The notes beneath the pieces are model-generated. The model was not told where the DNA came from, did not search any database, and worked only from the letters and a program-made list of their open reading frames with translations. The translations under genes and the position numbers were made by a program. A DNA stretch of 64,000 nucleotides from NCBI RefSeq assembly GCF_015694465.1, contig NZ_JADQDO010000002.1:744001-808000 (forward strand), in the 5' to 3' direction. This DNA is from Microvirga alba (GTDB taxonomy: Bacteria > Pseudomonadota > Alphaproteobacteria > Rhizobiales > Beijerinckiaceae). Shown one piece after another: positions 1 to 64,000 of the stretch (positions within the stretch are counted from its first letter, which is position 1; each line of letters begins with the position of its first letter).

Positions 1-1218
1 CGATCCTTCCGCCGTTGCCGTATCGACGCCGGCGCGGGCCACCGCGAGACGGCGGCGGAAGGCGGGCAGGTTCAACGGCTCACCACCGACGCGGCGGATG
101 CGGCAGCGGACCAGGAAGTCCTGATAAAGCACGGCAACCGTGCGGAACGCAGCCTCGGGATCCTCGAGAATTTCGCGCAAGATGGCATCGAGCGCTGCGG
201 CGCGCTCGGCCTTCGACTCTTCCGTGACCTCCGGCGGCGCCTCGGGGGCTGCGGCGGGGCGCGTCCGGGCGAGCTGGGCCAGAAGATCGTTGGTGGCGGG
301 CGGCGGCGGGGGGGGCGCGCGGCGCTGGATGACGGGACGCGACGCGATCTCAGCCTCGCCCGCTTTGAAAATCAGGTCGCGCGCATCTTCCGTGGGCTGA
401 TCCGGCAGAGGCAGGAGCTTGAAGCTGCCGCTGCGCGCCGAGGTTTCGACCGCGCCGATGCGAATCGGCACCGGACGGCGCGACAGGGCGGGACCGAGGG
501 CCACGAAATGCCCGCGCTCCAGATCGCGGAACATCTCGGCCTGGCGGCGTTCCATGCCCAAAAGGTCCGCCGCACGGGCCATGTCGATGTCGAGGAAGGT
601 GCGGCCCATGAGGAAGTTGGAGGCTTCCGCCGCGACGTTCTTGGCGAGCTTCGCCAGACGCTGGGTCGCGATGATCCCGGCAAGCCCGCGCTTACGGCCA
701 CGGCACATGAGGTTGGTCATGGCCCCGAGCGAGACTTTTCGGGCCTCGTCGGAAACTTCGCCTGCGGCGGCGGGCGCGAAAAGCTGAGCCTCGTCCACGA
801 CCACGAGCATCGGATACCAGAGGTCACGCTCCGCATCGAAGAGGCCGCCCAGAAAGGCCGCCGCGCAGCGCATCTGCGCTTCCGTGTCGAGCCCCTCAAG
901 GCTGAGCACCACCGAGACGCGGTGCTGACGCACCCGTGCGGCGATGCGCTGAAGATCACCCTCGCTGCGCGCGGCGTCGACCACCACATGGCCGAATTTG
1001 TCGGCCAGCGTGACGAAATCGCCCTCGGGGTCGATCACCGCCTGCTGCACGAGGGGCGCGCTCTGCTCCAGCAGACGGCGCAGGAGGTGCGACTTGCCGG
1101 AGCCGGAATTGCCCTGGACGAGCAGGCGCGTCGCCAGAAGCTCCTCGAGATCGAGAAGGGCCGAGCCGCCGGACGCCGCCCCGGAGGACGCGATTCCCAT
1201 GTCGATGCCGACCTTCAT
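1..1218 (-). CDS. HerA-like (DUF87) ATPase, 3' part missing
   Basis: Reading on the minus strand from an ATG at 1218, the frame stays open for 406 codons to the left edge, so the C-terminus lies outside the window. A Walker A motif (GNSGSGKS, about residues 36-43) and a Walker B motif (VVVDEAQ, about 139-145) are clear. The segment VIDPEGDF after the P-loop is typical of HerA/FtsK-like ATPases of the DUF87 type, which bind DNA and use ATP. A later stretch, about residues 300-320, is very proline-rich (PPPPPP) and looks like a linker to a C-terminal domain. No operon partner is visible upstream. The ATPase fold is well supported. The cellular role, perhaps DNA end processing or translocation, is not. 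Confidence 0.8.
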   Translation of the reverse strand, partial: MKVGIDMGIASSGAASGGSALLDLEELLATRLLVQGNSGSGKSHLLRRLLEQSAPLVQQAVIDPEGDFVTLADKFGHVVVDAARSEGDLQRIAARVRQHRVSVVLSLEGLDTEAQMRCAAAFLGGLFDAERDLWYPMLVVVDEAQLFAPAAAGEVSDEARKVSLGAMTNLMCRGRKRGLAGIIATQRLAKLAKNVAAEASNFLMGRTFLDIDMARAADLLGMERRQAEMFRDLERGHFVALGPALSRRPVPIRIGAVETSARSGSFKLLPLPDQPTEDARDLIFKAGEAEIASRPVIQRRAPPPPPPATNDLLAQLARTRPAAAPEAPPEVTEESKAERAAALDAILREILEDPEAAFRTVAVLYQDFLVRCRIRRVGGEPLNLPAFRRRLAVARAGVDTATAEGS

Positions 1219-1358
1219 TCCTGTCCCGATTCCGTCCTTCGATGGTGATGACGGTTTCTCCTAGCACGGCAAAAGCCGGGAAAGGGCAACAACGACTCCG
1301 CCTGTCCACAATCTTGCCGCGCGGCGGCGGGGGACGTGAGGTCGCAGGCGCCGCCAAT

Positions 1359-1387
1359 TCCCCTCCCCGCAAGGGAGAGGCAAAGGG
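1359..1387. repeat. Half copy of the dispersed GC-rich intergenic repeat
   Basis: The run CCCCTCCCCGCAAGGGAGAGG matches one arm of the longer inverted-repeat elements at 8231-8325 and 58361-58464. Only one arm is present here, so this looks like a degenerate or partial copy in the spacer between the HerA-like gene and the TetR gene. Nothing else is recognisable in this spacer apart from the palindrome at 1457. Confidence 0.35.
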
Positions 1388-1456
1388 GTCGCGCCACCCG
1401 AAACGCCACCGCCAGCGACGCGATGCCCCATCCTGTTGCTGAAGGCGCTTCCTAAA

Positions 1457-1470
1457 TGACTGGCCAGTCA
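1457..1470. promoter_or_regulatory. 14-bp perfect palindrome, probable TetR operator
   Basis: TGACTGGCCAGTCA reads the same on both strands and lies 16 bp upstream of the TetR gene start at 1486. It is followed by an extra GTCAT. TetR-family repressors commonly bind such palindromes over their own promoter, so autoregulation of the downstream efflux operon is the likely role. The palindrome is seen directly. The link to this regulator is inferred from position. Confidence 0.55.
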
Positions 1471-1485
1471 GTCATGTGATGGAAG

Positions 1486-2178
1486 ATGCCCCGCGCGCCG
1501 AAATCGCCAGTGCTCGCCAGGACGAAACCGCTTCGCAAGCGAGCCTTCGCTCGCCGCCGGGCACCGGCTCGCAGCGAGGAGGACCGGCAGGTCAAATTTC
1601 TACGCATTCTCGATGCCGCCCTCGACGTGTTCTCCGAAAAAGGATTCGCGCGGAGCCGGCTGGAGGATGTCGCGGCGCGGGCGGGAATCGCCAAGGGCAC
1701 GATCTATCTGTACGTGCCGTCGAAACAGGGATTGTTCGAGGCGCTCATACGCTCAGGGATAGGCAGCGCTGTCGAAGAGATCGAACAGCGCCTGGCCGCT
1801 TTCGACGCCTCCGCCGAGGACCGCTTGCGCGCCCTGTTCCGCTTCTTCAACAAGGAAGTGCTCGGCACCCGCCGCCGCAACATCGTGCGGCTTCTGATCG
1901 TGGAAGCGGAGCGCATTCCGGCATTGGCCGATTTCTATCACCGCGAGGTGCTGACGCGCGCGCTGGGGCTGCTGCGCCGGATCGCGCGGGACGCGGTCGA
2001 GCGGGGTGAGTTCAAGTCGGACGAACTGGTGCGGTTCCCGCAATTGATTGTGGCCCCCGGCGTCGCCGCGCTGATCTGGTCGGACCTGTTCCAGCGACTG
2101 GAGCCCATCGACATGGAGGCGATGTTCGAGGCGCATCTCACGCTCCTGATGCGGGCGCTGAAGGGAGAAGCGGCATGA
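1486..2178 (+). CDS. TetR/AcrR family transcriptional regulator of efflux operon
   Basis: A 230-residue protein with an arginine-rich N-terminal extension of about 30 residues followed by a typical TetR DNA-binding domain. The helix-turn-helix lies about residues 58-79 (DVAARAGIAKGTIYLY). The C-terminal half is the helical ligand-binding and dimerisation region. Its stop overlaps the start of the HlyD gene by four bases (ATGA), so the two are translationally coupled. A perfect 14-bp palindrome lies just upstream. By analogy with E. coli CecR and ybhGFSR, it probably represses its own operon and releases it on binding a toxic small molecule. The ligand is unknown. An upstream in-frame start is not evident. 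Confidence 0.85.
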   Translation: MPRAPKSPVLARTKPLRKRAFARRRAPARSEEDRQVKFLRILDAALDVFSEKGFARSRLEDVAARAGIAKGTIYLYVPSKQGLFEALIRSGIGSAVEEIEQRLAAFDASAEDRLRALFRFFNKEVLGTRRRNIVRLLIVEAERIPALADFYHREVLTRALGLLRRIARDAVERGEFKSDELVRFPQLIVAPGVAALIWSDLFQRLEPIDMEAMFEAHLTLLMRALKGEAA

Positions 2179-3155
2179 ACCGCAAGCTTCTCGCGGCGCT
2201 CGCGCTCATCCTCGTCATCGGCGGCGCCATCGTTTGGGCGGTGCTGCGCAGCGAACGCGGCAACGATTTATTTCAAGGCTATGTGGAGGGCTATTACGTC
2301 TATGCCGCCCCGGAGACGGGTGGTCGCATCGAAAACCTGACCGTCGATTCCGGCTCTCAGGTCAAGGCCGGGCAGTTCCTGTTCCGGATCGAAGGGTCGA
2401 TGGAACTCGCCCAGCGCGATCAAGCGGCGGCGCTCGTCCAGCAGACGCAATCGCAGCTCGCCAATCTCCAGGCCTCCCTGCAACGCCCGGAAGAGATCGC
2501 CATTCTGCAAGCACAGGAGCGGCAGGCCCAAGCGCAGCTGACCCTCTCCACGACAGACCTCGATCGCCAGAAGACGCTCTACGAGCGCGGCATTAGTGCA
2601 AAGGCGACATACGATCAGGCCAAGGCGACCAACGACCGGGACAAGGCGGCGCTCGAAGCGGTGCAGCGCCAGATCCAGGCCGGGCGCATTACCGCCCGCA
2701 CCGCCGAGATCGGAGCCGCCGAAGCGGCGGTCAAGGCGGCGCAAGCCAATCTCGACCAGGCCGAGACACGCCTTGCGAAACTGAAGGTCTACGCCCCCGC
2801 CGACGCGCAGGTGCAGGACGTCTATTTTCGCACCGGCGAGGTGGCCAATGCGGGCCAGCCGGTGCTTTCGCTTTTACCGCCCGGGAACCGACGCATCCGC
2901 TTCTACGTGCCGGAGCCCCGGCTCTCCACCATCGCCCTCGGCGAGGTGGTCGGCGTGACCTGCGACAATTGCCGGCAGGGGCTGACCGCCGCGATCACCT
3001 TCATCTCCCATGACGCGGAGTTCACGCCGCCGGTGATCTTCAGCCTGGAGGAGCGGGCCAAGCTCGTGTTCCGTGTCGAAGCGACGCCGATCGGCGACTA
3101 TGTTTTGCCGGTTGGCCAACCGGTGAGCGTTATCCCGCCGGAGAAACGCTCATGA
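2175..3155 (+). CDS. HlyD-family periplasmic adaptor (YbhG-like)
   Basis: A 326-residue membrane-fusion protein. One N-terminal membrane segment (about residues 5-24) anchors it in the inner membrane, followed by a lipoyl-like half (GGRIENLTVDSGSQVKAGQ), a long alpha-helical coiled-coil hairpin rich in Gln and Ala (about 90-200), and the second lipoyl half with a beta-barrel domain. Such adaptors link an ABC pump to the periplasm and, often, an outer-membrane channel. It overlaps the TetR gene upstream and the ATPase gene downstream by four bases each, so it is the second gene of a tightly coupled operon. No outer-membrane partner is encoded nearby. Confidence 0.88.
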   Translation: MNRKLLAALALILVIGGAIVWAVLRSERGNDLFQGYVEGYYVYAAPETGGRIENLTVDSGSQVKAGQFLFRIEGSMELAQRDQAAALVQQTQSQLANLQASLQRPEEIAILQAQERQAQAQLTLSTTDLDRQKTLYERGISAKATYDQAKATNDRDKAALEAVQRQIQAGRITARTAEIGAAEAAVKAAQANLDQAETRLAKLKVYAPADAQVQDVYFRTGEVANAGQPVLSLLPPGNRRIRFYVPEPRLSTIALGEVVGVTCDNCRQGLTAAITFISHDAEFTPPVIFSLEERAKLVFRVEATPIGDYVLPVGQPVSVIPPEKRS

Positions 3156-4105
3156 GCGCGCAGGCGGTCGCAACCGAGCCGGAATCGGACATCGTCATCG
3201 ACGTCGAGGGCCTGACCAAATCCTTCGGCGGTCCGCCGGTGGTGAAAAACCTGACCATGCAGGTGCACAAGGGCCTGATCTATGGCTTCCTCGGCCCCAA
3301 TGGCAGCGGCAAGACCACGACGCTTCGCATGCTTTGCGGACTTCTGACGCCCGATAGCGGACGGGGCACGTGTCTGGGCTACGACATCCGCACGCAGACC
3401 GCCGACATCAAGCGGCATGTGGGTTATATGACCCAGCGGTTCTCGCTCTATCAGGATCTGTCGATCCGCGAGAATCTGGAATTCGTGGCGCGGATCTACA
3501 ACCTGGATCATCCGCGCCAGGCGGCGCAGGATGCCATTGTGCGCCTTGGCCTCGAGAACCGCGCCGATCAGCTCGCCGGCGACTTGTCGGGCGGGTGGAA
3601 GCAGCGCCTCGCACTCGGCGCCTGTATTCTGCCCCAACCTGAACTGCTTCTTCTCGATGAGCCGACGGCGGGCGTCGATCCCAAGGCGCGGCGTGATTTC
3701 TGGGACGAGATCCACAAACTCGCCCATGAGGGACTGACCGTTCTCGTCTCGACCCATTACATGGACGAGGCCGAGCGGTGTCACGAGATCACCTATATCG
3801 CCTATGGCGAGATCCTCGCGCATGGCTCGGTCGCGCAGGTCGTCGCCGATGCGCATCTCTCCACCTACACTGTGACGGGGCCGGATCTTTCGGATCTCGC
3901 CGAGTATCTCAAGACGCTCGACGGCGTCGACATGGTCGCGCCCTTCGGCGTCGAGCTTCACGTCAGCGGGCGCGACGGCGCGAAGCTCGATACGGCGACG
4001 GCAACTCTGCGCGCCGAGGGTCCGCAGGTCTGGACACAGGGCGAGCCGACGCTCGAGGACGTGTTCATCGACCTGATGAGCAAGACCAAGGACAATTACG
4101 CATGA
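3152..4105 (+). CDS. ABC transporter ATP-binding protein (YbhF-like, single domain)
   Basis: A 317-residue nucleotide-binding subunit. The Walker A motif GPNGSGKTT lies at residues 48-56, the signature at about 145-149 reads LSGGW rather than LSGGQ, Walker B is LLLLDE at about 165-170, and the switch histidine is in STHYMDEA at about 202. The C-terminal 100 residues form the extra domain usual in drug or polysaccharide-type ABC-2 ATPases. E. coli YbhF carries two ATPase domains in tandem. This one has one and must dimerise. It overlaps both neighbours by four bases. It powers the ABC-2 permease that follows. Confidence 0.9.
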   Translation: MSAQAVATEPESDIVIDVEGLTKSFGGPPVVKNLTMQVHKGLIYGFLGPNGSGKTTTLRMLCGLLTPDSGRGTCLGYDIRTQTADIKRHVGYMTQRFSLYQDLSIRENLEFVARIYNLDHPRQAAQDAIVRLGLENRADQLAGDLSGGWKQRLALGACILPQPELLLLDEPTAGVDPKARRDFWDEIHKLAHEGLTVLVSTHYMDEAERCHEITYIAYGEILAHGSVAQVVADAHLSTYTVTGPDLSDLAEYLKTLDGVDMVAPFGVELHVSGRDGAKLDTATATLRAEGPQVWTQGEPTLEDVFIDLMSKTKDNYA

Positions 4106-5271
4106 GCGTAGAAAGCGACGTCGACCGGCGCACGCGAGGCTTTCGCGCCTCGTTCAGTCGGCTGCGCGCGACCTTCATCAAGGAGTTCCTGCAGCTGCGC
4201 CGCGACCGCATCACGTTTGCGACGATGATCTTCATTCCGCTCATGCAGTTGCTCCTGTTCGGCACCGCCATCAACACCAATCCGCGGCATCTGCCGACTG
4301 CCGTGCTGATCCAGGACGACAGTTCGTTTGCACGCTCCTTTCTCGCTGCGATGCGCGCCACCGACTATTTCGACATCAGCACATCCGCATCGAGCGAGGA
4401 GGATCTCGACCACCTCATTCTGTCAGGCAAGGTGCAGTTCGGTGTGCAGATCCCGGCGCATTTCGGGCGCGACCTGATCCGGGGTGACAGGCCGGCGATC
4501 CTCGTGATCGCGGATGCCACCGATCCGACCGCCACGGGAAGCGCGGTGGCTGCTCTCAACGGCTTGTCGCAAACCGTCTTTTCTCGCGAGTTGACGGGTG
4601 CTGCCGCAAGCCTTGCGCCCAAGAAGCCGCCTTACGATTTGCGTGTTCACCTGCGCTACAATCCGGCCATCGAGACGCGGCTCAACATCGTGCCCGGCCT
4701 GATGGGCACGATCCTGACGCTGACCATGCTGATTTTCACCGGTCTTTCCGTGACCCGCGAGATCGAGCGCGGCACCATGGAGAGCCTGCTCGCCATGCCG
4801 ATCCGGCCGGTCGAGATCATGCTCGGCAAAATCGCGCCCTATGTGGTGGTCGGCGGCTTGCAGATGACGTTGATCCTGAGTGCGGCGCGGCTTCTGTTCG
4901 GGGTGCCCATCGAAGGCAGCCTGCCTCTTCTCATCGCGCTGACGCTGCTCTTCATCGTCGCCAACCTGTCCGTCGGCTACACCTTCTCGACCATCGCGAC
5001 GAACCAGCTGCAGGCGATGCAGATGTCGTTCTTCTTCTTCCTGCCCAACATGCTTTTGTCGGGATTCATGTTCCCGTTCCGGGGCATGCCGCAATGGGCG
5101 CAGAACTTCGGTGAAGTGCTGCCGCTGACTCATTACTTACGCATCGTGCGCGGCATCATGCTGAAAGGCGCGACCTTCGTTGACCTGCAGCTTGATGTTC
5201 TGGCTCTGGCCCTCTTCACCCTCGCCGCGATGGCGCTCGCGGTCGCCCGGTTCCGGCAGACGCTGGATTAG
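4102..5271 (+). CDS. ABC-2 type permease (YbhR/YbhS-like)
   Basis: The start was set at the ATG at 4102, which overlaps the ATPase stop as ATGA. A longer frame exists upstream but runs inside the ATPase gene. The 389-residue product has a cytoplasmic N-terminus, a first membrane segment (about residues 38-58), a large periplasmic domain, and five further membrane segments in the C-terminal half, as in ABC-2 exporters. The motif SVTREIERGTMESLL is characteristic of this family. It is the membrane half of the pump formed with the upstream ATPase and HlyD adaptor, probably a drug or toxic-compound exporter. Confidence 0.9.
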   Translation: MSVESDVDRRTRGFRASFSRLRATFIKEFLQLRRDRITFATMIFIPLMQLLLFGTAINTNPRHLPTAVLIQDDSSFARSFLAAMRATDYFDISTSASSEEDLDHLILSGKVQFGVQIPAHFGRDLIRGDRPAILVIADATDPTATGSAVAALNGLSQTVFSRELTGAAASLAPKKPPYDLRVHLRYNPAIETRLNIVPGLMGTILTLTMLIFTGLSVTREIERGTMESLLAMPIRPVEIMLGKIAPYVVVGGLQMTLILSAARLLFGVPIEGSLPLLIALTLLFIVANLSVGYTFSTIATNQLQAMQMSFFFFLPNMLLSGFMFPFRGMPQWAQNFGEVLPLTHYLRIVRGIMLKGATFVDLQLDVLALALFTLAAMALAVARFRQTLD

Positions 5272-5307
5272 GGCATGAGCCCGTACGTTGAGTCTCTGCT
5301 TTAAGTT

Positions 5308-6819
5308 TCAATCCGCGACAGCCGCTTCGGCGGCCTTGATCGCGCTGCCGCGCAATGGCCGCTCCTCCATCGCGAGCAGGAAGAGGAAGGAGAGGCCGAA
5401 ACCGGCCACCGCCGCCAGGAACACATAGGTGAAGATGTCGGCGAGGTTGACACCGCTTTTCGCGACGGAGGCGGACAGCGTCTCAAAACTCGCGGCGCCA
5501 TCGAGATTGGCGCCGCTCAGCACGATGGCGCCGAAGATCGCGACGATCAACGCACCGCCGAGCGAGCGGAAGAAATTCGCGGTGCCGGTCGCGGTGCCGA
5601 GCTGATGCGGCGCGACCGCGTTCTGGATCGCGACCGTCGAAACCGGCAAGAGCGTCCCGAGCCCCATGCTGATGATGGCGAGCACGACCTCGATACCGGA
5701 AATCGGAAGCCGCGAGCTGAATGCCGTGAGAACTCCGGTCGCCGCCATGGCGACGAGCAGTCCGGCGAGAGGCAGGCGCTTGTAGTGCTTCACCTTGGCC
5801 ATGGTGCGCCCGGACAGGGTCGCGCCCATGACGGTGCCGGCCATGAGCGGGATGAGCGCCAGGCCCGATTCACTCGCGGTAAGACCGCGAACCGCCTCGA
5901 AATAGACCGGCAGATAAATGGTGAGGCCGATATAGGTGCCCATGCCGAAACAAGCGGCGAGCGTGCCCATGCGCACCACGGGATTGTGCAAGACGCCCGG
6001 CGGGATCAGCGGCTCAGGCGCGGCCTTCATGCGCGCCCAGAACAGCACCCAGAGCAACCCCGAGCCGGCGAAAAGGCTTACGATCGGCAGCGACCCCCAC
6101 GGAAAGCGCAAGCCGCCCCAGCTCAAGGCCAGAAGCAGCGAGACGGTGGCGGCGACCAGGAGCAGCGCGCCCAACAGGTCGAGCTTGTGCGGCCGGTCGA
6201 AGCGCGGCAGTTTTTTCAACCCATGGAAGGCGATGATGAAGGCGATCAAGCCGAGCGGGAGGTTGATCCAGAAAATCACCGACCAGTGCAGGTGCTCCGC
6301 GAAGAAACCGCCGAGAACCGGGCCAAGAAGGCTTGCGGTCATGAACACGCTGGCAAAATAGACCTGATATTTCGCTCGTTCCTTCGGCGGGACGAGGTCG
6401 GCAACGATGGTTTGACCGAGCGCGATCAGGCCGCCGCCGCCCAGGCCCTGCACGCCACGCGCGAGGATCAGCACGAGCATGTTCGGCGCGACCGCGCAGG
6501 CGACGGAACCGACGATGAAGATGACGATGCCGATCAGCATGGTGATGCGTCGGCCGTGACTGTCGCTGAACTTGCCGTAGAGCGGGGTCACGGCGGTCGC
6601 GGTCAGGAGATAAACCGTCACGACCCATGGCAGATGTTCCAGATCGCCAAGCTCGCGGCCGATGGTCGGCAACGCCGTCGCGATGATGGTCTGATCGAGC
6701 GCCGCGAGCAGCAGCGCCAGCATGACGCCGAAGATGATCTTGCGGATTTCCCCTTGGCTCAGGGCGAGCCTCGGTTGTTGCTCCAGGGTCTTGGTCGTTG
6801 ACTGATCCATCGTGTCCAT
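5308..6819 (-). CDS. MFS transporter, DHA2 (EmrB/QacA) family, 14 TM
   Basis: A multidrug:H+ antiporter of about 503 residues. Family signatures include LDQTIIATALPTI in the first helix and PLYGKFSDSHGRR at the first cytoplasmic loop. Hydrophobic segments are consistent with 14 transmembrane helices. The frame extends upstream to a TTG at 6849. I prefer the ATG at 6819, with a second ATG at 6810, because the extra residues look unconserved and cover a dyad that resembles an operator. It is convergent with the ABC efflux operon, so the two pumps are not cotranscribed. The substrate cannot be read from the sequence. Confidence 0.88.
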   Translation of the reverse strand: MDTMDQSTTKTLEQQPRLALSQGEIRKIIFGVMLALLLAALDQTIIATALPTIGRELGDLEHLPWVVTVYLLTATAVTPLYGKFSDSHGRRITMLIGIVIFIVGSVACAVAPNMLVLILARGVQGLGGGGLIALGQTIVADLVPPKERAKYQVYFASVFMTASLLGPVLGGFFAEHLHWSVIFWINLPLGLIAFIIAFHGLKKLPRFDRPHKLDLLGALLLVAATVSLLLALSWGGLRFPWGSLPIVSLFAGSGLLWVLFWARMKAAPEPLIPPGVLHNPVVRMGTLAACFGMGTYIGLTIYLPVYFEAVRGLTASESGLALIPLMAGTVMGATLSGRTMAKVKHYKRLPLAGLLVAMAATGVLTAFSSRLPISGIEVVLAIISMGLGTLLPVSTVAIQNAVAPHQLGTATGTANFFRSLGGALIVAIFGAIVLSGANLDGAASFETLSASVAKSGVNLADIFTYVFLAAVAGFGLSFLFLLAMEERPLRGSAIKAAEAAVAD

Positions 6820-6843
6820 CGCGTTACGGGCAGATGGTTTACG

Positions 6844-6863
6844 GGACAACCGTTATCTTGTCC
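6844..6863. promoter_or_regulatory. Dyad GGACAA-N8-TTGTCC upstream of the MFS gene
   Basis: A perfect 6-bp inverted repeat with an 8-bp spacer lies about 25 bp upstream of the preferred start of the MFS pump. Its size suits a dimeric repressor of the TetR or MarR type. No regulator gene is adjacent to this pump, so the protein that binds it is unknown. Confidence 0.35.
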
Positions 6864-6995
6864 TAAACCCCGCTGCAGGGCAGCCATGCGTTCGGGTCGA
6901 AAACCGACACTTGGACTGTAAATCCGAAAGCAGGTTTCGGGAAGAAGGCTTGCCGAACGCCCAAGCATCGCGCTAGCTGTGGCGAGGTTCTTGGA

Positions 6996-8198
6996 ATGTT
7001 CCGCATGGCTCAGCGCACCCGTCTGTCTCTCTCCCAGGCCCGCCGCATCGCTCTCGCCGCGCAAGGTTTCGGCGAAACGCGGCCGACCCGGCCGACCGTC
7101 CGGCATCTCACGCGCGCGCTCGACCGCTCGCATCTGCTGCAGATCGATTCGGTCAATGTGCTGGTGCGTGCCCACTACATGCCGCTTTTCTCGCGCCTGG
7201 GAGCCTATGAGCGCGAGCTTCTGGAAAAGGTCGCCTATCACCCGAAAAAGCGCGCCACGTTCGAATATTGGGGGCACGAGGCGTCGCTGATTCGTCTCGA
7301 CCTCCATCCCCTGTTCCGCTGGCGCATGGCGCGCGCGGCGCGCGGCGAGGGGACCTATGGCGGCATCGCCCGGTTCGGGCAGGAGAAACGCGCCTTCATT
7401 GAGGAAGTCCGCCGCGAGATCGCCGCGCGGGGCCCGCTCAGTGCGGGCGAATTGACGGGTGGCGGCAAGGGGAAGGGCTCGTGGTGGGGCTGGAGCGACG
7501 GCAAGCGGGCGCTCGAATGGCTGTTCTGGGCCGGCGAGGTCACGACCGCCACCAGACGCGGGTTCGAGCGGCTCTACGATTTGCCGGAGCGGGTGCTGCC
7601 CGCCGCCATCCTCAACGCCCCGACGCCGTCGGAGGAGGAGGCGCAGCGTGAGCTTCTCAAGCTCTCCATCCGGGCTCTCGGCATCGCCAGCGAACGCTGT
7701 CTGCGAGACTATTTCCGCCTCAGTCCGGGGGATGCCAAGGCGCGCATTCCCGAACTGATCGAGGCGGGAGACCTTCTCCCGGTTACTGTCGAGGACTGGA
7801 GCGGTCCGGTCTATCTCGACCCCCAGGCGCGCATTCCCAGGCGCATCGCTGCCCGCGCGCTGGTTTCGCCTTTCGATCCCATCGTGTGGGAGCGCACGCG
7901 CACGGAGCGCTTGTTCGATTTTCACTACCGGATCGAAATCTATACCCCAGCCGAAAAGCGCGAATTCGGCTATTACTGCCTGCCCTTCCTACTCGGCGAG
8001 GACATCGTCGCCCGCCTCGACCTGAAGGCGGATCGCGCGGCGGGACGCCTGATCGTCCACTCGATCCATCCCGAGCATCACGCCGCGCCTGACGAGATCG
8101 CGCCTGCTCTTGGCGACGAACTGCGCCTGATGGCGGGTTGGCTCGGCCTTCGCGACATGGCCGCGCCGAAGGCGTGGAAGGGGCGGCTCGGGGTTTAG
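6996..8198 (+). CDS. Winged-helix DNA glycosylase-like protein (YcaQ/DUF1006)
   Basis: A 400-residue member of the HTH_42/YcaQ superfamily. E. coli YcaQ and Streptomyces AlkZ are DNA glycosylases that unhook crosslinked or alkylated bases, and their catalytic motif is Q-hydrophobic-Q or Q-hydrophobic-D. Here the motif is QID at residues 49-51 (LLQIDSVNV). Other family landmarks are FEYWGHEASL, the region LVSPFDPIVWERTRTERLF and a C-terminal wing near YGYYCLPFLLGE-like residues. Length is normal. An ATG at 7005 is a possible alternative start. It stands alone. Repair of alkylated or crosslinked DNA is the likely role, by family. Confidence 0.8.
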   Translation: MFRMAQRTRLSLSQARRIALAAQGFGETRPTRPTVRHLTRALDRSHLLQIDSVNVLVRAHYMPLFSRLGAYERELLEKVAYHPKKRATFEYWGHEASLIRLDLHPLFRWRMARAARGEGTYGGIARFGQEKRAFIEEVRREIAARGPLSAGELTGGGKGKGSWWGWSDGKRALEWLFWAGEVTTATRRGFERLYDLPERVLPAAILNAPTPSEEEAQRELLKLSIRALGIASERCLRDYFRLSPGDAKARIPELIEAGDLLPVTVEDWSGPVYLDPQARIPRRIAARALVSPFDPIVWERTRTERLFDFHYRIEIYTPAEKREFGYYCLPFLLGEDIVARLDLKADRAAGRLIVHSIHPEHHAAPDEIAPALGDELRLMAGWLGLRDMAAPKAWKGRLGV

Positions 8199-8230
8199 AA
8201 ACGAAGGTTTTGAGCGTAGCGCTTATCCCT

Positions 8231-8325
8231 TCCCCCTTGCGGGGAGGGTTAGGGTGGGGGGCGGCGCTACCTGGTTCGATGATGGCGCTCACACCCCCAC
8301 CTCCAACTCCTCCCCACAAGGGGGA
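8231..8325. repeat. Dispersed intergenic inverted-repeat element, copy 1
   Basis: Two 17-bp arms (8231-8247 and 8309-8325) are complementary with one mismatch, and inner segments (GTTAGGGTGGGGG against CCCCCACCTCCAAC) extend the pairing, so the DNA could form a long cruciform or its RNA a long hairpin. A second copy with the same arms and a similar core (GGCGCTCA) is at 58361-58464. Both sit in short spacers, this one between the YcaQ-like and PAP2 genes. Confidence 0.75.
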
Positions 8326-8421
8326 GGAGAGTTGCACTATTCGACGGCCGAGACCGAACAAGGAGAGCGGACACGACACACGCCTCTCGCCAGCGCACCA
8401 CAAGGACCCTATTCTTCTCCG

Positions 8422-9168
8422 ATGACCTCCGTTCTTGCTCCCGCCACCCGGCTTTGGCTGCGCCTTCGCCTCAATGAAATCAGTGCTCTGATCTCGCTTG
8501 CCGGGTTCGGGCTGTTCGCCTGGGCTTTCCTGGGCCTCGCAGGCGAGGTGCGCGAAGGGGAGACGCATGGGTTCGACACCGCGCTGCTGCTGGCTCTGCG
8601 CAACCCGCAAAACCCGGCCGACCCGCTCGGGCCGTCGTGGTTGGAGGAAGCCGCGCGCGATATCACGGGATTGGGCGGCTATGCGGTCCTGACCATCGTC
8701 ACGCTGGCGTCGATCGTCTATCTGCTGATGGCGAAGAAACGAGGGGCAGCGCTTCTGGTGATCGTCGCGGTTCTCGGCGGCACATTGCTGTCCACAATTC
8801 TCAAACTCGGTTTCGATCGGCCGCGCCCCGATCTCGTGCCACATGCGGCGCGCGTCTATACGGCGAGTTTTCCGAGCGGCCATGCGATGCTGTCCGCCGT
8901 CACCTTCCTGACGCTGGGCGCGCTGCTGACCCGGGTGGAGGAGAGCCGCCGCATCAAGGTCTTCATCATGGGACTCGCGGTCGCCATGACCTTGCTCGTC
9001 GGTATCAGCCGCGTCTATCTCGGCGTCCATTGGCCGAGCGACGTGCTCGCAGGATGGTCCGTTGGTGCCGCCTGGGCGTGTCTGTGCTGGTTTGTGGCAC
9101 TGCAATTGCAGCGCAGCGGACGGGTGGAGAACGGAGCGGACTCTCTACCCCAACAACCGCCCGCATGA
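8422..9168 (+). CDS. PAP2-family phosphatase
   Basis: The start chosen is the ATG at 8422. A longer frame upstream only translates the intergenic repeat. The 248-residue product has the three PAP2 phosphatase motifs: KLGFDRPRP, SFPSGHAM and SRVYLGVHWPSDVLAGW, with the catalytic histidines in the second and third. About five to six membrane segments place it in the inner membrane, where such enzymes dephosphorylate phosphatidic acid, undecaprenyl pyrophosphate or related lipids. The substrate is not decidable. Its stop overlaps the recX start by four bases, so the two are translationally coupled. Confidence 0.87.
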   Translation: MTSVLAPATRLWLRLRLNEISALISLAGFGLFAWAFLGLAGEVREGETHGFDTALLLALRNPQNPADPLGPSWLEEAARDITGLGGYAVLTIVTLASIVYLLMAKKRGAALLVIVAVLGGTLLSTILKLGFDRPRPDLVPHAARVYTASFPSGHAMLSAVTFLTLGALLTRVEESRRIKVFIMGLAVAMTLLVGISRVYLGVHWPSDVLAGWSVGAAWACLCWFVALQLQRSGRVENGADSLPQQPPA

Positions 9169-9707
9169 CGGACGACGCCGCGCCGATCCGCAAGCCGCCG
9201 CGACAGGTCACGCCCGCCTATTTGCAGCGGGCGGCTTTGGCCTATCTCGAACGCTATGCGTCCTCGGCCGATAACCTGCGCCGCGTGCTGCGGCGCAAGG
9301 TCGACAAACGCTGCCGCCTGAGGGGCGAGGACCCGGCGGCTTTTCATGAGATGATTGACGAGGTCGTCGCCACAAGCCTGCGCGTCGGCTTGATCGACGA
9401 CACACGCTACGCGCAGGCCCGCGTGGCCACCTTGCGCCGCCGGGGCGGCTCGGCCCGCGCCATTCAGGCGAAGCTCTCCGCCAAGGGTGTCGATCGCGCA
9501 ACCATCGCCGCAGCTCTCGACGGCGAGGAGGGCGACGAGGACAGCGCCGCCCGCGCCTTCGCCCGTCGCCGCAAGCTTGGGCCCTTTCGGCCGGGGGAAC
9601 GAGCGCCCTATCGCGACAAGGATCTGGCAGCGCTTGCTCGCGCGGGTTTCCGGTTCGATGTGGCACGCCGCGTCGTCGACGAGGAACTTGAGGACGCGCA
9701 AGCGTGA
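9165..9707 (+). CDS. recX: Regulatory protein RecX
   Basis: A 180-residue RecX-family protein starting at the ATG that overlaps the PAP2 stop. The tandem three-helix repeats are recognisable, with RVGLIDDTRYAQARV and a conserved pattern RRRGGSARAIQAKLSAKGV in the middle, and the C-terminal repeat KDLAALARAGFRFDVARRV. RecX binds RecA filaments and limits their extension. In many bacteria recX follows recA. Here it is instead coupled to a membrane phosphatase gene, and no recA is visible. The longer frame open further upstream is a shadow of the PAP2 gene. Confidence 0.82.
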   Translation: MTDDAAPIRKPPRQVTPAYLQRAALAYLERYASSADNLRRVLRRKVDKRCRLRGEDPAAFHEMIDEVVATSLRVGLIDDTRYAQARVATLRRRGGSARAIQAKLSAKGVDRATIAAALDGEEGDEDSAARAFARRRKLGPFRPGERAPYRDKDLAALARAGFRFDVARRVVDEELEDAQA

Positions 9708-9786
9708 TCAGGGCAAGTGGAATGCGGTTGCCCGCAAAGATCACGCGGCATCAGGGAACCTAGACTTCCTGCTCCCGACGGGTGGC

Positions 9787-11649
9787 TTATGCGGCTCCTC
9801 CGTGGGTAAAGCGGCCATTCATCATGGTCATGTCCACGTGTACACTTGCGATACTGTGCACGTCGACAGAGAGGATATTCTTCTCGAGCACGATCAGGTC
9901 CGCCAGCTTACCCGCCTCGATCGAACCCACCTGATTCTCCAGCCGTAGTTGATAGGCCGCTCCCATGGTGTTGGCATGGATCGCTTGCTCTACATCCAGC
10001 TTCTCGGCCGCTGGTCCAAGGACGGGCGCATCCGGCTTGCCAATCGACTGGCGTGTAACAGCGATCTGGATCGCATCAAGCGGCTTGTAGGTTGCGAAGT
10101 ATCCCGCACCCGGCCAGTCCGTGCCAAAGGAAACACGCGCACCTGATTCAAGGGTAGAGCGAACCCGGTAAATCTTGCTCTGTCGCTCGACACCAATCCG
10201 CTCGATCAGGGTTTCCACCGAAGAGGGATCGGCGCACATCCAGTTTCCGGAATACTGCGAGGTCAGGCCAATCTTGGCAAAACGCGGCATGTCGGCGTCA
10301 TCGACCAGAACCAGATGGGCGATGGTGTGTCGCCGGTTATAGTCGGGCTTCGCAGCGATCGCCGCTTCAATGGCGTTCAGTGCCATTCGGGTCGTCCCCT
10401 CGCCGCATGCATGTATATGGACATCGATGCCAACGGCCTCGGCATCCATGACCATCTGCGTCAACTGCTCTTGAGAGAACGGAGATTGGCCAATCGTGTC
10501 CGGCCTGTCCGCATAAGGCTCAAGCAAAAGCGCCGTGTATCCTTCGGCGGTCCCGTCGGCGACAATCTTCATCACCCGCGCCTGGACCAGTTCGGTATCA
10601 ATGCGCTTGCGCAGAGCGACTGCATTCTGTGCCGCTTTGTCTACCGGTGGCCCCTTCATCATGCTGGAGGCCACCACGCGGAATGGCAGGCGCCCCTGCT
10701 GCTCCAAGGCCGTGTATAGCTCGATCAAGGCCCCTTCATCGTCGCCGATCGGGGGGACGCCGGCATCGTAAACACTGGTAATTCCGGCGGCTGCCGCCAG
10801 AGGCAACCAGCCTTCCAGATAGCGGCCCATTGCGCTGATCGAAATCGGTTCGATTGCGTTGACCGTTGCGAGGACCGCCGGGACCTCCAGGATATAACCG
10901 GTCGCATCGCCATTGGCGTCTCGGACGAAGTAGCTGAAGTCCGGGATCGGGTCGGGAGTATCCCGATTGATGCCTGCCATCTCAAGCGCCTTGGTATTCG
11001 CCCACAGGCTGTGGCCGTCAATGGCGAAGAAGAAGGCCGGCCTGTCAGGGAGGATCCGATCCAGATCGGCCCTATTGGGCCCTTCGGGCGGAAACATATC
11101 GACCCGCCAGCCGAAGCCCCGAAGCAACCCGGTAGGATTATCCTTGGCGTAGCCTGCGATCAGTTTGAGGGCATCGTCGAGCGTCGGCAATTGAAGGTTC
11201 AGACCGGAGGCAAAGAACGAGCCCAGGAGTGGATGAGTATGGCCCTCTACGAAGCCCGGCAGCACCATGCGGCCCTCGAGCTCAACGATCTTCGTTGTCG
11301 ATCCTGCGAGTTTGTCGATCTCGGAATTCGTTCCAACGGCAAGAATTCGCTTGCCTCGAACGGCGACGGCTTCAGCGATTTTCCTGTCCGGATTGACGGT
11401 ATAGACAGTTCCGCCCCGAAAAATCACGGTTGGCGGCCCGCTGACGTCGTCGGCCTCGGTTTTGGCTGCCCGTTGGGACCAGGCAGGAGATGACCCAAGA
11501 ATCGCGGAAGATGCAACTGCCGCGCAAGCCATGCTTCCACTGACAAAGCGGCGGCGGTTAACGGTCAGTTGAAAGGTCGGATGCGGTTTATTAGTTGCAG
11601 CAGACACAAAGCGCCCAAATGTCTCCGTGAGACTGCAGCTCAAGCACAT
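9787..11649 (-). CDS. Tat-exported amidohydrolase (YtcJ-like, Amidohydro_3)
   Basis: A 620-residue metal-dependent hydrolase. Near residue 32 there is a twin-arginine motif (NRRRFVSG) followed by a hydrophobic stretch ending in SPAWSQ, so export by Tat is likely. The catalytic part starts near residue 70, with GGTVYTV, the metal-binding EGHTHP, and HIHACGEGTT further on. These are hallmarks of the YtcJ-like amidohydrolases. The start is uncertain, because residues before the RRR motif may be a long n-region and a start nearer 11560 is possible. Codon use looks less GC-rich than in neighbouring genes, which hints at later acquisition. The substrate is unknown. Confidence 0.82.
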   Translation of the reverse strand: MCLSCSLTETFGRFVSAATNKPHPTFQLTVNRRRFVSGSMACAAVASSAILGSSPAWSQRAAKTEADDVSGPPTVIFRGGTVYTVNPDRKIAEAVAVRGKRILAVGTNSEIDKLAGSTTKIVELEGRMVLPGFVEGHTHPLLGSFFASGLNLQLPTLDDALKLIAGYAKDNPTGLLRGFGWRVDMFPPEGPNRADLDRILPDRPAFFFAIDGHSLWANTKALEMAGINRDTPDPIPDFSYFVRDANGDATGYILEVPAVLATVNAIEPISISAMGRYLEGWLPLAAAAGITSVYDAGVPPIGDDEGALIELYTALEQQGRLPFRVVASSMMKGPPVDKAAQNAVALRKRIDTELVQARVMKIVADGTAEGYTALLLEPYADRPDTIGQSPFSQEQLTQMVMDAEAVGIDVHIHACGEGTTRMALNAIEAAIAAKPDYNRRHTIAHLVLVDDADMPRFAKIGLTSQYSGNWMCADPSSVETLIERIGVERQSKIYRVRSTLESGARVSFGTDWPGAGYFATYKPLDAIQIAVTRQSIGKPDAPVLGPAAEKLDVEQAIHANTMGAAYQLRLENQVGSIEAGKLADLIVLEKNILSVDVHSIASVHVDMTMMNGRFTHGGAA

Positions 11650-11893
11650 AATTTACCGCCTTTGCATTCTATCGATGAAGAAGTGTCGATATGTAGTTAG
11701 CACGATTCCCCTTGGGAATTAGTGGTCAACATGTCGGTCATCAGATAAATTTAGGCAGATGGCGAATTGATTTAGCGGAGGCTCTGGCTCATCTGGGTTG
11801 TCATAGGCTGCGGCTCTGCGATGCAGACACCCATCACGACATCATCCCGGACACCGTGAATCACAGATCATGCGGAATTAATAGGTCCTGAGC

Positions 11894-12550
11894 TTAGATC
11901 AGCCCCGCCCCCACATTCACCGCAAGCGCGAGAATCGTGGTGTTGAACAGGAACGAGAGGATCGAGTGTCCGAGCGCGAAGCGGCGCATGCGCTTCGACA
12001 CGATGATGATATCCGACGTCTGCGCCGCCGCGCCCAGATTGACCGAAAAGTACATGAAATCCCAGTAATCCGGCTTGGAATGATGCGGAAAGGTCAGGCC
12101 CTGCCGCTCGCCCGCATCGCCGTAGTATTCATGCGCGTAATGGATGGCGAAGATCGTGTGCACGAAGAACCACGAGCACAGGATGGTGACGGCGGCCACT
12201 GCGAGACGGAAGGCCTGCAGACCCGACTTATCGTCGTGGATGCCGTAAAGCTCGACCGCGATCGCGCCGAGACTGGCGATCGCCGCGGTCAGCGTGAGGA
12301 GGAGGATGACAGCCGCTCCCTCATCCTCGACGCTCGCCCGGTTCTGCATCCGGCCGATGGATGAGCGGGCGGCCATGAGCGCGGCCAGCACCAGATAGAT
12401 GATCACGCCAACATCCCAAGCGACGAGAATCCGCGAGCTTTTCAGAAGGATATCCGGCAGGGCCGCGAACACCATCACGGCGGCGACCGTGGCCCCCAGG
12501 AGCCTTGGGCGCAGATACGCCTGAACGCGCGTCTTGATCACATCACTCAT
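11894..12550 (-). CDS. DUF1345 family inner-membrane protein
   Basis: A 218-residue protein with about five hydrophobic segments and the conserved core of DUF1345: HTIFAIHYAHEYY, then HHSKPDYWDFMYFSVNLGAAAQTSD. The function of the family is unknown. The patterned histidines, tyrosines and aspartates suggest ion or ligand binding in the membrane. It is transcribed alone, divergent from the OsmC gene. Confidence 0.8.
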   Translation of the reverse strand: MSDVIKTRVQAYLRPRLLGATVAAVMVFAALPDILLKSSRILVAWDVGVIIYLVLAALMAARSSIGRMQNRASVEDEGAAVILLLTLTAAIASLGAIAVELYGIHDDKSGLQAFRLAVAAVTILCSWFFVHTIFAIHYAHEYYGDAGERQGLTFPHHSKPDYWDFMYFSVNLGAAAQTSDIIIVSKRMRRFALGHSILSFLFNTTILALAVNVGAGLI

Positions 12551-12689
12551 GCAAAAACGATCCGTCGGAAAGTCCGTCCTCTAACATGTCGTCCCTGGCA
12601 TCCGCGCCAAGGAGTGTTTCACGCACTTGGGACTGGTGCCATGGGCACGCTGTCCTACATCATGGAGCGCAACCGTTAAGGAGAACCTC

Positions 12690-13112
12690 ATGAACCGCAA
12701 GGCAAAGGCCGTTTGGCAGGGCACCGGCAAGGATGGCACAGGCCACCTCACGACGGATTCCGGTGTGCTGTCGGCAACGCCCTATTCCTTCAAGACCCGT
12801 TTCGAGAATGAAAAGGGGACCAATCCGGAGGAGTTGATCGCGGCGGCCCATGCCGGGTGCTTCACCATGGCGCTGGCCTTCCAGCTTCAGGGCGCGGGCT
12901 TCACGCCGACCGAGCTTGCGACAGAGGCGGTGGTGTCTCTCGATCCCGAGGGCGCGGGCTTCAAGATTTCGAAATCGGCCCTGACCCTGAGCGCCAAGGT
13001 GCCGGGCATCGACAAGGCCAAGTTCGAGGAACTGGCCCGCCTTGCCGAGAAGAACTGCCCGGTCTCGAAGGTGCTCAACGCCGAGATCACAATGAATTTC
13101 GCGCTCGGGTGA
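12690..13112 (+). CDS. osmC: OsmC-family organic hydroperoxide reductase
   Basis: A 140-residue OsmC/Ohr-fold peroxidase. The start is the ATG at 12690, preceded by AAGGAGAA. The frame is open to 12627, but that part is not conserved. The two redox cysteines are C57 ([11 protein letters not shown]) and C123 ([10 protein letters not shown]), as in OsmC rather than the longer Ohr type. The protein reduces organic peroxides using thiols in the cytoplasm. It stands alone and is convergent with the GST gene. Confidence 0.9.
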
Positions 13113-13153
13113 GGCCGGTGCGTCGAGGCTCCGCCCTTCGCGGGTGAACCCGG

Positions 13154-13879
13154 CTACTGTCCCTCCAATTCCGGATAGTGCCGGAAAATTCCATCCTCGT
13201 TGAAGGGGATGCGGCGCTCGCTTTGCAGGTAGGTTTTGATGCGCGGTCGCCTGCTCACGGCGTCGTGCAGGGAAGCCACGCGCGGTGTGTCCTTCAAGAG
13301 CCGTTTCATGGTCTTGGGAAAGGCATAGGACAGGCCCTCGACCAGTTGAAACAGGGAAAGGTCGGGATAGGTCAGCGAGCGCCCGACGAGATGGGCGTCG
13401 CCCGCCGGATTGCGGTCGAGGATGGTCTCGAACCAGTCCATGAATTTCGGAATGCGGTGTTTTCGGAAATCCGCCGCCCGCCGTGCGGCCTCATCCTTCT
13501 GGTCCTCGTAATAGAGTTCGATCGACAAAGGATGATGCGTGTCATGCGCCTCCACCACGAGATCGGTGACGGTGAGCTGGATCTGATGCGCCCATAATCG
13601 GTCGGTCTCACTCTTCGGCGTAAGGCCGAGCTTCGGCCCGAGATAAAACAGGATCGCGGCCGTCTGACCGACAAGCACATCGCCGTCGCGCAGGAAGGGG
13701 GCCGCGAAGGGCGGATGAGCCGCCTCGTTCATCACGCGCAGCATCGCCCGGATACCAAGCCCGTCCTTGGCCGATCCGCGCGCGACATCGACATAATCCA
13801 CGCCCGCCTCCTCAAGCGCGAGGCGCACGAATTCGCCGCGTCCCTGAATGCCGGGCCAGTAATAAAGCTCGTACGCCAT
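13154..13879 (-). CDS. Glutathione S-transferase
   Basis: A 241-residue GST. The start is placed at the ATG at 13879 (MAYELYYWPG). Eleven more codons upstream are arginine-rich and not GST-like. The N-terminal thioredoxin fold contains the glutathione-binding region (GRGEFVRLALEEAG) and the segment LVGQTAAILFYL in place of the usual ESxAI motif. The C-terminal half is all alpha-helical. It resembles the sigma/mu-like bacterial GSTs. The substrate is unknown. It lies just downstream of polA in the same orientation with a 73-bp gap, so cotranscription is possible. Confidence 0.8.
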   Translation of the reverse strand: MAYELYYWPGIQGRGEFVRLALEEAGVDYVDVARGSAKDGLGIRAMLRVMNEAAHPPFAAPFLRDGDVLVGQTAAILFYLGPKLGLTPKSETDRLWAHQIQLTVTDLVVEAHDTHHPLSIELYYEDQKDEAARRAADFRKHRIPKFMDWFETILDRNPAGDAHLVGRSLTYPDLSLFQLVEGLSYAFPKTMKRLLKDTPRVASLHDAVSRRPRIKTYLQSERRIPFNEDGIFRHYPELEGQ

Positions 13880-13952
13880 GCGCCGCTCCCGCTGTTCCGG
13901 CGGGAAACGCATGAGACGGTACGAGAGGTTCCAGCGTTTAGGAACGCATGGG

Positions 13953-16900
13953 CTAATGCGCCTCGTCCCAGTTCTGCGCGGCGCGCGCCTCGACCGACAG
14001 CGGGACCTTCAAGGTCACGGCGGGGAGGGCTGCTTCGCTCATCACGCGGGAAATCACCGGCAGCGTCGCCTCGATCTCCTCGTCGGGGGCCTCGAACACC
14101 AGTTCGTCATGCACCTGCAGCAGCATGCGCGCGGAAAGGCGCTCGGCTTTCAAGGCGTCTTCCATGCGGATCATGGCGCGGCGAATGATGTCGGAGGCTG
14201 AGCCCTGAATCGGTGCGTTGATCGCCTGCCGCTCCACCGCCGCCCGTTCGGACGGGTTGCCGGATTTGATCTGCGGGTAATGGCAGACGCGCCCGAAGAT
14301 GGTCGTGACATAGCCGTTCTCGCGGCAGGACGTCTTGATGTTGTCCATATAGGCGCGGATGCCGGGGAAGCGCTCGAAGTACTGCTTGATGAACGCGGCC
14401 GCGTCCGCATTTGGAATGCCGAGGCGCTGGGCGAGGCCGAAGGCGGATATGCCGTAGATGATGCCGAAATTGATGGTCTTGGCCTGACGGCGCAGATCCG
14501 GCGTCATATGGTCGAGCGGCACGCCGAACATCGCCGACGCCGTGGCCGCGTGAATGTCCTGGCCCTTCGCGAACGCCTCCTGCAATTGCGGGATGTCAGC
14601 GATGTGGGCGAGAATGCGCAGTTCGATCTGGCTGTAATCCGCCGAGATGATCTTGGAGCCCGGCGGCGCGATGAAGGCGCGACGGATCTTGCGGCCCGCT
14701 TCCGTGCGGATCGGGATGTTCTGCAAGTTCGGTTCGGAGGAGGAGAGCCGCCCCGTCGTCGTCGCGGCGAGCGAGAACGAGGTGTGCACCCGCTTCGTTT
14801 CCGGATGCATGTGCTGCTGCAGCGTGTCGGTATAGGTCGATTTCAGCTTGGCGAGCTGACGCCATTCGAGAATCCTCTCCGGCAGGACGTGACCGGCCTG
14901 CGCCAATTCGTCGAGGAGGGTTGCGGGCGTCGCCCATTGGCCGGAGGGCGTCTTCTTCGCGCCGGGCAGGCCCATCCGGCCGAACAGGATGTCGCCGATC
15001 TGCTTGGGTGATCCGAGGGCGAATTTCTCGCCCGCGAGTTCGTGGATCTCATCCTCCAGCCGCGCGAGGCCCTGCGCGAAATCGCCGGAGAGGCGGCTCA
15101 GGATCTGGCGGTCGACGGCAATGCCACGCATTTCCATGCGCGCGATCACATCGACGAGCGGACGCTCCAGCGTCTCGTAGACGGTGGCGCGTCCCTCGGC
15201 CACGAGGCGGGGTTTCAGCACCTGCCACAGGCGCAAGGTCACGTCCGCGTCTTCGGCCGCGTAGGCGGTGGCTTTCTCGATCTCGATCTTGTCGAACGAA
15301 ACCTGATTCTTGCCGGTGCCGGCGACTTCGCCGAATGGAATCGGCGAATGGCCGAGATGGCGGCGCGACAGCTCGTCCATGCCGTGCGAGCCCTTGCCCG
15401 CATCGAGCACGTAGGAAATCAGCATGGTGTCGTCGAAGGGGTGCACATCGATGCCGTAGCGCTTCAGCACGACCCAGTCGTATTTCAGGTTCTGCCCGAT
15501 CTTGAGAACCGAAGCATCTTCCAAGAGGGGTCTGACGACATCGAGCGCCTCGACGAGCGGAATTTGCCCCGGCACCATGCCGCCACCGAACAAATCGGAA
15601 TCGTTGCGATGCTGAAGCGGCACGTAAGCCGCCTTCCCTGTCTCCACCGCGAGCGAGAAGCCGACCAGATCGGCGAGGTTGGCGTCGAGCGCGCTGGTTT
15701 CCGTATCAACCGCGACATGGCCCTGCGCGCGGGCCAGCGCGACCCATTCCTTCAGGCGCTCGATGCTGGTGACCGTTTCATAGGCGCTCCGGTCGAAGGC
15801 GAGCGAGGAGGCCTCCGTCGCCCGCTTGGCGGCGAGTTGCGAGGGCGTGCCGAGTCCGTTCGTCGGAGAGCGCGTCGCGCTGCCCTCCAGTGTGTCTGCG
15901 GGCGCGCTCGCGCTAGCGGCGGACCCATTCTCGTCGGGCCCACCGAGACGCTCCCACCTGATCGCCTCGCCGCCGGGCATCAGGCGCGGATCGGGCTCGA
16001 TGGTAGCGGGGTCGGTGTCGTACAGTTCGGCCACGCGGCGGGTGATGGTGTTGAATTCCATCGCCTTCAGGAAGCTCAGGAGCGCCTTGGGGTCGAGCTC
16101 GGGCAGGCTCAAGGAATCGAGGGCAACCGGCAGCGGCGCGTTGCAGTCGAGGGTGACGAGCTGCTTCGAGAGCCTCGCGGCGTCCGCATTGTTGATCAGC
16201 GTCTCGCGGCGCTTCGGTTGCTTGATTTCATTAGCGCGCGCCAGAAGCGTTTCGAGATCGCCATATTCCTTGATGAGCTGGGCGGCCGTCTTCAATCCGA
16301 TGCCGGGAACGCCCGGCACGTTGTCGGAGGTGTCGCCCATCAGCGCCAGCACGTCGCCGATCTTTTCCGGTGGAATGCCTTCCCACTTCTCCGTCACGGC
16401 GGCTTCGTCGAGATTGCGCTCGGGCCGGTAGCCCGGCTTGCCCTTCGAACCCGATTCGAAATCGTAGAACGCGACCAGCGGCCCCACGAGTTGCATCAGG
16501 TCCTTGTCGGAGGTCACGATCAGCACCTGCGCGCCACGCGCCTTGGCCTCCTGGGCGTAAGTGGCGATGAGGTCGTCCGCCTCGTAGCGCGCCTGCTCGA
16601 TGGGCTCCAGGCCGAAGGCGCGGATCGCCTCGCGCATAATGGGCATCTGGACCTTCAGATCCTCCGGCGCGTCCGGGCGGTGGCCCTTGTAGTCCTCGTA
16701 GAGCTCCTTGCGGAACGAGCCCTCAGACTTGTCGAGCACGATGGCGAGATGCGTCGGCTTGAAGCCGGCTGCGCCGTCGCGGATGAACTGCAGGAGCTTG
16801 GTGACGAACAGGCGCACCGCGCCCGTCGGCATGCCGTCGGACGTCCGGCTGTTATACTTCGAGTCCTGATTCATGGACTGGAAGTAGGACCGGAAGATGA

Positions 16901-16961
16901 AGGATGAGCCGTCGACGAGGAAAACGTGATCGCCGGCGCTGACGGGACGGGAAGAAGCCAT
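13953..16961 (-). CDS. polA: DNA polymerase I
   Basis: A 1002-residue, full-length PolA. Domain order: 5'-nuclease (FLVDGSSFIFRSYF at the N-terminus, then DKSEGSFRKELYEDYKGHR), 3'-5' exonuclease with intact motifs (DTETSALD, NLKYDW, YAAEDADVT) and the polymerase domain. Motif A is DYSQIELRILAH, motif B RRQAKTINFGIIYG and motif C VHDELVFEAP. All catalytic acids are present, so nick translation, proofreading and synthesis should all work. A spacer of about 80 residues rich in Ala, Ser and Pro separates the nuclease from the exonuclease domain. Role: Okazaki fragment processing and repair synthesis. Confidence 0.97.
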   Translation of the reverse strand: MASSRPVSAGDHVFLVDGSSFIFRSYFQSMNQDSKYNSRTSDGMPTGAVRLFVTKLLQFIRDGAAGFKPTHLAIVLDKSEGSFRKELYEDYKGHRPDAPEDLKVQMPIMREAIRAFGLEPIEQARYEADDLIATYAQEAKARGAQVLIVTSDKDLMQLVGPLVAFYDFESGSKGKPGYRPERNLDEAAVTEKWEGIPPEKIGDVLALMGDTSDNVPGVPGIGLKTAAQLIKEYGDLETLLARANEIKQPKRRETLINNADAARLSKQLVTLDCNAPLPVALDSLSLPELDPKALLSFLKAMEFNTITRRVAELYDTDPATIEPDPRLMPGGEAIRWERLGGPDENGSAASASAPADTLEGSATRSPTNGLGTPSQLAAKRATEASSLAFDRSAYETVTSIERLKEWVALARAQGHVAVDTETSALDANLADLVGFSLAVETGKAAYVPLQHRNDSDLFGGGMVPGQIPLVEALDVVRPLLEDASVLKIGQNLKYDWVVLKRYGIDVHPFDDTMLISYVLDAGKGSHGMDELSRRHLGHSPIPFGEVAGTGKNQVSFDKIEIEKATAYAAEDADVTLRLWQVLKPRLVAEGRATVYETLERPLVDVIARMEMRGIAVDRQILSRLSGDFAQGLARLEDEIHELAGEKFALGSPKQIGDILFGRMGLPGAKKTPSGQWATPATLLDELAQAGHVLPERILEWRQLAKLKSTYTDTLQQHMHPETKRVHTSFSLAATTTGRLSSSEPNLQNIPIRTEAGRKIRRAFIAPPGSKIISADYSQIELRILAHIADIPQLQEAFAKGQDIHAATASAMFGVPLDHMTPDLRRQAKTINFGIIYGISAFGLAQRLGIPNADAAAFIKQYFERFPGIRAYMDNIKTSCRENGYVTTIFGRVCHYPQIKSGNPSERAAVERQAINAPIQGSASDIIRRAMIRMEDALKAERLSARMLLQVHDELVFEAPDEEIEATLPVISRVMSEAALPAVTLKVPLSVEARAAQNWDEAH

Positions 16962-17035
16962 GGGTCTCGATCGTGAGGAACTGACCCGCCAAGAGATAGT
17001 GTTTTAGACGCCGGATGGCTATGGCCGGGATGGGT

Positions 17036-18244
17036 TTATGCAGCCTTCACCCGCGCCAGGTCGAGATCGAGCTCCCGCAGGGCCTGCATGACGACGCCTT
17101 CGGTGAGCAGATCCATGGAGGATTCCACCACATGGATGGTGGCAAGCGCCCTGAGTTCCGGAATCGTCTGCGATTCGAGCGCGGCTTCGAAGGAGGGACG
17201 CAGGAGGTCGATGGCCCGGGTGCCGGGGCCGCAGATCACGATATGGTCGGGCTCGAGCGTCTGGATCAGGATGCCGACCGCGTCGCCCAAGACCTCGCCA
17301 GCCTCGCGGAAGAGATTGAGGAGCGCGGTGTCTCCGGCCCTCGCCTGCGCGACGATAGCGTCCATGGCGTCCTCGCCGGGCATCAGCACGGTCGGGGCCG
17401 GACGATGGTCGATGAGCTGGGCGTCCCGGTGCAGGGCGTAGTCGGCCAGAAACGCCTCGATGCAACCGCGCCCCCCGCAGCGGCATTGCGGCCCACCCCG
17501 GCGCAGGCGCACATGGCCGAACTCGCTGCCGCCGAACCGCGCCCCGCGATAAAGCTCGCCATTGATGAGAAACCCCATGCCGACGCCGTCGCCGACCATG
17601 AGGCAGGCGGTGCGCCCGCTGCGCAGGGCGGGGTCGCGCTGGGCAATGGCGAAGGCCATGGCGCTGGCGTCGTTCTCGATCAGCACTGGCATTCCCAGGC
17701 GCTGGCTGAGCCCTGAGGCCAGGGGCAGGTCGCGCGCGCCGAGCACGGGGCTCCAGGCCACGATGCCATCGCGCGTGTCCACGTAGCCCTGGCAGGCAAG
17801 GCCGATAGCCTTCACGTCGGACGCACCGGTATCGCGGGCAAAAGCAGTGATGGTTTCCGCCAGCACGTCCATCAGTTCGTCCGCGCCGAGATTGCGCAAG
17901 GGGCGCTCGATATGGCGGCTCGCCCGGTTGTGCCCCGCGCTGTCCACGAGGCGCAGCTCGATACGGTTGAAGCCGGTCCAGACGCCGATGACGGAGCCCA
18001 GCGTGTCTGCGAAGAACAGGCGCACTTTCGGGCGGCCCCTGATCAGGCCGGGAACGGGATCGCTTGATTCCTCGGCCACGAGGACGCCCTCATCGAGGAA
18101 ACTGGCGGTGAGATCCGAAATGGTGGCCGGGCTCATGCCGAGGTGCTGGCCGATCTCGACCCGCGCCATGGGTCCCTCCCAACGCAGGACATCCAGAAGG
18201 CGCCTGCGGACGGTTTCGCGGGAGGTGAGGGGGATGGTCGACAT
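17036..18244 (-). CDS. xylR: ROK-family transcriptional repressor (XylR-type)
   Basis: A 402-residue ROK/NagC-type repressor starting at the ATG at 18244. Residues 1-80 carry a winged helix (GMSPATISDLTASFLDEG). The rest is the sugar-kinase-like fold with the ROK zinc motif CRCGGRGCIEAFL. It is divergent from xylF, with two similar dyads in the gap (18255-18273 and 18350-18372). Known ROK repressors such as Mlc, NagC and Bacillus XylR act this way, binding AT-rich inverted repeats and releasing on sugar. Xylose is the inferred inducer, from the neighbouring transport and dehydrogenase genes. The symbol reflects role, not proven orthology. Confidence 0.8.
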   Translation of the reverse strand: MSTIPLTSRETVRRRLLDVLRWEGPMARVEIGQHLGMSPATISDLTASFLDEGVLVAEESSDPVPGLIRGRPKVRLFFADTLGSVIGVWTGFNRIELRLVDSAGHNRASRHIERPLRNLGADELMDVLAETITAFARDTGASDVKAIGLACQGYVDTRDGIVAWSPVLGARDLPLASGLSQRLGMPVLIENDASAMAFAIAQRDPALRSGRTACLMVGDGVGMGFLINGELYRGARFGGSEFGHVRLRRGGPQCRCGGRGCIEAFLADYALHRDAQLIDHRPAPTVLMPGEDAMDAIVAQARAGDTALLNLFREAGEVLGDAVGILIQTLEPDHIVICGPGTRAIDLLRPSFEAALESQTIPELRALATIHVVESSMDLLTEGVVMQALRELDLDLARVKAA

Positions 18245-18254
18245 TCGGCCATAT

Positions 18255-18273
18255 TTATTCAGACGCCGAATAA
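18255..18273. promoter_or_regulatory. ROK operator-like dyad 1 (TTATTC-N7-GAATAA)
   Basis: A perfect 6-bp inverted repeat, TTATTC and GAATAA, spaced by 7 bp, lies immediately upstream of the ROK gene start. NagC/Mlc-type operators have TTATTT-like arms flanking a GC-rich centre. Binding here would shut off the repressor's own gene. Confidence 0.5.
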
Positions 18274-18349
18274 AACAAGTGCCAAAAAGACCGATCTTCA
18301 ACCAAATGATAACAGCGTGACCGCTTGAATGAACAATGTTTCAGGATAA

Positions 18350-18372
18350 TTATTTCCGTGCTCGAAAAATAA
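18350..18372. promoter_or_regulatory. ROK operator-like dyad 2 (TTATTT-N11-AAATAA)
   Basis: A second AT-armed inverted repeat, TTATTT and AAATAA around a GC-rich core (CCGTGCTCGAA), lies about 95 bp upstream of xylF. It is closer to the NagC/Mlc consensus than dyad 1. Two related sites in one divergent promoter suggest repression of both transcripts, possibly with DNA looping. Confidence 0.5.
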
Positions 18373-18467
18373 CGTGGCAGCTTGAGCCGAGATCGTTCGC
18401 CCTTTTCGGGGCCGATAGCCTGCCACGCCAAGGGTTCGCCCAAGAACGCGCCGCCCAGGAGGAAGAC

Positions 18468-19514
18468 ATGTTGTCCAAGAAGCACGCTCTGATCAGCTTT
18501 GCCGCCCTCGCCCTTTCGGCGACGGCCGCCTTCGCCCAGGCCAAGGGCCCCGTCGTCGGCGTCAGCTGGTCGAATTTCCAGGAAGAGCGCTGGAAGACTG
18601 ACGAGGCCGCCATCAAGGCCGCCGTCGAGAAGGCTGGTGGCACCTATGTGTCCGCCGACGCGCAATCCTCGCCCGCGAAGCAGCTCACCGATATCGAAAG
18701 CCTGATCGCCCGTGGCGCCAAGGCGCTGATCGTGCTGGCGCAGGATTCGGACGCCATTCGCCCGGCCGTCGAGAAGGCCGTGGCCGAGGGCATTCCGGTG
18801 GTGGGCTATGACCGTCTCATCGAAATCCCGCAGGTGTTCTACCTGACCTTCGACAACGTCGAGGTCGGTCGCCAGCAAGCCCGTGAAGTGCTGAAGTTGA
18901 AGCCCGAGGGCAACTACGTCTTCATCAAGGGCTCCGGTTCGGACCCGAACGCCAACTTCCTGTTCGCGGGCGCCATGGAAGTGCTCAAGCCCTCCATCGA
19001 CGCGGGCAAGATCAAGAATGTCGGCGAGGCCTATACGGACGGCTGGCTGCCTGCCAACGCGCAGCGGAACATGGAGCAGTTCCTGACCAAGAACAACAAC
19101 AAGGTCGATGCGGTCGTCGCGGCCAATGACGGCACGGCGGGCGGCTCCATCGCGGCGCTGGCGGCGCAGGGGCTTGCGGGTTCCGTGCCGGTTTCCGGCC
19201 AGGATGCCGACAAGGCGGCGCTCAACCGGGTTGCGCTGGGCACGCAGAGCGTCACCGTGTTCAAGGACGCGCGCGAACTCGGCCGCAACGCGGCGGAAAT
19301 CGCGGTGGCTCTCGCCGGTGGCAAGAAGCTCGCGGGCATCCCAGGTTCGCAAATGTGGAACCAGGGTGCGAAGAAGCAGAACATGACCGCGAAGTTCCTC
19401 ACCCCCGTTGCGATCACGAAGGACAACCTCAACGTGGTCATCGACGCGGGCTGGGTCTCGAAGGACGTGGTCTGCCAGGGCGTGAAGGCAGGCTCCGCGA
19501 AGGCCTGCAATTAA
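18468..19514 (+). CDS. xylF: D-xylose ABC transporter substrate-binding protein
   Basis: A 348-residue periplasmic sugar-binding protein. The start is the ATG at 18468 with a strong AGGAGGA site. A signal peptide of about 23 residues ends in AFA before QAKG. The mature part aligns by eye with E. coli Xyl[67 protein letters not shown]. The matches include ligand-contact residues (D and N of the NDGTAGG loop, and GQDAD). It is the first gene of the transport operon under the ROK repressor. Substrate assignment to D-xylose is strong for the family but not tested. Confidence 0.9.
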
Positions 19515-19554
19515 GTCTGTCCCTCCTCGATCAGCGTTGAAATCGCCGTCTCCG

Positions 19555-19659
19555 CGTCATCCCCGGCCGGAGGCGGCAAAGCCGCTGGAAGGGAAGGGGA
19601 TCCGGGCCTGTGCCCCCGCCTTTGGATCCCCTGCCCTCGCGTCGCTCGCCGGGGATGAC
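19555..19659. repeat. REP-like inverted repeat between xylF and xylH
   Basis: Perfect 12-bp outer arms GTCATCCCCGGC (19556-19567) and GCCGGGGATGAC (19648-19659) enclose inner complementary stretches (AGGGGATCC and GGATCCCCT). The transcript could fold into a long hairpin. Lying between the binding-protein gene and the permease gene, it may stabilise xylF mRNA or attenuate the downstream genes, as REP elements do in malE-malF. The structure is seen directly. The role is inferred. Confidence 0.7.
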
Positions 19660-19666
19660 ACCGCAT

Positions 19667-20971
19667 ATGGCCATGAACGCACCCATTGTTACGACTGCAC
19701 CGCCGCCGAGCGTCTCATCCGGTTCGCTCCTCTCAAAACTCGAGATCGACCTTCGCATGCTTGGCATGCTGGCGGCGCTTGCGGTGATCTGGATCGGATT
19801 CGACATCCTCTCCAGCGGGTTTTTCCTGACCCCGCGCAATCTCTGGAACCTGTCGGTCCAGACCGCGTCCATCGCGGTCATGTCCACCGGCATGGTGCTC
19901 ATCATCGTGACCCGCAACATCGATCTGTCGGTGGGCGCGATCCTCGGCGTCGTCGGCATGATCATCGGCGTGGCGCAGGTGCGGTGGCTGCCCGCCTGGC
20001 TCGGTCTCGAACATTGGCTCACCGCGCCCCTTGCCGTGCTGCTGGCGGTGCTCATCGGTGGTGCGATCGGCCTGTTTCAGGGCTGGCTCATCGCCTATCT
20101 CGCGATTCCCTCCTTCATCGTGACGTTGGGCGGCCTGCTGGTGTGGCGGGGTGCTGCCTGGTGGGTCACGGCGGGCCAGACAATCGCGCCCATGGATACC
20201 CGCTTTAAGGCGCTCGGCGGCGGGGTCGAGGGCGCGCTCGGGGCGACCGCCACATGGATCATCGCGGCGCTCGCCTGCGGCCTCATCGTCGTAGCGCTCG
20301 GCCTTGCCCGTCGCCGCCGCGTCCGTTTCGGCTTTCCCGTGCGGCCCGGTTGGGCGGACGCGGTGCTTGCGGCCGTCGCTTGCGCGGTGGTGCTGGGCGC
20401 GGCGTTCATCGCCAATTCCTATCCGCTTCCCGCCGGCACCGCGCGGCGCTGGGCGGAGGCCAACGGCATCGCGTGGCCTGAGGGCGGTCTCTTCATTCCT
20501 CACGGCGTTGCCTTGCCGGTCATGATCGCCGTCATCGTCGGGCTGTTCATGACCTTCATCGCCCGGCGTCGGCGTTTTGGCCGGTATGTCTTCGCCATCG
20601 GCGGCAATCCGGAAGCGGCGGAATTGTCGGGCATCAACACCCGCTGGGCGCTGATGAAGGTGTTCGGGTTGATGGGCGTGTTGTGCGGCATCTCCGCCTG
20701 CATTTCGACCGCGCGCCTGAACGCGGCGACCAATGCCGCGGGCACGCTCGACGAACTTTATGTCATCGCGTCCGCCGTGATCGGCGGCACGTCACTCGCA
20801 GGCGGCGTGGGCACCATCGCCGGGGCCATGCTCGGCGCGCTCGTCATGCAATCGCTGCAATCGGGCATGGTGCTGCTCGGGGTCGATACGCCCTTGCAGA
20901 ACATCGTCGTCGGCGCGGTGCTCGTGCTGGCGGTCTGGGTCGATGGCCTCTATCGCCGCCGTATCAAGTAA
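19667..20971 (+). CDS. xylH: D-xylose ABC transporter permease
   Basis: A permease of about 434 residues (ATG at 19667, or 19673) of the ribose/xylose branched family. Conserved features are TRNIDLSVGAILG near the first third, IPSFIVTLGGLLVWRGAAWW, and the C-terminal signature GISACISTARL followed by LDELYVIASAVIGGTSLAGG. About ten or more membrane segments are present. It is longer than E. coli XylH (about 393) because of an inserted block around residues 205-285, with one or two extra hydrophobic segments. It follows xylF after a REP-like hairpin and precedes xylG by 12 bp. Confidence 0.9.
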   Translation: MAMNAPIVTTAPPPSVSSGSLLSKLEIDLRMLGMLAALAVIWIGFDILSSGFFLTPRNLWNLSVQTASIAVMSTGMVLIIVTRNIDLSVGAILGVVGMIIGVAQVRWLPAWLGLEHWLTAPLAVLLAVLIGGAIGLFQGWLIAYLAIPSFIVTLGGLLVWRGAAWWVTAGQTIAPMDTRFKALGGGVEGALGATATWIIAALACGLIVVALGLARRRRVRFGFPVRPGWADAVLAAVACAVVLGAAFIANSYPLPAGTARRWAEANGIAWPEGGLFIPHGVALPVMIAVIVGLFMTFIARRRRFGRYVFAIGGNPEAAELSGINTRWALMKVFGLMGVLCGISACISTARLNAATNAAGTLDELYVIASAVIGGTSLAGGVGTIAGAMLGALVMQSLQSGMVLLGVDTPLQNIVVGAVLVLAVWVDGLYRRRIK

Positions 20972-20983
20972 CAGGAGGCTCTC

Positions 20984-21763
20984 ATGCAGTACCAAGGTAC
21001 GAAGCCTCTCGTCGAAATGCGCGACATTTCCATCGCCTTCGGCGGCATCAAGGCGGTCGATGACGTCTCCATCGATCTGCGCCCCGGCGAGGTGGTCGGT
21101 CTTCTCGGCCACAATGGCGCGGGCAAATCGACCCTGATCAAGATTCTCTCCGGCGCCTACAAGCCGGATGCGGGCGAGATCTATGTGAATGGCGAACACG
21201 CCGATATAGGCTCGCCTCGCGACGCCAAGCGCTACGGCATCGAGACGATCTATCAGACGCTGGCGCTTGCCGATAACATCGATGCCGCCGGCAACATCTT
21301 CCTCGGGCGCGAGAAGCTGACGCCTTATGGCACTCTCGACGATGCGGCGATGGAATCGGAAACGCGCAAAGTGATGGCGCGTCTCAACCCGCATTTCCGC
21401 CGCTTCAAGGAGCCGGTGAAGGCGCTCTCCGGCGGCCAGCGGCAATCGGTGGCGATCGCGCGTGCGATCTATTTCAACGCGCGCGTCCTCATCATGGACG
21501 AGCCGACCGCCGCGCTCGGCCCCGCCGAGACGCAGCAGGTGGCCGATCTCGTGCTGCAACTGAAGAAGGAAGGCATCGGCATCTTCCTCATCAGCCACGA
21601 CATCCATGACGTTTTTGGGCTTGCGGATCGCGTCAGCGTGATGAAGAACGGAAAGCTCGTCGGCTCGGCGAACGTGACGGACGTGACGCAGGACGAGGTG
21701 CTCGGCATGATCATCCTCGGCAGATGTCCCCCCGGCGCGACACCGGGACCGGGCGCGAGCTGA
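20984..21763 (+). CDS. xylG: D-xylose ABC transporter ATP-binding protein (single domain)
   Basis: A 259-residue ATPase with Walker [10 protein letters not shown] (residues 42-50), signature LSGGQRQSV, Walker B VLIMDEPT and switch His in LISHDIHD. E. coli XylG has two fused ATPase domains (about 510 residues). This has one, as in rhizobial sugar systems such as FrcA, so two copies must dimerise on the permease. The motif [23 protein letters not shown] matches sugar-type importers. A good AGGAGG site lies just before the ATG. It ends 22 bp before the GNAT gene, so transcription probably continues. Confidence 0.88.
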
Positions 21764-21785
21764 CCGTTTCTCCGAAGGACTGGCG

Positions 21786-22211
21786 ATGCCTTTTGATTCT
21801 GACCCGTTCACGCTCGTCGAGCGCGCTCCGACGGTGGATGAGTTCCTTTTTCTTCGTGAGCAGACGGGGCTCGGCCGCAGAAGCCGGATGGCTGCCGAGA
21901 AGGGCGTCGGCGGTGGTCTCTACGCGGTCATCATCGAGCATGAAGGCCGTGCCATCGGCATGGGACGCATCGTGGGCGATGGCGGCACCACGTTTCAGGT
22001 CACCGATATCGGCGTTCTACCGGACTATCGGGGAAAGGGATTGGGCTTGCGCATCATGTCAGCCCTGATGCACTGGCTTGAGGAGAATGTCCCCGAAACC
22101 GGCTTCGTCAGCCTGATCGCCGATACGGGCTCCGCGCCCTTCTACGAGCGGTTCGGCTTCAAGGTCCGGCCCATCGAGCGACCGGGCATGACCTGGAAAC
22201 GACAAGTTTGA
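21786..22211 (+). CDS. GNAT family N-acetyltransferase
   Basis: A 141-residue acetyltransferase of the GNAT fold. The acetyl-CoA-binding motif A is [15 protein letters not shown], preceded by the beta-strand [10 protein letters not shown]. The C-terminal [12 protein letters not shown] is the usual last strand-helix element. It lies between xylG and the xylose dehydrogenase gene in the same orientation with short gaps, so it is probably cotranscribed. No link to xylose metabolism is evident. The substrate is unknown. Confidence 0.85.
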
Positions 22212-22233
22212 TTTTTTCACGAGCGGATAGACC

Positions 22234-22986
22234 ATGACTCAAACCATTTACGGCTCTCTCAAAGGCAAGTCTGTTCTCATCACCGGCGGCGCGAGCGGCA
22301 TTGGCGAGAGCATTGCCGAGGCCTTTCATCAGCAGGGCTGCAAGGTCGGGATTCTCGACTACAATGCGGAGGCTGGGCAGGCGCTGGCGAAGCGCCTTGG
22401 TGAGCGGGTGCATTTCGAGCACAACGACGTGCGCGACATTCCGGCGCTTCAAGCCGCCATCCGGCGCGTGAGCGACGCGCTCGGCCCGATCACGATTCTC
22501 ATCAACAACGCGGCCCGGGACGACCGCCACACCATCGATCAGGTGACGCCCGAATATTGGCGCGAGCGTTTCGCCACCAATCTCGATCACCAGTTCTTCG
22601 CGGCACAGGCCGTGTTGCCCGACATGGAGAAGGCGGGCGGCGGTTCGGTTATCAACATGGGCTCGACGAGCTATCTGGCGAGCGATGATTCCTTCGCGGC
22701 CTACAAGACCGCGAAATCCGCCGTCGTCGGCCTGACGCGCGCGCTGGCGCGGGAGTTGGGCCCGAAGCACATCCGCGTCAATTCCATTGTGCCGGGCTGG
22801 ATCATGACGCAGCGCCAGATCGATCTCTGGCTGACGCCGGAAAGCGAGGCGGAATTGCTCAAGCGCCAATGCGTGAAGCGCAAACTCGTGCCCGAGGACA
22901 TCGCCAAGGTGGCGCTGTTCCTGTCGTCGGGCGATGCGGGCGCGATCACCGCACAGAGCTATCTCGTGGATGGCGGTTGGGTTTAG
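22234..22986 (+). CDS. SDR oxidoreductase, probable D-xylose 1-dehydrogenase
   Basis: A 250-residue classical short-chain dehydrogenase. The cofactor motif TGGASGIG is at residues 17-24, NNA at 91-93 and the catalytic Ser144, Tyr157 and Lys161 are intact. It shares with Caulobacter XylB the uncommon stretches DDRHTIDQVTPEYW, TQRQIDLWLTPESEAE and a C-terminal DGGWV. Oxidation of xylose to xylonolactone with NAD+ would start the Weimberg or Dahms route. It closes an operon that begins with xylF. No dehydratase or lactonase is in the window, so the later steps must lie elsewhere. Related sugar substrates cannot be excluded. Confidence 0.8.
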   Translation: MTQTIYGSLKGKSVLITGGASGIGESIAEAFHQQGCKVGILDYNAEAGQALAKRLGERVHFEHNDVRDIPALQAAIRRVSDALGPITILINNAARDDRHTIDQVTPEYWRERFATNLDHQFFAAQAVLPDMEKAGGGSVINMGSTSYLASDDSFAAYKTAKSAVVGLTRALARELGPKHIRVNSIVPGWIMTQRQIDLWLTPESEAELLKRQCVKRKLVPEDIAKVALFLSSGDAGAITAQSYLVDGGWV

Positions 22987-23062
22987 GCATCCTGAGGGCT
23001 CGGCCCATCCCAACGGATGGGCCGAGGACTTTTCCGTGCGCTACGATGGAAGCTTGCAGGCG

Positions 23063-23914
23063 TTAGCGTCTGCGTGCCGAGGCGACGGTCTTGGAGAGAG
23101 GTTCTGCCCCCGCAATCGAATCCGCCGCCATCGTTTGGAGTTCCTGGGCGATCAGGCTGGCGAGGCAGTCGTAACCTCGATCGCCCATGTGGAAGCCATC
23201 GGCGGACAACATCCCGCGCAGGTCACTGGCGGAGTGGTCGTTCCACTGCTTCATCAGGGCGTAGCGCGAGAAGACGGACACCTTCCGTTCGCTGCCGACG
23301 GTGCTGACGGTCTTGACGAACGTCTCGTAGCGGGCGGGGTCCTTGATCGTTGGGAAATATTGTTGGTCCAGCAGGATCATATCGACGCCGGCGGTCTTCG
23401 CCGCCGAGATACCCCGTTCGAGAATCTCCCGGAAACGACCCTCATCGACGCCGTTGACCGCGTCGTTCGTTCCGACCTGCCAGATGACGAGATCGAACTT
23501 GCTGGTTGTGAGCGCCGCCTGCAGCCGGTCGATCGTTTGAACCGCGGTCTCACCGCCCCTTCCGGCATTGATCACCGTCACCTTCTCGTTCCATAGGCCG
23601 GTGAGGTCGTTTTCGAGTTGGGCCGGGTAGGAAAGTTGTGGCGCCGATGCACCGATGCCTTCCGTGGATGAGGAACCGATCGCAAGGATCTGAATGGGCT
23701 TGTGGCCGGAGAGCTTGCTCGCCAAAGCGTTGAGAGCGCCTTGCGCCGCAAAGACCGGCCCTTCGGTCCGGCAGAGCGTGTCGTCTGCGGAGGCCGGACC
23801 CGCGAAAACAAGAATTGCCAAGCTTAAGGCAGCTATTGCCCAGTCGATGTGAAAGGCAGGCCGAGGCCCTTTGCCTGACCCTTTTGCGAGCCAGCCGGGT
23901 TGAGCTTGTTCCAT
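23063..23914 (-). CDS. SGNH/GDSL-family hydrolase, exported
   Basis: A 283-residue protein with a membrane or signal segment (about residues 24-43, ending in ASA) and an SGNH hydrolase fold. Block I reads GSSSTEG (about 80-86, in place of GDSxS), block II GRGGET, block III GTNDAV and block V DGFHMGDRGY with the catalytic Asp and His. These enzymes are esterases or acyl-transferring hydrolases, often acting on cell-surface glycans. It overlaps the upstream OpgC-like gene by 82 bp in another frame, unusually long, so the true start may be further downstream. Coupling to OpgC suggests removal or transfer of acyl groups on a periplasmic glucan. This is inference. Confidence 0.78.
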   Translation of the reverse strand: MEQAQPGWLAKGSGKGPRPAFHIDWAIAALSLAILVFAGPASADDTLCRTEGPVFAAQGALNALASKLSGHKPIQILAIGSSSTEGIGASAPQLSYPAQLENDLTGLWNEKVTVINAGRGGETAVQTIDRLQAALTTSKFDLVIWQVGTNDAVNGVDEGRFREILERGISAAKTAGVDMILLDQQYFPTIKDPARYETFVKTVSTVGSERKVSVFSRYALMKQWNDHSASDLRGMLSADGFHMGDRGYDCLASLIAQELQTMAADSIAGAEPLSKTVASARRR

Positions 23915-24981
23915 TCGAGATATCGCGCCAATGCAAGAAGGCCAAATACGCCGAGAACGGTAAATACCATGCCGATCATTTGCGGACTAGCGGACGATTT
24001 TACCGCCGTGAGCGTCATGATGACCTGTCCGAGCGCACTCAAGAGCGATCCCACGCCAAAAATAGCCAGCCCGTTCCGGCCCAGACGAATGAGCTCAGGA
24101 CCGATGAACGTTGATTCCAGAGCTTCTCCGACGCGCAGTTGAACCAGCAAGTAGGCAAGCGCGAGGAAATGAACGAGGCGGAAAATGCCAAGATCCTGCT
24201 TTCCCAGGTCAAGGTGTTCGAAAACCATTTCACGCAGATCCGGAACAAGCCCGAAGCATTCGGTCATGATCAGGAATGAGGCGATGACGAGGATCGCAGC
24301 GCCGAGCACCAAGCTTCGCTCGTGGGGAAGCCGTCGCTTTGCGAACAGGATGCCCGCCGCAATGCCGATGGTGAACAGAAGCTGCCACGCAAAGGGGTTG
24401 AAAAACCAGGTTCCCGGTTCGGGCCAGCTCTTGAGCTCCAGAACGCCCGTGTGAGCGAGGATGTAGATCCCGCAGGAAACCGCCAATGCGAAGAAGACAT
24501 GAATGCGCGCTAGGACCAACGCCACGGGAGCCCAGAGCATGAGGGCGATATAAAGTGGTAGGATGTTGAAGTAGCCGAGTTGGTGGCCGAGCAAGAGAAT
24601 GCCCGTGATGCCTTTTGCCGTATTGCCGAAGACAGCGTCGCGCCCATCGGCTTCGATCAGCCCGATATCGTCGCTGAGTTCGTAGCCGATCGAGAAAAGG
24701 GCAATGGCCGCGGCCGTCAGGAGAAGATGCATGCGATAGAGTTGAAATGAACGCCGCAGACAGCGCTTCACGACTCCGAACACATCGCCCTGCGGGATCT
24801 TGGGGTAATAGACGAAGGCGACCGAGAGCCCCGCGATGAAAACGAATGCTTCCGCCGAATCGGAAAATCCGAAATTGCGCGGCGAGAGGTGCTCGATGAG
24901 ATTGCCCGGGATGTGATTGATGAAGATGAAGACGAGAACGAAGCCACGCCAGAAATCGATTGTGATGTTTCGTGCTGTCAT
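23833..24981 (-). CDS. OpgC-like membrane acyltransferase
   Basis: A 382-residue polytopic protein starting at the ATG at 24981. It opens with ITIDFWRGFVLVFIFINHIPGN, typical of OpgC-type and related acyltransferase-3-like proteins, followed by about ten hydrophobic helices. In Rhodobacter and Brucella, OpgC adds succinyl groups to osmoregulated periplasmic glucans. A similar role on a glucan or exopolysaccharide is likely. The next gene, an SGNH hydrolase, overlaps it and fits an acyl-handling pair. The frame is open 23 codons further upstream, but those lack conserved character. Confidence 0.78.
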   Translation of the reverse strand: MTARNITIDFWRGFVLVFIFINHIPGNLIEHLSPRNFGFSDSAEAFVFIAGLSVAFVYYPKIPQGDVFGVVKRCLRRSFQLYRMHLLLTAAAIALFSIGYELSDDIGLIEADGRDAVFGNTAKGITGILLLGHQLGYFNILPLYIALMLWAPVALVLARIHVFFALAVSCGIYILAHTGVLELKSWPEPGTWFFNPFAWQLLFTIGIAAGILFAKRRLPHERSLVLGAAILVIASFLIMTECFGLVPDLREMVFEHLDLGKQDLGIFRLVHFLALAYLLVQLRVGEALESTFIGPELIRLGRNGLAIFGVGSLLSALGQVIMTLTAVKSSASPQMIGMVFTVLGVFGLLALARYLEWNKLNPAGSQKGQAKGLGLPFTSTGQ

Positions 24982-25298
24982 CAATCCACTCCGACCAACG
25001 CAGAAAGAGAACGCCAAGGTGGCGAAGGGGTTCAGCCAAGCATGATTCAAAACATGGCATTGCCGAGGCAGATCGGAATCCCGATGCCGTCAACCGCGCA
25101 ACCGAATCTGTGCTTCTGGCGAGCCCCTCTCATTTCAGATGCGCTCCGAAGAGGCAACCCATCAATGACGATGTCGCGTTCGCCGGCAGAAACGCGCCGA
25201 TTTTGAGCCAACTGACTATTATTTGAGCGAGGTCCTTCGCTTTTCCGCGACAGCGAACATTTTCGAATCGCGTCGAAGCGGCATTTCATCACAATGAC
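24982..25298. other. Spacer between OpgC-like and Nudix genes
   Basis: About 317 bp separate two divergent genes. No RNA gene, clear promoter consensus or inverted repeat stands out. The open frames here are shadows. It probably holds both promoters. Confidence 0.4.
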
Positions 25299-25898
25299 GT
25301 GTTCAGGACGGGGAGCGAGATCGTGGGGAATTATCGGATCACGAAAGTGAACACCCTCCATGAGGGCTGGCGGCGGTTGCTCCTGTTGACCATCCGAATT
25401 CCCGACGGACGGCTCATCGAGCGGGAGGTTTTCGATAGCGGCGATGCAGCCGCCGTGTTGCCCTACGACCCGATCAGGCGAAGGGCGATCCTCATTCGCC
25501 AATTTCGCGCGCCTGTCATGCACAGTGGCGACGACGACACGCTGATTGAAGTTATCGCCGGGCTGCTCGATGGGGCCGAACCCGAAGCCTGCGCGCGACG
25601 CGAGGCCATGGAGGAGGCGGGCGTTCGCCTCCGCGCGCTTGAGCTGGTGGGGGCTTTGTGGTCAGCCCCCGGCGCGACAACGGAGCGCGCACATCTCTTT
25701 CTCGCTCCCTATGCCCTCGCGGACAGGGTCGCCGAAGGGGGCGGGCTCGCCGAGGAGCATGAGAATATCGAGGTGCTGGAGGTCGATCTCGACGACCTCG
25801 CCCGCATGGTCCGCGACAACACCATCACGGACTTGAAAACGCTCGCTCTCGCCCAAGCCCTGCTGATCCGCCATCCTGCCCTGTTCGAGCGTCGTTGA
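25299..25898 (+). CDS. Nudix hydrolase, NudK-like (GDP-mannose type)
   Basis: A 199-residue Nudix enzyme. The Nudix box at about residues 88-108 reads AGLLD...EPEACARREAMEEAG, with one residue fewer than the canonical spacing. E. coli NudK, a GDP-mannose hydrolase, has the same shortened spacing and the same AGLLDxxEPExCxR pattern, which is why I favour NudK over ADP-ribose pyrophosphatase. N-terminal strands (DSGDAAAVLPYDPIRRRAILIRQFR) match the domain-swapped dimer arm of this group. Mg2+ and acid catalysis by the E105/E106 pair is expected. It is convergent with the DUF533 gene with only 10 bp between stops. Confidence 0.85.
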   Translation: MFRTGSEIVGNYRITKVNTLHEGWRRLLLLTIRIPDGRLIEREVFDSGDAAAVLPYDPIRRRAILIRQFRAPVMHSGDDDTLIEVIAGLLDGAEPEACARREAMEEAGVRLRALELVGALWSAPGATTERAHLFLAPYALADRVAEGGGLAEEHENIEVLEVDLDDLARMVRDNTITDLKTLALAQALLIRHPALFERR

Positions 25899-25908
25899 AG
25901 GCTCGCGC

Positions 25909-26799
25909 TTATGCCTTGATCGCGCCCGAGGCCGCCGCGTCGATCTGGGCGACGATGCGCGGGTCGATGCCGAGCGCGCCTGAGAGATGCGCGAGGAAGA
26001 CCCGCTCCTCGACCGTGTTCGGCGTGATGATGCGGCGCGCGGCCGTATAGACCTGCACCGCTGCTTCCGGCGTCTTCACGGCTGCGGCGAGTTCGGCGGC
26101 GGTCGCGGGGTGGGCCAATTCCGCCTCGATGGCGTGCACGCCTTCGCCATCGATTCCCGCCTGCTTGAGCGTGCCGAGAATGCGCTCGCGCTCACCCTCA
26201 TCGATGCGTCCATCCGCTGCGGCGGCCGCGATCATGGCGCGTAGCACGAGAAGGGCAGTATCATCGGCGGCCTCCGCGCTCACAGGGGCAGGGGGCGGCA
26301 GCGCCGCGGGCGGGCTCGATCCGGCGGCGTGCCCGTCAATGAGCGGCGTGCCCGGAGCGCCCTTGTTCACGAAGCGGTTGAACAGGGCTGTCCCCTTGGC
26401 CTTTGCGGAGGCGGTCAGCTTGCGACCGGTCTCGGAATTCGCCACGGCCTTGGTCAGACCGACCACGACCGCGTTGACGGCGGCGTTTCCTTGCGGGGTC
26501 TTCAGGTATTCCTGCGCCTTGCCGATGAGGAGATCGGTCAGATCCTTGGGCGGCGGAGGAGAGGCCTTGGCCGGCTTCGACGTCGCGCCGTCCTCGCTCG
26601 TTCCGGAACTCGCAGGAGGCGTCGGTTGGTTAGCGATGCCTATCAGGTCGCTCAGAAGCGTCCCGGCACCGAGCGGATTGGCGCTCGCTTTTTTTCCAGC
26701 GTCATCGGAGGGTGCGGGAGCAGCCGCCGGTGTTGTCGCCTGTCCGGCGCCACCTGCTGGCGTCCCCAGAGCATCGAGAAGTTTTTTGGCGTCGAACAC
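25909..26799 (-). CDS. DUF533 (YebE-like) protein with TerB-like domain
   Basis: A 296-residue protein. The first about 90 residues are low complexity, rich in Pro, Ala, Ser and Thr. The last about 120 form an acidic helical TerB-like domain (LRAMIAAAAADGRIDEGERERIL, then ITPNTVEERVFLAHLSGALG). This combination is DUF533. Related TerB and TerD proteins bind divalent metals, but the function of YebE is unknown. A few central residues (VNAVVVGLTKAVAN) could be a membrane-associated helix. It precedes a tail-anchored hypothetical gene in another transcript. Confidence 0.78.
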   Translation of the reverse strand: MFDAKKLLDALGTPAGGAGQATTPAAAPAPSDDAGKKASANPLGAGTLLSDLIGIANQPTPPASSGTSEDGATSKPAKASPPPPKDLTDLLIGKAQEYLKTPQGNAAVNAVVVGLTKAVANSETGRKLTASAKAKGTALFNRFVNKGAPGTPLIDGHAAGSSPPAALPPPAPVSAEAADDTALLVLRAMIAAAAADGRIDEGERERILGTLKQAGIDGEGVHAIEAELAHPATAAELAAAVKTPEAAVQVYTAARRIITPNTVEERVFLAHLSGALGIDPRIVAQIDAAASGAIKA

Positions 26800-26942
26800 G
26801 ACTCTGCCCCCGCGAATTCATGCAATAGCGCTGACAATAATGGGTCGGCTTAAAGACACGGCAAGAAGAGCCGCCTCTTTTCGGCATTAGAATTTCGCTT
26901 GATCATTTCGGAAAACCGGACCCGACTTTTCCTGACCATGCG

Positions 26943-27473
26943 CTAGAAAATGCTGGAGAACACCATGGTGAGCAAGCTCCAGATCATCATTCCGCCCATG
27001 GCGTAGTAGATCCATTTGGGCATGCCCGGCGCATTGCTGCGGGAGTGCCCGTCGATGGCGTTGATGAGTTCGGACTGGACCTGTTGCCCCTTGAGGACGA
27101 GGAAGGTCAGTCCCTGGATGGCCTCGGCCTGGGCGTTCAGGAGCGCTGCCATATGCGGGGCTTGGGCCTGCGCTTCCGGCGCGCACTGGTTCAGATGGTC
27201 CAGGGATTCGCCGATCTTGCCGATGGCCGAGCGCATCACGTCGAAATTCTGGCTCTGTTCGGCCAGCAGCATGCGCGCCTGGATCAAGGGATCGGGCGCG
27301 TGTTTCTCTGCGGCCTTGGACAGGTGTTGCATCAACCCGTCCGGCCCCTTGGCGATGACGGCTCGCACCGCTTGTCCGGCCTCGGAGGCCAAGGCGGTTT
27401 GGGTCAGTCCGACGGCTTTTCCGACAAGCTTGCCGGCATCGGGCGTAAGAAGAGGCTCGCGGGTCTTGTCCAT
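26943..27473 (-). CDS. Hypothetical protein with C-terminal membrane anchor
   Basis: I do not recognise this 176-residue protein. The start is the ATG at 27473 (MDKTREPLL). The open frame runs 19 codons further. It is mainly helical, with two long amphipathic stretches (about residues 70-140), a short linker and one hydrophobic segment near the C-terminus (KWIYYAMGGMMIWSLLTMVF) followed by almost nothing. That architecture is typical of a tail-anchored or C-terminally anchored membrane protein with a cytoplasmic helical domain. It lies next to the DUF533 gene on the same strand (gap 143 bp). Confidence 0.6.
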   Translation of the reverse strand: MDKTREPLLTPDAGKLVGKAVGLTQTALASEAGQAVRAVIAKGPDGLMQHLSKAAEKHAPDPLIQARMLLAEQSQNFDVMRSAIGKIGESLDHLNQCAPEAQAQAPHMAALLNAQAEAIQGLTFLVLKGQQVQSELINAIDGHSRSNAPGMPKWIYYAMGGMMIWSLLTMVFSSIF

Positions 27474-27629
27474 GGGCGATGCTCTGGAATCGATGTTTTT
27501 GAAAAATTCAGCTCGGCGAAACGCATTCATACCGCATATGCGGCCAAATAGCTACGCTCTATCATTCCAGAAACATTTATTCCTCTGCGTCACCTCCCAC
27601 GCTGTGCGAAGCAACACCTTCCAGAACAA

Positions 27630-28469
27630 TCAAAAGCGGGCGGCGTGCCAGCGCAGATGGTCTTCGATGAAGGTGCTGATGAAGAAGTAGGAATGGTCGT
27701 ACCCCTCCTGGCGGCGAAGGGTCAGAGGCATATCGGCTTTGCGGCAGGCCTCTTCCAAAAGCTCTGGCTTGAGCTGGCTTTCGAGGAAACCATCGGCGGT
27801 GCCTTGATCGACGAGGAGTTCGGGCAGGCGCGCGCCATCCTCGATCAGGGCGCAGGCGTCGTATTCGCGCCAGGTTGCGCGGTCGGGCCCGAGATAGCGC
27901 GACAGCGCCTTTTCACCCCAGGGGCAGCTGAGGGGCGACGTGATGGGCGCGAAGGCGGAGACGGCGGCGAAGCGGTCGGGATTGCGAAGCGCGATGGTCA
28001 ATGCGCCGTGGCCCCCCATGGAATGCCCCATGATGCCCTGACGCGCCATATCGGCGGGAAGCTCCTCGGCAACGAGCGCGGGCAATTCGCGCTCGAGATA
28101 GGAGCGCATCCGGTAGTTCCTGGCCCAAGGCTCCTCAGTCGCATCCACATAGAAGCCCGCGCCGAGGCCGAAATCATAAGACCCTTCCGGATCGCCCGGC
28201 ACGCCCTCGCCGCGTGGGCTCGTGTCGGGCGCGACCAGAATCAGGCCGAGTTCGGATGCCACGCGCTGCGCGCCCGCCTTCACCGTGACGTTTTCCTCCG
28301 TGCAGGTCAGGCCTGACAGAAACCACACGACCGGCAGGTCCTCCTGCGCCGCCTGTGGCGGCACGTAGGCCGCGAAGCGCATGGGCGTGCCGGTCTCGAC
28401 CGAGAGATGGCGATAGACGAATTGCGTGCCCTCGAAGCAGCGCGACTGGGAGACGATCTCAAGGCTCAA
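27630..28469 (-). CDS. fghA: S-formylglutathione hydrolase
   Basis: A 279-residue esterase of the FghA/FrmB family. The best start is a TTG at 28469, 14 bp after the frmA stop with GGGAGAG upstream, giving MSLEIVSQ. Any upstream ATG would lie inside frmA. Motifs include VVWFLSGLTCTEENV, the oxyanion and cluster CTEEN region, the nucleophile GHSMGGHGAL and the His in EGYDHSYFF. The enzyme hydrolyses S-formylglutathione to formate and glutathione, the last step of glutathione-dependent formaldehyde removal. It forms a two-gene operon with frmA upstream. Confidence 0.92.
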   Translation of the reverse strand: MSLEIVSQSRCFEGTQFVYRHLSVETGTPMRFAAYVPPQAAQEDLPVVWFLSGLTCTEENVTVKAGAQRVASELGLILVAPDTSPRGEGVPGDPEGSYDFGLGAGFYVDATEEPWARNYRMRSYLERELPALVAEELPADMARQGIMGHSMGGHGALTIALRNPDRFAAVSAFAPITSPLSCPWGEKALSRYLGPDRATWREYDACALIEDGARLPELLVDQGTADGFLESQLKPELLEEACRKADMPLTLRRQEGYDHSYFFISTFIEDHLRWHAARF

Positions 28470-28483
28470 CGATGCTCTCCCGA

Positions 28484-29596
28484 TCAGTAGAGGATGACCG
28501 AGCGGATCGACTTGCCTTCGTGCATCAGGTCGAAGGCGGTGTTGATCTCGTCGAGCGGCATGGTGTGGGTGATGAGATCGTCGATGTTGATCTTGCCCTC
28601 CATGTACCAATCGACGATCTTCGGAACGTCCGTGCGTCCGCGCGCGCCGCCGAAGGCGGTGCCTTTCCAGACGCGGCCCGTGACGAGCTGGAAGGGACGT
28701 GTCGCGATTTCCTTGCCCGATTCCGCGACGCCGATGATGATGCTCTCGCCCCAGCCGCGATGGCAGCATTCGAGCGCCTGGCGCATCACATTCACGTTGC
28801 CGGTGGCGTCGAACGAGAAATCCGCGCCGCCGCCGGTCAGATCGACGATTGCCTGCACGACCTTGTCGGTGCCGACTTCATTCGGATTGATGAAATCGGT
28901 CATGCCGAATTTTTCGGCCATGGCGCGCTTGGCGGGATTGATGTCGACGCCGATGATCTTGTCCGCGCCCACCATCCGCGCGCCCTGGATCACGTTGAGG
29001 CCAATGCCGCCGAGACCGAAGACGACCACATTCGCGCCGGGCCATACCTTCGCGGTGTAGATCACCGCGCCGATGCCGGTGGTGACGCCGCAGCCGATGT
29101 AGCAGATCTTGTCGAAGGGCGCGTCCTCGCGGATCTTGGCGAGCGCGATCTCCGGCAGAACGGTGAAGTTCGCGAAGGTCGAGCAGCCCATATAGTGGAA
29201 CACGGTGTCGCCATCGCAGCGGAAGCGGCTCGTGCCGTCGGGCATGACGCCCTTGCCTTGGGTGGCGCGGATCGATGTGCAGAGATTGGAACGGCGCGAC
29301 AGGCAGGTTTTGCACTGGCGGCATTCGGGCGTGTAGAGCGGAATTACATGGTCGCCCGGCTTGAGCGTCGTGACGCCGGGGCCGACCTCGCGCACGATGC
29401 CCGCGCCTTCATGGCCAAGAATGGCCGGAAACAGCCCTTCGGGGTCGAGCCCCGAGAGCGTGTAGGCATCCGTGTGGCAAACGCCCGTCGCCATGACTTC
29501 GACAAGCACCTCGCCAGCGCGCGGGCCTTCGATACGAACGGTTTCGATGGTGAGAGGCTTGCCCGCCTCCCACGCCACGGCGGCCCGGGTTTCCAT
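28484..29596 (-). CDS. frmA: S-(hydroxymethyl)glutathione dehydrogenase, class III ADH
   Basis: A 370-residue zinc-dependent alcohol dehydrogenase. The catalytic zinc site is seen in VCHTDAYTL and GHEGAGIV. The structural zinc cysteines lie in [16 protein letters not shown]. The Rossmann motif is [10 protein letters not shown]. Length and [12 protein letters not shown] match class III. It oxidises S-hydroxymethylglutathione (formaldehyde adduct) with NAD+, and also reduces S-nitrosoglutathione. fghA follows 14 bp downstream. Formaldehyde arises from methylated compounds and one-carbon metabolism. A methylotrophic life is not implied by this pair alone. Confidence 0.95.
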
Positions 29597-29742
29597 GCTG
29601 ATGTCTCGCTTTTGATTCGGTGCAGGGACTATGTGAATCAGGGTGACGCCAGGTCAATAGAAGCGGCCGCCGCAATATCGAGGGCTTCAATCCGGCGGCG
29701 TGAGGGCTTATGTGCGCTTGAGAAAAGTCAAAGGATTATTCC

Positions 29743-30396
29743 GTGTCAGATCTTCGCGCCGCCATCATTCCCGTGACGCCCTTCCAGCAGAACTGCACAT
29801 TGCTGTGGAGCGAGAAGACGAAGAAAGGCGTCGTGATCGATCCGGGCGGCGATCTTGACCGTATCCGCCAGGCCATCGCCGAGAGCGGCGTGACGGTCGA
29901 AAAGATCCTCCTTACCCACGGCCATATCGACCATGCGGCAGGCGCGGCCGACCTGAAGGAAGAGCTTGGCGTGCCCGTTGAAGGGCCGCACGAGGCGGAT
30001 CGGTTTCTTCTCGACCGGCTTCCGGAAACGGGCCGCATGTACGGTATCGAAGGCGCGCGCGCCGTCACGCCGGATCGCTGGCTCAACGACGGCGACACGG
30101 TCACCGTTGGCGAGGTGACGCTCGATGTTTTGCATTGCCCCGGCCATTCGCCGGGAAGCGTCGCTTTCGTATCGCCCTCTCAACGCGTCGCCATCGTCGG
30201 CGATGTGCTGTTCCAGGGGTCGGTCGGTCGGGTCGACTTGCCCGGCGGCGACGGTAAAGCGCTGATCCGTTCGATCAAGGACAAGCTCTTGCCGCTCGGT
30301 GATGATGTCGCCTTCATCTGCGGTCACGGCCCCATGAGCACGATCGGCGACGAACGGCGCACCAACCCGTTTCTTCTGGGCGAACCTATCGAGTGA
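29743..30396 (+). CDS. MBL-fold metallo-hydrolase (glyoxalase II-like)
   Basis: A 217-residue metallo-beta-lactamase-fold enzyme. The zinc-binding motif THGHIDHAAG (HxHxDH), a following LHCPGHSPGSV, a GDVLFQGSVGRVD strand and a late FICGHGPMSTIG are present. These place it with the YcbL-like glyoxalase II family, which hydrolyse S-acylglutathiones. It is divergent from frmA-fghA across a gap of 146 bp, and a role in glutathione thioester hydrolysis fits that neighbourhood. Lysosome-type or persulfide dioxygenase variants are less likely given its short length. Confidence 0.85.
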   Translation: MSDLRAAIIPVTPFQQNCTLLWSEKTKKGVVIDPGGDLDRIRQAIAESGVTVEKILLTHGHIDHAAGAADLKEELGVPVEGPHEADRFLLDRLPETGRMYGIEGARAVTPDRWLNDGDTVTVGEVTLDVLHCPGHSPGSVAFVSPSQRVAIVGDVLFQGSVGRVDLPGGDGKALIRSIKDKLLPLGDDVAFICGHGPMSTIGDERRTNPFLLGEPIE

Positions 30397-30429
30397 AAAA
30401 ACGGCCCAGGCCGGGGTAGCCCGGGCCGT
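30396..30429 (-). terminator. Intrinsic terminator for katA
   Basis: On the minus strand a stem made by ACGGCCC (30401-30407) and GGGCCGT (30423-30429) is followed by six T residues (30396-30401), as in a Rho-independent terminator. It lies 27 bp past the katA stop. It may also act weakly for the convergent hydrolase gene. Confidence 0.75.
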
Positions 30430-30455
30430 CGAGGCTGACGGAGATCAGTGACGAC

Positions 30456-31922
30456 TTATTCCGCCGCCTCAGTCAGAGCCTCTGCCTGGACGCCCATGCG
30501 TTTCGCAACGCCGAGGCCATAGGCCTTGTCGGCGCGGTAGAAGTGGGCGATCTGGCGCTTCACGATCTCCACCGGCACGCCCTGCATTGCTTCGGCGATG
30601 TTGTCCATCAAGGCCCCTTGCTGCTCGGCCGTCATGAGACGGAACAGGTCGCCCGGCTGCTTGTAGTCGTCGTTGCCGACGCGATGATCGTAACGGGCGG
30701 CATCGCCTGAAATTGTCAGCGCCGGCTCGGCGAAGCGATCCTCCTGAACCGGGCCGTTGAAGGAGTTCGGCTCGTAATAGGCGTCGCCCCGATGCGGGAC
30801 CTCGGACAGCATCGCGCCGTCGGCGTGGTAATGATTGACCGGGCAGCGCGGGCGGTTGACGGGGAGCGCCTCGTAATGCGTTCCGACGCGATAGCGGTGC
30901 GCATCCGCATAGGCGAAGATGCGGCCCTGCAACATCTTGTCGGGCGAGAAGCCGATGCCCGGCACGATGTTCGATGGCGAGAACGAGGATTGCTCCACTT
31001 CCGCGAAATAATGCGCGGCGTTGCGGTTCAATTCCAGCACGCCGACCTCGATCAGCGGATAGTCCCCATGCGGCCACACCTTGGTGATGTCGAAGGGGTT
31101 GTAGGGCGTCTTGTCCGCATCCGCCTCCGGCATGATCTGGACGCAGAATTTCCAGCGTGGGAACTCGCCCTTCTCGAGTGCTTCATAGAGATCGCGCTGC
31201 GCGCTCTCGCGGTCCGTGGCGACGACAGCCTCGCCTTCGCGGTTGGTCCAGTTCTTGATGCCCTGCATCGATTTGAAGTGGAATTTGACCCAGAACCGCT
31301 CGCCTTGTGCATTGATGAACGAATACGTGTGCGAGCCGAAACCGTGCATGAAGCGGTAGCCCTGCGGCAATCCGCGATCCGAGAACAGGATCGTGACCTG
31401 ATGCAGGCTCTCTGGGCTGAGGGACCAGAAATCCCACATCGCGGTGGGCGAGCGCAGGTTTGTCGAAGGGTGACGCTTCTGCGTGCGGATGAAATCGGGG
31501 AACTTCACCGGGTCGCGCACGAAGAACACGGGCGTGTTGTTGCCGACCAGATCCCAGTTGCCTTCTTCCGTATAGACTTTGAGTGCGAAGCCGCGCACGT
31601 CGCGCTCCGCATCCGCCGCGCCGCGCTCGCCTGCGACGGTCGAGAAGCGCAGGAACACCTCGCTCTTCTTGCCCACATCCGAGAATACCTTCGCCTTGGA
31701 ATAGCGCGTGATGTCCTTCGTGATCGTGAGCGTGCCATAGGCGGCGGAACCCTTGGCGTGCACCACGCGCTCCGGAATGCGCTCGCGGTTTTGATGCGCG
31801 AGCTTTTCGATCAGCTGATAATCCTGAAGCAGGAGCGGACCGCGCTCACCGGCCGAAACACTGTTCTGATTGTCCGGCACCGGCGCACCGGCCGTCGTGG
31901 TCATCGTGGGGCGTTTGGTCAT
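30456..31922 (-). CDS. katA: Catalase, monofunctional small-subunit
   Basis: A 488-residue haem catalase. The start is the second of two adjacent ATGs (31922 rather than 31925), since it has the better distance from GGGAGAGG. The distal His is in [12 protein letters not shown], the distal Asn in [13 protein letters not shown], and the proximal haem-ligand Tyr in [14 protein letters not shown]. It dismutates H2O2 in the cytoplasm. The divergent neighbour is an oxyR-type regulator with its redox cysteines intact, and a near-palindromic dyad lies in the 97-bp gap. Regulation by OxyR is therefore very likely. Confidence 0.95.
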
Positions 31923-31997
31923 CATCCTCTCCCATAAAACTGATGGCAGGATGCAGGCCAAGGTCGATCAGGTCCAATCGCTTTGCTTGCGACCTGC

Positions 31998-32014
31998 GAT
32001 AAGATAATCTGATC
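31998..32014. promoter_or_regulatory. OxyR-type dyad in the katA-oxyR gap
   Basis: GATAAGATAATCTGATC matches its own reverse complement at 14 of 17 positions (GAT-N-AGAT-N-ATCT-N-ATC). It lies just upstream of the oxyR start and in the shared divergent promoter. LysR-type regulators bind such T-N11-A dyads, so this is the probable OxyR site for both genes. Confidence 0.55.
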
Positions 32015-32019
32015 ACCTC

Positions 32020-32928
32020 ATGGTGACATTCCGACAACTTCGCTACTTTGAAACCCTCTCCCGCACCCGGCATTTCGGTATGGCGGCGGATCAATGCGCC
32101 GTCACGCAGCCCGCCCTTTCCATGCAAGTGAAGGAGCTTGAGCGTGAGCTTGGGATTGAGCTCGTCGAGCGGCGCGGCAATTCGGTCATGCTGACCTCCG
32201 CCGGGCAGGAGATCGCGGCGCGCGCCGAGGCGATCCTGGCCCAGGTCCGCGAGCTGAATGAATATGCGCGCCAGCAACATGGCGTGCTCACGGGCCCGTT
32301 GCGGCTCGGAATCATTCCTTCCGTCGCGCCCTATCTCCTGCCCTCGCTTCTCCCGGATTCGGAGAAGGCCTATCCGTCTCTTGAACTCCTGATCCGCGAG
32401 ACGCAGACCGACACGCTCATCGAGGAGCTGGTCCGCGGTGATCTGGATGCCGCGTTACTCGCCTTGCCCGTGCAGAACACGCAACTCGAAGCCCTTCCTC
32501 TGTTCGATGACAGGTTTCTGATCGCCGTACAGGCGAAATCGGCGAGGGATTGGTCGGCAAGCGATCTGCAGAGCCGCCTCATGCGCGAGCGGCTGCTGTT
32601 GTTGGAGGAGGGACATTGCCTGAGGGATCAGGCCCTTCAATTCTGCTCCATCGCCAACATCCAGGCCCGCAAGGCACTCGGGGCGGCCTCGCTGACCACG
32701 ATCATGCAGATGGTCGCCGCTGGGCACGGCGTTACGCTGCTTCCGGAACTTTGCGCCGAGGCCGAGGTCGACCGGCGACGAGTCGCCCTGATCGAATTCC
32801 CCGACGATCCGCCGATGCGAACCATCGGGCTCGTGTGGCGGCGCAGCTCCACAAGGAGGGCGGATTTCGAGGCACTCGGAAGGCTCATCGCCGAGCCGCG
32901 CCAAAGCGAGGCCGCCACACGAGCGTGA
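32020..32928 (+). CDS. oxyR: LysR-family H2O2 sensor OxyR
   Basis: A 302-residue LysR-type regulator. The N-terminal winged helix is seen in LRYFETLSRTRHFGMAADQC. The regulatory domain carries the two redox cysteines at 200 and 209 in EEGHCLRDQALQFC, the same spacing as C199 and C208 of E. coli OxyR. Oxidation to a disulphide switches on peroxide-defence genes. It is divergent from katA, its classic target, with a dyad at 31998-32014. Downstream is a spacer, then an unrelated kinase gene. Confidence 0.93.
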   Translation: MVTFRQLRYFETLSRTRHFGMAADQCAVTQPALSMQVKELERELGIELVERRGNSVMLTSAGQEIAARAEAILAQVRELNEYARQQHGVLTGPLRLGIIPSVAPYLLPSLLPDSEKAYPSLELLIRETQTDTLIEELVRGDLDAALLALPVQNTQLEALPLFDDRFLIAVQAKSARDWSASDLQSRLMRERLLLLEEGHCLRDQALQFCSIANIQARKALGAASLTTIMQMVAAGHGVTLLPELCAEAEVDRRRVALIEFPDDPPMRTIGLVWRRSSTRRADFEALGRLIAEPRQSEAATRA

Positions 32929-33096
32929 AATGGCGGCCGATCTCCTGACTGCGCGACATGATGCCCCGGCCTGAGTCCCTCAGGCCGGTTCGAATTTATG
33001 TTCTCGCAGAATGGCTGCGCGTGACGGTCGCCTCATCGAGAAAAATCGGTTACAGCCGTGAGCGTCCGCAGGAATACGCTTTCGAGGGGCACGAGC

Positions 33097-34158
33097 ATGA
33101 CGGCCGATCATGAAGCCGGTATCGGAGAGACGCTGACGATGGCGGCGCGCCCCGTTCCTCTCGCCGAGGCCGAGGTGTTGGCACGTGAGCATTACGGATT
33201 GAGCGCCATTGCGCACCCGCTCAGCAGTGAGCGGGACCAGAACTTCCATCTCAAGGCGGAGGACGGCCGGGACTATGTGCTGAAGATCACGCATCCGGCA
33301 GAGGATCGGCGCGTCAGCGATATGCAAACGCAGGCCTTGCTGCATGCGGCATCAGTCAATCCCGATCTGCCGATCCAGCATGTGGTCAGGGCGCGAAATG
33401 GCCAGCCCGAGCTGTCGCTGCCCTTTTCGGGCGATTCCGCGATCAGGGTTGTGCGAATTGTGACCTTCACGCAGGGCGAGCCGCTTCACAAGGTGCAGCG
33501 GACGTCCGCGCAACGGCGCGACCTTGGACGCAGCCTGGCCCGGCTTGGTCTGGCGCTGCGCGGCTTCTTTCACCCGGCGGCGGGACATGACCTGCTGTGG
33601 GATTTGAAGCAGGCGAGTCGCGTGCGCGAGATTCTCGTTCATATTCAGGATTCCGGGCGGCGCGCCCTGGCGACGCGGTTTCTCGACAATTTCGAGCATC
33701 ACGCGTTGCCGCTCTTGCCGGGCTTGCGCGCGCAAGTGATCCATAACGATCTCAACCCGCATAACGTTCTGGTGCGGCCGGATGATCACGATCGGGTCGC
33801 GGGAATTCTGGATTTCGGCGATCTGGTGCACGCGCCCCTTATCTGCGATGTCGCCGTCGCTGCGGCGTACCAGCTCTCCGAGGTTGGAAACCCGCTGGAG
33901 GCGGCCGTCGATTTCGTCGCGGCCTATCACGCGGTCGCGCCCTTGGAGCGCGCCGAGATCGATTTGTTGTTTGACCTGATCGCGACCCGGCTTGTCCTGA
34001 TCGTGGCCATCAGCGGATGGCGTGCGAGCACCCATCCTGAGAACCGGGACTATATTCTGCGCAACAACCCGGCCGCCTGGTCGGGGCTTGAACGTCTGGC
34101 GGGTCTTTCGCGACAGGAGGCTCAGGCCTTCCTGCGCCGTGCTTGCGATATGGAGTGA
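33097..34158 (+). CDS. APH-fold phosphotransferase (hydroxylysine kinase-like)
   Basis: A 353-residue kinase of the aminoglycoside phosphotransferase/ choline-kinase superfamily. The start is the ATG at 33097 with GAGGGG upstream. A GTG at 33058 is in frame. The nucleotide lysine is in DYVLKITHP, the catalytic loop is HNDLNPHNVLV and the metal motif ILDFGD. A class III aminotransferase gene begins 4 bp after its stop. In animals a similar pair, hydroxylysine kinase and 5-phosphohydroxylysine phospho-lyase, degrades hydroxylysine. Bacterial homologues are also known fused. The exact amino-alcohol substrate here is inferred, not shown. Homoserine kinase-type activity is an alternative. Confidence 0.72.
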   Translation: MTADHEAGIGETLTMAARPVPLAEAEVLAREHYGLSAIAHPLSSERDQNFHLKAEDGRDYVLKITHPAEDRRVSDMQTQALLHAASVNPDLPIQHVVRARNGQPELSLPFSGDSAIRVVRIVTFTQGEPLHKVQRTSAQRRDLGRSLARLGLALRGFFHPAAGHDLLWDLKQASRVREILVHIQDSGRRALATRFLDNFEHHALPLLPGLRAQVIHNDLNPHNVLVRPDDHDRVAGILDFGDLVHAPLICDVAVAAAYQLSEVGNPLEAAVDFVAAYHAVAPLERAEIDLLFDLIATRLVLIVAISGWRASTHPENRDYILRNNPAAWSGLERLAGLSRQEAQAFLRRACDME

Positions 34159-34162
34159 TCGA

Positions 34163-35503
34163 ATGTCGACAAATGCCGATGTCGCGGGAGGCATGATCAA
34201 CGCCTATGTGCCCAGCAAGGCCACCGGGCTGAACGACAGGGAACGCGATCTGATCGCCCGTCGCGAAAGGCTGCTCGGACCGGCTTATCGCCTTTTCTAC
34301 ACGAATCCCTTGCACATCGTTCGCGGTGAGGGCGTGTGGCTCTACGATCCCGAGGGACGGCCTTATCTCGATGCCTATAACAACGTCGCATGTGTGGGGC
34401 ACAGCCATCCGCATGTGGTCGCGGCCTTGTCGCGACAAGCGGCTGTTCTGAACACGCATACACGCTATCTGCACGAGACGATTCTCGACTATGCGGAAAA
34501 GCTGCTCGCCAAGTTTCCGAAGGAACTCGGCAACGTCATGTTTACTTGCACGGGCAGCGAGGCCAACGATCTCGCGGTGCGCGCCGCCAAGGCCTATACC
34601 GGCGGAACCGGCTTCATCGTCACGGAACTCGCCTATCACGGCGTTACGGACGCGGTCTCGCAGCTTTCGCCGTCTCTCGGGCCGTCGGTGCCGCGCGGCG
34701 ACCACGTGCGCACCGTTCCGGCTCCCGATCTGTATCGCAGCGGCGGACAGGATGTGGCGGAGGTCTTTGCAAGGAACGTTGCCGCCGCAATCGAGGACAT
34801 GCGCGCGAAAGGCATCAAGCCTGCGGCTTTGCTCGTCGACACGATCCTGTCGAGCGACGGCGTCTTGTCCGATCCGCCGGGATTCCTCGCCAAGGCGGTC
34901 GATGTCATTCGCGCGGCCGGTGGGGTCTTCATTGCCGACGAAGTGCAGCCGGGATTCGGCCGAACCGGCGCACAGATGTGGGGGTTCGAGCGTCACGGCC
35001 TTCTCCCGGATATGGTCACGGTCGGCAAGCCCATGGGCAACGGCCATCCGATGGCGGCGATGATTGCGAAACCAGACATCGTGCAGGCGTTCGGGCGCAC
35101 TTCGCGTTATTTCAACACCTTCGGCGGCAACCCGGTGTCGTGCGCGGTCGGCATGGCCGTGCTGGAGGTCATCGAACGCGAAGGCCTGATGGAAAACGCG
35201 CGTCAGGTAGGCGCTTCCATGCGTCGGGGACTTGAGCACCTCGCCGAGAAGCATTCGATCATCGGCGATGTGCGCGGCGCGGGACTTTTTGTCGGCGTCG
35301 AGCTTGTGCGCGACCGGACGAGCCGGGAACCGGCCGCTCAGGAGACAGCGCGCCTGATCAACGATATGCGCGAACGAGGTGTTCTCATCAGCGGCGCGGG
35401 CCCGCATGCCAACATCCTGAAAATCCGCCCGCCGCTCGTGTTCTCGGAGGAGAACGCGGACCTCTTTGTTGCCACTCTGGACGATGCTCTCGCCGCCCTC
35501 TGA
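34163..35503 (+). CDS. Class III PLP aminotransferase / phospho-lyase
   Basis: A 446-residue fold-type I PLP enzyme starting at the ATG at 34163 (GGAG 8 bp before). An open frame from 34022 is a shadow of the kinase gene. Class III features: [19 protein letters not shown], the cofactor Asp in [14 protein letters not shown] and the PLP lysine in [12 protein letters not shown]. The motif [13 protein letters not shown] binds the second subunit's phosphate. It resembles the AGXT2-like ethanolamine-phosphate or 5-phosphohydroxylysine phospho-lyases more than ornithine or 4-aminobutyrate transaminases. The kinase just upstream would make the phosphorylated substrate. Confidence 0.8.
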
Positions 35504-35758
35504 GACCGTTCGAATTTTTCGTCCGCAGAGCGAAGCAGACCCGCGAGAATGAATCTCTGAGTTGTTGTCTGTATTGGTTTGAACGCGTGAATTGGTGCTT
35601 GCCAATCTCGATAAAAATAGAATCGTTGCGCTGACGACACAGCGGATTTTAGTCGAATCTTACCTTACGGAAACTGATAGACGAGATAGGATAAATTCTT
35701 AGTGTCCCGCTTGTGCGTGCAGGTCGGTCAGATGATTTGCCCTCAGGAGAGCGCAGAC

Positions 35759-38700
35759 ATGAACCGACCCCTGCATTGGCAACGCCAAGCATTGCTGCAA
35801 TCCACGGCCATCGTGCTTGCAGTCGTTGCCGTTGGCGCCGCGGAGCGGGTTCAGGCTCAGACCTATACGTTCCAGGGCACCGGCGGAGCGTGGTCGAACT
35901 TCGTCAACTGGCAGGCTGGAGCTCTGCCCATGAGCTCCCCGACGGCAAACCTGGTGTTCGATACGGGCGGCAGCGTCTTCAGCACGGACAACGATCTCGG
36001 CGCTCTTCTGATCAACCGTCTCTCGGTGGCGCCCCCGATGGGCGGCGCATGGACCTTCGGCGCGCTGGCCGGCGGCAGCTTGTCCTTCTCCGGGATCGAT
36101 GCGGCCATCGACATTGCCCCCACCGCGCCCTTCAGCCTGACGATCAACCAAGACCTGTCGCTCAATAGCCAGCTGACGGTCAGGGGCGGCAATGCGGGGG
36201 ATCAGTTCGCGCTGAACGGGGTCGTCTCCGGAGGCGGCGCTCTCATCAGGGACGGGCGGGGGACGTTATCTCTCTCAGGAAGCAACAGCTTTACGGGTGG
36301 AACGCAGCTCTACAACAACGCGACGATCAGCGTTGGTCACAACAATGCGCTCGGGAGCGGGGTGCTCACCTCTTATGGAGGAACGCTCGAAATCCGGAAC
36401 GGGATCACAATCTCGAATGAGGCGGACCTCGAAGGCAATCTCGCCTTCACCGTCGGAACGGGCGCGGTCGGGACCTATGCCGGGCTAATCAGAAGCCGCA
36501 ACGACCCGTGGGGAATCATCAAGACTGGCGCTGGCACGCTCGTGCTCTCGAATGCCAATACCTTCGACATGGGGGCGATCATCAGCGAAGGCGCGCTGCG
36601 TGTAACCCATGGCAACGCCCTCGGCTTGGGGCAGATCACTCTCAATGGCGGCACTCTTCAGGCCGGCGCGAGCGTGACCCTCGCCAATCTTTCCATGGGC
36701 ATCAATACGGCAGGCGGCAAGATCGACACGAACGGTTACGCATTGTCGTTCGCGGGCACCATCTATGACAATGACGGGCCGGGAGGCATCCTCACGAAGA
36801 CCGGCGCGGGCACGCTGACACTGTCTGGCACCAGCACCTATACCGGCGCGACGAACGTCAACGCAGGGACGCTGCAGCCCGGTGGCATGAACCGATTGTC
36901 GCCGAACAGCACCTTCACGATCGCGAGTGGCGCCATCCTCGATCTCAATGGTTTCAACCAGCGGATTGGTTCGCTCGCCGGTGCGGGCAACGTGGCCCTC
37001 GGCGCAGAGACCTTAACGGTCGGCCGGAACAATGCGGACACCGAATTCTCCGGCGTGATCGGCGGCATTGACGGATCCGTGGTCAAGGAGGGTTCAGGCA
37101 CCTTCACCCTCTCCGGCGTCAACACCTATACCGGCGCCACCCGGGTCAGGGGCGGTACGCTTGCTGTTTCGAGCGATGCCAATCTCGGCGATTCCTCCGG
37201 GGATCTGAGGCTCGACGGCGGGACGTTCCGCGCCAAGGAGACCTTTGCCTCGAGCCGTCTCGTCGCGATCGGCGCGAACGCACCCAGCGTATCCGTCGAT
37301 TCCGGTCGCACGCTGACGTTTGATGGTGTCGCCAGCGGCAGCGCGCTGACGAAGATCGGCCCCGGCACGCTCACATTGGCGGCGGCGAATACCTATACCG
37401 GCGGCACGTCGGTCAATGGTGGCGTCGTCTCGGTCTCAAGCGACGCCAACCTGGGCGCTCCATCCGGCGGCGTGAGGCTCGACGGCGGCGCATTGCGCGC
37501 GACAAGAGGCTTTACGACCGCGCGCATGGTCACGCTCGGCGCAGGCAACGGCGGGGTGACCGTCGATGCCGGACAGGACTTTTCACTCGCGGGACTCGTC
37601 ACCGGCAATGGCGGATTGGAAAAGGCCGGCGCGGGCCTCTTGCGTCTGACGCGGGCCAACGATTATCGCGGCGGAACACAGGTCAGCGAAGGCACTCTCC
37701 TCGTCAAGACTGATGGCGCGCTCGGCTCGGGCCCCGTTGTCGTGGACGGCGCGGATTCGACATTGACCTTTTCCGACAGCGCCAGCGCCGGTGCGTTGTC
37801 TCTCAAGACCATGGACGGGGGCCATCTGCGCTTCAACGATAGAGCGTCCGCGGGAAGCGCTACCATCACCAATGATCATGGCGCGCTCGTCTTTGCCGGT
37901 AACGCCAGCGCGGGCACTGCGCGTGTCACGAGCACAAACGGCAGCACGATCCTGTTCGAGGGTGCGGGGAAGGCGGCCCAGGCACGGTTCGACAATGCGG
38001 GGTCGAGCCTTGCGGCCCGCACCGGGGTCACCTTTTCGGACACCAGCACGGCGGAGGCCGCGAGTTTCACGAATGGCGCCTTCGGCTATGTCACCTTTAC
38101 CGACAATAGCTCCGCCGGCACGTCCAGCATCGTGAACAACGACAAGGGCACCGCGTATTTCAGCGGGCGATCGACGGCGGACCTTGTGACCATCGTCAAC
38201 AATGCCGGCGGCAACGTGGACATCAGCGGTCATACCGGGCCGATGGCGATTGGTTCACTCACAGGCGCGGGGAATGTCTTTCTCGGTGGCAACAAGCTGA
38301 CGCTCGGCAGCAATGGTGCTGATGGCATCGTTCAGGGCGGCTTCCATGACGGCGGCGCGTCCGGTGGCGTCGGTGGTTCGCTGGTGAAGGCCGGGGCAGG
38401 CCGTCTGACGCTGACGGGGACCAGCACGTATACGGGCGGAACGCTCGTCCAGGCTGGGACCTTGCAGGTCGACGGGTCTCTCACCTCCAGCGTCACGGTC
38501 GCCGATGCCGCGACCTTGAGCGGCGCTGGCGAGATCGGCGGGCTTCTGGCGCGGAACGGTTCATTCGTGGCTCCCGGCAATCTGACGAAGAGCCTTGATG
38601 TGGATGGCAACGCATCCTTCGAGGCGGGCTCGACCTATCGCGTCCGCATCATGCCGGGCGTTGGAAACGACCGGATCAGCGTGTCCGGCGCCGCGCAGCT

Positions 38701-40090
38701 TCAGGGCGGCACGGTCAGCGTGACGACGCTGCCAGGTGGGACCTATGTGCCCGGTGCGCGCTACACGCTCTTGTCGGCCGCGGACGGCGTGTCGGGAACG
38801 TTCGCCAGCCTTGCCCATGATTTCGCTTTTCTGTCCCCTGTGCTGGAATATGACGCGAAGAAGGTTGATCTGACCCTGCCCCGCAAGAGCGGACCACCGG
38901 GGCCATCGGGCCCATCGGGGCCTGTGCCGTTCCCGTCTGTCGCGACCTCAAGCAACCAGACGTCCGTCGCGGGTGCGGTCGAGACGCTCGGCGCGAATAA
39001 CCCGCTCTTTCGCGCCGTGATCGGTCAAAGCGTCTCCGGCGCGCGGCAGGCCTTCAACGGGCTCTCCGGTGAGGCTTATGCGAGTGCGGCGGCATCGGCC
39101 TACGCCAATGGAGGGCTCGTCACCGAGACCTTGATGGCCCGTCTGCGCGGTGTGTCGCGCGGGCCCGCCTTCGTGCCGGGAAGCAGCGTCTATGCTGCCT
39201 ATGCGATGGATCGGCCGCGCGGGCAGCCCGATCCCGTCGCCGTGCCCTATCCCGATCTCGACCCGCGCGCCTTCACGCTCTGGGGCGAAGGCTTCGGCTC
39301 CTGGGGCAAGACGCGCGCCAACGGCAATGCGGCTGCTCTCGACAGCGCCACGGGGGGCTTCATGATCGGAGCGGAGTTCGCGCCGCGTCGGGCTTATCGC
39401 GTCGGCGTTGCGGGAGGTTTCACGCGCACGACCTTCGATGTCGAGGCACGCCTTTCGTCAGGCTCGAACGAGAGCGTCTTTGGTTCCCTCTATGGATCGG
39501 CAGCGTGGGGAGGCATCCAACTTCGCCTCGGCGCGGGCTATGCGGCAACCGACATCGACACCAAGCGCAGGGTGGTCTTCCCCGGCTTCTTCGATCAGCT
39601 CAGCGCGTCCTATCGCGGTTCGACTCTGCAGGCTTTCAGCGAACTCGGCTATCGCATCGATGGCGGCCGTACCCAGATCGAGCCTTTCATCGGGCTTGCG
39701 GCCATGCGGTTGCACACCGAGGGTTTCACCGAGAATGGCGGTCCCGCAGCCCTGACCGGGTATGGGCAGGATCAGGACCTCGGCACGACCACGCTCGGCG
39801 TGCGGGCCGAGGCGCGGTTGAGCGAAGAAATCCCGGTCAATCTGCGAGGGCTCGTCGCCTGGCGCTATGCTTATGGCGACGTCAGCCCGAATGCGCTTCT
39901 CGCCTTTGGCGGCGGCGCGTCCGCGTTCACCGTGACGGGCACGCCGGTCGATCGCAATGCGCTCGTGGCGGAAGCCGGTCTCGACTGGCAGGTAACAAGG
40001 GCCGTCACGCTCGGAGCGGCCTATCAGGGCCAGATCGGCAACCGCGCCCAAGAGCACGCGCTCAAGGGCAACTTTATCTGGCGGTTTTGA
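35759..40090 (+). CDS. Autotransporter (type V) with PATR repeats
   Basis: A very long protein, about 1443 residues, from the ATG at 35759 (AGGAGA 8 bp before). A signal peptide of about 33 residues ends VQA-QT. The passenger holds many repeats of the autotransporter-associated beta-strand type (GAGTLTLSGTSTYTGAT, GTLTLAAANTYTGGTSV). A Gly-Pro-Ser linker (GPPGPSGPSGP) at about residue 1045 is followed by the C-terminal beta-barrel domain (about the last 270 residues, beginning near FTLWGEGFGSW) that ends in the export signature FIWRF. It would be inserted in the outer membrane and display a beta-helical passenger, likely for adhesion. No protease motif was seen. Confidence 0.9.
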   Translation: MNRPLHWQRQALLQSTAIVLAVVAVGAAERVQAQTYTFQGTGGAWSNFVNWQAGALPMSSPTANLVFDTGGSVFSTDNDLGALLINRLSVAPPMGGAWTFGALAGGSLSFSGIDAAIDIAPTAPFSLTINQDLSLNSQLTVRGGNAGDQFALNGVVSGGGALIRDGRGTLSLSGSNSFTGGTQLYNNATISVGHNNALGSGVLTSYGGTLEIRNGITISNEADLEGNLAFTVGTGAVGTYAGLIRSRNDPWGIIKTGAGTLVLSNANTFDMGAIISEGALRVTHGNALGLGQITLNGGTLQAGASVTLANLSMGINTAGGKIDTNGYALSFAGTIYDNDGPGGILTKTGAGTLTLSGTSTYTGATNVNAGTLQPGGMNRLSPNSTFTIASGAILDLNGFNQRIGSLAGAGNVALGAETLTVGRNNADTEFSGVIGGIDGSVVKEGSGTFTLSGVNTYTGATRVRGGTLAVSSDANLGDSSGDLRLDGGTFRAKETFASSRLVAIGANAPSVSVDSGRTLTFDGVASGSALTKIGPGTLTLAAANTYTGGTSVNGGVVSVSSDANLGAPSGGVRLDGGALRATRGFTTARMVTLGAGNGGVTVDAGQDFSLAGLVTGNGGLEKAGAGLLRLTRANDYRGGTQVSEGTLLVKTDGALGSGPVVVDGADSTLTFSDSASAGALSLKTMDGGHLRFNDRASAGSATITNDHGALVFAGNASAGTARVTSTNGSTILFEGAGKAAQARFDNAGSSLAARTGVTFSDTSTAEAASFTNGAFGYVTFTDNSSAGTSSIVNNDKGTAYFSGRSTADLVTIVNNAGGNVDISGHTGPMAIGSLTGAGNVFLGGNKLTLGSNGADGIVQGGFHDGGASGGVGGSLVKAGAGRLTLTGTSTYTGGTLVQAGTLQVDGSLTSSVTVADAATLSGAGEIGGLLARNGSFVAPGNLTKSLDVDGNASFEAGSTYRVRIMPGVGNDRISVSGAAQLQGGTVSVTTLPGGTYVPGARYTLLSAADGVSGTFASLAHDFAFLSPVLEYDAKKVDLTLPRKSGPPGPSGPSGPVPFPSVATSSNQTSVAGAVETLGANNPLFRAVIGQSVSGARQAFNGLSGEAYASAAASAYANGGLVTETLMARLRGVSRGPAFVPGSSVYAAYAMDRPRGQPDPVAVPYPDLDPRAFTLWGEGFGSWGKTRANGNAAALDSATGGFMIGAEFAPRRAYRVGVAGGFTRTTFDVEARLSSGSNESVFGSLYGSAAWGGIQLRLGAGYAATDIDTKRRVVFPGFFDQLSASYRGSTLQAFSELGYRIDGGRTQIEPFIGLAAMRLHTEGFTENGGPAALTGYGQDQDLGTTTLGVRAEARLSEEIPVNLRGLVAWRYAYGDVSPNALLAFGGGASAFTVTGTPVDRNALVAEAGLDWQVTRAVTLGAAYQGQIGNRAQEHALKGNFIWRF

Positions 40091-40208
40091 GGTTTCCCGG
40101 CGGGCCGGGACCGTCGATGGGCGTGAAACAGCGCGTTTGAATTGGGCTTTTTGCTGCTATTGAGAGTCTCAAAATCCCTCCGGTGATCGATCTTGAGAGC
40201 GCCTCTTC

Positions 40209-41240
40209 ATGACCTTTAAGCCCGACATCCTTGCCGCCATCGGCAATACGCCCCTCATCAAGCTCCGTCGCGCTTCCGAGCTGACCGGCTGCACCATTCT
40301 CGGCAAAGCCGAGTTCATGAACCCAGGGCAGTCGGTGAAGGACCGGGCGGCGCTGTTCATCATTCAGGACGCAATCGAGCGCGGCGCGCTGCGACCCGGC
40401 GGCGTCATCGTCGAGGGCACGGCGGGCAATACCGGCATCGGCCTCGCGCTTGTCGGCAACGCGCTGGGCTTTCGCACGATCATCGTGATCCCCGATACGC
40501 AGAGCCAGGAAAAGAAAGATATGCTGCGCCTCGCGGGGGCGGAGCTGATCGAGGTGCCGGCGGTGCCTTATGCGAACCCCAACAACTACGTGAAGGTCTC
40601 GGGCCGTCTGGCGGAGCGTCTAGCCGCATCCGAGCCGAACGGCGCGATCTGGGCCAACCAGTTCGACAACGTGGCGAACCGCCAGGGCCATAGGGAGACC
40701 ACGGGCCCCGAGATCTGGGAGCAGACGGAAGGCAAGGTCGACGGCTTCATCTGCGCCGTCGGCACGGGCGGGACGCTCGCGGGCATCGGCATGGCCTTGA
40801 AGGAGCGCAACCCCAAGATCGCCATCGGCCTTGCAGACCCGATGGGGGCGGCGCTCTACAGTTATTTCACGACCGGCGAGTTGAAGGCGACCGGATCGTC
40901 CATCACCGAAGGCATCGGCCAGGGCCGCATCACCAAGAACATCGAGGGCGCGCCCATCGACATCGCGTTCCAGATCCCGGACGAGGAGGCGTTGCCGGTC
41001 ATCTTCGATCTTTTGCAATTTGAGGGCCTGTGCCTCGGCGGATCGTCCGGCATCAATGTGGCCGGCGCGATCCGCCTCGCGAAGCATCTCGGACCGGGGC
41101 ACACCATCGTCACCGTGCTGTGCGACTACGGCACGCGTTATCAGTCCAAGCTCTTCAACCCGGATTTCCTACGCGCGAAAAACCTGCCGGTGCCCGCGTG
41201 GCTCGAGCGCAAGAGCACCATCGATCCGGGATTGGTCTAG
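40209..41240 (+). CDS. cysK: Cysteine synthase A (O-acetylserine sulfhydrylase)
   Basis: A 343-residue PLP enzyme. The Schiff-base lysine is K44 in NPGQSVKDRAAL, and the phosphate-binding loop is GTAGNTGIG. Motifs VVGTGGTLAG-like (ICAVGTGGTLAG) and GGSSGINV fit the family. It makes cysteine from O-acetylserine and sulphide. Its middle region differs from CysM in lacking the phosphoserine-specific residues I could see, so I favour CysK. Cystathionine beta-synthase-type relatives cannot be excluded. It stands alone. A repeat element follows its stop directly. Confidence 0.85.
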   Translation: MTFKPDILAAIGNTPLIKLRRASELTGCTILGKAEFMNPGQSVKDRAALFIIQDAIERGALRPGGVIVEGTAGNTGIGLALVGNALGFRTIIVIPDTQSQEKKDMLRLAGAELIEVPAVPYANPNNYVKVSGRLAERLAASEPNGAIWANQFDNVANRQGHRETTGPEIWEQTEGKVDGFICAVGTGGTLAGIGMALKERNPKIAIGLADPMGAALYSYFTTGELKATGSSITEGIGQGRITKNIEGAPIDIAFQIPDEEALPVIFDLLQFEGLCLGGSSGINVAGAIRLAKHLGPGHTIVTVLCDYGTRYQSKLFNPDFLRAKNLPVPAWLERKSTIDPGLV

Positions 41241-41341
41241 AGCTTGATCATGTCTCTTTGAAACCTGATCAAGCTCCGGATTCCTTGTTGCCGCATGATC
41301 CGGGCGAACGGCCGGTTTCCACTTGTTCTGATCATGCTCCA
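41240..41341. repeat. Palindromic intergenic repeat, GAGCATGATC family
   Basis: Perfect 11-bp arms GAGCTTGATCA (41240-41250) and TGATCAAGCTC (41266-41276) open the element. The distal part reads, on the minus strand, GAGCATGATC followed by AGTGGAAACCGG and then GGATCATGC, a pattern known from many Rhizobiales spacers. It starts at the cysK stop codon, so its first hairpin could also act in transcription termination or mRNA stability. Confidence 0.7.
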
Positions 41342-41367
41342 AGAGCCGCGGCGCGCTCGAACGAGCA

Positions 41368-41799
41368 TCAGGCAGCGGGCGTTGTCTCGGGTTCCGAGGC
41401 GGCCGGGGCCGCGGCCTCATTCCGCTGCTGATAGGCGCGCGCGAGATTGGCGGTGGAGCGGTTCGCTCCCGGCACCTTGGCGTTCGTTGCCTGAAGATCG
41501 TTCTGGATGCTGTCGAGAAGCTCGATCAGCCAGGATTGCCCGGCCTGCAAGCCGTCCCGCAGGGCCGATTTCGCGATGTCGATCTTGGCCGAGATTTCCG
41601 TGGCGTTGCGCGACGGCAGGGAAACGAATTCATGTTCGATCACGCCCAATTCCCGCAGCAATTCCTCGCGCAGGTGCCGCTGGTCCTCGACCATGATCAG
41701 CGGCGAGGTCAGCATGCCGCGTAACGCGGCCCAGCGCAGGCCGAGGGCGCTGACTGATTGAGAGCCGTCGAGTCCCGTCAGGTTCTTTGTTTCAGTCAC
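41368..41799 (-). CDS. Conserved-type hypothetical, helical
   Basis: I do not recognise this 143-residue protein. The start is set at a GTG at 41799 with AAGGA 10 bp before. A GTG at 41832 is in frame. It is predicted mostly helical and charged, without membrane segments, with an Ala/Pro/Thr-rich tail (AAAPAASEPETTPAA). No catalytic motif is visible. It is a single gene between cysK (convergent) and a TauE-type gene (upstream, same strand). Confidence 0.55.
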   Translation of the reverse strand: MTETKNLTGLDGSQSVSALGLRWAALRGMLTSPLIMVEDQRHLREELLRELGVIEHEFVSLPSRNATEISAKIDIAKSALRDGLQAGQSWLIELLDSIQNDLQATNAKVPGANRSTANLARAYQQRNEAAAPAASEPETTPAA

Positions 41800-41914
41800 C
41801 GCATTGTCCTTTTCGCAAGAGGTCCGAATCACACCGGGACACCTAGGGTTAAGGTTGTGGCGTGAATCGGGCGACGCTCGGAAAAAGGTGTTGGCCCTGC
41901 GTTCGGGCGTGGGG

Positions 41915-42682
41915 TTATCCTAAGAAGAAGTAGAGTGTCAGGGCCGCGCCCACGCCGATCACGAGCCAACGGATCGCGCCAGGCGAAAGGCGACGGCCGA
42001 AGACGACGCCGAGATAGCCGCCGATGACGGAGGCCGCGCCAACGATGAACATTTCGCGCCAACTGACGAGACCGGCCGCGATGAAGAGACAAACCGCGAC
42101 GAGCTGGATCAGGGTCGAGCACAGGTGCTTGGCCGAATTGATCAGATGAAAGTCGTCACCCTCGGTGATGGCGAGCGCGGCGAGCATCACGATGCCCATG
42201 CCCGCGCCGAAGAAGCCGCCGTAAATGGACACGAGAAACTGGAACGCCAGGCCCGCTGCCCAGGCGCGGGTTGACGGCGTGTGGCCCTCGGAGCGGCCGA
42301 TGGCGCGGGCGAGCGCCACGATGCGCGGGCTTGCGGCGAAGAGCAGGGTCGCGAACAGGAGAAGCCACGGCACGAGCCGTCGGAAGGCGGTGTTGTCCGT
42401 CACCGTCAGAATGTACGCCCCGATAAGGCCGCCGATCAGGCTGACGATTCCCAACGCCGTGAAGCGCCGGAGATTGGCCATCAATTCACGGCGATACGCC
42501 CAGGCGCTGGCCAGATTGGCGGGCGTGACCGCGACCGCGCTGGTGGCGTTGGCGACGACAGGCGGAAGACCCACCGCGACAAGAGCCGAGAAAGTGAAGA
42601 AGGTGCCGCCGCCGGCGATGGCATTGACGAGACCGGCCGCAAGACCTGAGGCGGCAAGAAGGACCGCGGTGGAGAAATCCAT
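41915..42682 (-). CDS. TauE/SafE family sulfite/anion exporter
   Basis: A 255-residue membrane protein of the TauE/SafE (DUF81) family, starting at the ATG at 42682. The frame is open to 43015, but that part overlaps the divergent oxidoreductase start. Features: AAGLVNAIAGGGTFFTFSAL at the N-terminus, ATSAVAVTPAN, and the second repeat YGGFFGAGMGIVMLAAL. About eight membrane segments are expected. Members export sulphite, sulphoacetate or similar anions. The substrate is not decidable. Proximity to cysK is a weak hint of sulphur metabolism. Confidence 0.85.
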   Translation of the reverse strand: MDFSTAVLLAASGLAAGLVNAIAGGGTFFTFSALVAVGLPPVVANATSAVAVTPANLASAWAYRRELMANLRRFTALGIVSLIGGLIGAYILTVTDNTAFRRLVPWLLLFATLLFAASPRIVALARAIGRSEGHTPSTRAWAAGLAFQFLVSIYGGFFGAGMGIVMLAALAITEGDDFHLINSAKHLCSTLIQLVAVCLFIAAGLVSWREMFIVGAASVIGGYLGVVFGRRLSPGAIRWLVIGVGAALTLYFFLG

Positions 42683-42873
42683 GATGATATGAGGCTTGTC
42701 GTTGCGATCTGACGGGAAATGGGGAAGCGATTGGGAGATAACATGCCGGAGCTTTGGGGGCCCATAGACTAAAGGTCTAGGGAGAGGTCGCTCCGACGAT
42801 CTTTGAACAAAGTCCCTGCTGCCGGGTTTTCCGCGCACGATCTTGATCATTGCAATATGCGGAGGAGAGCCGA

Positions 42874-43896
42874 ATGCCCGCAGCATCCAGTCGACGCATC
42901 GTGCTGGCCTCGCGGCCGGTGGGAGAGCCAAAACCGTCGGATTTCCGGCTTGAGTCAGCGCCGGTCCCTGAGCCGGGCGAGGGGCAGGTGCTCCTGCAGA
43001 CGCGGTGGCTTTCACTTGATCCTTACATGCGCGGGCGCATGAGCGCGGCCAAGTCCTACGCGCAGCCGGTCGAGATCGGCGAGCCGATGGTCGGCGGCAC
43101 GGTCAGCAAGGTCGTCGCCTCCCGTCATCCCGATTTCGCCGTCGGCGATATCGTGCTGTCGCAGTCCGGCTGGCAGGACCATGCCCTGTCGGACGGAACC
43201 GGATTGCGCAAGCTCGACCCGTCGCTCGCGCCGATCTCGACGGCGCTCGGCGTGCTCGGCATGCCGGGGATGACCGCCTATACGGGGCTCTTGAACATCG
43301 GCCAGCCCAAGTCCGGCGAAACGGTTGTCGTGGCAGCCGCCGCCGGACCCGTCGGTTCCCTCGTCGGTCAGATCGCCAAGCTGAAAGGTTGCCGCGCTGT
43401 CGGCATCGCGGGTGGGCCCGACAAGTGCCGCTATCTCGTGGAGGAGCTCGGCTTCGACGCTGCGATCGATCATTACGCGGCGGATATGCCGGACAAACTC
43501 CGCGCGGCCTGCCCGAAAGGGATTGATGTCTATTTCGAGAATGTCGGCGGCGCGGTCTGGGATGCGGTGTTTCCGCTTCTCAACGATTTCGCGCGGGTGC
43601 CGGTCTGCGGTCTCGTCGCCCATTACAACGCGAAGGAACTTCCGCCGGGCCCTGACCGCCTGCCGCTGCTCATGAGCGCGGTCCTGTCTCGCCGTCTCAC
43701 CTTGCGCGGGTTCATCGTGCGGGATTTCGCGTCCCAGGCGCAGGATTTCCAGCGCGAGGTGTCGCAATGGCTGCGCGAGGGCAAGATCAAATATCGCGAG
43801 GACGTGGTCGAGGGGCTGGAGAAGGCGCCGGAGGCTTTCATCGGCCTGCTGAAGGGGAAGAATTTCGGCAAGTTGCTCGTGCGCGTCGCAAGTTGA
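42874..43896 (+). CDS. NADP-dependent oxidoreductase (CurA-like MDR)
   Basis: A 340-residue medium-chain reductase. The start is the ATG at 42874 (GGAGGAGAG upstream). Landmarks: WLSLDPYMRGRM, GQPKSGETVVVAAAAGPVG, the NADP-binding motif AAGPVGSLVGQIAKLKGCRAVG and YFENVGG. These fit the quinone- and enone-reductase group to which E. coli CurA and prostaglandin reductases belong, which lack zinc. It probably reduces alpha,beta-unsaturated carbonyls with NADPH. The gene is single, and convergent with the next MFS gene with only 6 bp between. Confidence 0.86.
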   Translation: MPAASSRRIVLASRPVGEPKPSDFRLESAPVPEPGEGQVLLQTRWLSLDPYMRGRMSAAKSYAQPVEIGEPMVGGTVSKVVASRHPDFAVGDIVLSQSGWQDHALSDGTGLRKLDPSLAPISTALGVLGMPGMTAYTGLLNIGQPKSGETVVVAAAAGPVGSLVGQIAKLKGCRAVGIAGGPDKCRYLVEELGFDAAIDHYAADMPDKLRAACPKGIDVYFENVGGAVWDAVFPLLNDFARVPVCGLVAHYNAKELPPGPDRLPLLMSAVLSRRLTLRGFIVRDFASQAQDFQREVSQWLREGKIKYREDVVEGLEKAPEAFIGLLKGKNFGKLLVRVAS

Positions 43897-43902
43897 ATTG
43901 CA

Positions 43903-45120
43903 TCAATCGGACATGCGCGACGAGAGTGTGATCAGACGTAGCGCGACGGCGAGCGCGGCGATCAGTAGAACGCTGACGAGGCTCGCGATGCCCCACCAGC
44001 CCGAGGACGCCCAGAACACGCCGCCCAGGGTCCCGATCAAGCTCGAGCCGAGATAGTAGCAGAAGAGATAGAGTGCGGAGGCCTGCGCCTTCGCGCTTTG
44101 CGCGCGACTGCCGACCCAGCTGCTCGCCACCGAATGCGCGCCGAAAAAGCCGAAGGTGACGGCGACGATTCCAGCCAGGATCGCGGCGAGATGGCCAAGC
44201 AGCGACATCGCAACGCCGCTCAGCATGACCGCAATCATCGCGCCGAGAACGCGCGGTCGGCCCAGCCGGTCGGCCAGGCTGCCGGCGATCGTCGAACTGG
44301 CGGTGCCGACCAGATAGATCACGAAAATCGCGCCGATGGCGCTCTGACTCAAGAGATAGGGCGGAGCCATCAGGCGATAGCCGAGATAGTTGTAGAGCGT
44401 CACAAATGCCCCCATCAGCAGAAACGCTTCCGCGTAGAGGCAGAGCAGACCCGGATCGCGAAGATGGTCCGCGAAAGACCGCAGCAACTCCATCAAGTCG
44501 GCGCGGCGGGGCGTGAAGTGGGCGGACGCCGGCAGGCTCCGCCATGCCAGGATCGCGGCGAGAAGCCCGAGCGTGCCGATGGCCCCAATCGCCACCCGCC
44601 AGGAGCCGAGATCGGTCAGGATGCCGGTGATGAGGCGGCCCGACATGCCGCCGATCGCATTCCCGCCGATGAAAAGGCCCATGGCGAGGCCGACGGATTT
44701 GGAATCGACCTCTTCGCTCACATAAGCCATGGCGACGGCGGGCAGCCCGCTCAAGGACACCCCGATCGCCACGCGGGTCAAGAGCAGGGCGTGCCAGGTG
44801 GGTGCGGCGGCGGACAGAATCGTCAGCACGGCGGACGCGAACAGCGAGGCCACCATGACCGGCTTTCGCCCCCAAACCTCGGAGAGCGATCCGACAACGA
44901 GCATCGCGACGGCGAGCAGACCCGTGCTGAGTGACAGGGACAAGCTGCTGACAGCCGCGCTGACGTGAAACTCTTCCGAGAAGACAGGCAGGAGGGGTTG
45001 GACGCAATAGAGAATGGCGAAGGTCGCAAAGCCCGCCGCGAACAGAGCAAGGTTCAACCGACGGAAAGCCGGGGTTCCGCCTTCGAGCCGCCTTGGCGAA
45101 GCCTGCATGCTCACTTGCAT
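43903..45120 (-). CDS. MFS transporter (YnfM-like)
   Basis: A 405-residue permease with about 12 membrane helices. The first-loop signature reads VGSLSEVWGRKPVM, and the second repeat GSLADRLGRPRVLG. The N-terminal part (FAAGFATFAILYCVQPLLPVF) matches YnfM-like arabinose-efflux group members. The alternative start at 45108 gives a protein four residues shorter. The substrate is unknown. It is divergent from the EamA-type transporter across about 180 bp. Confidence 0.83.
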   Translation of the reverse strand: MQVSMQASPRRLEGGTPAFRRLNLALFAAGFATFAILYCVQPLLPVFSEEFHVSAAVSSLSLSLSTGLLAVAMLVVGSLSEVWGRKPVMVASLFASAVLTILSAAAPTWHALLLTRVAIGVSLSGLPAVAMAYVSEEVDSKSVGLAMGLFIGGNAIGGMSGRLITGILTDLGSWRVAIGAIGTLGLLAAILAWRSLPASAHFTPRRADLMELLRSFADHLRDPGLLCLYAEAFLLMGAFVTLYNYLGYRLMAPPYLLSQSAIGAIFVIYLVGTASSTIAGSLADRLGRPRVLGAMIAVMLSGVAMSLLGHLAAILAGIVAVTFGFFGAHSVASSWVGSRAQSAKAQASALYLFCYYLGSSLIGTLGGVFWASSGWWGIASLVSVLLIAALAVALRLITLSSRMSD

Positions 45121-45299
45121 GATCCCGTATGCTCCTGAACGCGCCGCCCGCCCAGCCTCAACGAGATGTTAATGTATTCGGTGCGTGCATGGAGCCGTTG
45201 CTGCATTTGCGCCCTCTTTCGGCGAGAACAATCGCTTATGAGCCAGCGGCTTGTTAAACGCATCATGATTCCTTGAATGCTGTCCTTTTCGAGAACCCG

Positions 45300-46235
45300 A
45301 TGACACCCAAAACCACGGCCCCCATGACGACGAGGTCCGCCAAGCCCGTCGAGCGCGATTCCGGTGCGAAGCCGGTCCAGTCGCAGCTGTGGGGAACGGT
45401 GCTGATGCTCGCCTCCACCGTTTTCTTTTCGGGCTCGGATATTCTCACCAAGGGCCTTGCGGACGCGTTGCCCGCCGTGGAAATCGCCTGGCTGCGCTAC
45501 GCAACCTTCTCGCTCCTCGTCATTCCGCTGCTGATGATGAATGGCGGTGGCACGCTCTTGCGCTCGCAGCATCCCGGCCTTCAGGTCCTGCGCGGCCTCG
45601 GTACCGTCGGTTCCGCATTGCTCTTCACGGCAAGCCTGCGCTTTCTTCAGGTCGCGGACGCGACCGCAATCTACTTTATCTCGCCAATTCTCATCATGGC
45701 GCTTTCGATCGTCTTCCTCGGCGAAGTCGTGGGCTGGCGGCGCTGGAGCGCGGCGGCCGTCGGCCTTTTGGGCGTGCTGGTCGTCATTCGCCCGGGGACG
45801 GGCGCTTTCAACATGGCGGCGCTCCTGCCGCTTGGCGGCGCGGCGAGCTGGGCGGCGGCCGCGGTCATCACCCGCAAGATGAGCGGGCGTGATCATGCTA
45901 TCACCACCCTCACCTGGTCGGCTTTCGTCGGCTTCGTGGTGCTGAGCGCTCTCTTGCCGTTCGTATGGGTCGTGCCGAGCTTGGGGCAGGTCGGGCTTGG
46001 CATCTCCGTCGGCGTCTTCTCGACCATCGGGCATTGGCTGATCGTTCTGGCCTATCGTCACGCTAACGCATCGACCATTGCGCCATTTTCCTACATTCAG
46101 CTCATCTGGGCGGGCGTGCTGGGATACCTCGTCTTCGGCGCGCTGCCGGATCGCTGGACGATTATCGGCGCCGCCATCATCGCGGCAAGCGGGCTCTACA
46201 CGGCCTATCGCGAGCGGGTCCGGGCCAAGCGCTGA
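45300..46235 (+). CDS. EamA/DMT family permease
   Basis: A 311-residue drug/metabolite transporter with ten membrane segments in two EamA repeats. Start at the ATG at 45300 (a TTG at 45273 and an ATG at 45324 are alternatives). Landmarks: FSGSDILTKGLADALPAVEIAWLRY, ATAIYFISPILIMALS, and the second repeat IAPFSYIQLIWAGVLGYLVFG. The family exports amino acids, sugars or metabolites. No substrate is inferred. minC begins 129 bp downstream with its own CtrA-type control region. Confidence 0.85.
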   Translation: MTPKTTAPMTTRSAKPVERDSGAKPVQSQLWGTVLMLASTVFFSGSDILTKGLADALPAVEIAWLRYATFSLLVIPLLMMNGGGTLLRSQHPGLQVLRGLGTVGSALLFTASLRFLQVADATAIYFISPILIMALSIVFLGEVVGWRRWSAAAVGLLGVLVVIRPGTGAFNMAALLPLGGAASWAAAAVITRKMSGRDHAITTLTWSAFVGFVVLSALLPFVWVVPSLGQVGLGISVGVFSTIGHWLIVLAYRHANASTIAPFSYIQLIWAGVLGYLVFGALPDRWTIIGAAIIAASGLYTAYRERVRAKR

Positions 46236-46285
46236 GGATTTTCCGCGAATGGACCATTTTGTCGCAGGTCATCCACCACAAAAAT

Positions 46286-46320
46286 GTTAACGCCGACGGC
46301 GGATTTAACCGTCCGTTAAC
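46286..46320. promoter_or_regulatory. CtrA-type box (TTAA-N7-TTAAC) upstream of minC
   Basis: Between 46305 and 46320 the sequence is TTAACCGTCCGTTAAC, a perfect match to the CtrA consensus TTAA-N7-TTAAC, and the following TTAACCAT is the CtrA half-site. A third TTAA at 46287 adds to the cluster, and GTTAACG (46286) pairs with CGTTAAC (46314). It lies about 45 bp before the minC start. CtrA, the alphaproteobacterial cell-cycle master regulator, controls min genes in Sinorhizobium and Brucella. That link here is inferred. Confidence 0.75.
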
Positions 46321-46364
46321 CATAAAACGTCGAGATCGGGGGAACAGCAGGAATCTGACCGCCC

Positions 46365-47078
46365 GTGACCATCGCCGTTCGCACCCGCCCCTCTCTTCGC
46401 TTCCGTGGAAAGTCCTTCCTGGCGCTCGTTCTCGCGCCGGAAGTGCCGTTGAGAGATTGGCTCGAGGATCTCGATGAGGTCGCGAAGCGTTCGCCGGGAT
46501 TCTTTTCCGGACGGCCGATTATCGCCGACGTGTCGGCTCTCAAGCCGTCGAAATCCGAGCTGAAGTTTTTCCTCGCCGCGCTCAAGATGCGCGATATCCG
46601 CATCATCGGGCTCGAAGGGGCGGCGGCTGCGGTTCTCGATGCCGACATGCCGGCCACGGTCAATGGCGGGCGACAGGCCGGCGATATCGATTTTCCGGAT
46701 CTCGACGCGGTGGCCCTGCCCGCGACACCCGCTCCCCCACCCGCGCCGGTCACCGCCCTTCTCGTCGAAGGCTCTGTGCGGTCGGGTCAGTCGATCATCC
46801 ACACGGAAGGCGATGTCACGATCCTCGGATCCGTGGCCTCGGGTGCCGAGATTGTGGCCGGCGGCTCCATCCATATCTACGGCGCGCTGCGGGGAAGAGC
46901 GATCGCCGGATGCACGGGGCAGAGCAGTGCCCGCATCTTCTGCCGAAAATTCGAGGCGGAATTGATCGCCATCGATGGACTTTACAAGACGGCCGATGAT
47001 CTCGGCCCAAAATTTCATGGTCAACCGATCCAGGTCAACCTGGACGGAGATTCGATCATCCTGACAACATTGGATTGA
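46365..47078 (+). CDS. minC: Septum-site determining protein MinC
   Basis: A 237-residue MinC with a GTG start at 46365. The N-terminal domain (RFRGKSFLALVL) inhibits FtsZ polymerisation. A Pro-rich linker (PATPAPPPAPV) leads to the C-terminal right-handed beta-helix (LVEGSVRSGQSIIHTEGDVTILGSVASGAEIVAGGSIHIYGALRG), which binds MinD. MinC, carried to the poles by MinD, blocks Z-rings away from mid-cell. It is first in minCDE, 21 bp before minD, and follows a CtrA-type box. Confidence 0.93.
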   Translation: MTIAVRTRPSLRFRGKSFLALVLAPEVPLRDWLEDLDEVAKRSPGFFSGRPIIADVSALKPSKSELKFFLAALKMRDIRIIGLEGAAAAVLDADMPATVNGGRQAGDIDFPDLDAVALPATPAPPPAPVTALLVEGSVRSGQSIIHTEGDVTILGSVASGAEIVAGGSIHIYGALRGRAIAGCTGQSSARIFCRKFEAELIAIDGLYKTADDLGPKFHGQPIQVNLDGDSIILTTLD

Positions 47079-47099
47079 TAGCGAGAAAGAGAGACGACA

Positions 47100-47915
47100 A
47101 TGGCGAAAGTCCTGGTCGTAACATCTGGTAAAGGCGGCGTCGGCAAGACGACGTCGACGGCGGCTTTGGGCGGCGCGCTTGCCCAAAGCGGCGAGAAGGT
47201 GGTCGTCATCGATTTCGACGTCGGCCTGCGCAACCTCGATCTCGTGATGGGAGCCGAGCGGCGCGTCGTCTTCGATCTCATCAACGTGGTCCAGGGCGAT
47301 GCGAAGCTCAATCAGGCCCTGATCCGCGACAAGCGCATCGAAAACCTGTCGCTGCTTCCCGCCTCGCAAACCCGCGACAAGGATGCGCTGACGGAAGAGG
47401 GCGTCGCGCGTGTGCTCGCCGATCTGAAGCAAAAGTTCGACTGGATCATCTGCGACAGCCCGGCGGGAATCGAACGCGGCGCGACGCTCGCGATGCGGCA
47501 CGCGGATGTCGCCGTCGTCGTCACCAATCCCGAGGTGTCCTCCGTTCGCGACTCCGACCGCATCATCGGCCTGCTCGATTCGAAGACCGAGAAGGCGGAA
47601 AATGGCGAGCGCGTGGAAAAGCACCTGCTGCTCACCCGCTACGACCCTGTCCGCGCCGAGCGCGGCGAGATGCTGAAGGTCGACGACGTTCTGGAGATCC
47701 TCTCGATTCCGCTTCTCGGCATCATCCCCGAAAGCGAAGAGGTTCTGCGCGCATCCAACGTCGGAAGCCCGGTCACCTTGAACAATCCCGGCAGCGCGCC
47801 GGGACGTGCGTATTTTGATGCGGCCCGCCGGTTGAAAGGCGAATCCGTCGAGATGACGATTCCTTCCGACAAGAAGGGCTTGCTTGGAAAGCTGTTCGGA
47901 CGGAGAGCCGCATGA
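47100..47915 (+). CDS. minD: Septum-site determining ATPase MinD
   Basis: A 271-residue ParA-type ATPase. The deviant Walker A SGKGGVGKTT has both lysines (K11 and K16). DFDVGLRNLDLVMGAERRVVFDLINV and the switch CDSPAGIE are conserved. The basic-hydrophobic C-terminus (KKGLLGKLFGRR) is the amphipathic membrane-targeting helix. MinD binds MinC at the membrane, and MinE stimulates its ATPase to make the oscillation. Start codon has GAAAGAGAG upstream. It overlaps minE by four bases. Confidence 0.97.
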   Translation: MAKVLVVTSGKGGVGKTTSTAALGGALAQSGEKVVVIDFDVGLRNLDLVMGAERRVVFDLINVVQGDAKLNQALIRDKRIENLSLLPASQTRDKDALTEEGVARVLADLKQKFDWIICDSPAGIERGATLAMRHADVAVVVTNPEVSSVRDSDRIIGLLDSKTEKAENGERVEKHLLLTRYDPVRAERGEMLKVDDVLEILSIPLLGIIPESEEVLRASNVGSPVTLNNPGSAPGRAYFDAARRLKGESVEMTIPSDKKGLLGKLFGRRAA

Positions 47916-48175
47916 ATCTCATGAACTTGTTCAACCGCCGCACGTCGGCGCCCGTTGCGCGCGAACGCCTGCAGATCCTGCTGGCGCATGAGCGCGGCAT
48001 CGTCGGCGGCAAGCCCGATCTCGTGGCGCTGCTGCGGGAAGAGATCCTGGCCGTCGTCGGCCGCCATGTAGCCGTCGAGCGCGACCGGGTTCACGTCCGC
48101 ATGAATCGCGGCGCCGATCTCTCGACCCTCGAGATCGAGGTCGAGATTCCTGCTCCCGGCATGGCCCGCGCTTAG
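47912..48175 (+). CDS. minE: Cell-division topological specificity factor MinE
   Basis: An 87-residue MinE. The N-terminal membrane and MinD-binding region (TSAPVARERLQILLAHER) is conserved, and the C-terminal dimerisation domain contains KPDLVALLREEILAVVGRHV and LSTLEIEVEIP. MinE activates the MinD ATPase to drive pole-to-pole oscillation. It overlaps minD by the ATGA junction, so synthesis is coupled. A GC-rich inverted repeat lies just downstream. Confidence 0.95.
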   Translation: MNLMNLFNRRTSAPVARERLQILLAHERGIVGGKPDLVALLREEILAVVGRHVAVERDRVHVRMNRGADLSTLEIEVEIPAPGMARA

Positions 48176-48209
48176 AACCGCGCCGTTCCGGTTCGGAACC
48201 TCTGAGAAA

Positions 48210-48252
48210 GGTCCCCTCGCGTCCGTGCAGAGATGCCGCAGGCGAGGGGGCC
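48210..48252 (+). terminator. GC-rich inverted repeat after minE (weak terminator)
   Basis: GGTCCCCTCGC (48210-48220) and GCGAGGGGGCC (48242-48252) pair over 11 bp with one mismatch. No T-run follows, so termination would need Rho or the next palindrome. A smaller hairpin, GTTCCG and CGGAAC, lies at 48185-48199, and a perfect 18-bp palindrome AAACCCGAATTCGGGTTT at 48259-48276. The spacer lies between convergent genes, where bidirectional transcription stops are expected. Confidence 0.45.
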
Positions 48253-48308
48253 ATTGCAAAACCCGAATTCGGGTTTCGGGGTAGCGGAAGGCTGGCCCGA
48301 TGGGCCGG

Positions 48309-48698
48309 TTAGAGCTGCGATACGTCGACCGCCGCTGTTCCCGACATGCCGATGGCCTGCGCCGAGGCGCGGGAAAGGTCGATCACGCGGCCACGGACGA
48401 AGGGCCCGCGATCATTGATGCGCACCACCACCGAGCGGCCGGTCTGTTTGTTCACGACCAGAACCCGCGTTCCGAAGGGAAGGGTGCGATGCGCCGCAGT
48501 CATGTCATTGGTGTTGAAGCGTTCCCCGCTGGCCGTCCGACGGCCATGGAAGCCGGGGCCATACCACGAGGCCTCGCCGGATTGGATCTGCTTGCCGCTG
48601 CGATAGTCGATGCGGGTGTCCGCGAAAGCCGAGGACGAAACAGCCGCCGCTGAAATGAATAGACATGAAAGTGCTAACGTTACTTTTCGTTTAGTCAC
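48309..48698 (-). CDS. RlpA-like double-psi beta-barrel protein
   Basis: A 129-residue secreted protein with a signal peptide of about 26 residues ending in AFA. The core ([69 protein letters not shown]) is the RlpA DPBB domain, with the catalytic-type Asp of NDRGPF. Full-length RlpA also has a SPOR domain that binds septal peptidoglycan. It is absent here, so this is the short form. In other bacteria RlpA is a lytic transglycosylase acting on denuded glycans at the septum. Convergent with minE. Confidence 0.85.
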
Positions 48699-49071
48699 AC
48701 TGCATTCCCTTGTTGTTATGCAAGGGCGTGCAAACTGTAGCCTAATGGGGCGAGAATAAGACAGGCCAAGCTTCAGATATAGGCTGGCACGTCAAAATTC
48801 TTGGCTGGTTTTCTGGCGTAAACGCCGCCGAGCTATAGGGAAATTCGGTCTTCTACTAGCCCCGAACAGGCTGCGTCGTTTTGTTACTTTCAGCTGGTGG
48901 AACAATTGGGAACAAACAGGGGGCGGATCCCTCGCTCGGCCACGCTTGACAGCATTTTGGGAGTTTTGCGAGCGCATCGATGCCGACACGGCAACCCGCT
49001 CTAGGTTCCCCTTGGAGGTTGCCCTCGGGCCGCCAATCGGGTAGGGAGATAGCCTAGGCTCATCGCCTCAA
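48699..49071. other. Spacer between rlpA-like gene and tRNA-Arg
   Basis: No gene is recognisable in these 373 bp. It should hold the promoter of the RlpA-like gene on the left and that of the tRNA on the right. A TTGACA box at 48946-48951 is a candidate -35 element, but I see no convincing -10 at the usual spacing. Confidence 0.35.
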
Positions 49072-49148
49072 GCACCCGTAGCTCAGCTGGATAGAGCGTT
49101 GCCCTCCGAAGGCAAAGGTCACACGTTCGAATCGTGTCGGGTGCGCCA
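49072..49148 (+). tRNA. tRNA-Arg (anticodon CCG), CCA encoded
   Basis: A complete 77-nt cloverleaf. The acceptor stem GCACCCG pairs with CGGGTGC, the D-arm is GCTC with AGCTGGATA, the anticodon stem TTGCC pairs with GGCAA around loop CTCCGAA (anticodon CCG), and the T-arm is ACACG-TTCGAAT-CGTGT. Discriminator G and CCA are encoded. CCG reads Arg codon CGG, common in high-GC genomes. The 3' 48 nt are duplicated at 55199-55246, so this gene is the attachment site of the adjacent integrated element and is left intact. Confidence 0.97.
49101..49148 (+). repeat. attL, 48-bp direct repeat inside tRNA-Arg
   Basis: GCCCTCCGAAGG at its left end to GTGCGCCA at its right end is identical, base for base, to 55199-55246. 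It spans from the anticodon arm to CCA. Identity breaks just outside both edges, which marks the crossover-region duplication left by integration. Confidence 0.93.
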
Positions 49149-49219
49149 GTCTTAAGCTTTTGAAATGCTTGGGATTGGCTTCGAGAGCCGCCCCCGAGAA
49201 GTCGCTGAAAACACCCTCC

Positions 49220-49238
49220 TGTCACAGCAAATGTCACA
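49220..49238. promoter_or_regulatory. Paired TGTCACA repeats, probable integrase arm sites (left)
   Basis: Two TGTCACA heptamers begin at 49220 and 49232, 12 bp apart, just before the integrase start. The same pair with the same 12-bp spacing lies at the other end of the element (54986 and 54998). Direct repeats spaced by about one helical turn at both ends are the signature of arm-type sites for a lambda-family integrase N-terminal domain. They also overlap the integrase promoter region, so binding could autoregulate. Confidence 0.65.
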
Positions 49239-49258
49239 GTTGAGGTGGAACGCGCACT

Positions 49259-50248
49259 ATGGCGACGATCCGTAAGCGGGGGGCCTCTTGGCAGGTCCAA
49301 GTGAGACGCGAGGGTCACCCTCCCATTTCCAAGAGCTTTGCTCGCCAAAGCGAGGCAGCGGCTTGGGCTAGGAGCATTGAAACCCAGATTGATCGCGCCG
49401 AGCGAGCGCCATCCAATCGCGACCTCGACAAGACAACGGTGGCAGACCTCCTGACGCGTTATGAGAGCGAAGTTACACCCACGAAACGAGGCGAACGGGC
49501 CGAACGTTCGCGCCTGAAGGTCCTCCAACGCCATCCCATCTCAGAGCTGTGCGTTGGGGAGCTCTCGGGAGCCGCCGCCGCAAAGTACCGGGATGACCGC
49601 CTGAAGCTCGTTAAGCCCGCGTCCGTTCGTCGTGAGTTGGTCATTTTGCGGCATATGTTTGAGGTGGCTAAAGCTGAGTGGAACATGCCCTTAAGGAGCA
49701 ACCCGGTTCACGCTATCAAACTTCCTAAGGATTCTAAGCCCAGAGACCGACGCCTTGCCCCCGACGAGGAGGGTAAACTCATAGAGGCGATTGGGGAGAG
49801 GTCCGCTTGGTATCTGCGACCGTTCATTTTGCTGGCGGTTGAGACCGGAATGAGGCGCGGAGAGCTTCTGTCAGTCCGGTGGCGCGATGTAGATGTGGAG
49901 CGGCGAACGGTAAAGTTAGCCCACACAAAGAACGGCGATCCGCGCACAGTTCCGTTGAGCCCGCGAGCGTTGGAAGTTCTGTCATCACTAGTGCGAACCG
50001 AAGAACGCGTATTCCCAATTAAAGCCAATGCCCTCAGATTGGCGTGGGGGCGGTTGAGGAAGAGGGTCGGAATGGAGGACCTCAGACTCCACGATCTGAG
50101 ACATGAGGCTGTGTCACGTTTCTTTGAGCATGGTCTCTCGACACCAGAGGTCGCACTCATATCCGGTCATCGAGACCCCCGGATGCTCTTTCGATATGCC
50201 CACCCGCGCCCTGAGGATATCGCTCAGAAGCTCAACCGGGCCGGTTAG
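49259..50248 (+). CDS. int: Tyrosine-recombinase integrase
   Basis: A 329-residue site-specific recombinase. Residues 1-55 form an arm-binding-type beta domain (SWQVQVRREGHPPISKSFA), 60-150 the core-binding SAM-like domain and 170-320 the catalytic domain. Active-site residues are visible: Arg in GMRRGELL (200), Lys224, HxxR in LHDLRHE (278 and 281), His304 in SGHRD and the nucleophile Tyr313 in MLFRYAHP. It lies 110 bp from the tRNA-Arg attachment site and reads away from it. No excisionase gene was recognised. The pentad and Tyr are intact, so the enzyme may be active. Confidence 0.93.
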   Translation: MATIRKRGASWQVQVRREGHPPISKSFARQSEAAAWARSIETQIDRAERAPSNRDLDKTTVADLLTRYESEVTPTKRGERAERSRLKVLQRHPISELCVGELSGAAAAKYRDDRLKLVKPASVRRELVILRHMFEVAKAEWNMPLRSNPVHAIKLPKDSKPRDRRLAPDEEGKLIEAIGERSAWYLRPFILLAVETGMRRGELLSVRWRDVDVERRTVKLAHTKNGDPRTVPLSPRALEVLSSLVRTEERVFPIKANALRLAWGRLRKRVGMEDLRLHDLRHEAVSRFFEHGLSTPEVALISGHRDPRMLFRYAHPRPEDIAQKLNRAG

Positions 50249-50622
50249 CTCAAAGCCTGATGGGGCTGGAAGTCACTCGGCTCTCGTCGGTCCAACAACA
50301 CCGACAAGACCTTTAGCTCTGATTTTGAAGATACCCATGCCACCCATCGCGTGGGGGGCCGAGTTTACAGTGGCGGGGCTCACACTCGGACTGAAGGACC
50401 TCCTTACGAGGACCCGGTTAGAAGCTGGTGTTGGTTAACGAGCGTCACTGCTGCATCACGTCCAACAACCAACAAACCCTTTAGCTGTTTTTTGGAAGCA
50501 TAGGGCGGCAGCGTAACTGCGCAATCTCAGACCCGCTTGCCTTACCCAGAACTGCCTTCCGCGCCACTTGCACTTGCAAAGCCGATTACCTACCTTGGCT
50601 GTGGGTTGAACTTGGGGCTGAT
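50249..50622. other. Gene-poor stretch with two copies of a ~28-bp repeat
   Basis: No gene is recognised in these 374 bp. Two similar direct repeats stand out: GTCCAACAAC...CCTTTAGCT at 50290-50317 and at 50460-50486. They differ by a one-base indel and a few substitutions and lie about 170 bp apart. They could be binding sites for a recombinase or repressor, or the remains of a duplicated end. An open frame overlapping the first half is a shadow. Confidence 0.45.
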
Positions 50623-51231
50623 ATGAGTGACGAAGTCTATACCGATGCTTCAGACGATGCATTCGTCAAGCAGAAATACTCCCTGACTCTGAAGGGTGGC
50701 GGCCTAACTTTGGAGCGCCAAGTCGATGAAAACACTGCTCTTGCAATCCTCCAGATCAGTATGGGCGGGGCTGCACCTGTTCCAGGTCTATCCGTAACGC
50801 CGAAGCCTACGCCACCTGTAGCCCATGCCCCATCCCTTCAGCCTGTGGAAGTTCAAGGAGAGCAGCGTCTCTCCCTTCGCAACTACTTCGACCAAGTTGG
50901 TGCGAAGAATAACCTCGCAAAGATAGTCGCTGTTGGCGCGTACTTAAGAGAGGTTGATGGTCAGACCGAGTTCTCAAGAGAGGATATTGCGGCTGGCTTT
51001 CGGAACGCACGAGAAATCGTTCCGGGGAACCTCCCTCGCGATGTAGGCAAGGCCGTCCAAGCCGGGTGGATTGCCGAGGACCCCCGAAGCAAGAATCAGT
51101 TCTACGTCACGGCTGTCGGAGACGATGCTCTCAGCTCAGGCTTCGAGGGCACGCGGGCCTCCAGTAGCCGCAAGAAACGGGGTAAGAAGGCAAAAGGGGG
51201 CGGTCAACAATCCGCCAGTGAGGGCGAATGA
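50623..51231 (+). CDS. Winged-helix protein with basic tail, module gene A
   Basis: I do not recognise this 202-residue protein by name. Residues 18-48 form a beta-hairpin plus helix (YSLTLKGGGLTLERQVDENTA), and 86-170 look like a winged helix (LSLRNYFDQVGAKNNLAKIV, EFSREDIAAGFRNAREI, a wing ending in NQFYVTAVGDDAL). A Pro-rich linker (50-75) separates them. The tail (SSRKKRGKKAKGGG) is strongly basic and suits nucleic-acid binding. Its stop overlaps the next gene by four bases (ATGA). It lies in the integrated element. A DNA-binding or regulatory partner for the PLD-like protein is the inference. Confidence 0.62.
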   Translation: MSDEVYTDASDDAFVKQKYSLTLKGGGLTLERQVDENTALAILQISMGGAAPVPGLSVTPKPTPPVAHAPSLQPVEVQGEQRLSLRNYFDQVGAKNNLAKIVAVGAYLREVDGQTEFSREDIAAGFRNAREIVPGNLPRDVGKAVQAGWIAEDPRSKNQFYVTAVGDDALSSGFEGTRASSSRKKRGKKAKGGGQQSASEGE

Positions 51232-51980
51232 GTTCAAGCCCGCATGTTGAGGTATTCCGCGGGCTCGACACTTCGGAGTTGCCTGACGTTCACACACTTG
51301 CAACCGATCGCCTTCAAGTCCTCTGGATACTCGTTGCCGCGAAATGGGGCGGCGCTGCTATAAGCCTGACGGCGGGGGAAATCTCCGATGTTCTGCAGAA
51401 CGTTTGCGGAATCGCGGTTTCACGGCAACGCGTTAGCGCAATTCTCTCGACCGAGAGGCAGTCTACTTCTCGCGCAGGACGTAAAGCACCTGCCCGGTTT
51501 CAGGTCATGAAAAAAGGAGAGGACGAACTTCTTGGCAGTGGGCTCAGCCCCCTGTTCATCGACCCCACACAGGCTTTGAGCAGCATTCGCAAATTGGAGG
51601 ACGTTCTATCTCAACTGAGTGGCGAGGTCCGAGTTTGCGACACCTACATCAACAATCATACCATCGACTATTTGGCCCTTTGCACGAAATCCACATCGAT
51701 CAAACTGCTCACGGAAAACATCCAAGAGAGCAATAAGCTGAAGCGCGACTTGGCTGCGTTCACAAAGGAACACTCGACCCCGTTAGAGATTCGCCAAGCC
51801 TCACCAGGACAACTGCACGACCGATATTTTATCCATCAACACGGTCTTCTTTTGGTCGGTGCCAGCTTGAAGGATATCTCGAAGAAGCAAAGCATGGTTG
51901 TGTCGCTGTCGCAGAATTTCGCCCGTGAAATGGCGCGGGCGTTCGATGGAATCTGGAGTCGCGCCAACCGTTTCCCATAG
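51228..51980 (+). CDS. Winged-helix plus PLD-like protein, module gene B
   Basis: A 250-residue protein. Residues 25-100 form a winged helix (LQVLWILVAAKWGG, EISDVLQNVCGIAVSRQRVSA, then a wing with ARFQVMKKGEDEL). Residues 130-240 resemble a single PLD-superfamily phosphodiesterase repeat: VRVCDTYINNHTIDYL, SIKLLTENIQ, LHDRYFI with His197, and GASLKDISKK. The HKD motif is HDR here, that is, no Lys two residues after His, as in a recurrent family of bacterial proteins I have seen with this HDR pattern, whose activity is not known to me. It starts inside the stop of gene A, so the two are coupled. Function unknown. Confidence 0.6.
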   Translation: MSSSPHVEVFRGLDTSELPDVHTLATDRLQVLWILVAAKWGGAAISLTAGEISDVLQNVCGIAVSRQRVSAILSTERQSTSRAGRKAPARFQVMKKGEDELLGSGLSPLFIDPTQALSSIRKLEDVLSQLSGEVRVCDTYINNHTIDYLALCTKSTSIKLLTENIQESNKLKRDLAAFTKEHSTPLEIRQASPGQLHDRYFIHQHGLLLVGASLKDISKKQSMVVSLSQNFAREMARAFDGIWSRANRFP

Positions 51981-52033
51981 TCGGCCTCGCCATTAGACCT
52001 TGGCCATGTGGCATGAGCCTCCGTGGATGATTT

Positions 52034-52106
52034 TGTCTGCCACAGAAGTCACCCTTGATTTTTGGCAGACACTATGCCGTTATGTTTAAGATCCTAATGG
52101 CGGACA
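52034..52106. promoter_or_regulatory. res-like site array upstream of serine recombinase
   Basis: TGTCTGCCA (52034-52042) and TGGCAGACA (52063-52071) form a perfect 9-bp inverted pair with a 20-bp spacer. A third related copy, TGGCGGACA, follows at 52098-52106, just before the recombinase start at 52110. Resolvase sites are built from such inverted TGTC-ended half-sites. Binding here could serve recombination and autorepression. Confidence 0.6.
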
Positions 52107-52109
52107 AAC

Positions 52110-52661
52110 ATGACAATGCTGGTGGGCTACGGACGAACAAGCACCCTCGACCAAGTGGCGGGTTTAGAAGCCCAAGAACGTGACCTGAAGGCTCTTGGGT
52201 GCGATAAACTCTTCCTTGAACAAACCTCCTCGGTGGGTCCAAGGGAGTCACTGGAGGCAGCCCTTGAGTATGTCCGGGAGGGAGACACCCTTTTTGTCAC
52301 CAAACTGGATCGCCTTGCGCGTTCGGTGGTTCATCTGGGGCACATCATTGCCGCCCTGGAAGCCAAGAAGGTGAGCCTCCGCATCCTTGATCTCGGCATC
52401 GACACCAACACCCCAACCGGAAAACTCATGCTGAACGTCCTGGGCAGTGTCGCACAGTTTGAACGGGAGATGATGCTGGAGCGGCAACGGGAAGGGATCG
52501 CCAAGGCCAAGGCTGAAAGGAAGTACAAGGGGAGAGCCCCCACCGCGCGGGCGAAGGCGGATCAGATTAGGGCTTTGGCCTCCCAAGGGGTGCCGAAAAG
52601 AGAGATCGCGAAACAGCTTGGCGTTGGCGAGCGGTCGGTGTTCCGCATTCTTTCGGACTGA
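52110..52661 (+). CDS. Serine recombinase, resolvase/invertase family
   Basis: A 183-residue Tn3/Hin-type recombinase. The active-site Ser11 is in YGRTSTLDQ, followed by LEAQ and the core FVTKLDRLARSVVHL with catalytic arginines. GKLMLNVLGSVAQFEREMMLERQREGI is the conserved helix E region. The C-terminal helix-turn-helix (VPKREIAKQLGVGERSVFRIL) binds DNA half-sites. It is full length. Three related half-sites precede it. No second resolvase target or transposase is seen in this window. It may resolve multimers of the excised element or invert a segment. Confidence 0.93.
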   Translation: MTMLVGYGRTSTLDQVAGLEAQERDLKALGCDKLFLEQTSSVGPRESLEAALEYVREGDTLFVTKLDRLARSVVHLGHIIAALEAKKVSLRILDLGIDTNTPTGKLMLNVLGSVAQFEREMMLERQREGIAKAKAERKYKGRAPTARAKADQIRALASQGVPKREIAKQLGVGERSVFRILSD

Positions 52662-53178
52662 CCATCCCGAGACCATAGGTAGATATCATTGATTAGCATT
52701 CAATCAAAGGTTGGGTCTATGCCGTCTTATGAGACGCCCAATTTTTTCTCCACATAACCCTTTGATATTGCACAACAACACAATCAAAATATGCCCAGAT
52801 CCTACGCTTTTGGACAAAGGCGCGTTCGGGCTTAGGGGCCTGTGATCCTTCTAGGAAAAACGCGGGCTAGGAGACACAGGGGCCTTCGACACGACCAAGC
52901 TTGCCTCAGCTTCGTCAGGGTGGCCACCGATGGTGTGGTCCAGTCTTGACCACCTTGGACTTGGACCTAGTGCTCTAAGAACCTTGCTCAGTAAGGGTTT
53001 CAGGCACCGAGTCTTAGAAGGGGAAGGTAGAATAATCAGGGTGTCCACCCCGTTGTTTTTCACCTTCAGCTTCATCAACACAGCCAGCACCTAAGCCTTA
53101 ATCAGATTGGTCACCACAATGATCAGTCAGGAAGCGCATTGTCCTCAGTGAACGCTATAAATCCTAACAGAAGACAAT
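52662..53178. other. AT-richer 517-bp stretch, possible replication or control region
   Basis: No convincing gene. A hairpin TTGATT-N7-AATCAA lies at 52689-52707, and ATCAAAGG (52703-52710) is repeated inverted as CCTTTGAT (52759-52766), with more ATCAA-type motifs near 52792. This AT-rich, repeat-bearing stretch precedes the P-loop ATPase gene and could be an origin or operator. A minus-strand frame, 52851-53090 (79 codons), has no RBS and no recognisable content. I would not call it a gene. Confidence 0.45.
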
Positions 53179-54462
53179 ATGATTACAATAATCGACTCGA
53201 TCATGGGGTCTGGGAAAACGACCTTTATGATCAACTATATGAACGATACCTATAAGAACTACTTGGGAAAGTGTATCGATGACCTGGGACGCCTAGCTCC
53301 AAGGTTTCTTTATGTGGCCCCGGTTCTCTCTGAGGTGGACCGCATCAGTCAGGCGTGCCCCCAGTTGAACTTTCGTGTCCCCCAACCCGTCAAAGGGAGG
53401 AAACTGAACCACCTTGCCTCCTTAGTGAACCAGGGGGCCAACATCTGCACGACCCACGCTCTGTTCGCGTTGCTCACGAGAGACATCTACGAGAGCCTCA
53501 AGGACCAAAATTACATCCTTGTGATCGATGAGGCGTTGGACAGTGTGCATATGTTTGAGGGGCTATCGGCCTCCGACAGAAACCTCCTGCTCAAGGATGG
53601 CCATTTGTACGTCGAACCTGAGACCAATAGGCTTCGTTGGAACAACAGGGACCATGGTCGCTACGCAGGGAAGTTCGATGCAATCAAGAACCTCTGTGAC
53701 AACGGTAATCTGATCAACTTCGATGGCGTGTTGATCTGGGAGTTCCCTGCGGATTTCCTTCAGTGCTTCAAGCAAGTGTTCGTCCTCACCTACATGTTTG
53801 AGGGCTCTCCCATGGCCGCCCACCTGAAGGGAGCGGGGCTGCGCTATGATCTCAATACCTTGGAGGATGGGGACCTTGTGTCATGGTGGGACCACTGTGA
53901 CGAGGCCGAGGTGAAGGCGAAGCTTAGGAACCTGATTTCTGTCTATGAGGGATCGGCCAACAACTGGGGCGCTTCACGAGGACGATCCAACCCTTTCTCC
54001 GTTGGTTGGCTTAAGCGTAGCGAAGGCGATCTCAGAGCAATCAGAGCGGTTCTTGAAAACTGGTTCAAGAAAGGAGCCGAGACACCGACAAGTGCTAACG
54101 CGTGGACCACCTTCAAATCAGCGAAGAGGCGCTTGTCGGGGGCACGGTATGCAAGGGGCTTCATCCCCTGCAATGCTAAGGGCACCAATGATTACATCGA
54201 GAAGCGGTCCTTGGCCTATCTGTGTAACATCTTCTACAATCCCATGATCAAACGGTATTTTCATGATCGCGGGATCGAGGTTCAGGAAGAGCTTCACGCC
54301 CTCTCCGAGATGATCCAGTGGATTTGGCGCAGTCAGATCCGAAGAGGCGACCCGATTACCATCTTGATACCGTCCGAACGGATGCGAAGTCTGTTCAAGA
54401 GGTGGTTAGCCGCCTCCCATGTGGCCGAGCTCATCGACCAAGATAGCAGATTGGCCGCTTAA
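53179..54462 (+). CDS. Phage-type P-loop ATPase, DEAD/H-like helicase N-half
   Basis: A 427-residue protein with a strong Walker A at the extreme N-terminus (DSIMGSGKTTF, residues 6-16) and a DEAL-type Walker B (ILVIDEAL, 113-120). TTHALFALL (about 91-99) resembles helicase motif Ia/Ib positions. It matches a class of phage and integrative-element proteins that start MxxIIDSxMGSGKT and are annotated as helicases. The second RecA domain is not obvious, and the last 250 residues have no clear motifs. Probable role: replication of the element. The gene has lower GC than host genes. RBS is weak. Confidence 0.72.
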   Translation: MITIIDSIMGSGKTTFMINYMNDTYKNYLGKCIDDLGRLAPRFLYVAPVLSEVDRISQACPQLNFRVPQPVKGRKLNHLASLVNQGANICTTHALFALLTRDIYESLKDQNYILVIDEALDSVHMFEGLSASDRNLLLKDGHLYVEPETNRLRWNNRDHGRYAGKFDAIKNLCDNGNLINFDGVLIWEFPADFLQCFKQVFVLTYMFEGSPMAAHLKGAGLRYDLNTLEDGDLVSWWDHCDEAEVKAKLRNLISVYEGSANNWGASRGRSNPFSVGWLKRSEGDLRAIRAVLENWFKKGAETPTSANAWTTFKSAKRRLSGARYARGFIPCNAKGTNDYIEKRSLAYLCNIFYNPMIKRYFHDRGIEVQEELHALSEMIQWIWRSQIRRGDPITILIPSERMRSLFKRWLAASHVAELIDQDSRLAA

Positions 54463-54491
54463 ACGTCCCGCGTCCTCCAAACACCTTCCTG

Positions 54492-54524
54492 AGCCGGTGA
54501 CCCTTGTCGGTCCCGGCTTTTTTT
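54492..54524 (+). terminator. Intrinsic terminator after the P-loop ATPase gene
   Basis: AGCCGG (54492-54497) pairs with CCGGCT (54513-54518), with a further inner GACC/GGTC stem, followed by seven T residues (54518-54524). It lies 30 bp past the ATPase stop on the same strand. It is a good Rho-independent terminator. Confidence 0.85.
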
Positions 54525-54554
54525 CATGTCCACAATCCAAATTTGAGAAAAAGA

Positions 54555-54884
54555 ATGAACATCACCGTCCGTCCAGTAGGCCGCGGGGGGCGCTACGCTG
54601 CGCTCCTCGGAACCCGTGAGCTTTGTGTAAGCCACACGCCCTTCTTCACCGCCGCTCGCGTCCTCCAAAGAGAAGGCTTTCCCGATGACGAGCCGATCAA
54701 CATGAGTCACGAAGGCTCCTCCATCATTTCCATGAGGAGTACCATCAGAGAGGCCGCCAGTTTGACAGTGAGGGAAAACGACCACGACGACATCTGCATC
54801 GCCCCTTACACTGAGGGGCCACCTAGGATGCCATTTCCCTCCGTAGGGGTTCACCAAGGACAGGCATTTGTCGCTCTCGGGTAG
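54555..54884 (+). CDS. Small conserved-type hypothetical of the element
   Basis: A protein of 109 residues from the ATG at 54555 (a TTG at 54504 would add 17 unconserved residues inside the terminator). It reads NITVRPVGRGGRYAALLGTRELC, then PFFTAARVLQREGFP and a stretch MSHEGSSIISMRSTIREAASLTV. This pattern recurs in small Rhizobiales proteins of unknown function that I have seen in other genomes. No catalytic motif. It is the last gene before attR. Confidence 0.55.
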   Translation: MNITVRPVGRGGRYAALLGTRELCVSHTPFFTAARVLQREGFPDDEPINMSHEGSSIISMRSTIREAASLTVRENDHDDICIAPYTEGPPRMPFPSVGVHQGQAFVALG

Positions 54885-54985
54885 GTAAGTGGCCCAACAC
54901 CAAACCGCCTGTCCTTGAAGTTCAATCGCCACAACGATGAGCCTTCGCAGGGCCGAAGAACAGCGGATGACTAGCGTGCGTGGCC

Positions 54986-55004
54986 TGTCACATTCCTTGT
55001 CACA
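54986..55004. promoter_or_regulatory. Paired TGTCACA repeats, probable integrase arm sites (right)
   Basis: TGTCACA begins at 54986 and again at 54998, the same 12-bp phasing as the pair next to the integrase at 49220. The flanking G after the second copy is also shared. Their symmetrical placement near both att copies supports integrase arm binding. Confidence 0.65.
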
Positions 55005-55043
55005 GTGACGAGCAATAACGCCCATCGAACGTCACGGCGATAT

Positions 55044-55135
55044 CCTAAGACCCCCTTGAAACTCCCGCGATACCTCAATAGCATCGCAATCGTGACAAAT
55101 GGGTTTTCCCGTTGGTTTCAAAGGGGTTTCTTAGG
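55044..55135. repeat. Imperfect inverted repeat near attR
   Basis: CCTAAGACCCCCTTGAAAC (55044-55062) is the near-complement of GTTTCAAAGGGG...CTTAGG (55115-55135), with single-base bulges. The stem is 19-21 bp with a 52-bp interior. It lies 64 bp from attR. It may be a binding site for a recombination cofactor, or the end of an older insertion. Nothing else is recognisable between the small gene and attR. Confidence 0.6.
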
Positions 55136-55198
55136 TCTCCTATCGCCCGCGCTAGGTAGGTCCTACGCTCAGCCAGCCGACCATCGAATTGTGTTGCC

Positions 55199-55246
55199 GC
55201 CCTCCGAAGGCAAAGGTCACACGTTCGAATCGTGTCGGGTGCGCCA
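55199..55246 (+). repeat. attR, 48-bp direct repeat of the tRNA-Arg 3' end
   Basis: Identical to 49101-49148. It holds only part of the anticodon arm, the T-arm and CCA, so it cannot encode a tRNA. Host sequence resumes after 55246. Excision by recombination between the two copies would restore the original tRNA locus. Confidence 0.93.
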
Positions 55247-55305
55247 CTTCCAACATCACCCAGACCGAGCTGAGCGGTATCCCGGTCCCCTGTGATGGGC
55301 CCCTT

Positions 55306-56379
55306 TCAATCCCCAGCGCGATCGCCCAGGCGGTCCTCGACGTAGAAGCGCAAGACCGCGACTCTTCCGATCGCGACCAATGGCGTCGCGAGAGCCATGC
55401 CGATGACGCCGAAGAGTGATCCGAAGATCATGATCGCGACGAGTGTCCAGGCTGGCGGCAGTTGCAGCGCCTCGCGGTGGACGAGAGGACCAATGACGTA
55501 GCCGTCGAGATTCTGGATCAGAAAATAAACGATCATCGCCCAGGCGAGGACCGAGGTTCCCAGGGGCATGGCGACGAGGGCAACCGGCACGCTCGCCACG
55601 AAAGGTCCGATATAGGGGATGAAATTCGATAGGCCGGCTTGAAGAGCGAGCAGAAAAGCGCCCGGGAGGCCGACGAGGTAGAGGGCAAGCCACATGGTCC
55701 CCACGACCAGGGCCACCCGCACGAGTTGGCCGAGAAGCCATCCGCGCAGCACTTGCCCCATCTCATCCATGACCTGCCGAACGCGCCCGCGAGAGGGGAT
55801 CGGCACGAGGCGGAGAATACCGTCGCGATAAGCGCCCGGGTCGGCGGCGAAGAAGAGGCCGAGACACAGGATGACGACCGCGTTGATGAGGAGGCCGGAC
55901 GCTGTGCCGATGGCCAGATGGACGTGGCCGAAGAGTTGGCCGGGGTCGGGCAGAAGGCGAGAGAAGTCGCGACCGCCTTCGGGGCCCAGCAGGTCGATCC
56001 CGAACGCTGTCAGGCGGTGCTGCAGGACGTCGATCTGGGCATCCATGACATTGATGAGGAAGCGCGCCTGCTCGGGAATTTGGCCAATTCCCCTGCTGAC
56101 CGCGATCCCGAGCACGCCCGCCAGAATCAAAGAGACGGCCGTGAGGCGCCAGGCCCGTCTTACGGGAAGGATCTTGCCGAGCCCGTGCGCGCAGGCATCA
56201 AGGAAGGAGGCGAACAGAATGCCTGCGAAGACGAGAAGCACGCTTCCGGCATTCATCCAGAGGAGCGCCAGGCTGAGGCCCACGGCCATGACGGTGAAAA
56301 CCACCGCCAGAATGCTCCGCCGTTGCGGTTTGTCTTGCGTCTCGCCTATCCGGACAGGCGAAGGACTATCGGTCCTCAT
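55306..56379 (-). CDS. AI-2E/PerM-family membrane protein
   Basis: A polytopic protein of about 357 residues (start at the ATG at 56379 with GGGGA upstream, ATG at 56415 the alternative, frame open to 56520). About eight membrane segments and the family motifs GLSNFIPYIGPFVASVP and NLDGYVIGPLVHREALQLPPAWTLVAI are present. The family was named for AI-2 export by TqsA. Others are Na+/H+ or unknown antiporters. Substrate unknown. It is the first host gene past the element. Confidence 0.82.
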   Translation of the reverse strand: MRTDSPSPVRIGETQDKPQRRSILAVVFTVMAVGLSLALLWMNAGSVLLVFAGILFASFLDACAHGLGKILPVRRAWRLTAVSLILAGVLGIAVSRGIGQIPEQARFLINVMDAQIDVLQHRLTAFGIDLLGPEGGRDFSRLLPDPGQLFGHVHLAIGTASGLLINAVVILCLGLFFAADPGAYRDGILRLVPIPSRGRVRQVMDEMGQVLRGWLLGQLVRVALVVGTMWLALYLVGLPGAFLLALQAGLSNFIPYIGPFVASVPVALVAMPLGTSVLAWAMIVYFLIQNLDGYVIGPLVHREALQLPPAWTLVAIMIFGSLFGVIGMALATPLVAIGRVAVLRFYVEDRLGDRAGD

Positions 56380-56473
56380 CGGTGCGATCCCCAATCGAGC
56401 CTCTTGGGCGATCATACCATTACCGAAGGGGATTTTTATCAGGAGTCCATCCCGCGCGGTTGACGCTCCCGGA

Positions 56474-56695
56474 TTAGTAGTGTGGCGGTGGAGGTTCCCG
56501 GTGCGGGACAAGCCCCGCACTGTCCTCGGCTTCCTGCAGGCGATCGCGGAGGTTCGCGAGCTGGCGGGTCAGGCTGTCGATCTGCTTCCACTGGGCCGTG
56601 ACGGTCTTGTTCAGGTCCTCAATGACCTCCTCCTGGTGGGTGAGGCGCATTTCCAGCCGGTCGATGCGGGCATTGAGGGCTTCGGTGTCAGTCAT
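56474..56695 (-). CDS. slyX: SlyX-family protein
   Basis: A 73-residue coiled-coil protein starting at the ATG at 56695 ([20 protein letters not shown]). It is a continuous heptad-like helix ([22 protein letters not shown]), and its tail REPPPPHY is the SlyX hallmark. Function unknown. It begins 8 bp inside the 3' end of the trhO frame, so the two are translationally coupled. Confidence 0.85.
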
Positions 56696-57458
56696 CGATG
56701 TGGGAATCCCTCTGCTGGGCCGAGGAACTCGAGCGTTCCGTAAGCCCATGGCCGAGCGCGGTGCGCTCATCGAATACGAAGCATTCGCCGTTCCAGCGGC
56801 TCTGTGTCTGCGGAATTTCTTCCAGGTATTTCAAGATGCCGCCCTTGAGGTGGAAGACCTCCTCGAAGCCCTGCGAGAGCATGTAGGAGCTCGCCTTTTC
56901 GCAGCGAATGCCCCCGGTGCAGAACATCGCGACCTTCTTGTGCTTCGTGGGGTCTAGCTGCCGCTTGACGAAGTCCTTGAACTCGCTGAAGCGCGCGGTG
57001 TTGGGGTCGATCGCCCCATCGAAGGTTCCCATCGCGACTTCGAACTGGTTGCGCGTGTCGATCAGCACGAGATCGGGCGTTTCGAGCAGCGCGTTCCAGT
57101 CCGCAGCATCGACATAGGTTCCCACATTCTTCGTGGGGTCGGTCTGAGGATCGCCGAGGGTGACGATCTCCTTCTTCAATCGGACCTTCAACCGTTGGAA
57201 CGGCATGTCCGCGGCGGTTGAGAACTTAAGCTCCAGATTGTCGAGGCGACCGCCAAAAAGGGTTCCGTTCACCAGTTCGGCGACAAGGGCGTCGATGGCG
57301 TCGGCGGTTCCCGCGACAGTGCCGTTGATCCCCTCCTGGGCGAGGAGGAGCGTGCCCTTGATCTCGCGGGCGGCGCAGATCGCCTGCAGCGGTTCCTGAA
57401 GGTCGCGGAAGTCCGGCAGCGAGACGAATTGATAAAGGGCAGCGACTTTGTACGTCAT
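56688..57458 (-). CDS. trhO: tRNA uridine-34 hydroxylase TrhO (rhodanese-related)
   Basis: A 256-residue YceA/TrhO protein (UPF0176). N-terminal acylphosphatase-like domain ([18 protein letters not shown]), then a rhodanese domain with the active-site loop [13 protein letters not shown] and [12 protein letters not shown]. In E. coli and B. subtilis, TrhO hydroxylates U34 of tRNA, a step toward 5-methoxyuridine or cmo5U, with oxygen. The catalytic Cys is present. slyX follows with an 8-bp overlap. The C-terminal about 30 residues ([16 protein letters not shown]) look unstructured. Confidence 0.92.
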
Positions 57459-57536
57459 CGTCGTGATCTATCAGCCGGACGACGGATGCGAAACCCGTCC
57501 GCCCGGTTCTCGTTGTCGCTTCGCGCGGGGTTTGCC

Positions 57537-58334
57537 TTACGCCAGCATCCAGGCGTGAGCCGGATCGTTGTGGAATTTCCAGATCCGCTTCGGGCCGGCC
57601 ATCACGTTGAGATAATAAAGCTCATAGCCGTGCGGCGCGCCGACGGGGTGATAACCCTTCGGCACCAGCACCACGTCGCCGTCGCTCGCCGCGAGCGTCT
57701 CGTCGAGGGAGCGGTCGTCCGTGTAGACCCGCTGCAGCGCGAAGCCCGAGGGCGGGTTGAGGCGGTGGTAGTAGGTTTCCTCGAGGAAGGATTCGTTCGG
57801 CAGGGCGTCGCGGTCGTGCTTGTGGGGCGGGTAGCTCGACCAGTGGCCGGAAGGTGTGATGACCTCGACGACGAGCAGGCTTTCCGCCGGTTCCGTCTCG
57901 GGCAGGATGTTGCGGACATGGCGGGTATTGGTGCCCTTGCCACGGGTTTCCTGCCCGACCTGATCGGGGCGGATGACGCGCGGTGGCAGCTTGCCCTCGC
58001 CCGGCGCGGTGCAAATTGCGATCTCGCAATCCGTTTCCGCCTTGAGCGCCCATTCGGAGCGCGCGGGCGCATAAAGCGACCACGGGTCCGGCTCGAAGGG
58101 CGACTTGCGTCCGCCGATCACGCCGAAATCCTGTCCGCCTGCGGAGGCATGCGCCTTGCCGGAAAGCATGACGATGCAAGCCTCCCGGTCTCCCGTCGCC
58201 TGTTTGAGGCTCTGCCCGCTTTTGAGCTGGTAGACCTCGAAGCCGACATAGGTCCATCCGGCCGAGGCCGGGGTGACGGAATGGATGCGTCCGTTCGTGT
58301 CGGGCTTGGATGGTTTGACGAGGAGGTTCGACAT
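57537..58334 (-). CDS. iolB: 5-deoxy-glucuronate isomerase IolB
   Basis: A 265-residue cupin-type isomerase starting at the ATG at 58334 (a longer frame translates the adjacent repeat). Two cupin halves are visible. SYPPHKHDRDALPNESFLEETYYH holds the metal-binding histidines and Glu, and VLVPKGYHPVGAPHGYELYYLNVMAG is the C-terminal pattern of IolB. It converts 5-deoxy-D-glucuronate to 5-dehydro-2-deoxy-D-gluconate in myo-inositol catabolism. It is the last gene of the leftward iol cluster. The GC-rich repeat at 58361 separates it from iolE. Confidence 0.93.
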   Translation of the reverse strand: MSNLLVKPSKPDTNGRIHSVTPASAGWTYVGFEVYQLKSGQSLKQATGDREACIVMLSGKAHASAGGQDFGVIGGRKSPFEPDPWSLYAPARSEWALKAETDCEIAICTAPGEGKLPPRVIRPDQVGQETRGKGTNTRHVRNILPETEPAESLLVVEVITPSGHWSSYPPHKHDRDALPNESFLEETYYHRLNPPSGFALQRVYTDDRSLDETLAASDGDVVLVPKGYHPVGAPHGYELYYLNVMAGPKRIWKFHNDPAHAWMLA

Positions 58335-58360
58335 CTCAAAGGTTCCTCTTGCCTTTTTTC

Positions 58361-58464
58361 CCTCCTCCTTGCGGGGAGGGGTTAGGGGTGGGGGTGTCGG
58401 CGCCGACATTGGGAAGGAGGGCGCTCATACCCCCTCTCCAACTCTCCCCCACAAGGGGGAAGAG
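58361..58464. repeat. Dispersed intergenic inverted-repeat element, copy 2
   Basis: The left arm CCTCCTTGCGGGGAGGGG and the right arm CTCCCCCACAAGGGGGA pair as in the copy at 8231-8325, with a related inner core (GGGCGCTCATACCCCC). Together the two copies define an element of about 100 bp. It lies between iolE and iolB, within a probable operon, so its RNA hairpin may influence iolB expression. Confidence 0.75.
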
Positions 58465-58511
58465 GGTTGGTTGCGCTTGATCTCAGGCCTTTGCCAAGCC
58501 CTCGCCTGGCT

Positions 58512-59396
58512 TTATCGCAACCCGGCTTCCTTCAGGAAGCGGGTCAGGTTGGCGTAGCCCATCTTGGCATAGGTGAGCGGGTGCGCCTTCTTCGGGTCCT
58601 GCTCGGCCTCGATCACGACCCAGCCGCTATAGCCCGGCAGTTCCTTGAACACGGAGACGAAATCCACCATGCCGTCGCCCGGCACCGTGTAGACGCCCTC
58701 GATGACGGAATCGAGGAAGCTCCAGCCGCCCGCCTTCGACTGCTCCATCACGGCCTTGCGCACATCCTTGGTATGGACATGGCTGATGCGGTTCCTGTAA
58801 CGGCGGGCGAGCGCCGCCGGGTTCGCGCCGCCCCAGGTGGCGTGGCCCGTGTCGAGCAGCAGATGCGCGGCTTCGCCGGTCGAGGCCATGAAGGCGTCGA
58901 TGTCCGATTCCGACTCCACGATGGTGCCCATGTGATGGTGATAGACGAGGCGCACGCCCTCTTTCAGGGTCTGCTCCGCAACCTGTGTCACGCGACGGCC
59001 GAACTCGGCCCAGTCGCCGTCCTTCATCACGGGGCGCTGCGACAGGGGCTTCGAGCGGTCACCATGGATGGCGTTCGACGTCTCGGCGAAAACGAGCACG
59101 TTCGAGCCCATGGCCTTCAACAGGTCGAGATGCGCACGCAGGTGCTTCATTTCTTCATCCGCGTCGCGCTTGAGAAGCTCGGCGGAGTACCAGCCGGAGA
59201 CGCAGGCCATGCCGAAGGGCGCGAGTGCCTTCTTCAAGGCTTCCGGCTCGCGCGGAAACTTGTTGCCGAGTTCCATGCCCTCAAAGCCGGCTTCCTTGGC
59301 TTCTGCCAGACAGACCTCGAGCGGCGTCTCGCCGCCGAGTTCCAGCATGTCGTCGTTGGACCAGCCGATAGGATTTGCCCCGATGCGGATCGTCAT
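58512..59396 (-). CDS. iolE: Myo-inosose-2 dehydratase IolE
   Basis: A 294-residue TIM-barrel protein of the AP-endonuclease/xylose-isomerase-like fold. The motifs GANPIGWSNDD near the N-terminus, LVYHHHMGTIVES, LLLDTGHATWGG and WVVIEAEQDP near the C-terminus are typical of IolE. The acidic and His residues coordinate the metal. It dehydrates scyllo-inosose to 3D-trihydroxycyclohexane-1,2-dione, the substrate of IolD, whose gene lies upstream by 24 bp. Confidence 0.94.
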   Translation of the reverse strand: MTIRIGANPIGWSNDDMLELGGETPLEVCLAEAKEAGFEGMELGNKFPREPEALKKALAPFGMACVSGWYSAELLKRDADEEMKHLRAHLDLLKAMGSNVLVFAETSNAIHGDRSKPLSQRPVMKDGDWAEFGRRVTQVAEQTLKEGVRLVYHHHMGTIVESESDIDAFMASTGEAAHLLLDTGHATWGGANPAALARRYRNRISHVHTKDVRKAVMEQSKAGGWSFLDSVIEGVYTVPGDGMVDFVSVFKELPGYSGWVVIEAEQDPKKAHPLTYAKMGYANLTRFLKEAGLR

Positions 59397-59420
59397 CTTC
59401 GTTTCTCTCTTTCTTCTTGA

Positions 59421-61268
59421 TCAGTCGCCCACCCGCTGCGCGGCGAGTGCGGTTTCATAATTCTTGCGCGCCGTGTTGACCTGCTCACGGGTCGAGACCT
59501 CCGGCACCGCTACATCCCACCAATGACCACCGGCATCGGTGGAGATCAATGGATCGGTGTCGATCACGATGACCGTGCTGCGGTCGGTGCCGCGCGCCTT
59601 CTTCAACGCGTCTTCCAATTCCGCGATGCTCTTCACCTTCATGGATTGCGCGCCGAGGCTAGCCGCATGCGCGGCAAAGTCGATGTTCGGCAAGGTCACG
59701 TGGTTCGTGTGCTGCAACAGGTTGTTGAAGCTCTCGGACCCCGTCGCGCGTTGCAGCCGGTTGATGCAGCCATAACCGCGATTGTCGAGAAGAACCACGA
59801 TGAGCTTGTGGCCGAGCATCACGGAGGTCGCGAGTTCGGAATTCATCATGAGATATGAGCCGTCACCCACCATCACGATAACTTCGCGGGAGGGGTCGGC
59901 CATCTTCACGCCGAGGCCGCCCGCGATCTCGTAGCCCATGCAGGAATACCCGTATTCCATGTGGTAGCCGAGGGCTGTGCTTGCCTTCCAATGCTTGTGC
60001 AATTCGCCCGGCAGGCCACCCGCCGCGCACACCACCACGTCGGTGGGTGAGGAGGTGCGCTGCACCGCGCCGACGACCTGCGCGTCAGAGGGAAGCTCCG
60101 CATTGGTCGCGTCGGTATAACGCGCGGATGCTGCGAACCAGCAGGCCTTCTCGTCGCGCGCCTTCGTGGTCCAGGCCTCGGGAGCCTTCCAGCTTTGTAG
60201 CGCCGCGCTCAGTTCCTCAAGTCCGACCTTAGCATCCGCCACCAGGGCTTGAGCATTGTGCTTCGTGGCATCGAACGTCTGCACGTTGAGGCCGACGATG
60301 CGGCGGTTCGGGTTCTTGAACAGGGCCCAGGAGCCGGTGGTGAAATCCTGCAAGCGGGTGCCGACGGCAATCACCACATCCGCTTCTTCAGCGAGCGCAT
60401 TGGCAGCACCAGTGCCGGTGACGCCGATGGAGCCCAAGCAGGTCGGGTTGTCGTGAGCTAAGCTCGATTTGCCGGCTTGCGTCTCGCCGACGGCGAGGCC
60501 GTGTTTTGCAGCGAAATCGGCAAGCACCTTTTCCGCGCCTGAGTAGAGCACGCCGCCGCCCGCGATGATGAAGGGCTTCTTCGCGTTGCGGATCAGTTCT
60601 GCCGCTTGCGCCAGCTCGTCCGCGTCGGGACGAATGCGGCGCGGCGTCCAGATTTTTTCGGCGAAGAAGCTCTCGGGATAATCGTAAGCCTCGGCCTGTG
60701 CGTCCTGGCACAGGGCCAGCGTCACTGGTCCGCATTCGGCGGGATCCGTGAGAACACTCATGGCACGTTGCAGCGCTGGGATGATCTGTTCCGGCCGCGC
60801 AATGCGGTCGAAGTAACGCGAGACGGGCTTAAAGCAGTCATTGGCCGAAACCGTGCCGTCGGAGAAACCCTCGATCTGCTGCAACACCGGATCGGGCCGG
60901 CGGTTGGCGAACACGTCGCCGGGCAGAAGCAGCACGGGCAGGCGGTTCACATGCGCGACGGCGGCGGCGGTGACCATGTTGGTTGCGCCGGGGCCGATGG
61001 AAGTCGTGCAGGCCATCATGCGCCGACGACGCGAGGCCTTGGCGAAGGCAATCGCCGCATGCGCCATGCCCTGCTCGTTATGGGCGCGATAGGTCGGAAG
61101 CTGCTCGCGCACCCCGTGCAGGGCCTCGCCCATGCCCGCCACGTTGCCGTGGCCGAAGATGGCCCAGACGCCCGCGAAGAGCGGCAGGATTTCACCATCG
61201 ATTTCGGTTTTCTGCGCCACCAGAAAACGGGCGACGGCTTGCGCCATGGTGAGGCGGATCGTGCTCAT
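59421..61268 (-). CDS. iolD: Trihydroxycyclohexane-1,2-dione hydrolase IolD
   Basis: A 615-residue ThDP-dependent enzyme, from the ATG at 61268, which overlaps the stop of the membrane-protein gene by four bases (ATGA). A longer open frame is a shadow. Domains: N-terminal PYR with the catalytic Glu in YRAHNEQGMAHAAIAFA, a central Rossmann domain, and the C-terminal PP domain with the ThDP-Mg motif VGDGSYLMMNSELATSV and LLDNRGYGCINRLQ. It opens the dione ring to 5-deoxy-D-glucuronate, which IolB then isomerises. Confidence 0.95.
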   Translation of the reverse strand: MSTIRLTMAQAVARFLVAQKTEIDGEILPLFAGVWAIFGHGNVAGMGEALHGVREQLPTYRAHNEQGMAHAAIAFAKASRRRRMMACTTSIGPGATNMVTAAAVAHVNRLPVLLLPGDVFANRRPDPVLQQIEGFSDGTVSANDCFKPVSRYFDRIARPEQIIPALQRAMSVLTDPAECGPVTLALCQDAQAEAYDYPESFFAEKIWTPRRIRPDADELAQAAELIRNAKKPFIIAGGGVLYSGAEKVLADFAAKHGLAVGETQAGKSSLAHDNPTCLGSIGVTGTGAANALAEEADVVIAVGTRLQDFTTGSWALFKNPNRRIVGLNVQTFDATKHNAQALVADAKVGLEELSAALQSWKAPEAWTTKARDEKACWFAASARYTDATNAELPSDAQVVGAVQRTSSPTDVVVCAAGGLPGELHKHWKASTALGYHMEYGYSCMGYEIAGGLGVKMADPSREVIVMVGDGSYLMMNSELATSVMLGHKLIVVLLDNRGYGCINRLQRATGSESFNNLLQHTNHVTLPNIDFAAHAASLGAQSMKVKSIAELEDALKKARGTDRSTVIVIDTDPLISTDAGGHWWDVAVPEVSTREQVNTARKNYETALAAQRVGD

Positions 61269-62377
61269 GCGTGCTCCATTCGAGTCGCGGCGTCGGCATG
61301 CGGCGGACGCAGTTTTTTCAAAGATTCCGGGAGGCTGTTCGTCATCCACGCCGACAAGGCGGCGCGATGCCGGTGCAGCAAAAGCCCTGCGGCGATGATG
61401 AGAATGCCGATGAGGGACAAGGCGAAGGGAAACATCAGCGAGTCCTTGAACACCTTGTTCGCCAGATGGCCGAGATACATCGACACGCCGATGGCTCCGA
61501 ACAGGGCATAAGGCCGCCGCATCAGGAAGACGGAGAGAAACACGAGGCCCACATTGATGAGGCAGTAGATCGCCTTGCCGATTTCGCTCGAACTGTCCGA
61601 TGCCGTCAGGCCGCCCCAGAAGGCCAAAAGACCGCTCAGGTGAAGCCAGAACGCGAAGTCGCGCTTTTGGTCGCGCTTGAGATCGACGAACCATGCGACG
61701 CCGAGAACGACGAGCCCGAAGGCCATCGAAACGATGCGTCGCGCTCTCCAAGAGTCCGACCAGTCCAGCTCGCGCCCCTGAATTATCCAGGGCGTCAGAT
61801 CCATGGACATAAACCACAGCGACACGGCGATCACCGCGACGATGAAAGGGAAGGGATAGAAGCGCAGTGCAATGAGACCGGCGACGATGGTTGCAACTTC
61901 CATCGGCAACCAGCTGCTTTTCACCCAGACATAGAAGTCGCGATAGCGCTCCGGCTTGCCTGCGGTGTCCCAGAATCCATAGGTTTCCTGGATGCCGTAG
62001 ACTGCAAGCGGAATCATCGCGACGGCGACCGCGATCAGCAATCCGCCCGGCGTTTCGAGAGCGCGGCGATTCCAAAGGTGATGACCCGCGAGCACGAAGA
62101 GCACCGCGTAGATCAATGCGGTCAGGGTCAGCGCCTTGCCGCCCATCTGCTCGAAAGCGAGCGTGGAAAAGAGACCCATCGCGCCCATGACGATGAGCGC
62201 GCCGGCATACCAGAGGATGTGAACGAGATCGAAGCGGACGGGCTGGGCAGGGTTCGGTGCGTCGGCGTCGCGCGTTGCAGCACGTGCGCGCAACACGGCG
62301 ACCAACCCGTCGAGCTGCTCCTCGCGAAGCGCCACGGCGCGCCCGGCTTGTCTGACGTCGTCTTCCGTGAAAGACAT
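61265..62377 (-). CDS. Unidentified polytopic membrane protein in iol cluster
   Basis: A 370-residue protein from the ATG at 62377 (GGAG 8 bp before, a GTG at 62380 in frame). It has a soluble N-terminus of about 50 residues and then nine to ten hydrophobic segments with few charged residues. A short cytoplasmic tail follows. It is reminiscent of DUF2157-type membrane proteins, but I do not recognise a family for certain. It is coupled to iolD by an ATGA overlap and lies 12 bp from iolC. A transport role for inositol or a product is one idea. No transporter signature supports it. Confidence 0.6.
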   Translation of the reverse strand: MSFTEDDVRQAGRAVALREEQLDGLVAVLRARAATRDADAPNPAQPVRFDLVHILWYAGALIVMGAMGLFSTLAFEQMGGKALTLTALIYAVLFVLAGHHLWNRRALETPGGLLIAVAVAMIPLAVYGIQETYGFWDTAGKPERYRDFYVWVKSSWLPMEVATIVAGLIALRFYPFPFIVAVIAVSLWFMSMDLTPWIIQGRELDWSDSWRARRIVSMAFGLVVLGVAWFVDLKRDQKRDFAFWLHLSGLLAFWGGLTASDSSSEIGKAIYCLINVGLVFLSVFLMRRPYALFGAIGVSMYLGHLANKVFKDSLMFPFALSLIGILIIAAGLLLHRHRAALSAWMTNSLPESLKKLRPPHADAATRMEHA

Positions 62378-62389
62378 CACACGCTCCGT

Positions 62390-64000
62390 TCAGGCCGCCT
62401 TTGAGCGGCCGGCCACCCGTTGCCAGGCATCGACGAGGCGCTGGAAGCGGCCCGCCATGTCGGCGATGGCGGCCTCGTCCGAGATCTCGCCCTTGAGCCA
62501 GCGGCGCGCGGCATCGTTGAAGATGGTGCGACCGACGGCAAAACCCTTCACCTGCTTCTCGCTGGCGGCGGCGGCGAAGGCGGCTTCCAATTCATCCTCC
62601 GGCGCTTCCAGGCCGAGGAGAACGATGCCCCGGCAATAAGGGTCGTTCTTGGAAATCACGCTGCCCACCGCATGCCAGGCCGCCACATCCCGCTGCGGCT
62701 CGAGCTTCCACCAATCCGGCTTGATGCCGAGATCGTAGAGGCGTTGCATCACGATGGCGACCGTGTCGGTTTTCAACGGCCCGTTCTTGCCCGCGATGAT
62801 CTCCACGAGCAATTCCCGGCCGATGCTTTGTGCGGCGTCGTAAAGGCGCAGCAATTCCCGCTCCTGGCGTGCCTTCAGTTCGGGCGCATCATCGGGATGG
62901 TAGAAGCACAGGCATTTGATGGTCTGCCCCACCGGCCATTCCACAAGCTTCGCGCCGAGGCTGCCGCCGCCCTCGAAATCGAGCGGGCGCGAGCCGGGGA
63001 ATTCCACCGGGCGGCCGATCCAGAAGGGATGGTCGGCAGCGCGGAACAGGGCCTCGCGGCCATATGTGCCATCGAGAAGCATGCCGAAACCGGGGCGGCC
63101 ATCAGCCACCCGCGCGGCGGCTTCTACGGCCAGCACCTTGAAGGCCGGGATGCGATCGATAGATGCGCCGACATCTTTCGCCATCGCCTCCATCTGCATG
63201 CGATGGTCGATGGCGAGCGCCATGAGCGTATCGGGGCCGGGACGGCGGGTCGTCGCCCAGTGGATGTGGTTGATGTCCTGGTCGAACCGCAGCGCCTTGT
63301 GACGGCTACCCACTTTCAGGAAATGCTGCAATTCCGGGAAAGTCGGGATCTCGGGCGAGCAGAGCAGCCGCGACACCGCGAAAGCGCCGCTGGCATTGGC
63401 ATAGGCGCAGCAGGTTTCGAGTTTCTCGTCCCTCAACCAGCCGCGCAGGAAGCCGGAGAGGAAGGCGTCCCCCGCGCCAAGCACGTTATAGACCTCGACC
63501 GGGAAGCCGGGGCCCTTCACGCCCTTGTCCAAGGAATCCGGGATTTCGGCCGGAAAGACCACGCAGCCCATGGGACCGCGCTTGCAGACGATGGTGGCTT
63601 TCGACACCGCGCGAATGGCGCTGATCGCTTGAAGCGTATCCTCGGACCCGCCCGCGATGTGCAACTCCTCTTCCGTGCCGACGATGAGGTCGCACTGGCC
63701 GAGGATGGGCGTCAGGTGCTCCGTCACCGAATCCGAGCGCACATAGCGTGATTCGCCCGCGCCGTGGCCGAGCAGGCCCCAGAGGTTCGGGCGGTAATCC
63801 ACATCGAACACCACTTTGCGGCCATTCGCCTTGGCGATGCGGATTGCTTTTTTCTGCGCGGCGGCGGTGCTCCCGCGGGAGAAGTGCGTGCCGGTGACGA
63901 CGATGGCGGCGGCGGAGGCGATAAAGGCCTCGTCGATGTCATCTTCCGTCAGCGCCATGTCGGCGCAGTCGGCGCGATAGAAAATGAGCGGGAAGGAATG
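62390..64000 (-). CDS. iolC: 5-dehydro-2-deoxygluconokinase IolC fused to DUF2090, 5' end cut
   Basis: The frame is open to the right edge, so the N-terminal residues, probably about 100, are missing. The visible 536 residues contain a PfkB kinase C-terminal signature (VYNVLGAGDAFLSGFLRGW) with the catalytic Asp, then from about residue 230 an aldolase-like DUF2090 domain (LMALAIDHRMQME, LLVEIIAGKNG, IKPDWWKLEPQ, VLLGLEAPEDEL). IolC phosphorylates 5-dehydro-2-deoxygluconate. The DUF2090 half is common in Rhizobiales and may be the aldolase step. It is probably first in the leftward operon shown here. Confidence 0.93.
   Translation of the reverse strand, partial: HSFPLIFYRADCADMALTEDDIDEAFIASAAAIVVTGTHFSRGSTAAAQKKAIRIAKANGRKVVFDVDYRPNLWGLLGHGAGESRYVRSDSVTEHLTPILGQCDLIVGTEEELHIAGGSEDTLQAISAIRAVSKATIVCKRGPMGCVVFPAEIPDSLDKGVKGPGFPVEVYNVLGAGDAFLSGFLRGWLRDEKLETCCAYANASGAFAVSRLLCSPEIPTFPELQHFLKVGSRHKALRFDQDINHIHWATTRRPGPDTLMALAIDHRMQMEAMAKDVGASIDRIPAFKVLAVEAAARVADGRPGFGMLLDGTYGREALFRAADHPFWIGRPVEFPGSRPLDFEGGGSLGAKLVEWPVGQTIKCLCFYHPDDAPELKARQERELLRLYDAAQSIGRELLVEIIAGKNGPLKTDTVAIVMQRLYDLGIKPDWWKLEPQRDVAAWHAVGSVISKNDPYCRGIVLLGLEAPEDELEAAFAAAASEKQVKGFAVGRTIFNDAARRWLKGEISDEAAIADMAGRFQRLVDAWQRVAGRSKAA

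Follow-up and report, generated by a model that had tools for sequence, protein, structure and literature searches.

The question raised by this locus is what two overlapping genes, here called A and B, do on a small integrative element that lies in the window, the 64,000-nucleotide stretch of Microvirga alba DNA analysed here. Our preferred reading, to which we give a probability of about 0.4, is that they form one horizontally spread sensor/output module, which is bound to DNA and serves in mobile-element conflict. What the data support is a mobile module in which a common adapter is combined with different partners.

The integrative element at tRNA-Arg is real. The 3' part of tRNA-Arg(ccg) (49072-49148) provides a 48-bp sequence (49101-49148) that recurs as a direct repeat at 55199-55246, and the two copies bound an element of 6.1 kb (approximately 49101-55246). 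Its genes are, in order, a tyrosine integrase (49259-50248, + strand, 329 aa; Pfam Phage_integrase, 3e-28; phrog_1), A, B, a serine recombinase (52110-52661, + strand, 183 aa; Pfam Resolvase, 4e-37) and a P-loop protein of phage type (53179-54462, + strand, 427 aa; phrog_2467, a relative of SPbeta YonV). The earlier note had described A and B as the only clear cargo of the element, a fair description to which the P-loop gene may be an exception. In the best 12 of 55 phage records, this P-loop protein is 33-37% identical over 96% to SPbeta-type phage proteins (yonV of SPBc2). The 374-bp gap between the integrase and gene A (50249-50622) holds an imperfect direct repeat of about 40 bp (50290-50330 and 50460-50498), which none of 100 dinucleotide shuffles equalled, and which is possibly an operator or an accessory site. 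A 9-bp inverted repeat (52034-52071; arms TGTCTGCCA and TGGCAGACA, 20-nt spacer) is found just upstream of the serine recombinase, the shuffle test having been applied to the direct repeat only.

Gene A occupies 50623-51231 (202 aa) and gene B 51228-51980 (250 aa), both on the + strand with an ATGA overlap, exactly as had been read from the sequence. Both genes are conserved: identity to A is 26-38% among the nine other rows of the A family alignment (A6), and an archaeal protein (L075, genome G1112) is related to B over its full length, with 26% identity over 254 positions (E=7e-30). The AlphaFold2 model of A (10 rows, mean pLDDT 76.8) exhibits a hairpin at about 18-35 (strands 18-25 and 28-35) followed by a helix (36-46), a disordered linker (pLDDT below 50 at 53-79) and a winged helix at about 85-172, for which the 10-residue mean pLDDT is 87 at 81-90 and 95-97 at 91-170. 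The C-terminal tail is basic, with eight K/R within the last 30 residues. The model of B (11 rows, mean pLDDT 83.9) comprises a winged helix at about 27-92 and a C-terminal alpha/beta domain of PLD type at about 109-245, in which HDR (197-199; 51816-51824) stands in the place of HKD. The architectures that the earlier note had proposed for both proteins are thus reproduced by the models.

With regard to fold similarity, the Foldseek comparisons bear directly on plain regulation, which is the main rival explanation. In this case, A and B would be ordinary regulators of the element, with B acting as a repressor of TrmB type whose PLD-fold domain binds a ligand and A as a MarR-like co-regulator, both controlling integrase and recombinase expression. 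We find this doubtful, but have kept it as the main rival because B has a TrmB-like build. TrmBL2 ranked first for B against the PDB (E=2.8e-7 over 290 alignment columns), followed by Nuc (E=4.9e-6, rmsd 3.4), TrmB, NucT, human BJ-TSA-9 and others, and we take the C-terminal domain of TrmB to have a PLD fold as well. The TrmBL2 match nevertheless has a TM-score of only 0.39 and an rmsd of 18. For A, nothing was found in the PDB at E<=0.001; the best, non-significant, matches are MarR-type wHTH proteins, the first being MarR at E=0.049. The direct repeat in the gap before A is also consistent with regulation. On the other hand, the relatives adjoin unrelated genes, with no integrase nearby in the loci examined, and A changes its partner between loci.

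A second alternative, which we regard as improbable, is that B works as a divergent but active nuclease of PLD type, directed by its own winged helix and aided by A in finding target DNA. HKD enzymes carry the motif HxKx4D, of which the histidine is the nucleophile. In all 14 PLD-like proteins compared, His-Asp-Arg was found, so that the histidine is kept and the lysine is replaced by arginine throughout. The position of the HKD aspartate is occupied in B by glutamine by direct count and by histidine by alignment. An aspartate seven residues after the histidine is absent in all three B-type proteins (Q in the window, S in L073, G in L068) and in one of 11 other PLD-like proteins (L072), a difference with a Fisher p of 0.011 that has to be read with the possibility that the three share one ancestor and did not lose the residue in three independent events. 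Of the features of PLD superfamily nucleases, B therefore has the PLD fold, whereas HDR followed by Gln departs from HxKx4D. Given that the lysine and the aspartate of HKD are missing in all three B-type proteins, we infer that these have lost hydrolysis. Without these residues a nuclease is less probable, even though the nucleophile is retained and Nuc, NucT, Zucchini and BfiI are all among the significant fold matches of B. The earlier term nuclease-like is weakly supported, because B retains only one of the three HKD residues and its best fold match belongs to the TrmB regulator family. No clear unrelated enzyme fold, which the earlier note would have counted against its reading, was found for B in the PDB, and comparison with viral models gave general PLD-fold matches only (8 at E<=0.001).

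Gene A yielded no usable family match in Pfam, PADLOC, NCBIfam or PHROGs, in line with the earlier view that the pairing cannot be assigned to a known system; a match to NCBIfam Omp38 (E=0.0012) was far below the cut-off and was set aside. No description of the A-B pair was found in the literature searched, which included parts of PMC12988326, PMC10936438, PMC3710099, PMC11037411, PMC12839542 and PMC4877046, most subscription papers and bioRxiv preprints being outside its scope. Relatives of A are present in Proteobacteria, Patescibacteria, Kiritimatiellae and archaea, and all counts of relatives given here rest on sampled genomes. The class-level search gave matches in 6/385 genomes and the A profile, at phylum level, in 7/398, the window's own being included in both. 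A scan of GTDB contigs gave nine loci, four of them already in the class-level set, with titles naming Alphaproteobacteria, Rhodospirillales, Nitrosomonadales, Thermoplasmata, Kiritimatiellae and Patescibacteria. In the phylum of a Thermoplasmata MAG (G1096), 19 of 145 genomes matched, 16 of them weakly and without the partners sought; in the class of a Nitrosomonadales MAG (G1095), the only match among 185 genomes was the centre genome itself. No match was found in plasmids by tblastn with A, B, the A protein of L013, the A and B proteins of L050 and the B protein of L073, and four scans of viral contigs found no relatives. Loci with E of 1e-9 or better were regarded as clear A loci (n=17 after removing duplicates), a somewhat arbitrary cut that falls between L028 (1e-9) and L064 (5e-9). 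The 18 weak matches (L024, L025 and L052-L067), which had no partner profile match, were not accepted as clear loci. In five archaeal loci (L054, L056, L058, L062 and L066), a weak solitary A-like gene adjoins an apparent pentapeptide-repeat protein in conserved order.

The loci collected were searched with profiles for A, WH2 (a second winged-helix protein), the B-type winged helix, the HEPN-like protein and the PLD-like domain. Since many matching rows were themselves part of the profiles, a leave-one-out test was performed in which each locus and its close kin were removed from the training set. The A profile recovered 10/10 rows (E 3e-32 or better) and the HEPN-like profile 5/5 (E=5e-32 or better), while a PLD profile built without L068 and L073 recovered both (5e-18 and 2e-16, respectively). 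Recovery was uneven for WH2 (L075 1e-9, L017 3e-7, L013 7e-7, L014 9e-4, L036 0.014, L076 0.08). The B-type winged helix profile recovered the window (2e-5), L073 (8e-5) and, marginally, L039 (0.006), and did not recover L028 and L029 (E 25-27).

By this test, a partner is adjacent or fused to A at 8/17 clear loci, one of the eight being marginal. The partner is a PLD-like B in the window and in L050, a HEPN-like protein in L013, L014, L036, L017 and L051, and a marginal B-type winged helix fused to A in L039; BLASTP of B found nothing in this fused domain (E=41), and L039 matched L073 at 4e-5. Three loci of one genus (L027-L029) have a second gene beside A whose kinship to the partner types is unsupported. 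The reading of these second genes as B-type winged helices was rejected, as L028 and L029 scored E of about 25 with a profile trained without L027-L029, L027 not having been separately tested; the partner count thereby fell from 11 to 8 of 17, which makes our preferred reading and its broader form slightly less probable. Five clear loci are without any partner type sought, namely L015 and L016 (one genus), L031, L033 and L026, and L037 terminates at a contig end. In L033 (2383-7539, Thermoplasmata MAG), genes for DarT and a macrodomain protein lie upstream of A, with a second A-like gene as well as a further small gene on its downstream side, and in L026 (5148-7405) the A-like gene is followed by genes for a ParA-type ATPase and a RelA/SpoT-domain protein.

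The HEPN-like protein exhibits an invariant R-x3-H, the HEPN motif being Rx4-6H, and no Pfam match reached the cut-off; for this RxxxH partner, the HEPN label is not proven. Two of 95 class genomes matched its profile, both with A adjacent, and the association with A (Fisher p=0.0013 with four A-bearing genomes) was obtained with a profile trained on those same two loci. Among plasmids, the protein of L051 matched one record (L084), whose 6.6-kb stretch showed no A or WH2 match. In L013, the A-WH2-HEPN-like set (5722-8628) lies 3' of tRNA-Arg(cct). Beyond the set come first a 35-bp copy of the 3' end of this tRNA in inverted orientation, then a direct partial copy and an exact 111-bp repeat of what follows the tRNA gene. 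This arrangement suggests that the set has likewise inserted at a tRNA gene, with no recognised integrase in the ORFs examined. No such repeats above chance were found in L014, L036 or the other loci tested, save for a repeat of 15 bp in L014, where the null gave 14.

Matches of B were found in 6/397 genomes of the window's order, its own included, the others matching in the C-terminal part only or being rejected. The rejected matches in L005 and L006 were put down to chance, given internal stop codons and a short aligned region; only L005 was checked by reading. Two profiles of PDC-S05, a defence candidate in PADLOC, matched the C-terminal part of B only (7.1e-14 and 3.5e-11). In the window's class, PDC-S05 matched 5/240 genomes, including the window's own, the others with the N-terminal part only and once with the C-terminal part only; for L040-L042, the match is confined to the N-terminal part of the model. 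The PADLOC profile search also gave a match to NsnC (3e-5), and a literature search on this name returned no defence paper among the matches listed. A resemblance of B to the NCBIfam VPA1262 domain (E=0.004) was far below the cut-off and was set aside. Nothing was found for B in phages, and the PLD domain of L018 matched two plasmid records.

The archaeal genome G1112 carries two arrangements that resemble the window. On contig C31 (L050, L076), a WH2-like gene is followed by A (hhalign probability 97, E=4e-11 against the A profile) and then by a 268-aa relative of B, which is 30% identical over 128 aa of the PLD part (E=2e-13). The N-terminal part of this protein looks winged-helix-like, although it gave no match to the B winged-helix profile. 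On contig C25 (L075), WH2 is followed by a 109-aa gene, without a match to the A profile, and by the full-length B relative described above, which an Eco57I-type restriction-modification gene adjoins on the other strand. The B profile matched 5/145 genomes, and only G1112 has this arrangement; the other loci examined in those 145 encode PLD proteins fused to ORF6N, RhuM or otherwise. One plasmid (L085) has a PLD relative near AIPR and type I restriction genes, with no A. The coupling of A and B exceeds what chance would give. The co-occurrence that the earlier note had anticipated was borne out in the archaeon, where relatives of A and B are adjacent, but among the 17 clear A loci only the window and one more show it.

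In our preferred reading of a conflict module, A would be a small adapter made of a hairpin and a winged helix, and B a TrmB-type build in which a winged helix is joined to a PLD-fold domain without the hydrolytic HKD set. The two would bind each other and, via their winged helices, DNA. The far domain of the partner may serve as an interchangeable sensing or output part, PLD-like here and RxxxH (HEPN-like) at other loci, and the module would guard the element or its host against competing phages or plasmids. The att repeats, the archaeal pair of A with a PLD-like B, the full-length B relative of the same genome, the HEPN-like partner at five A loci, the AlphaFold2 models, the TrmB family as first fold match of B, the PLD-like domain common to B and PDC-S05 and the second set at tRNA-Arg in L013 all argue for such a module. 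Against it stand the tested partner at only 8 of the 17 clear A loci, the five loci without the types sought, the second genes of L027-L029, which the leave-one-out test did not support as B-type winged helices, the archaeal B of L050, which the B winged-helix profile does not match, the low TM-score and high rmsd of the TrmB match, and the occurrence of a PLD relative (L085) and a HEPN-like relative (L084) without A. A role in conflict between genomes is suggested by the restriction-modification gene beside B in L075, by the presence of AIPR and type I restriction genes in L085 and by the link to PDC-S05, and from these neighbours we infer a possible defence role for A and B. That A and B are instead a toxin-antitoxin pair stabilising the element is very improbable, as the small size and overlap of the two genes on a mobile element, the DarT/macrodomain pair near A in L033 and the ParA-type and RelA/SpoT-domain genes after the A-like gene of L026 are set against A without any sought partner in L015, L016 and L031 and against the lack of an intact HKD set in B.

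The conflict-module reading can be extended to a broader proposal, namely that A represents an undescribed family of winged-helix adapters in bacteria and archaea that assembles on DNA with one or two further winged-helix proteins and serves interchangeable outputs, either the HDR PLD-like domain or the RxxxH (HEPN-like) domain. In this general form the proposal is rather unlikely. If true, it would represent a novel general design, either for mobile-element immunity or for control of the element, in which one adapter with exchangeable partners forms a small module common to bacteria and archaea. It would also mean that a PLD fold has been turned into a sensor or scaffold, and show how the HKD fold spreads after the loss of catalytic residues.

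Among known proteins, the HDR motif is common to the B family and to the C-terminal PLD-like domain (MIT_C) of MITD1, a domain linked to ESCRT. The sequence of B leans weakly to MITD1: the B family profile matched human MITD1 at E=0.011, MIT_C matched 2/11 B-family members (best E 0.0043) and PLDc_2 matched 5/11 (best E 1.8e-4), neither of them matching B of the window itself. MITD1 is eukaryotic and, unlike B, has no winged helix; this weak link could bear on the origin of the eukaryotic domain. The archaeal regulators TrmB and TrmBL2 have, as does B, an N-terminal wHTH before a C-terminal domain, as described for the TrmB family in the available part of PMC4877046. B differs from them in having no Pfam TrmB match, a low TM-score and no sign of sugar binding. 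PLD-wH modification-dependent endonucleases also combine a winged helix and a PLD domain in one protein; in the available part of PMC11037411, they are named in the domain order opposite to that of B, have conserved catalytic residues and are described with no mention of an A-type partner. Finally, PDC-S05, which comprises RhuM/ORF6N proteins, some with a PLD-like C-terminus, has the C-terminal HDR PLD-like domain in common with B. Its members L069 and L070 carry ORF6N or RhuM N-termini, in place of which B has a winged helix, and B also has A as its partner.
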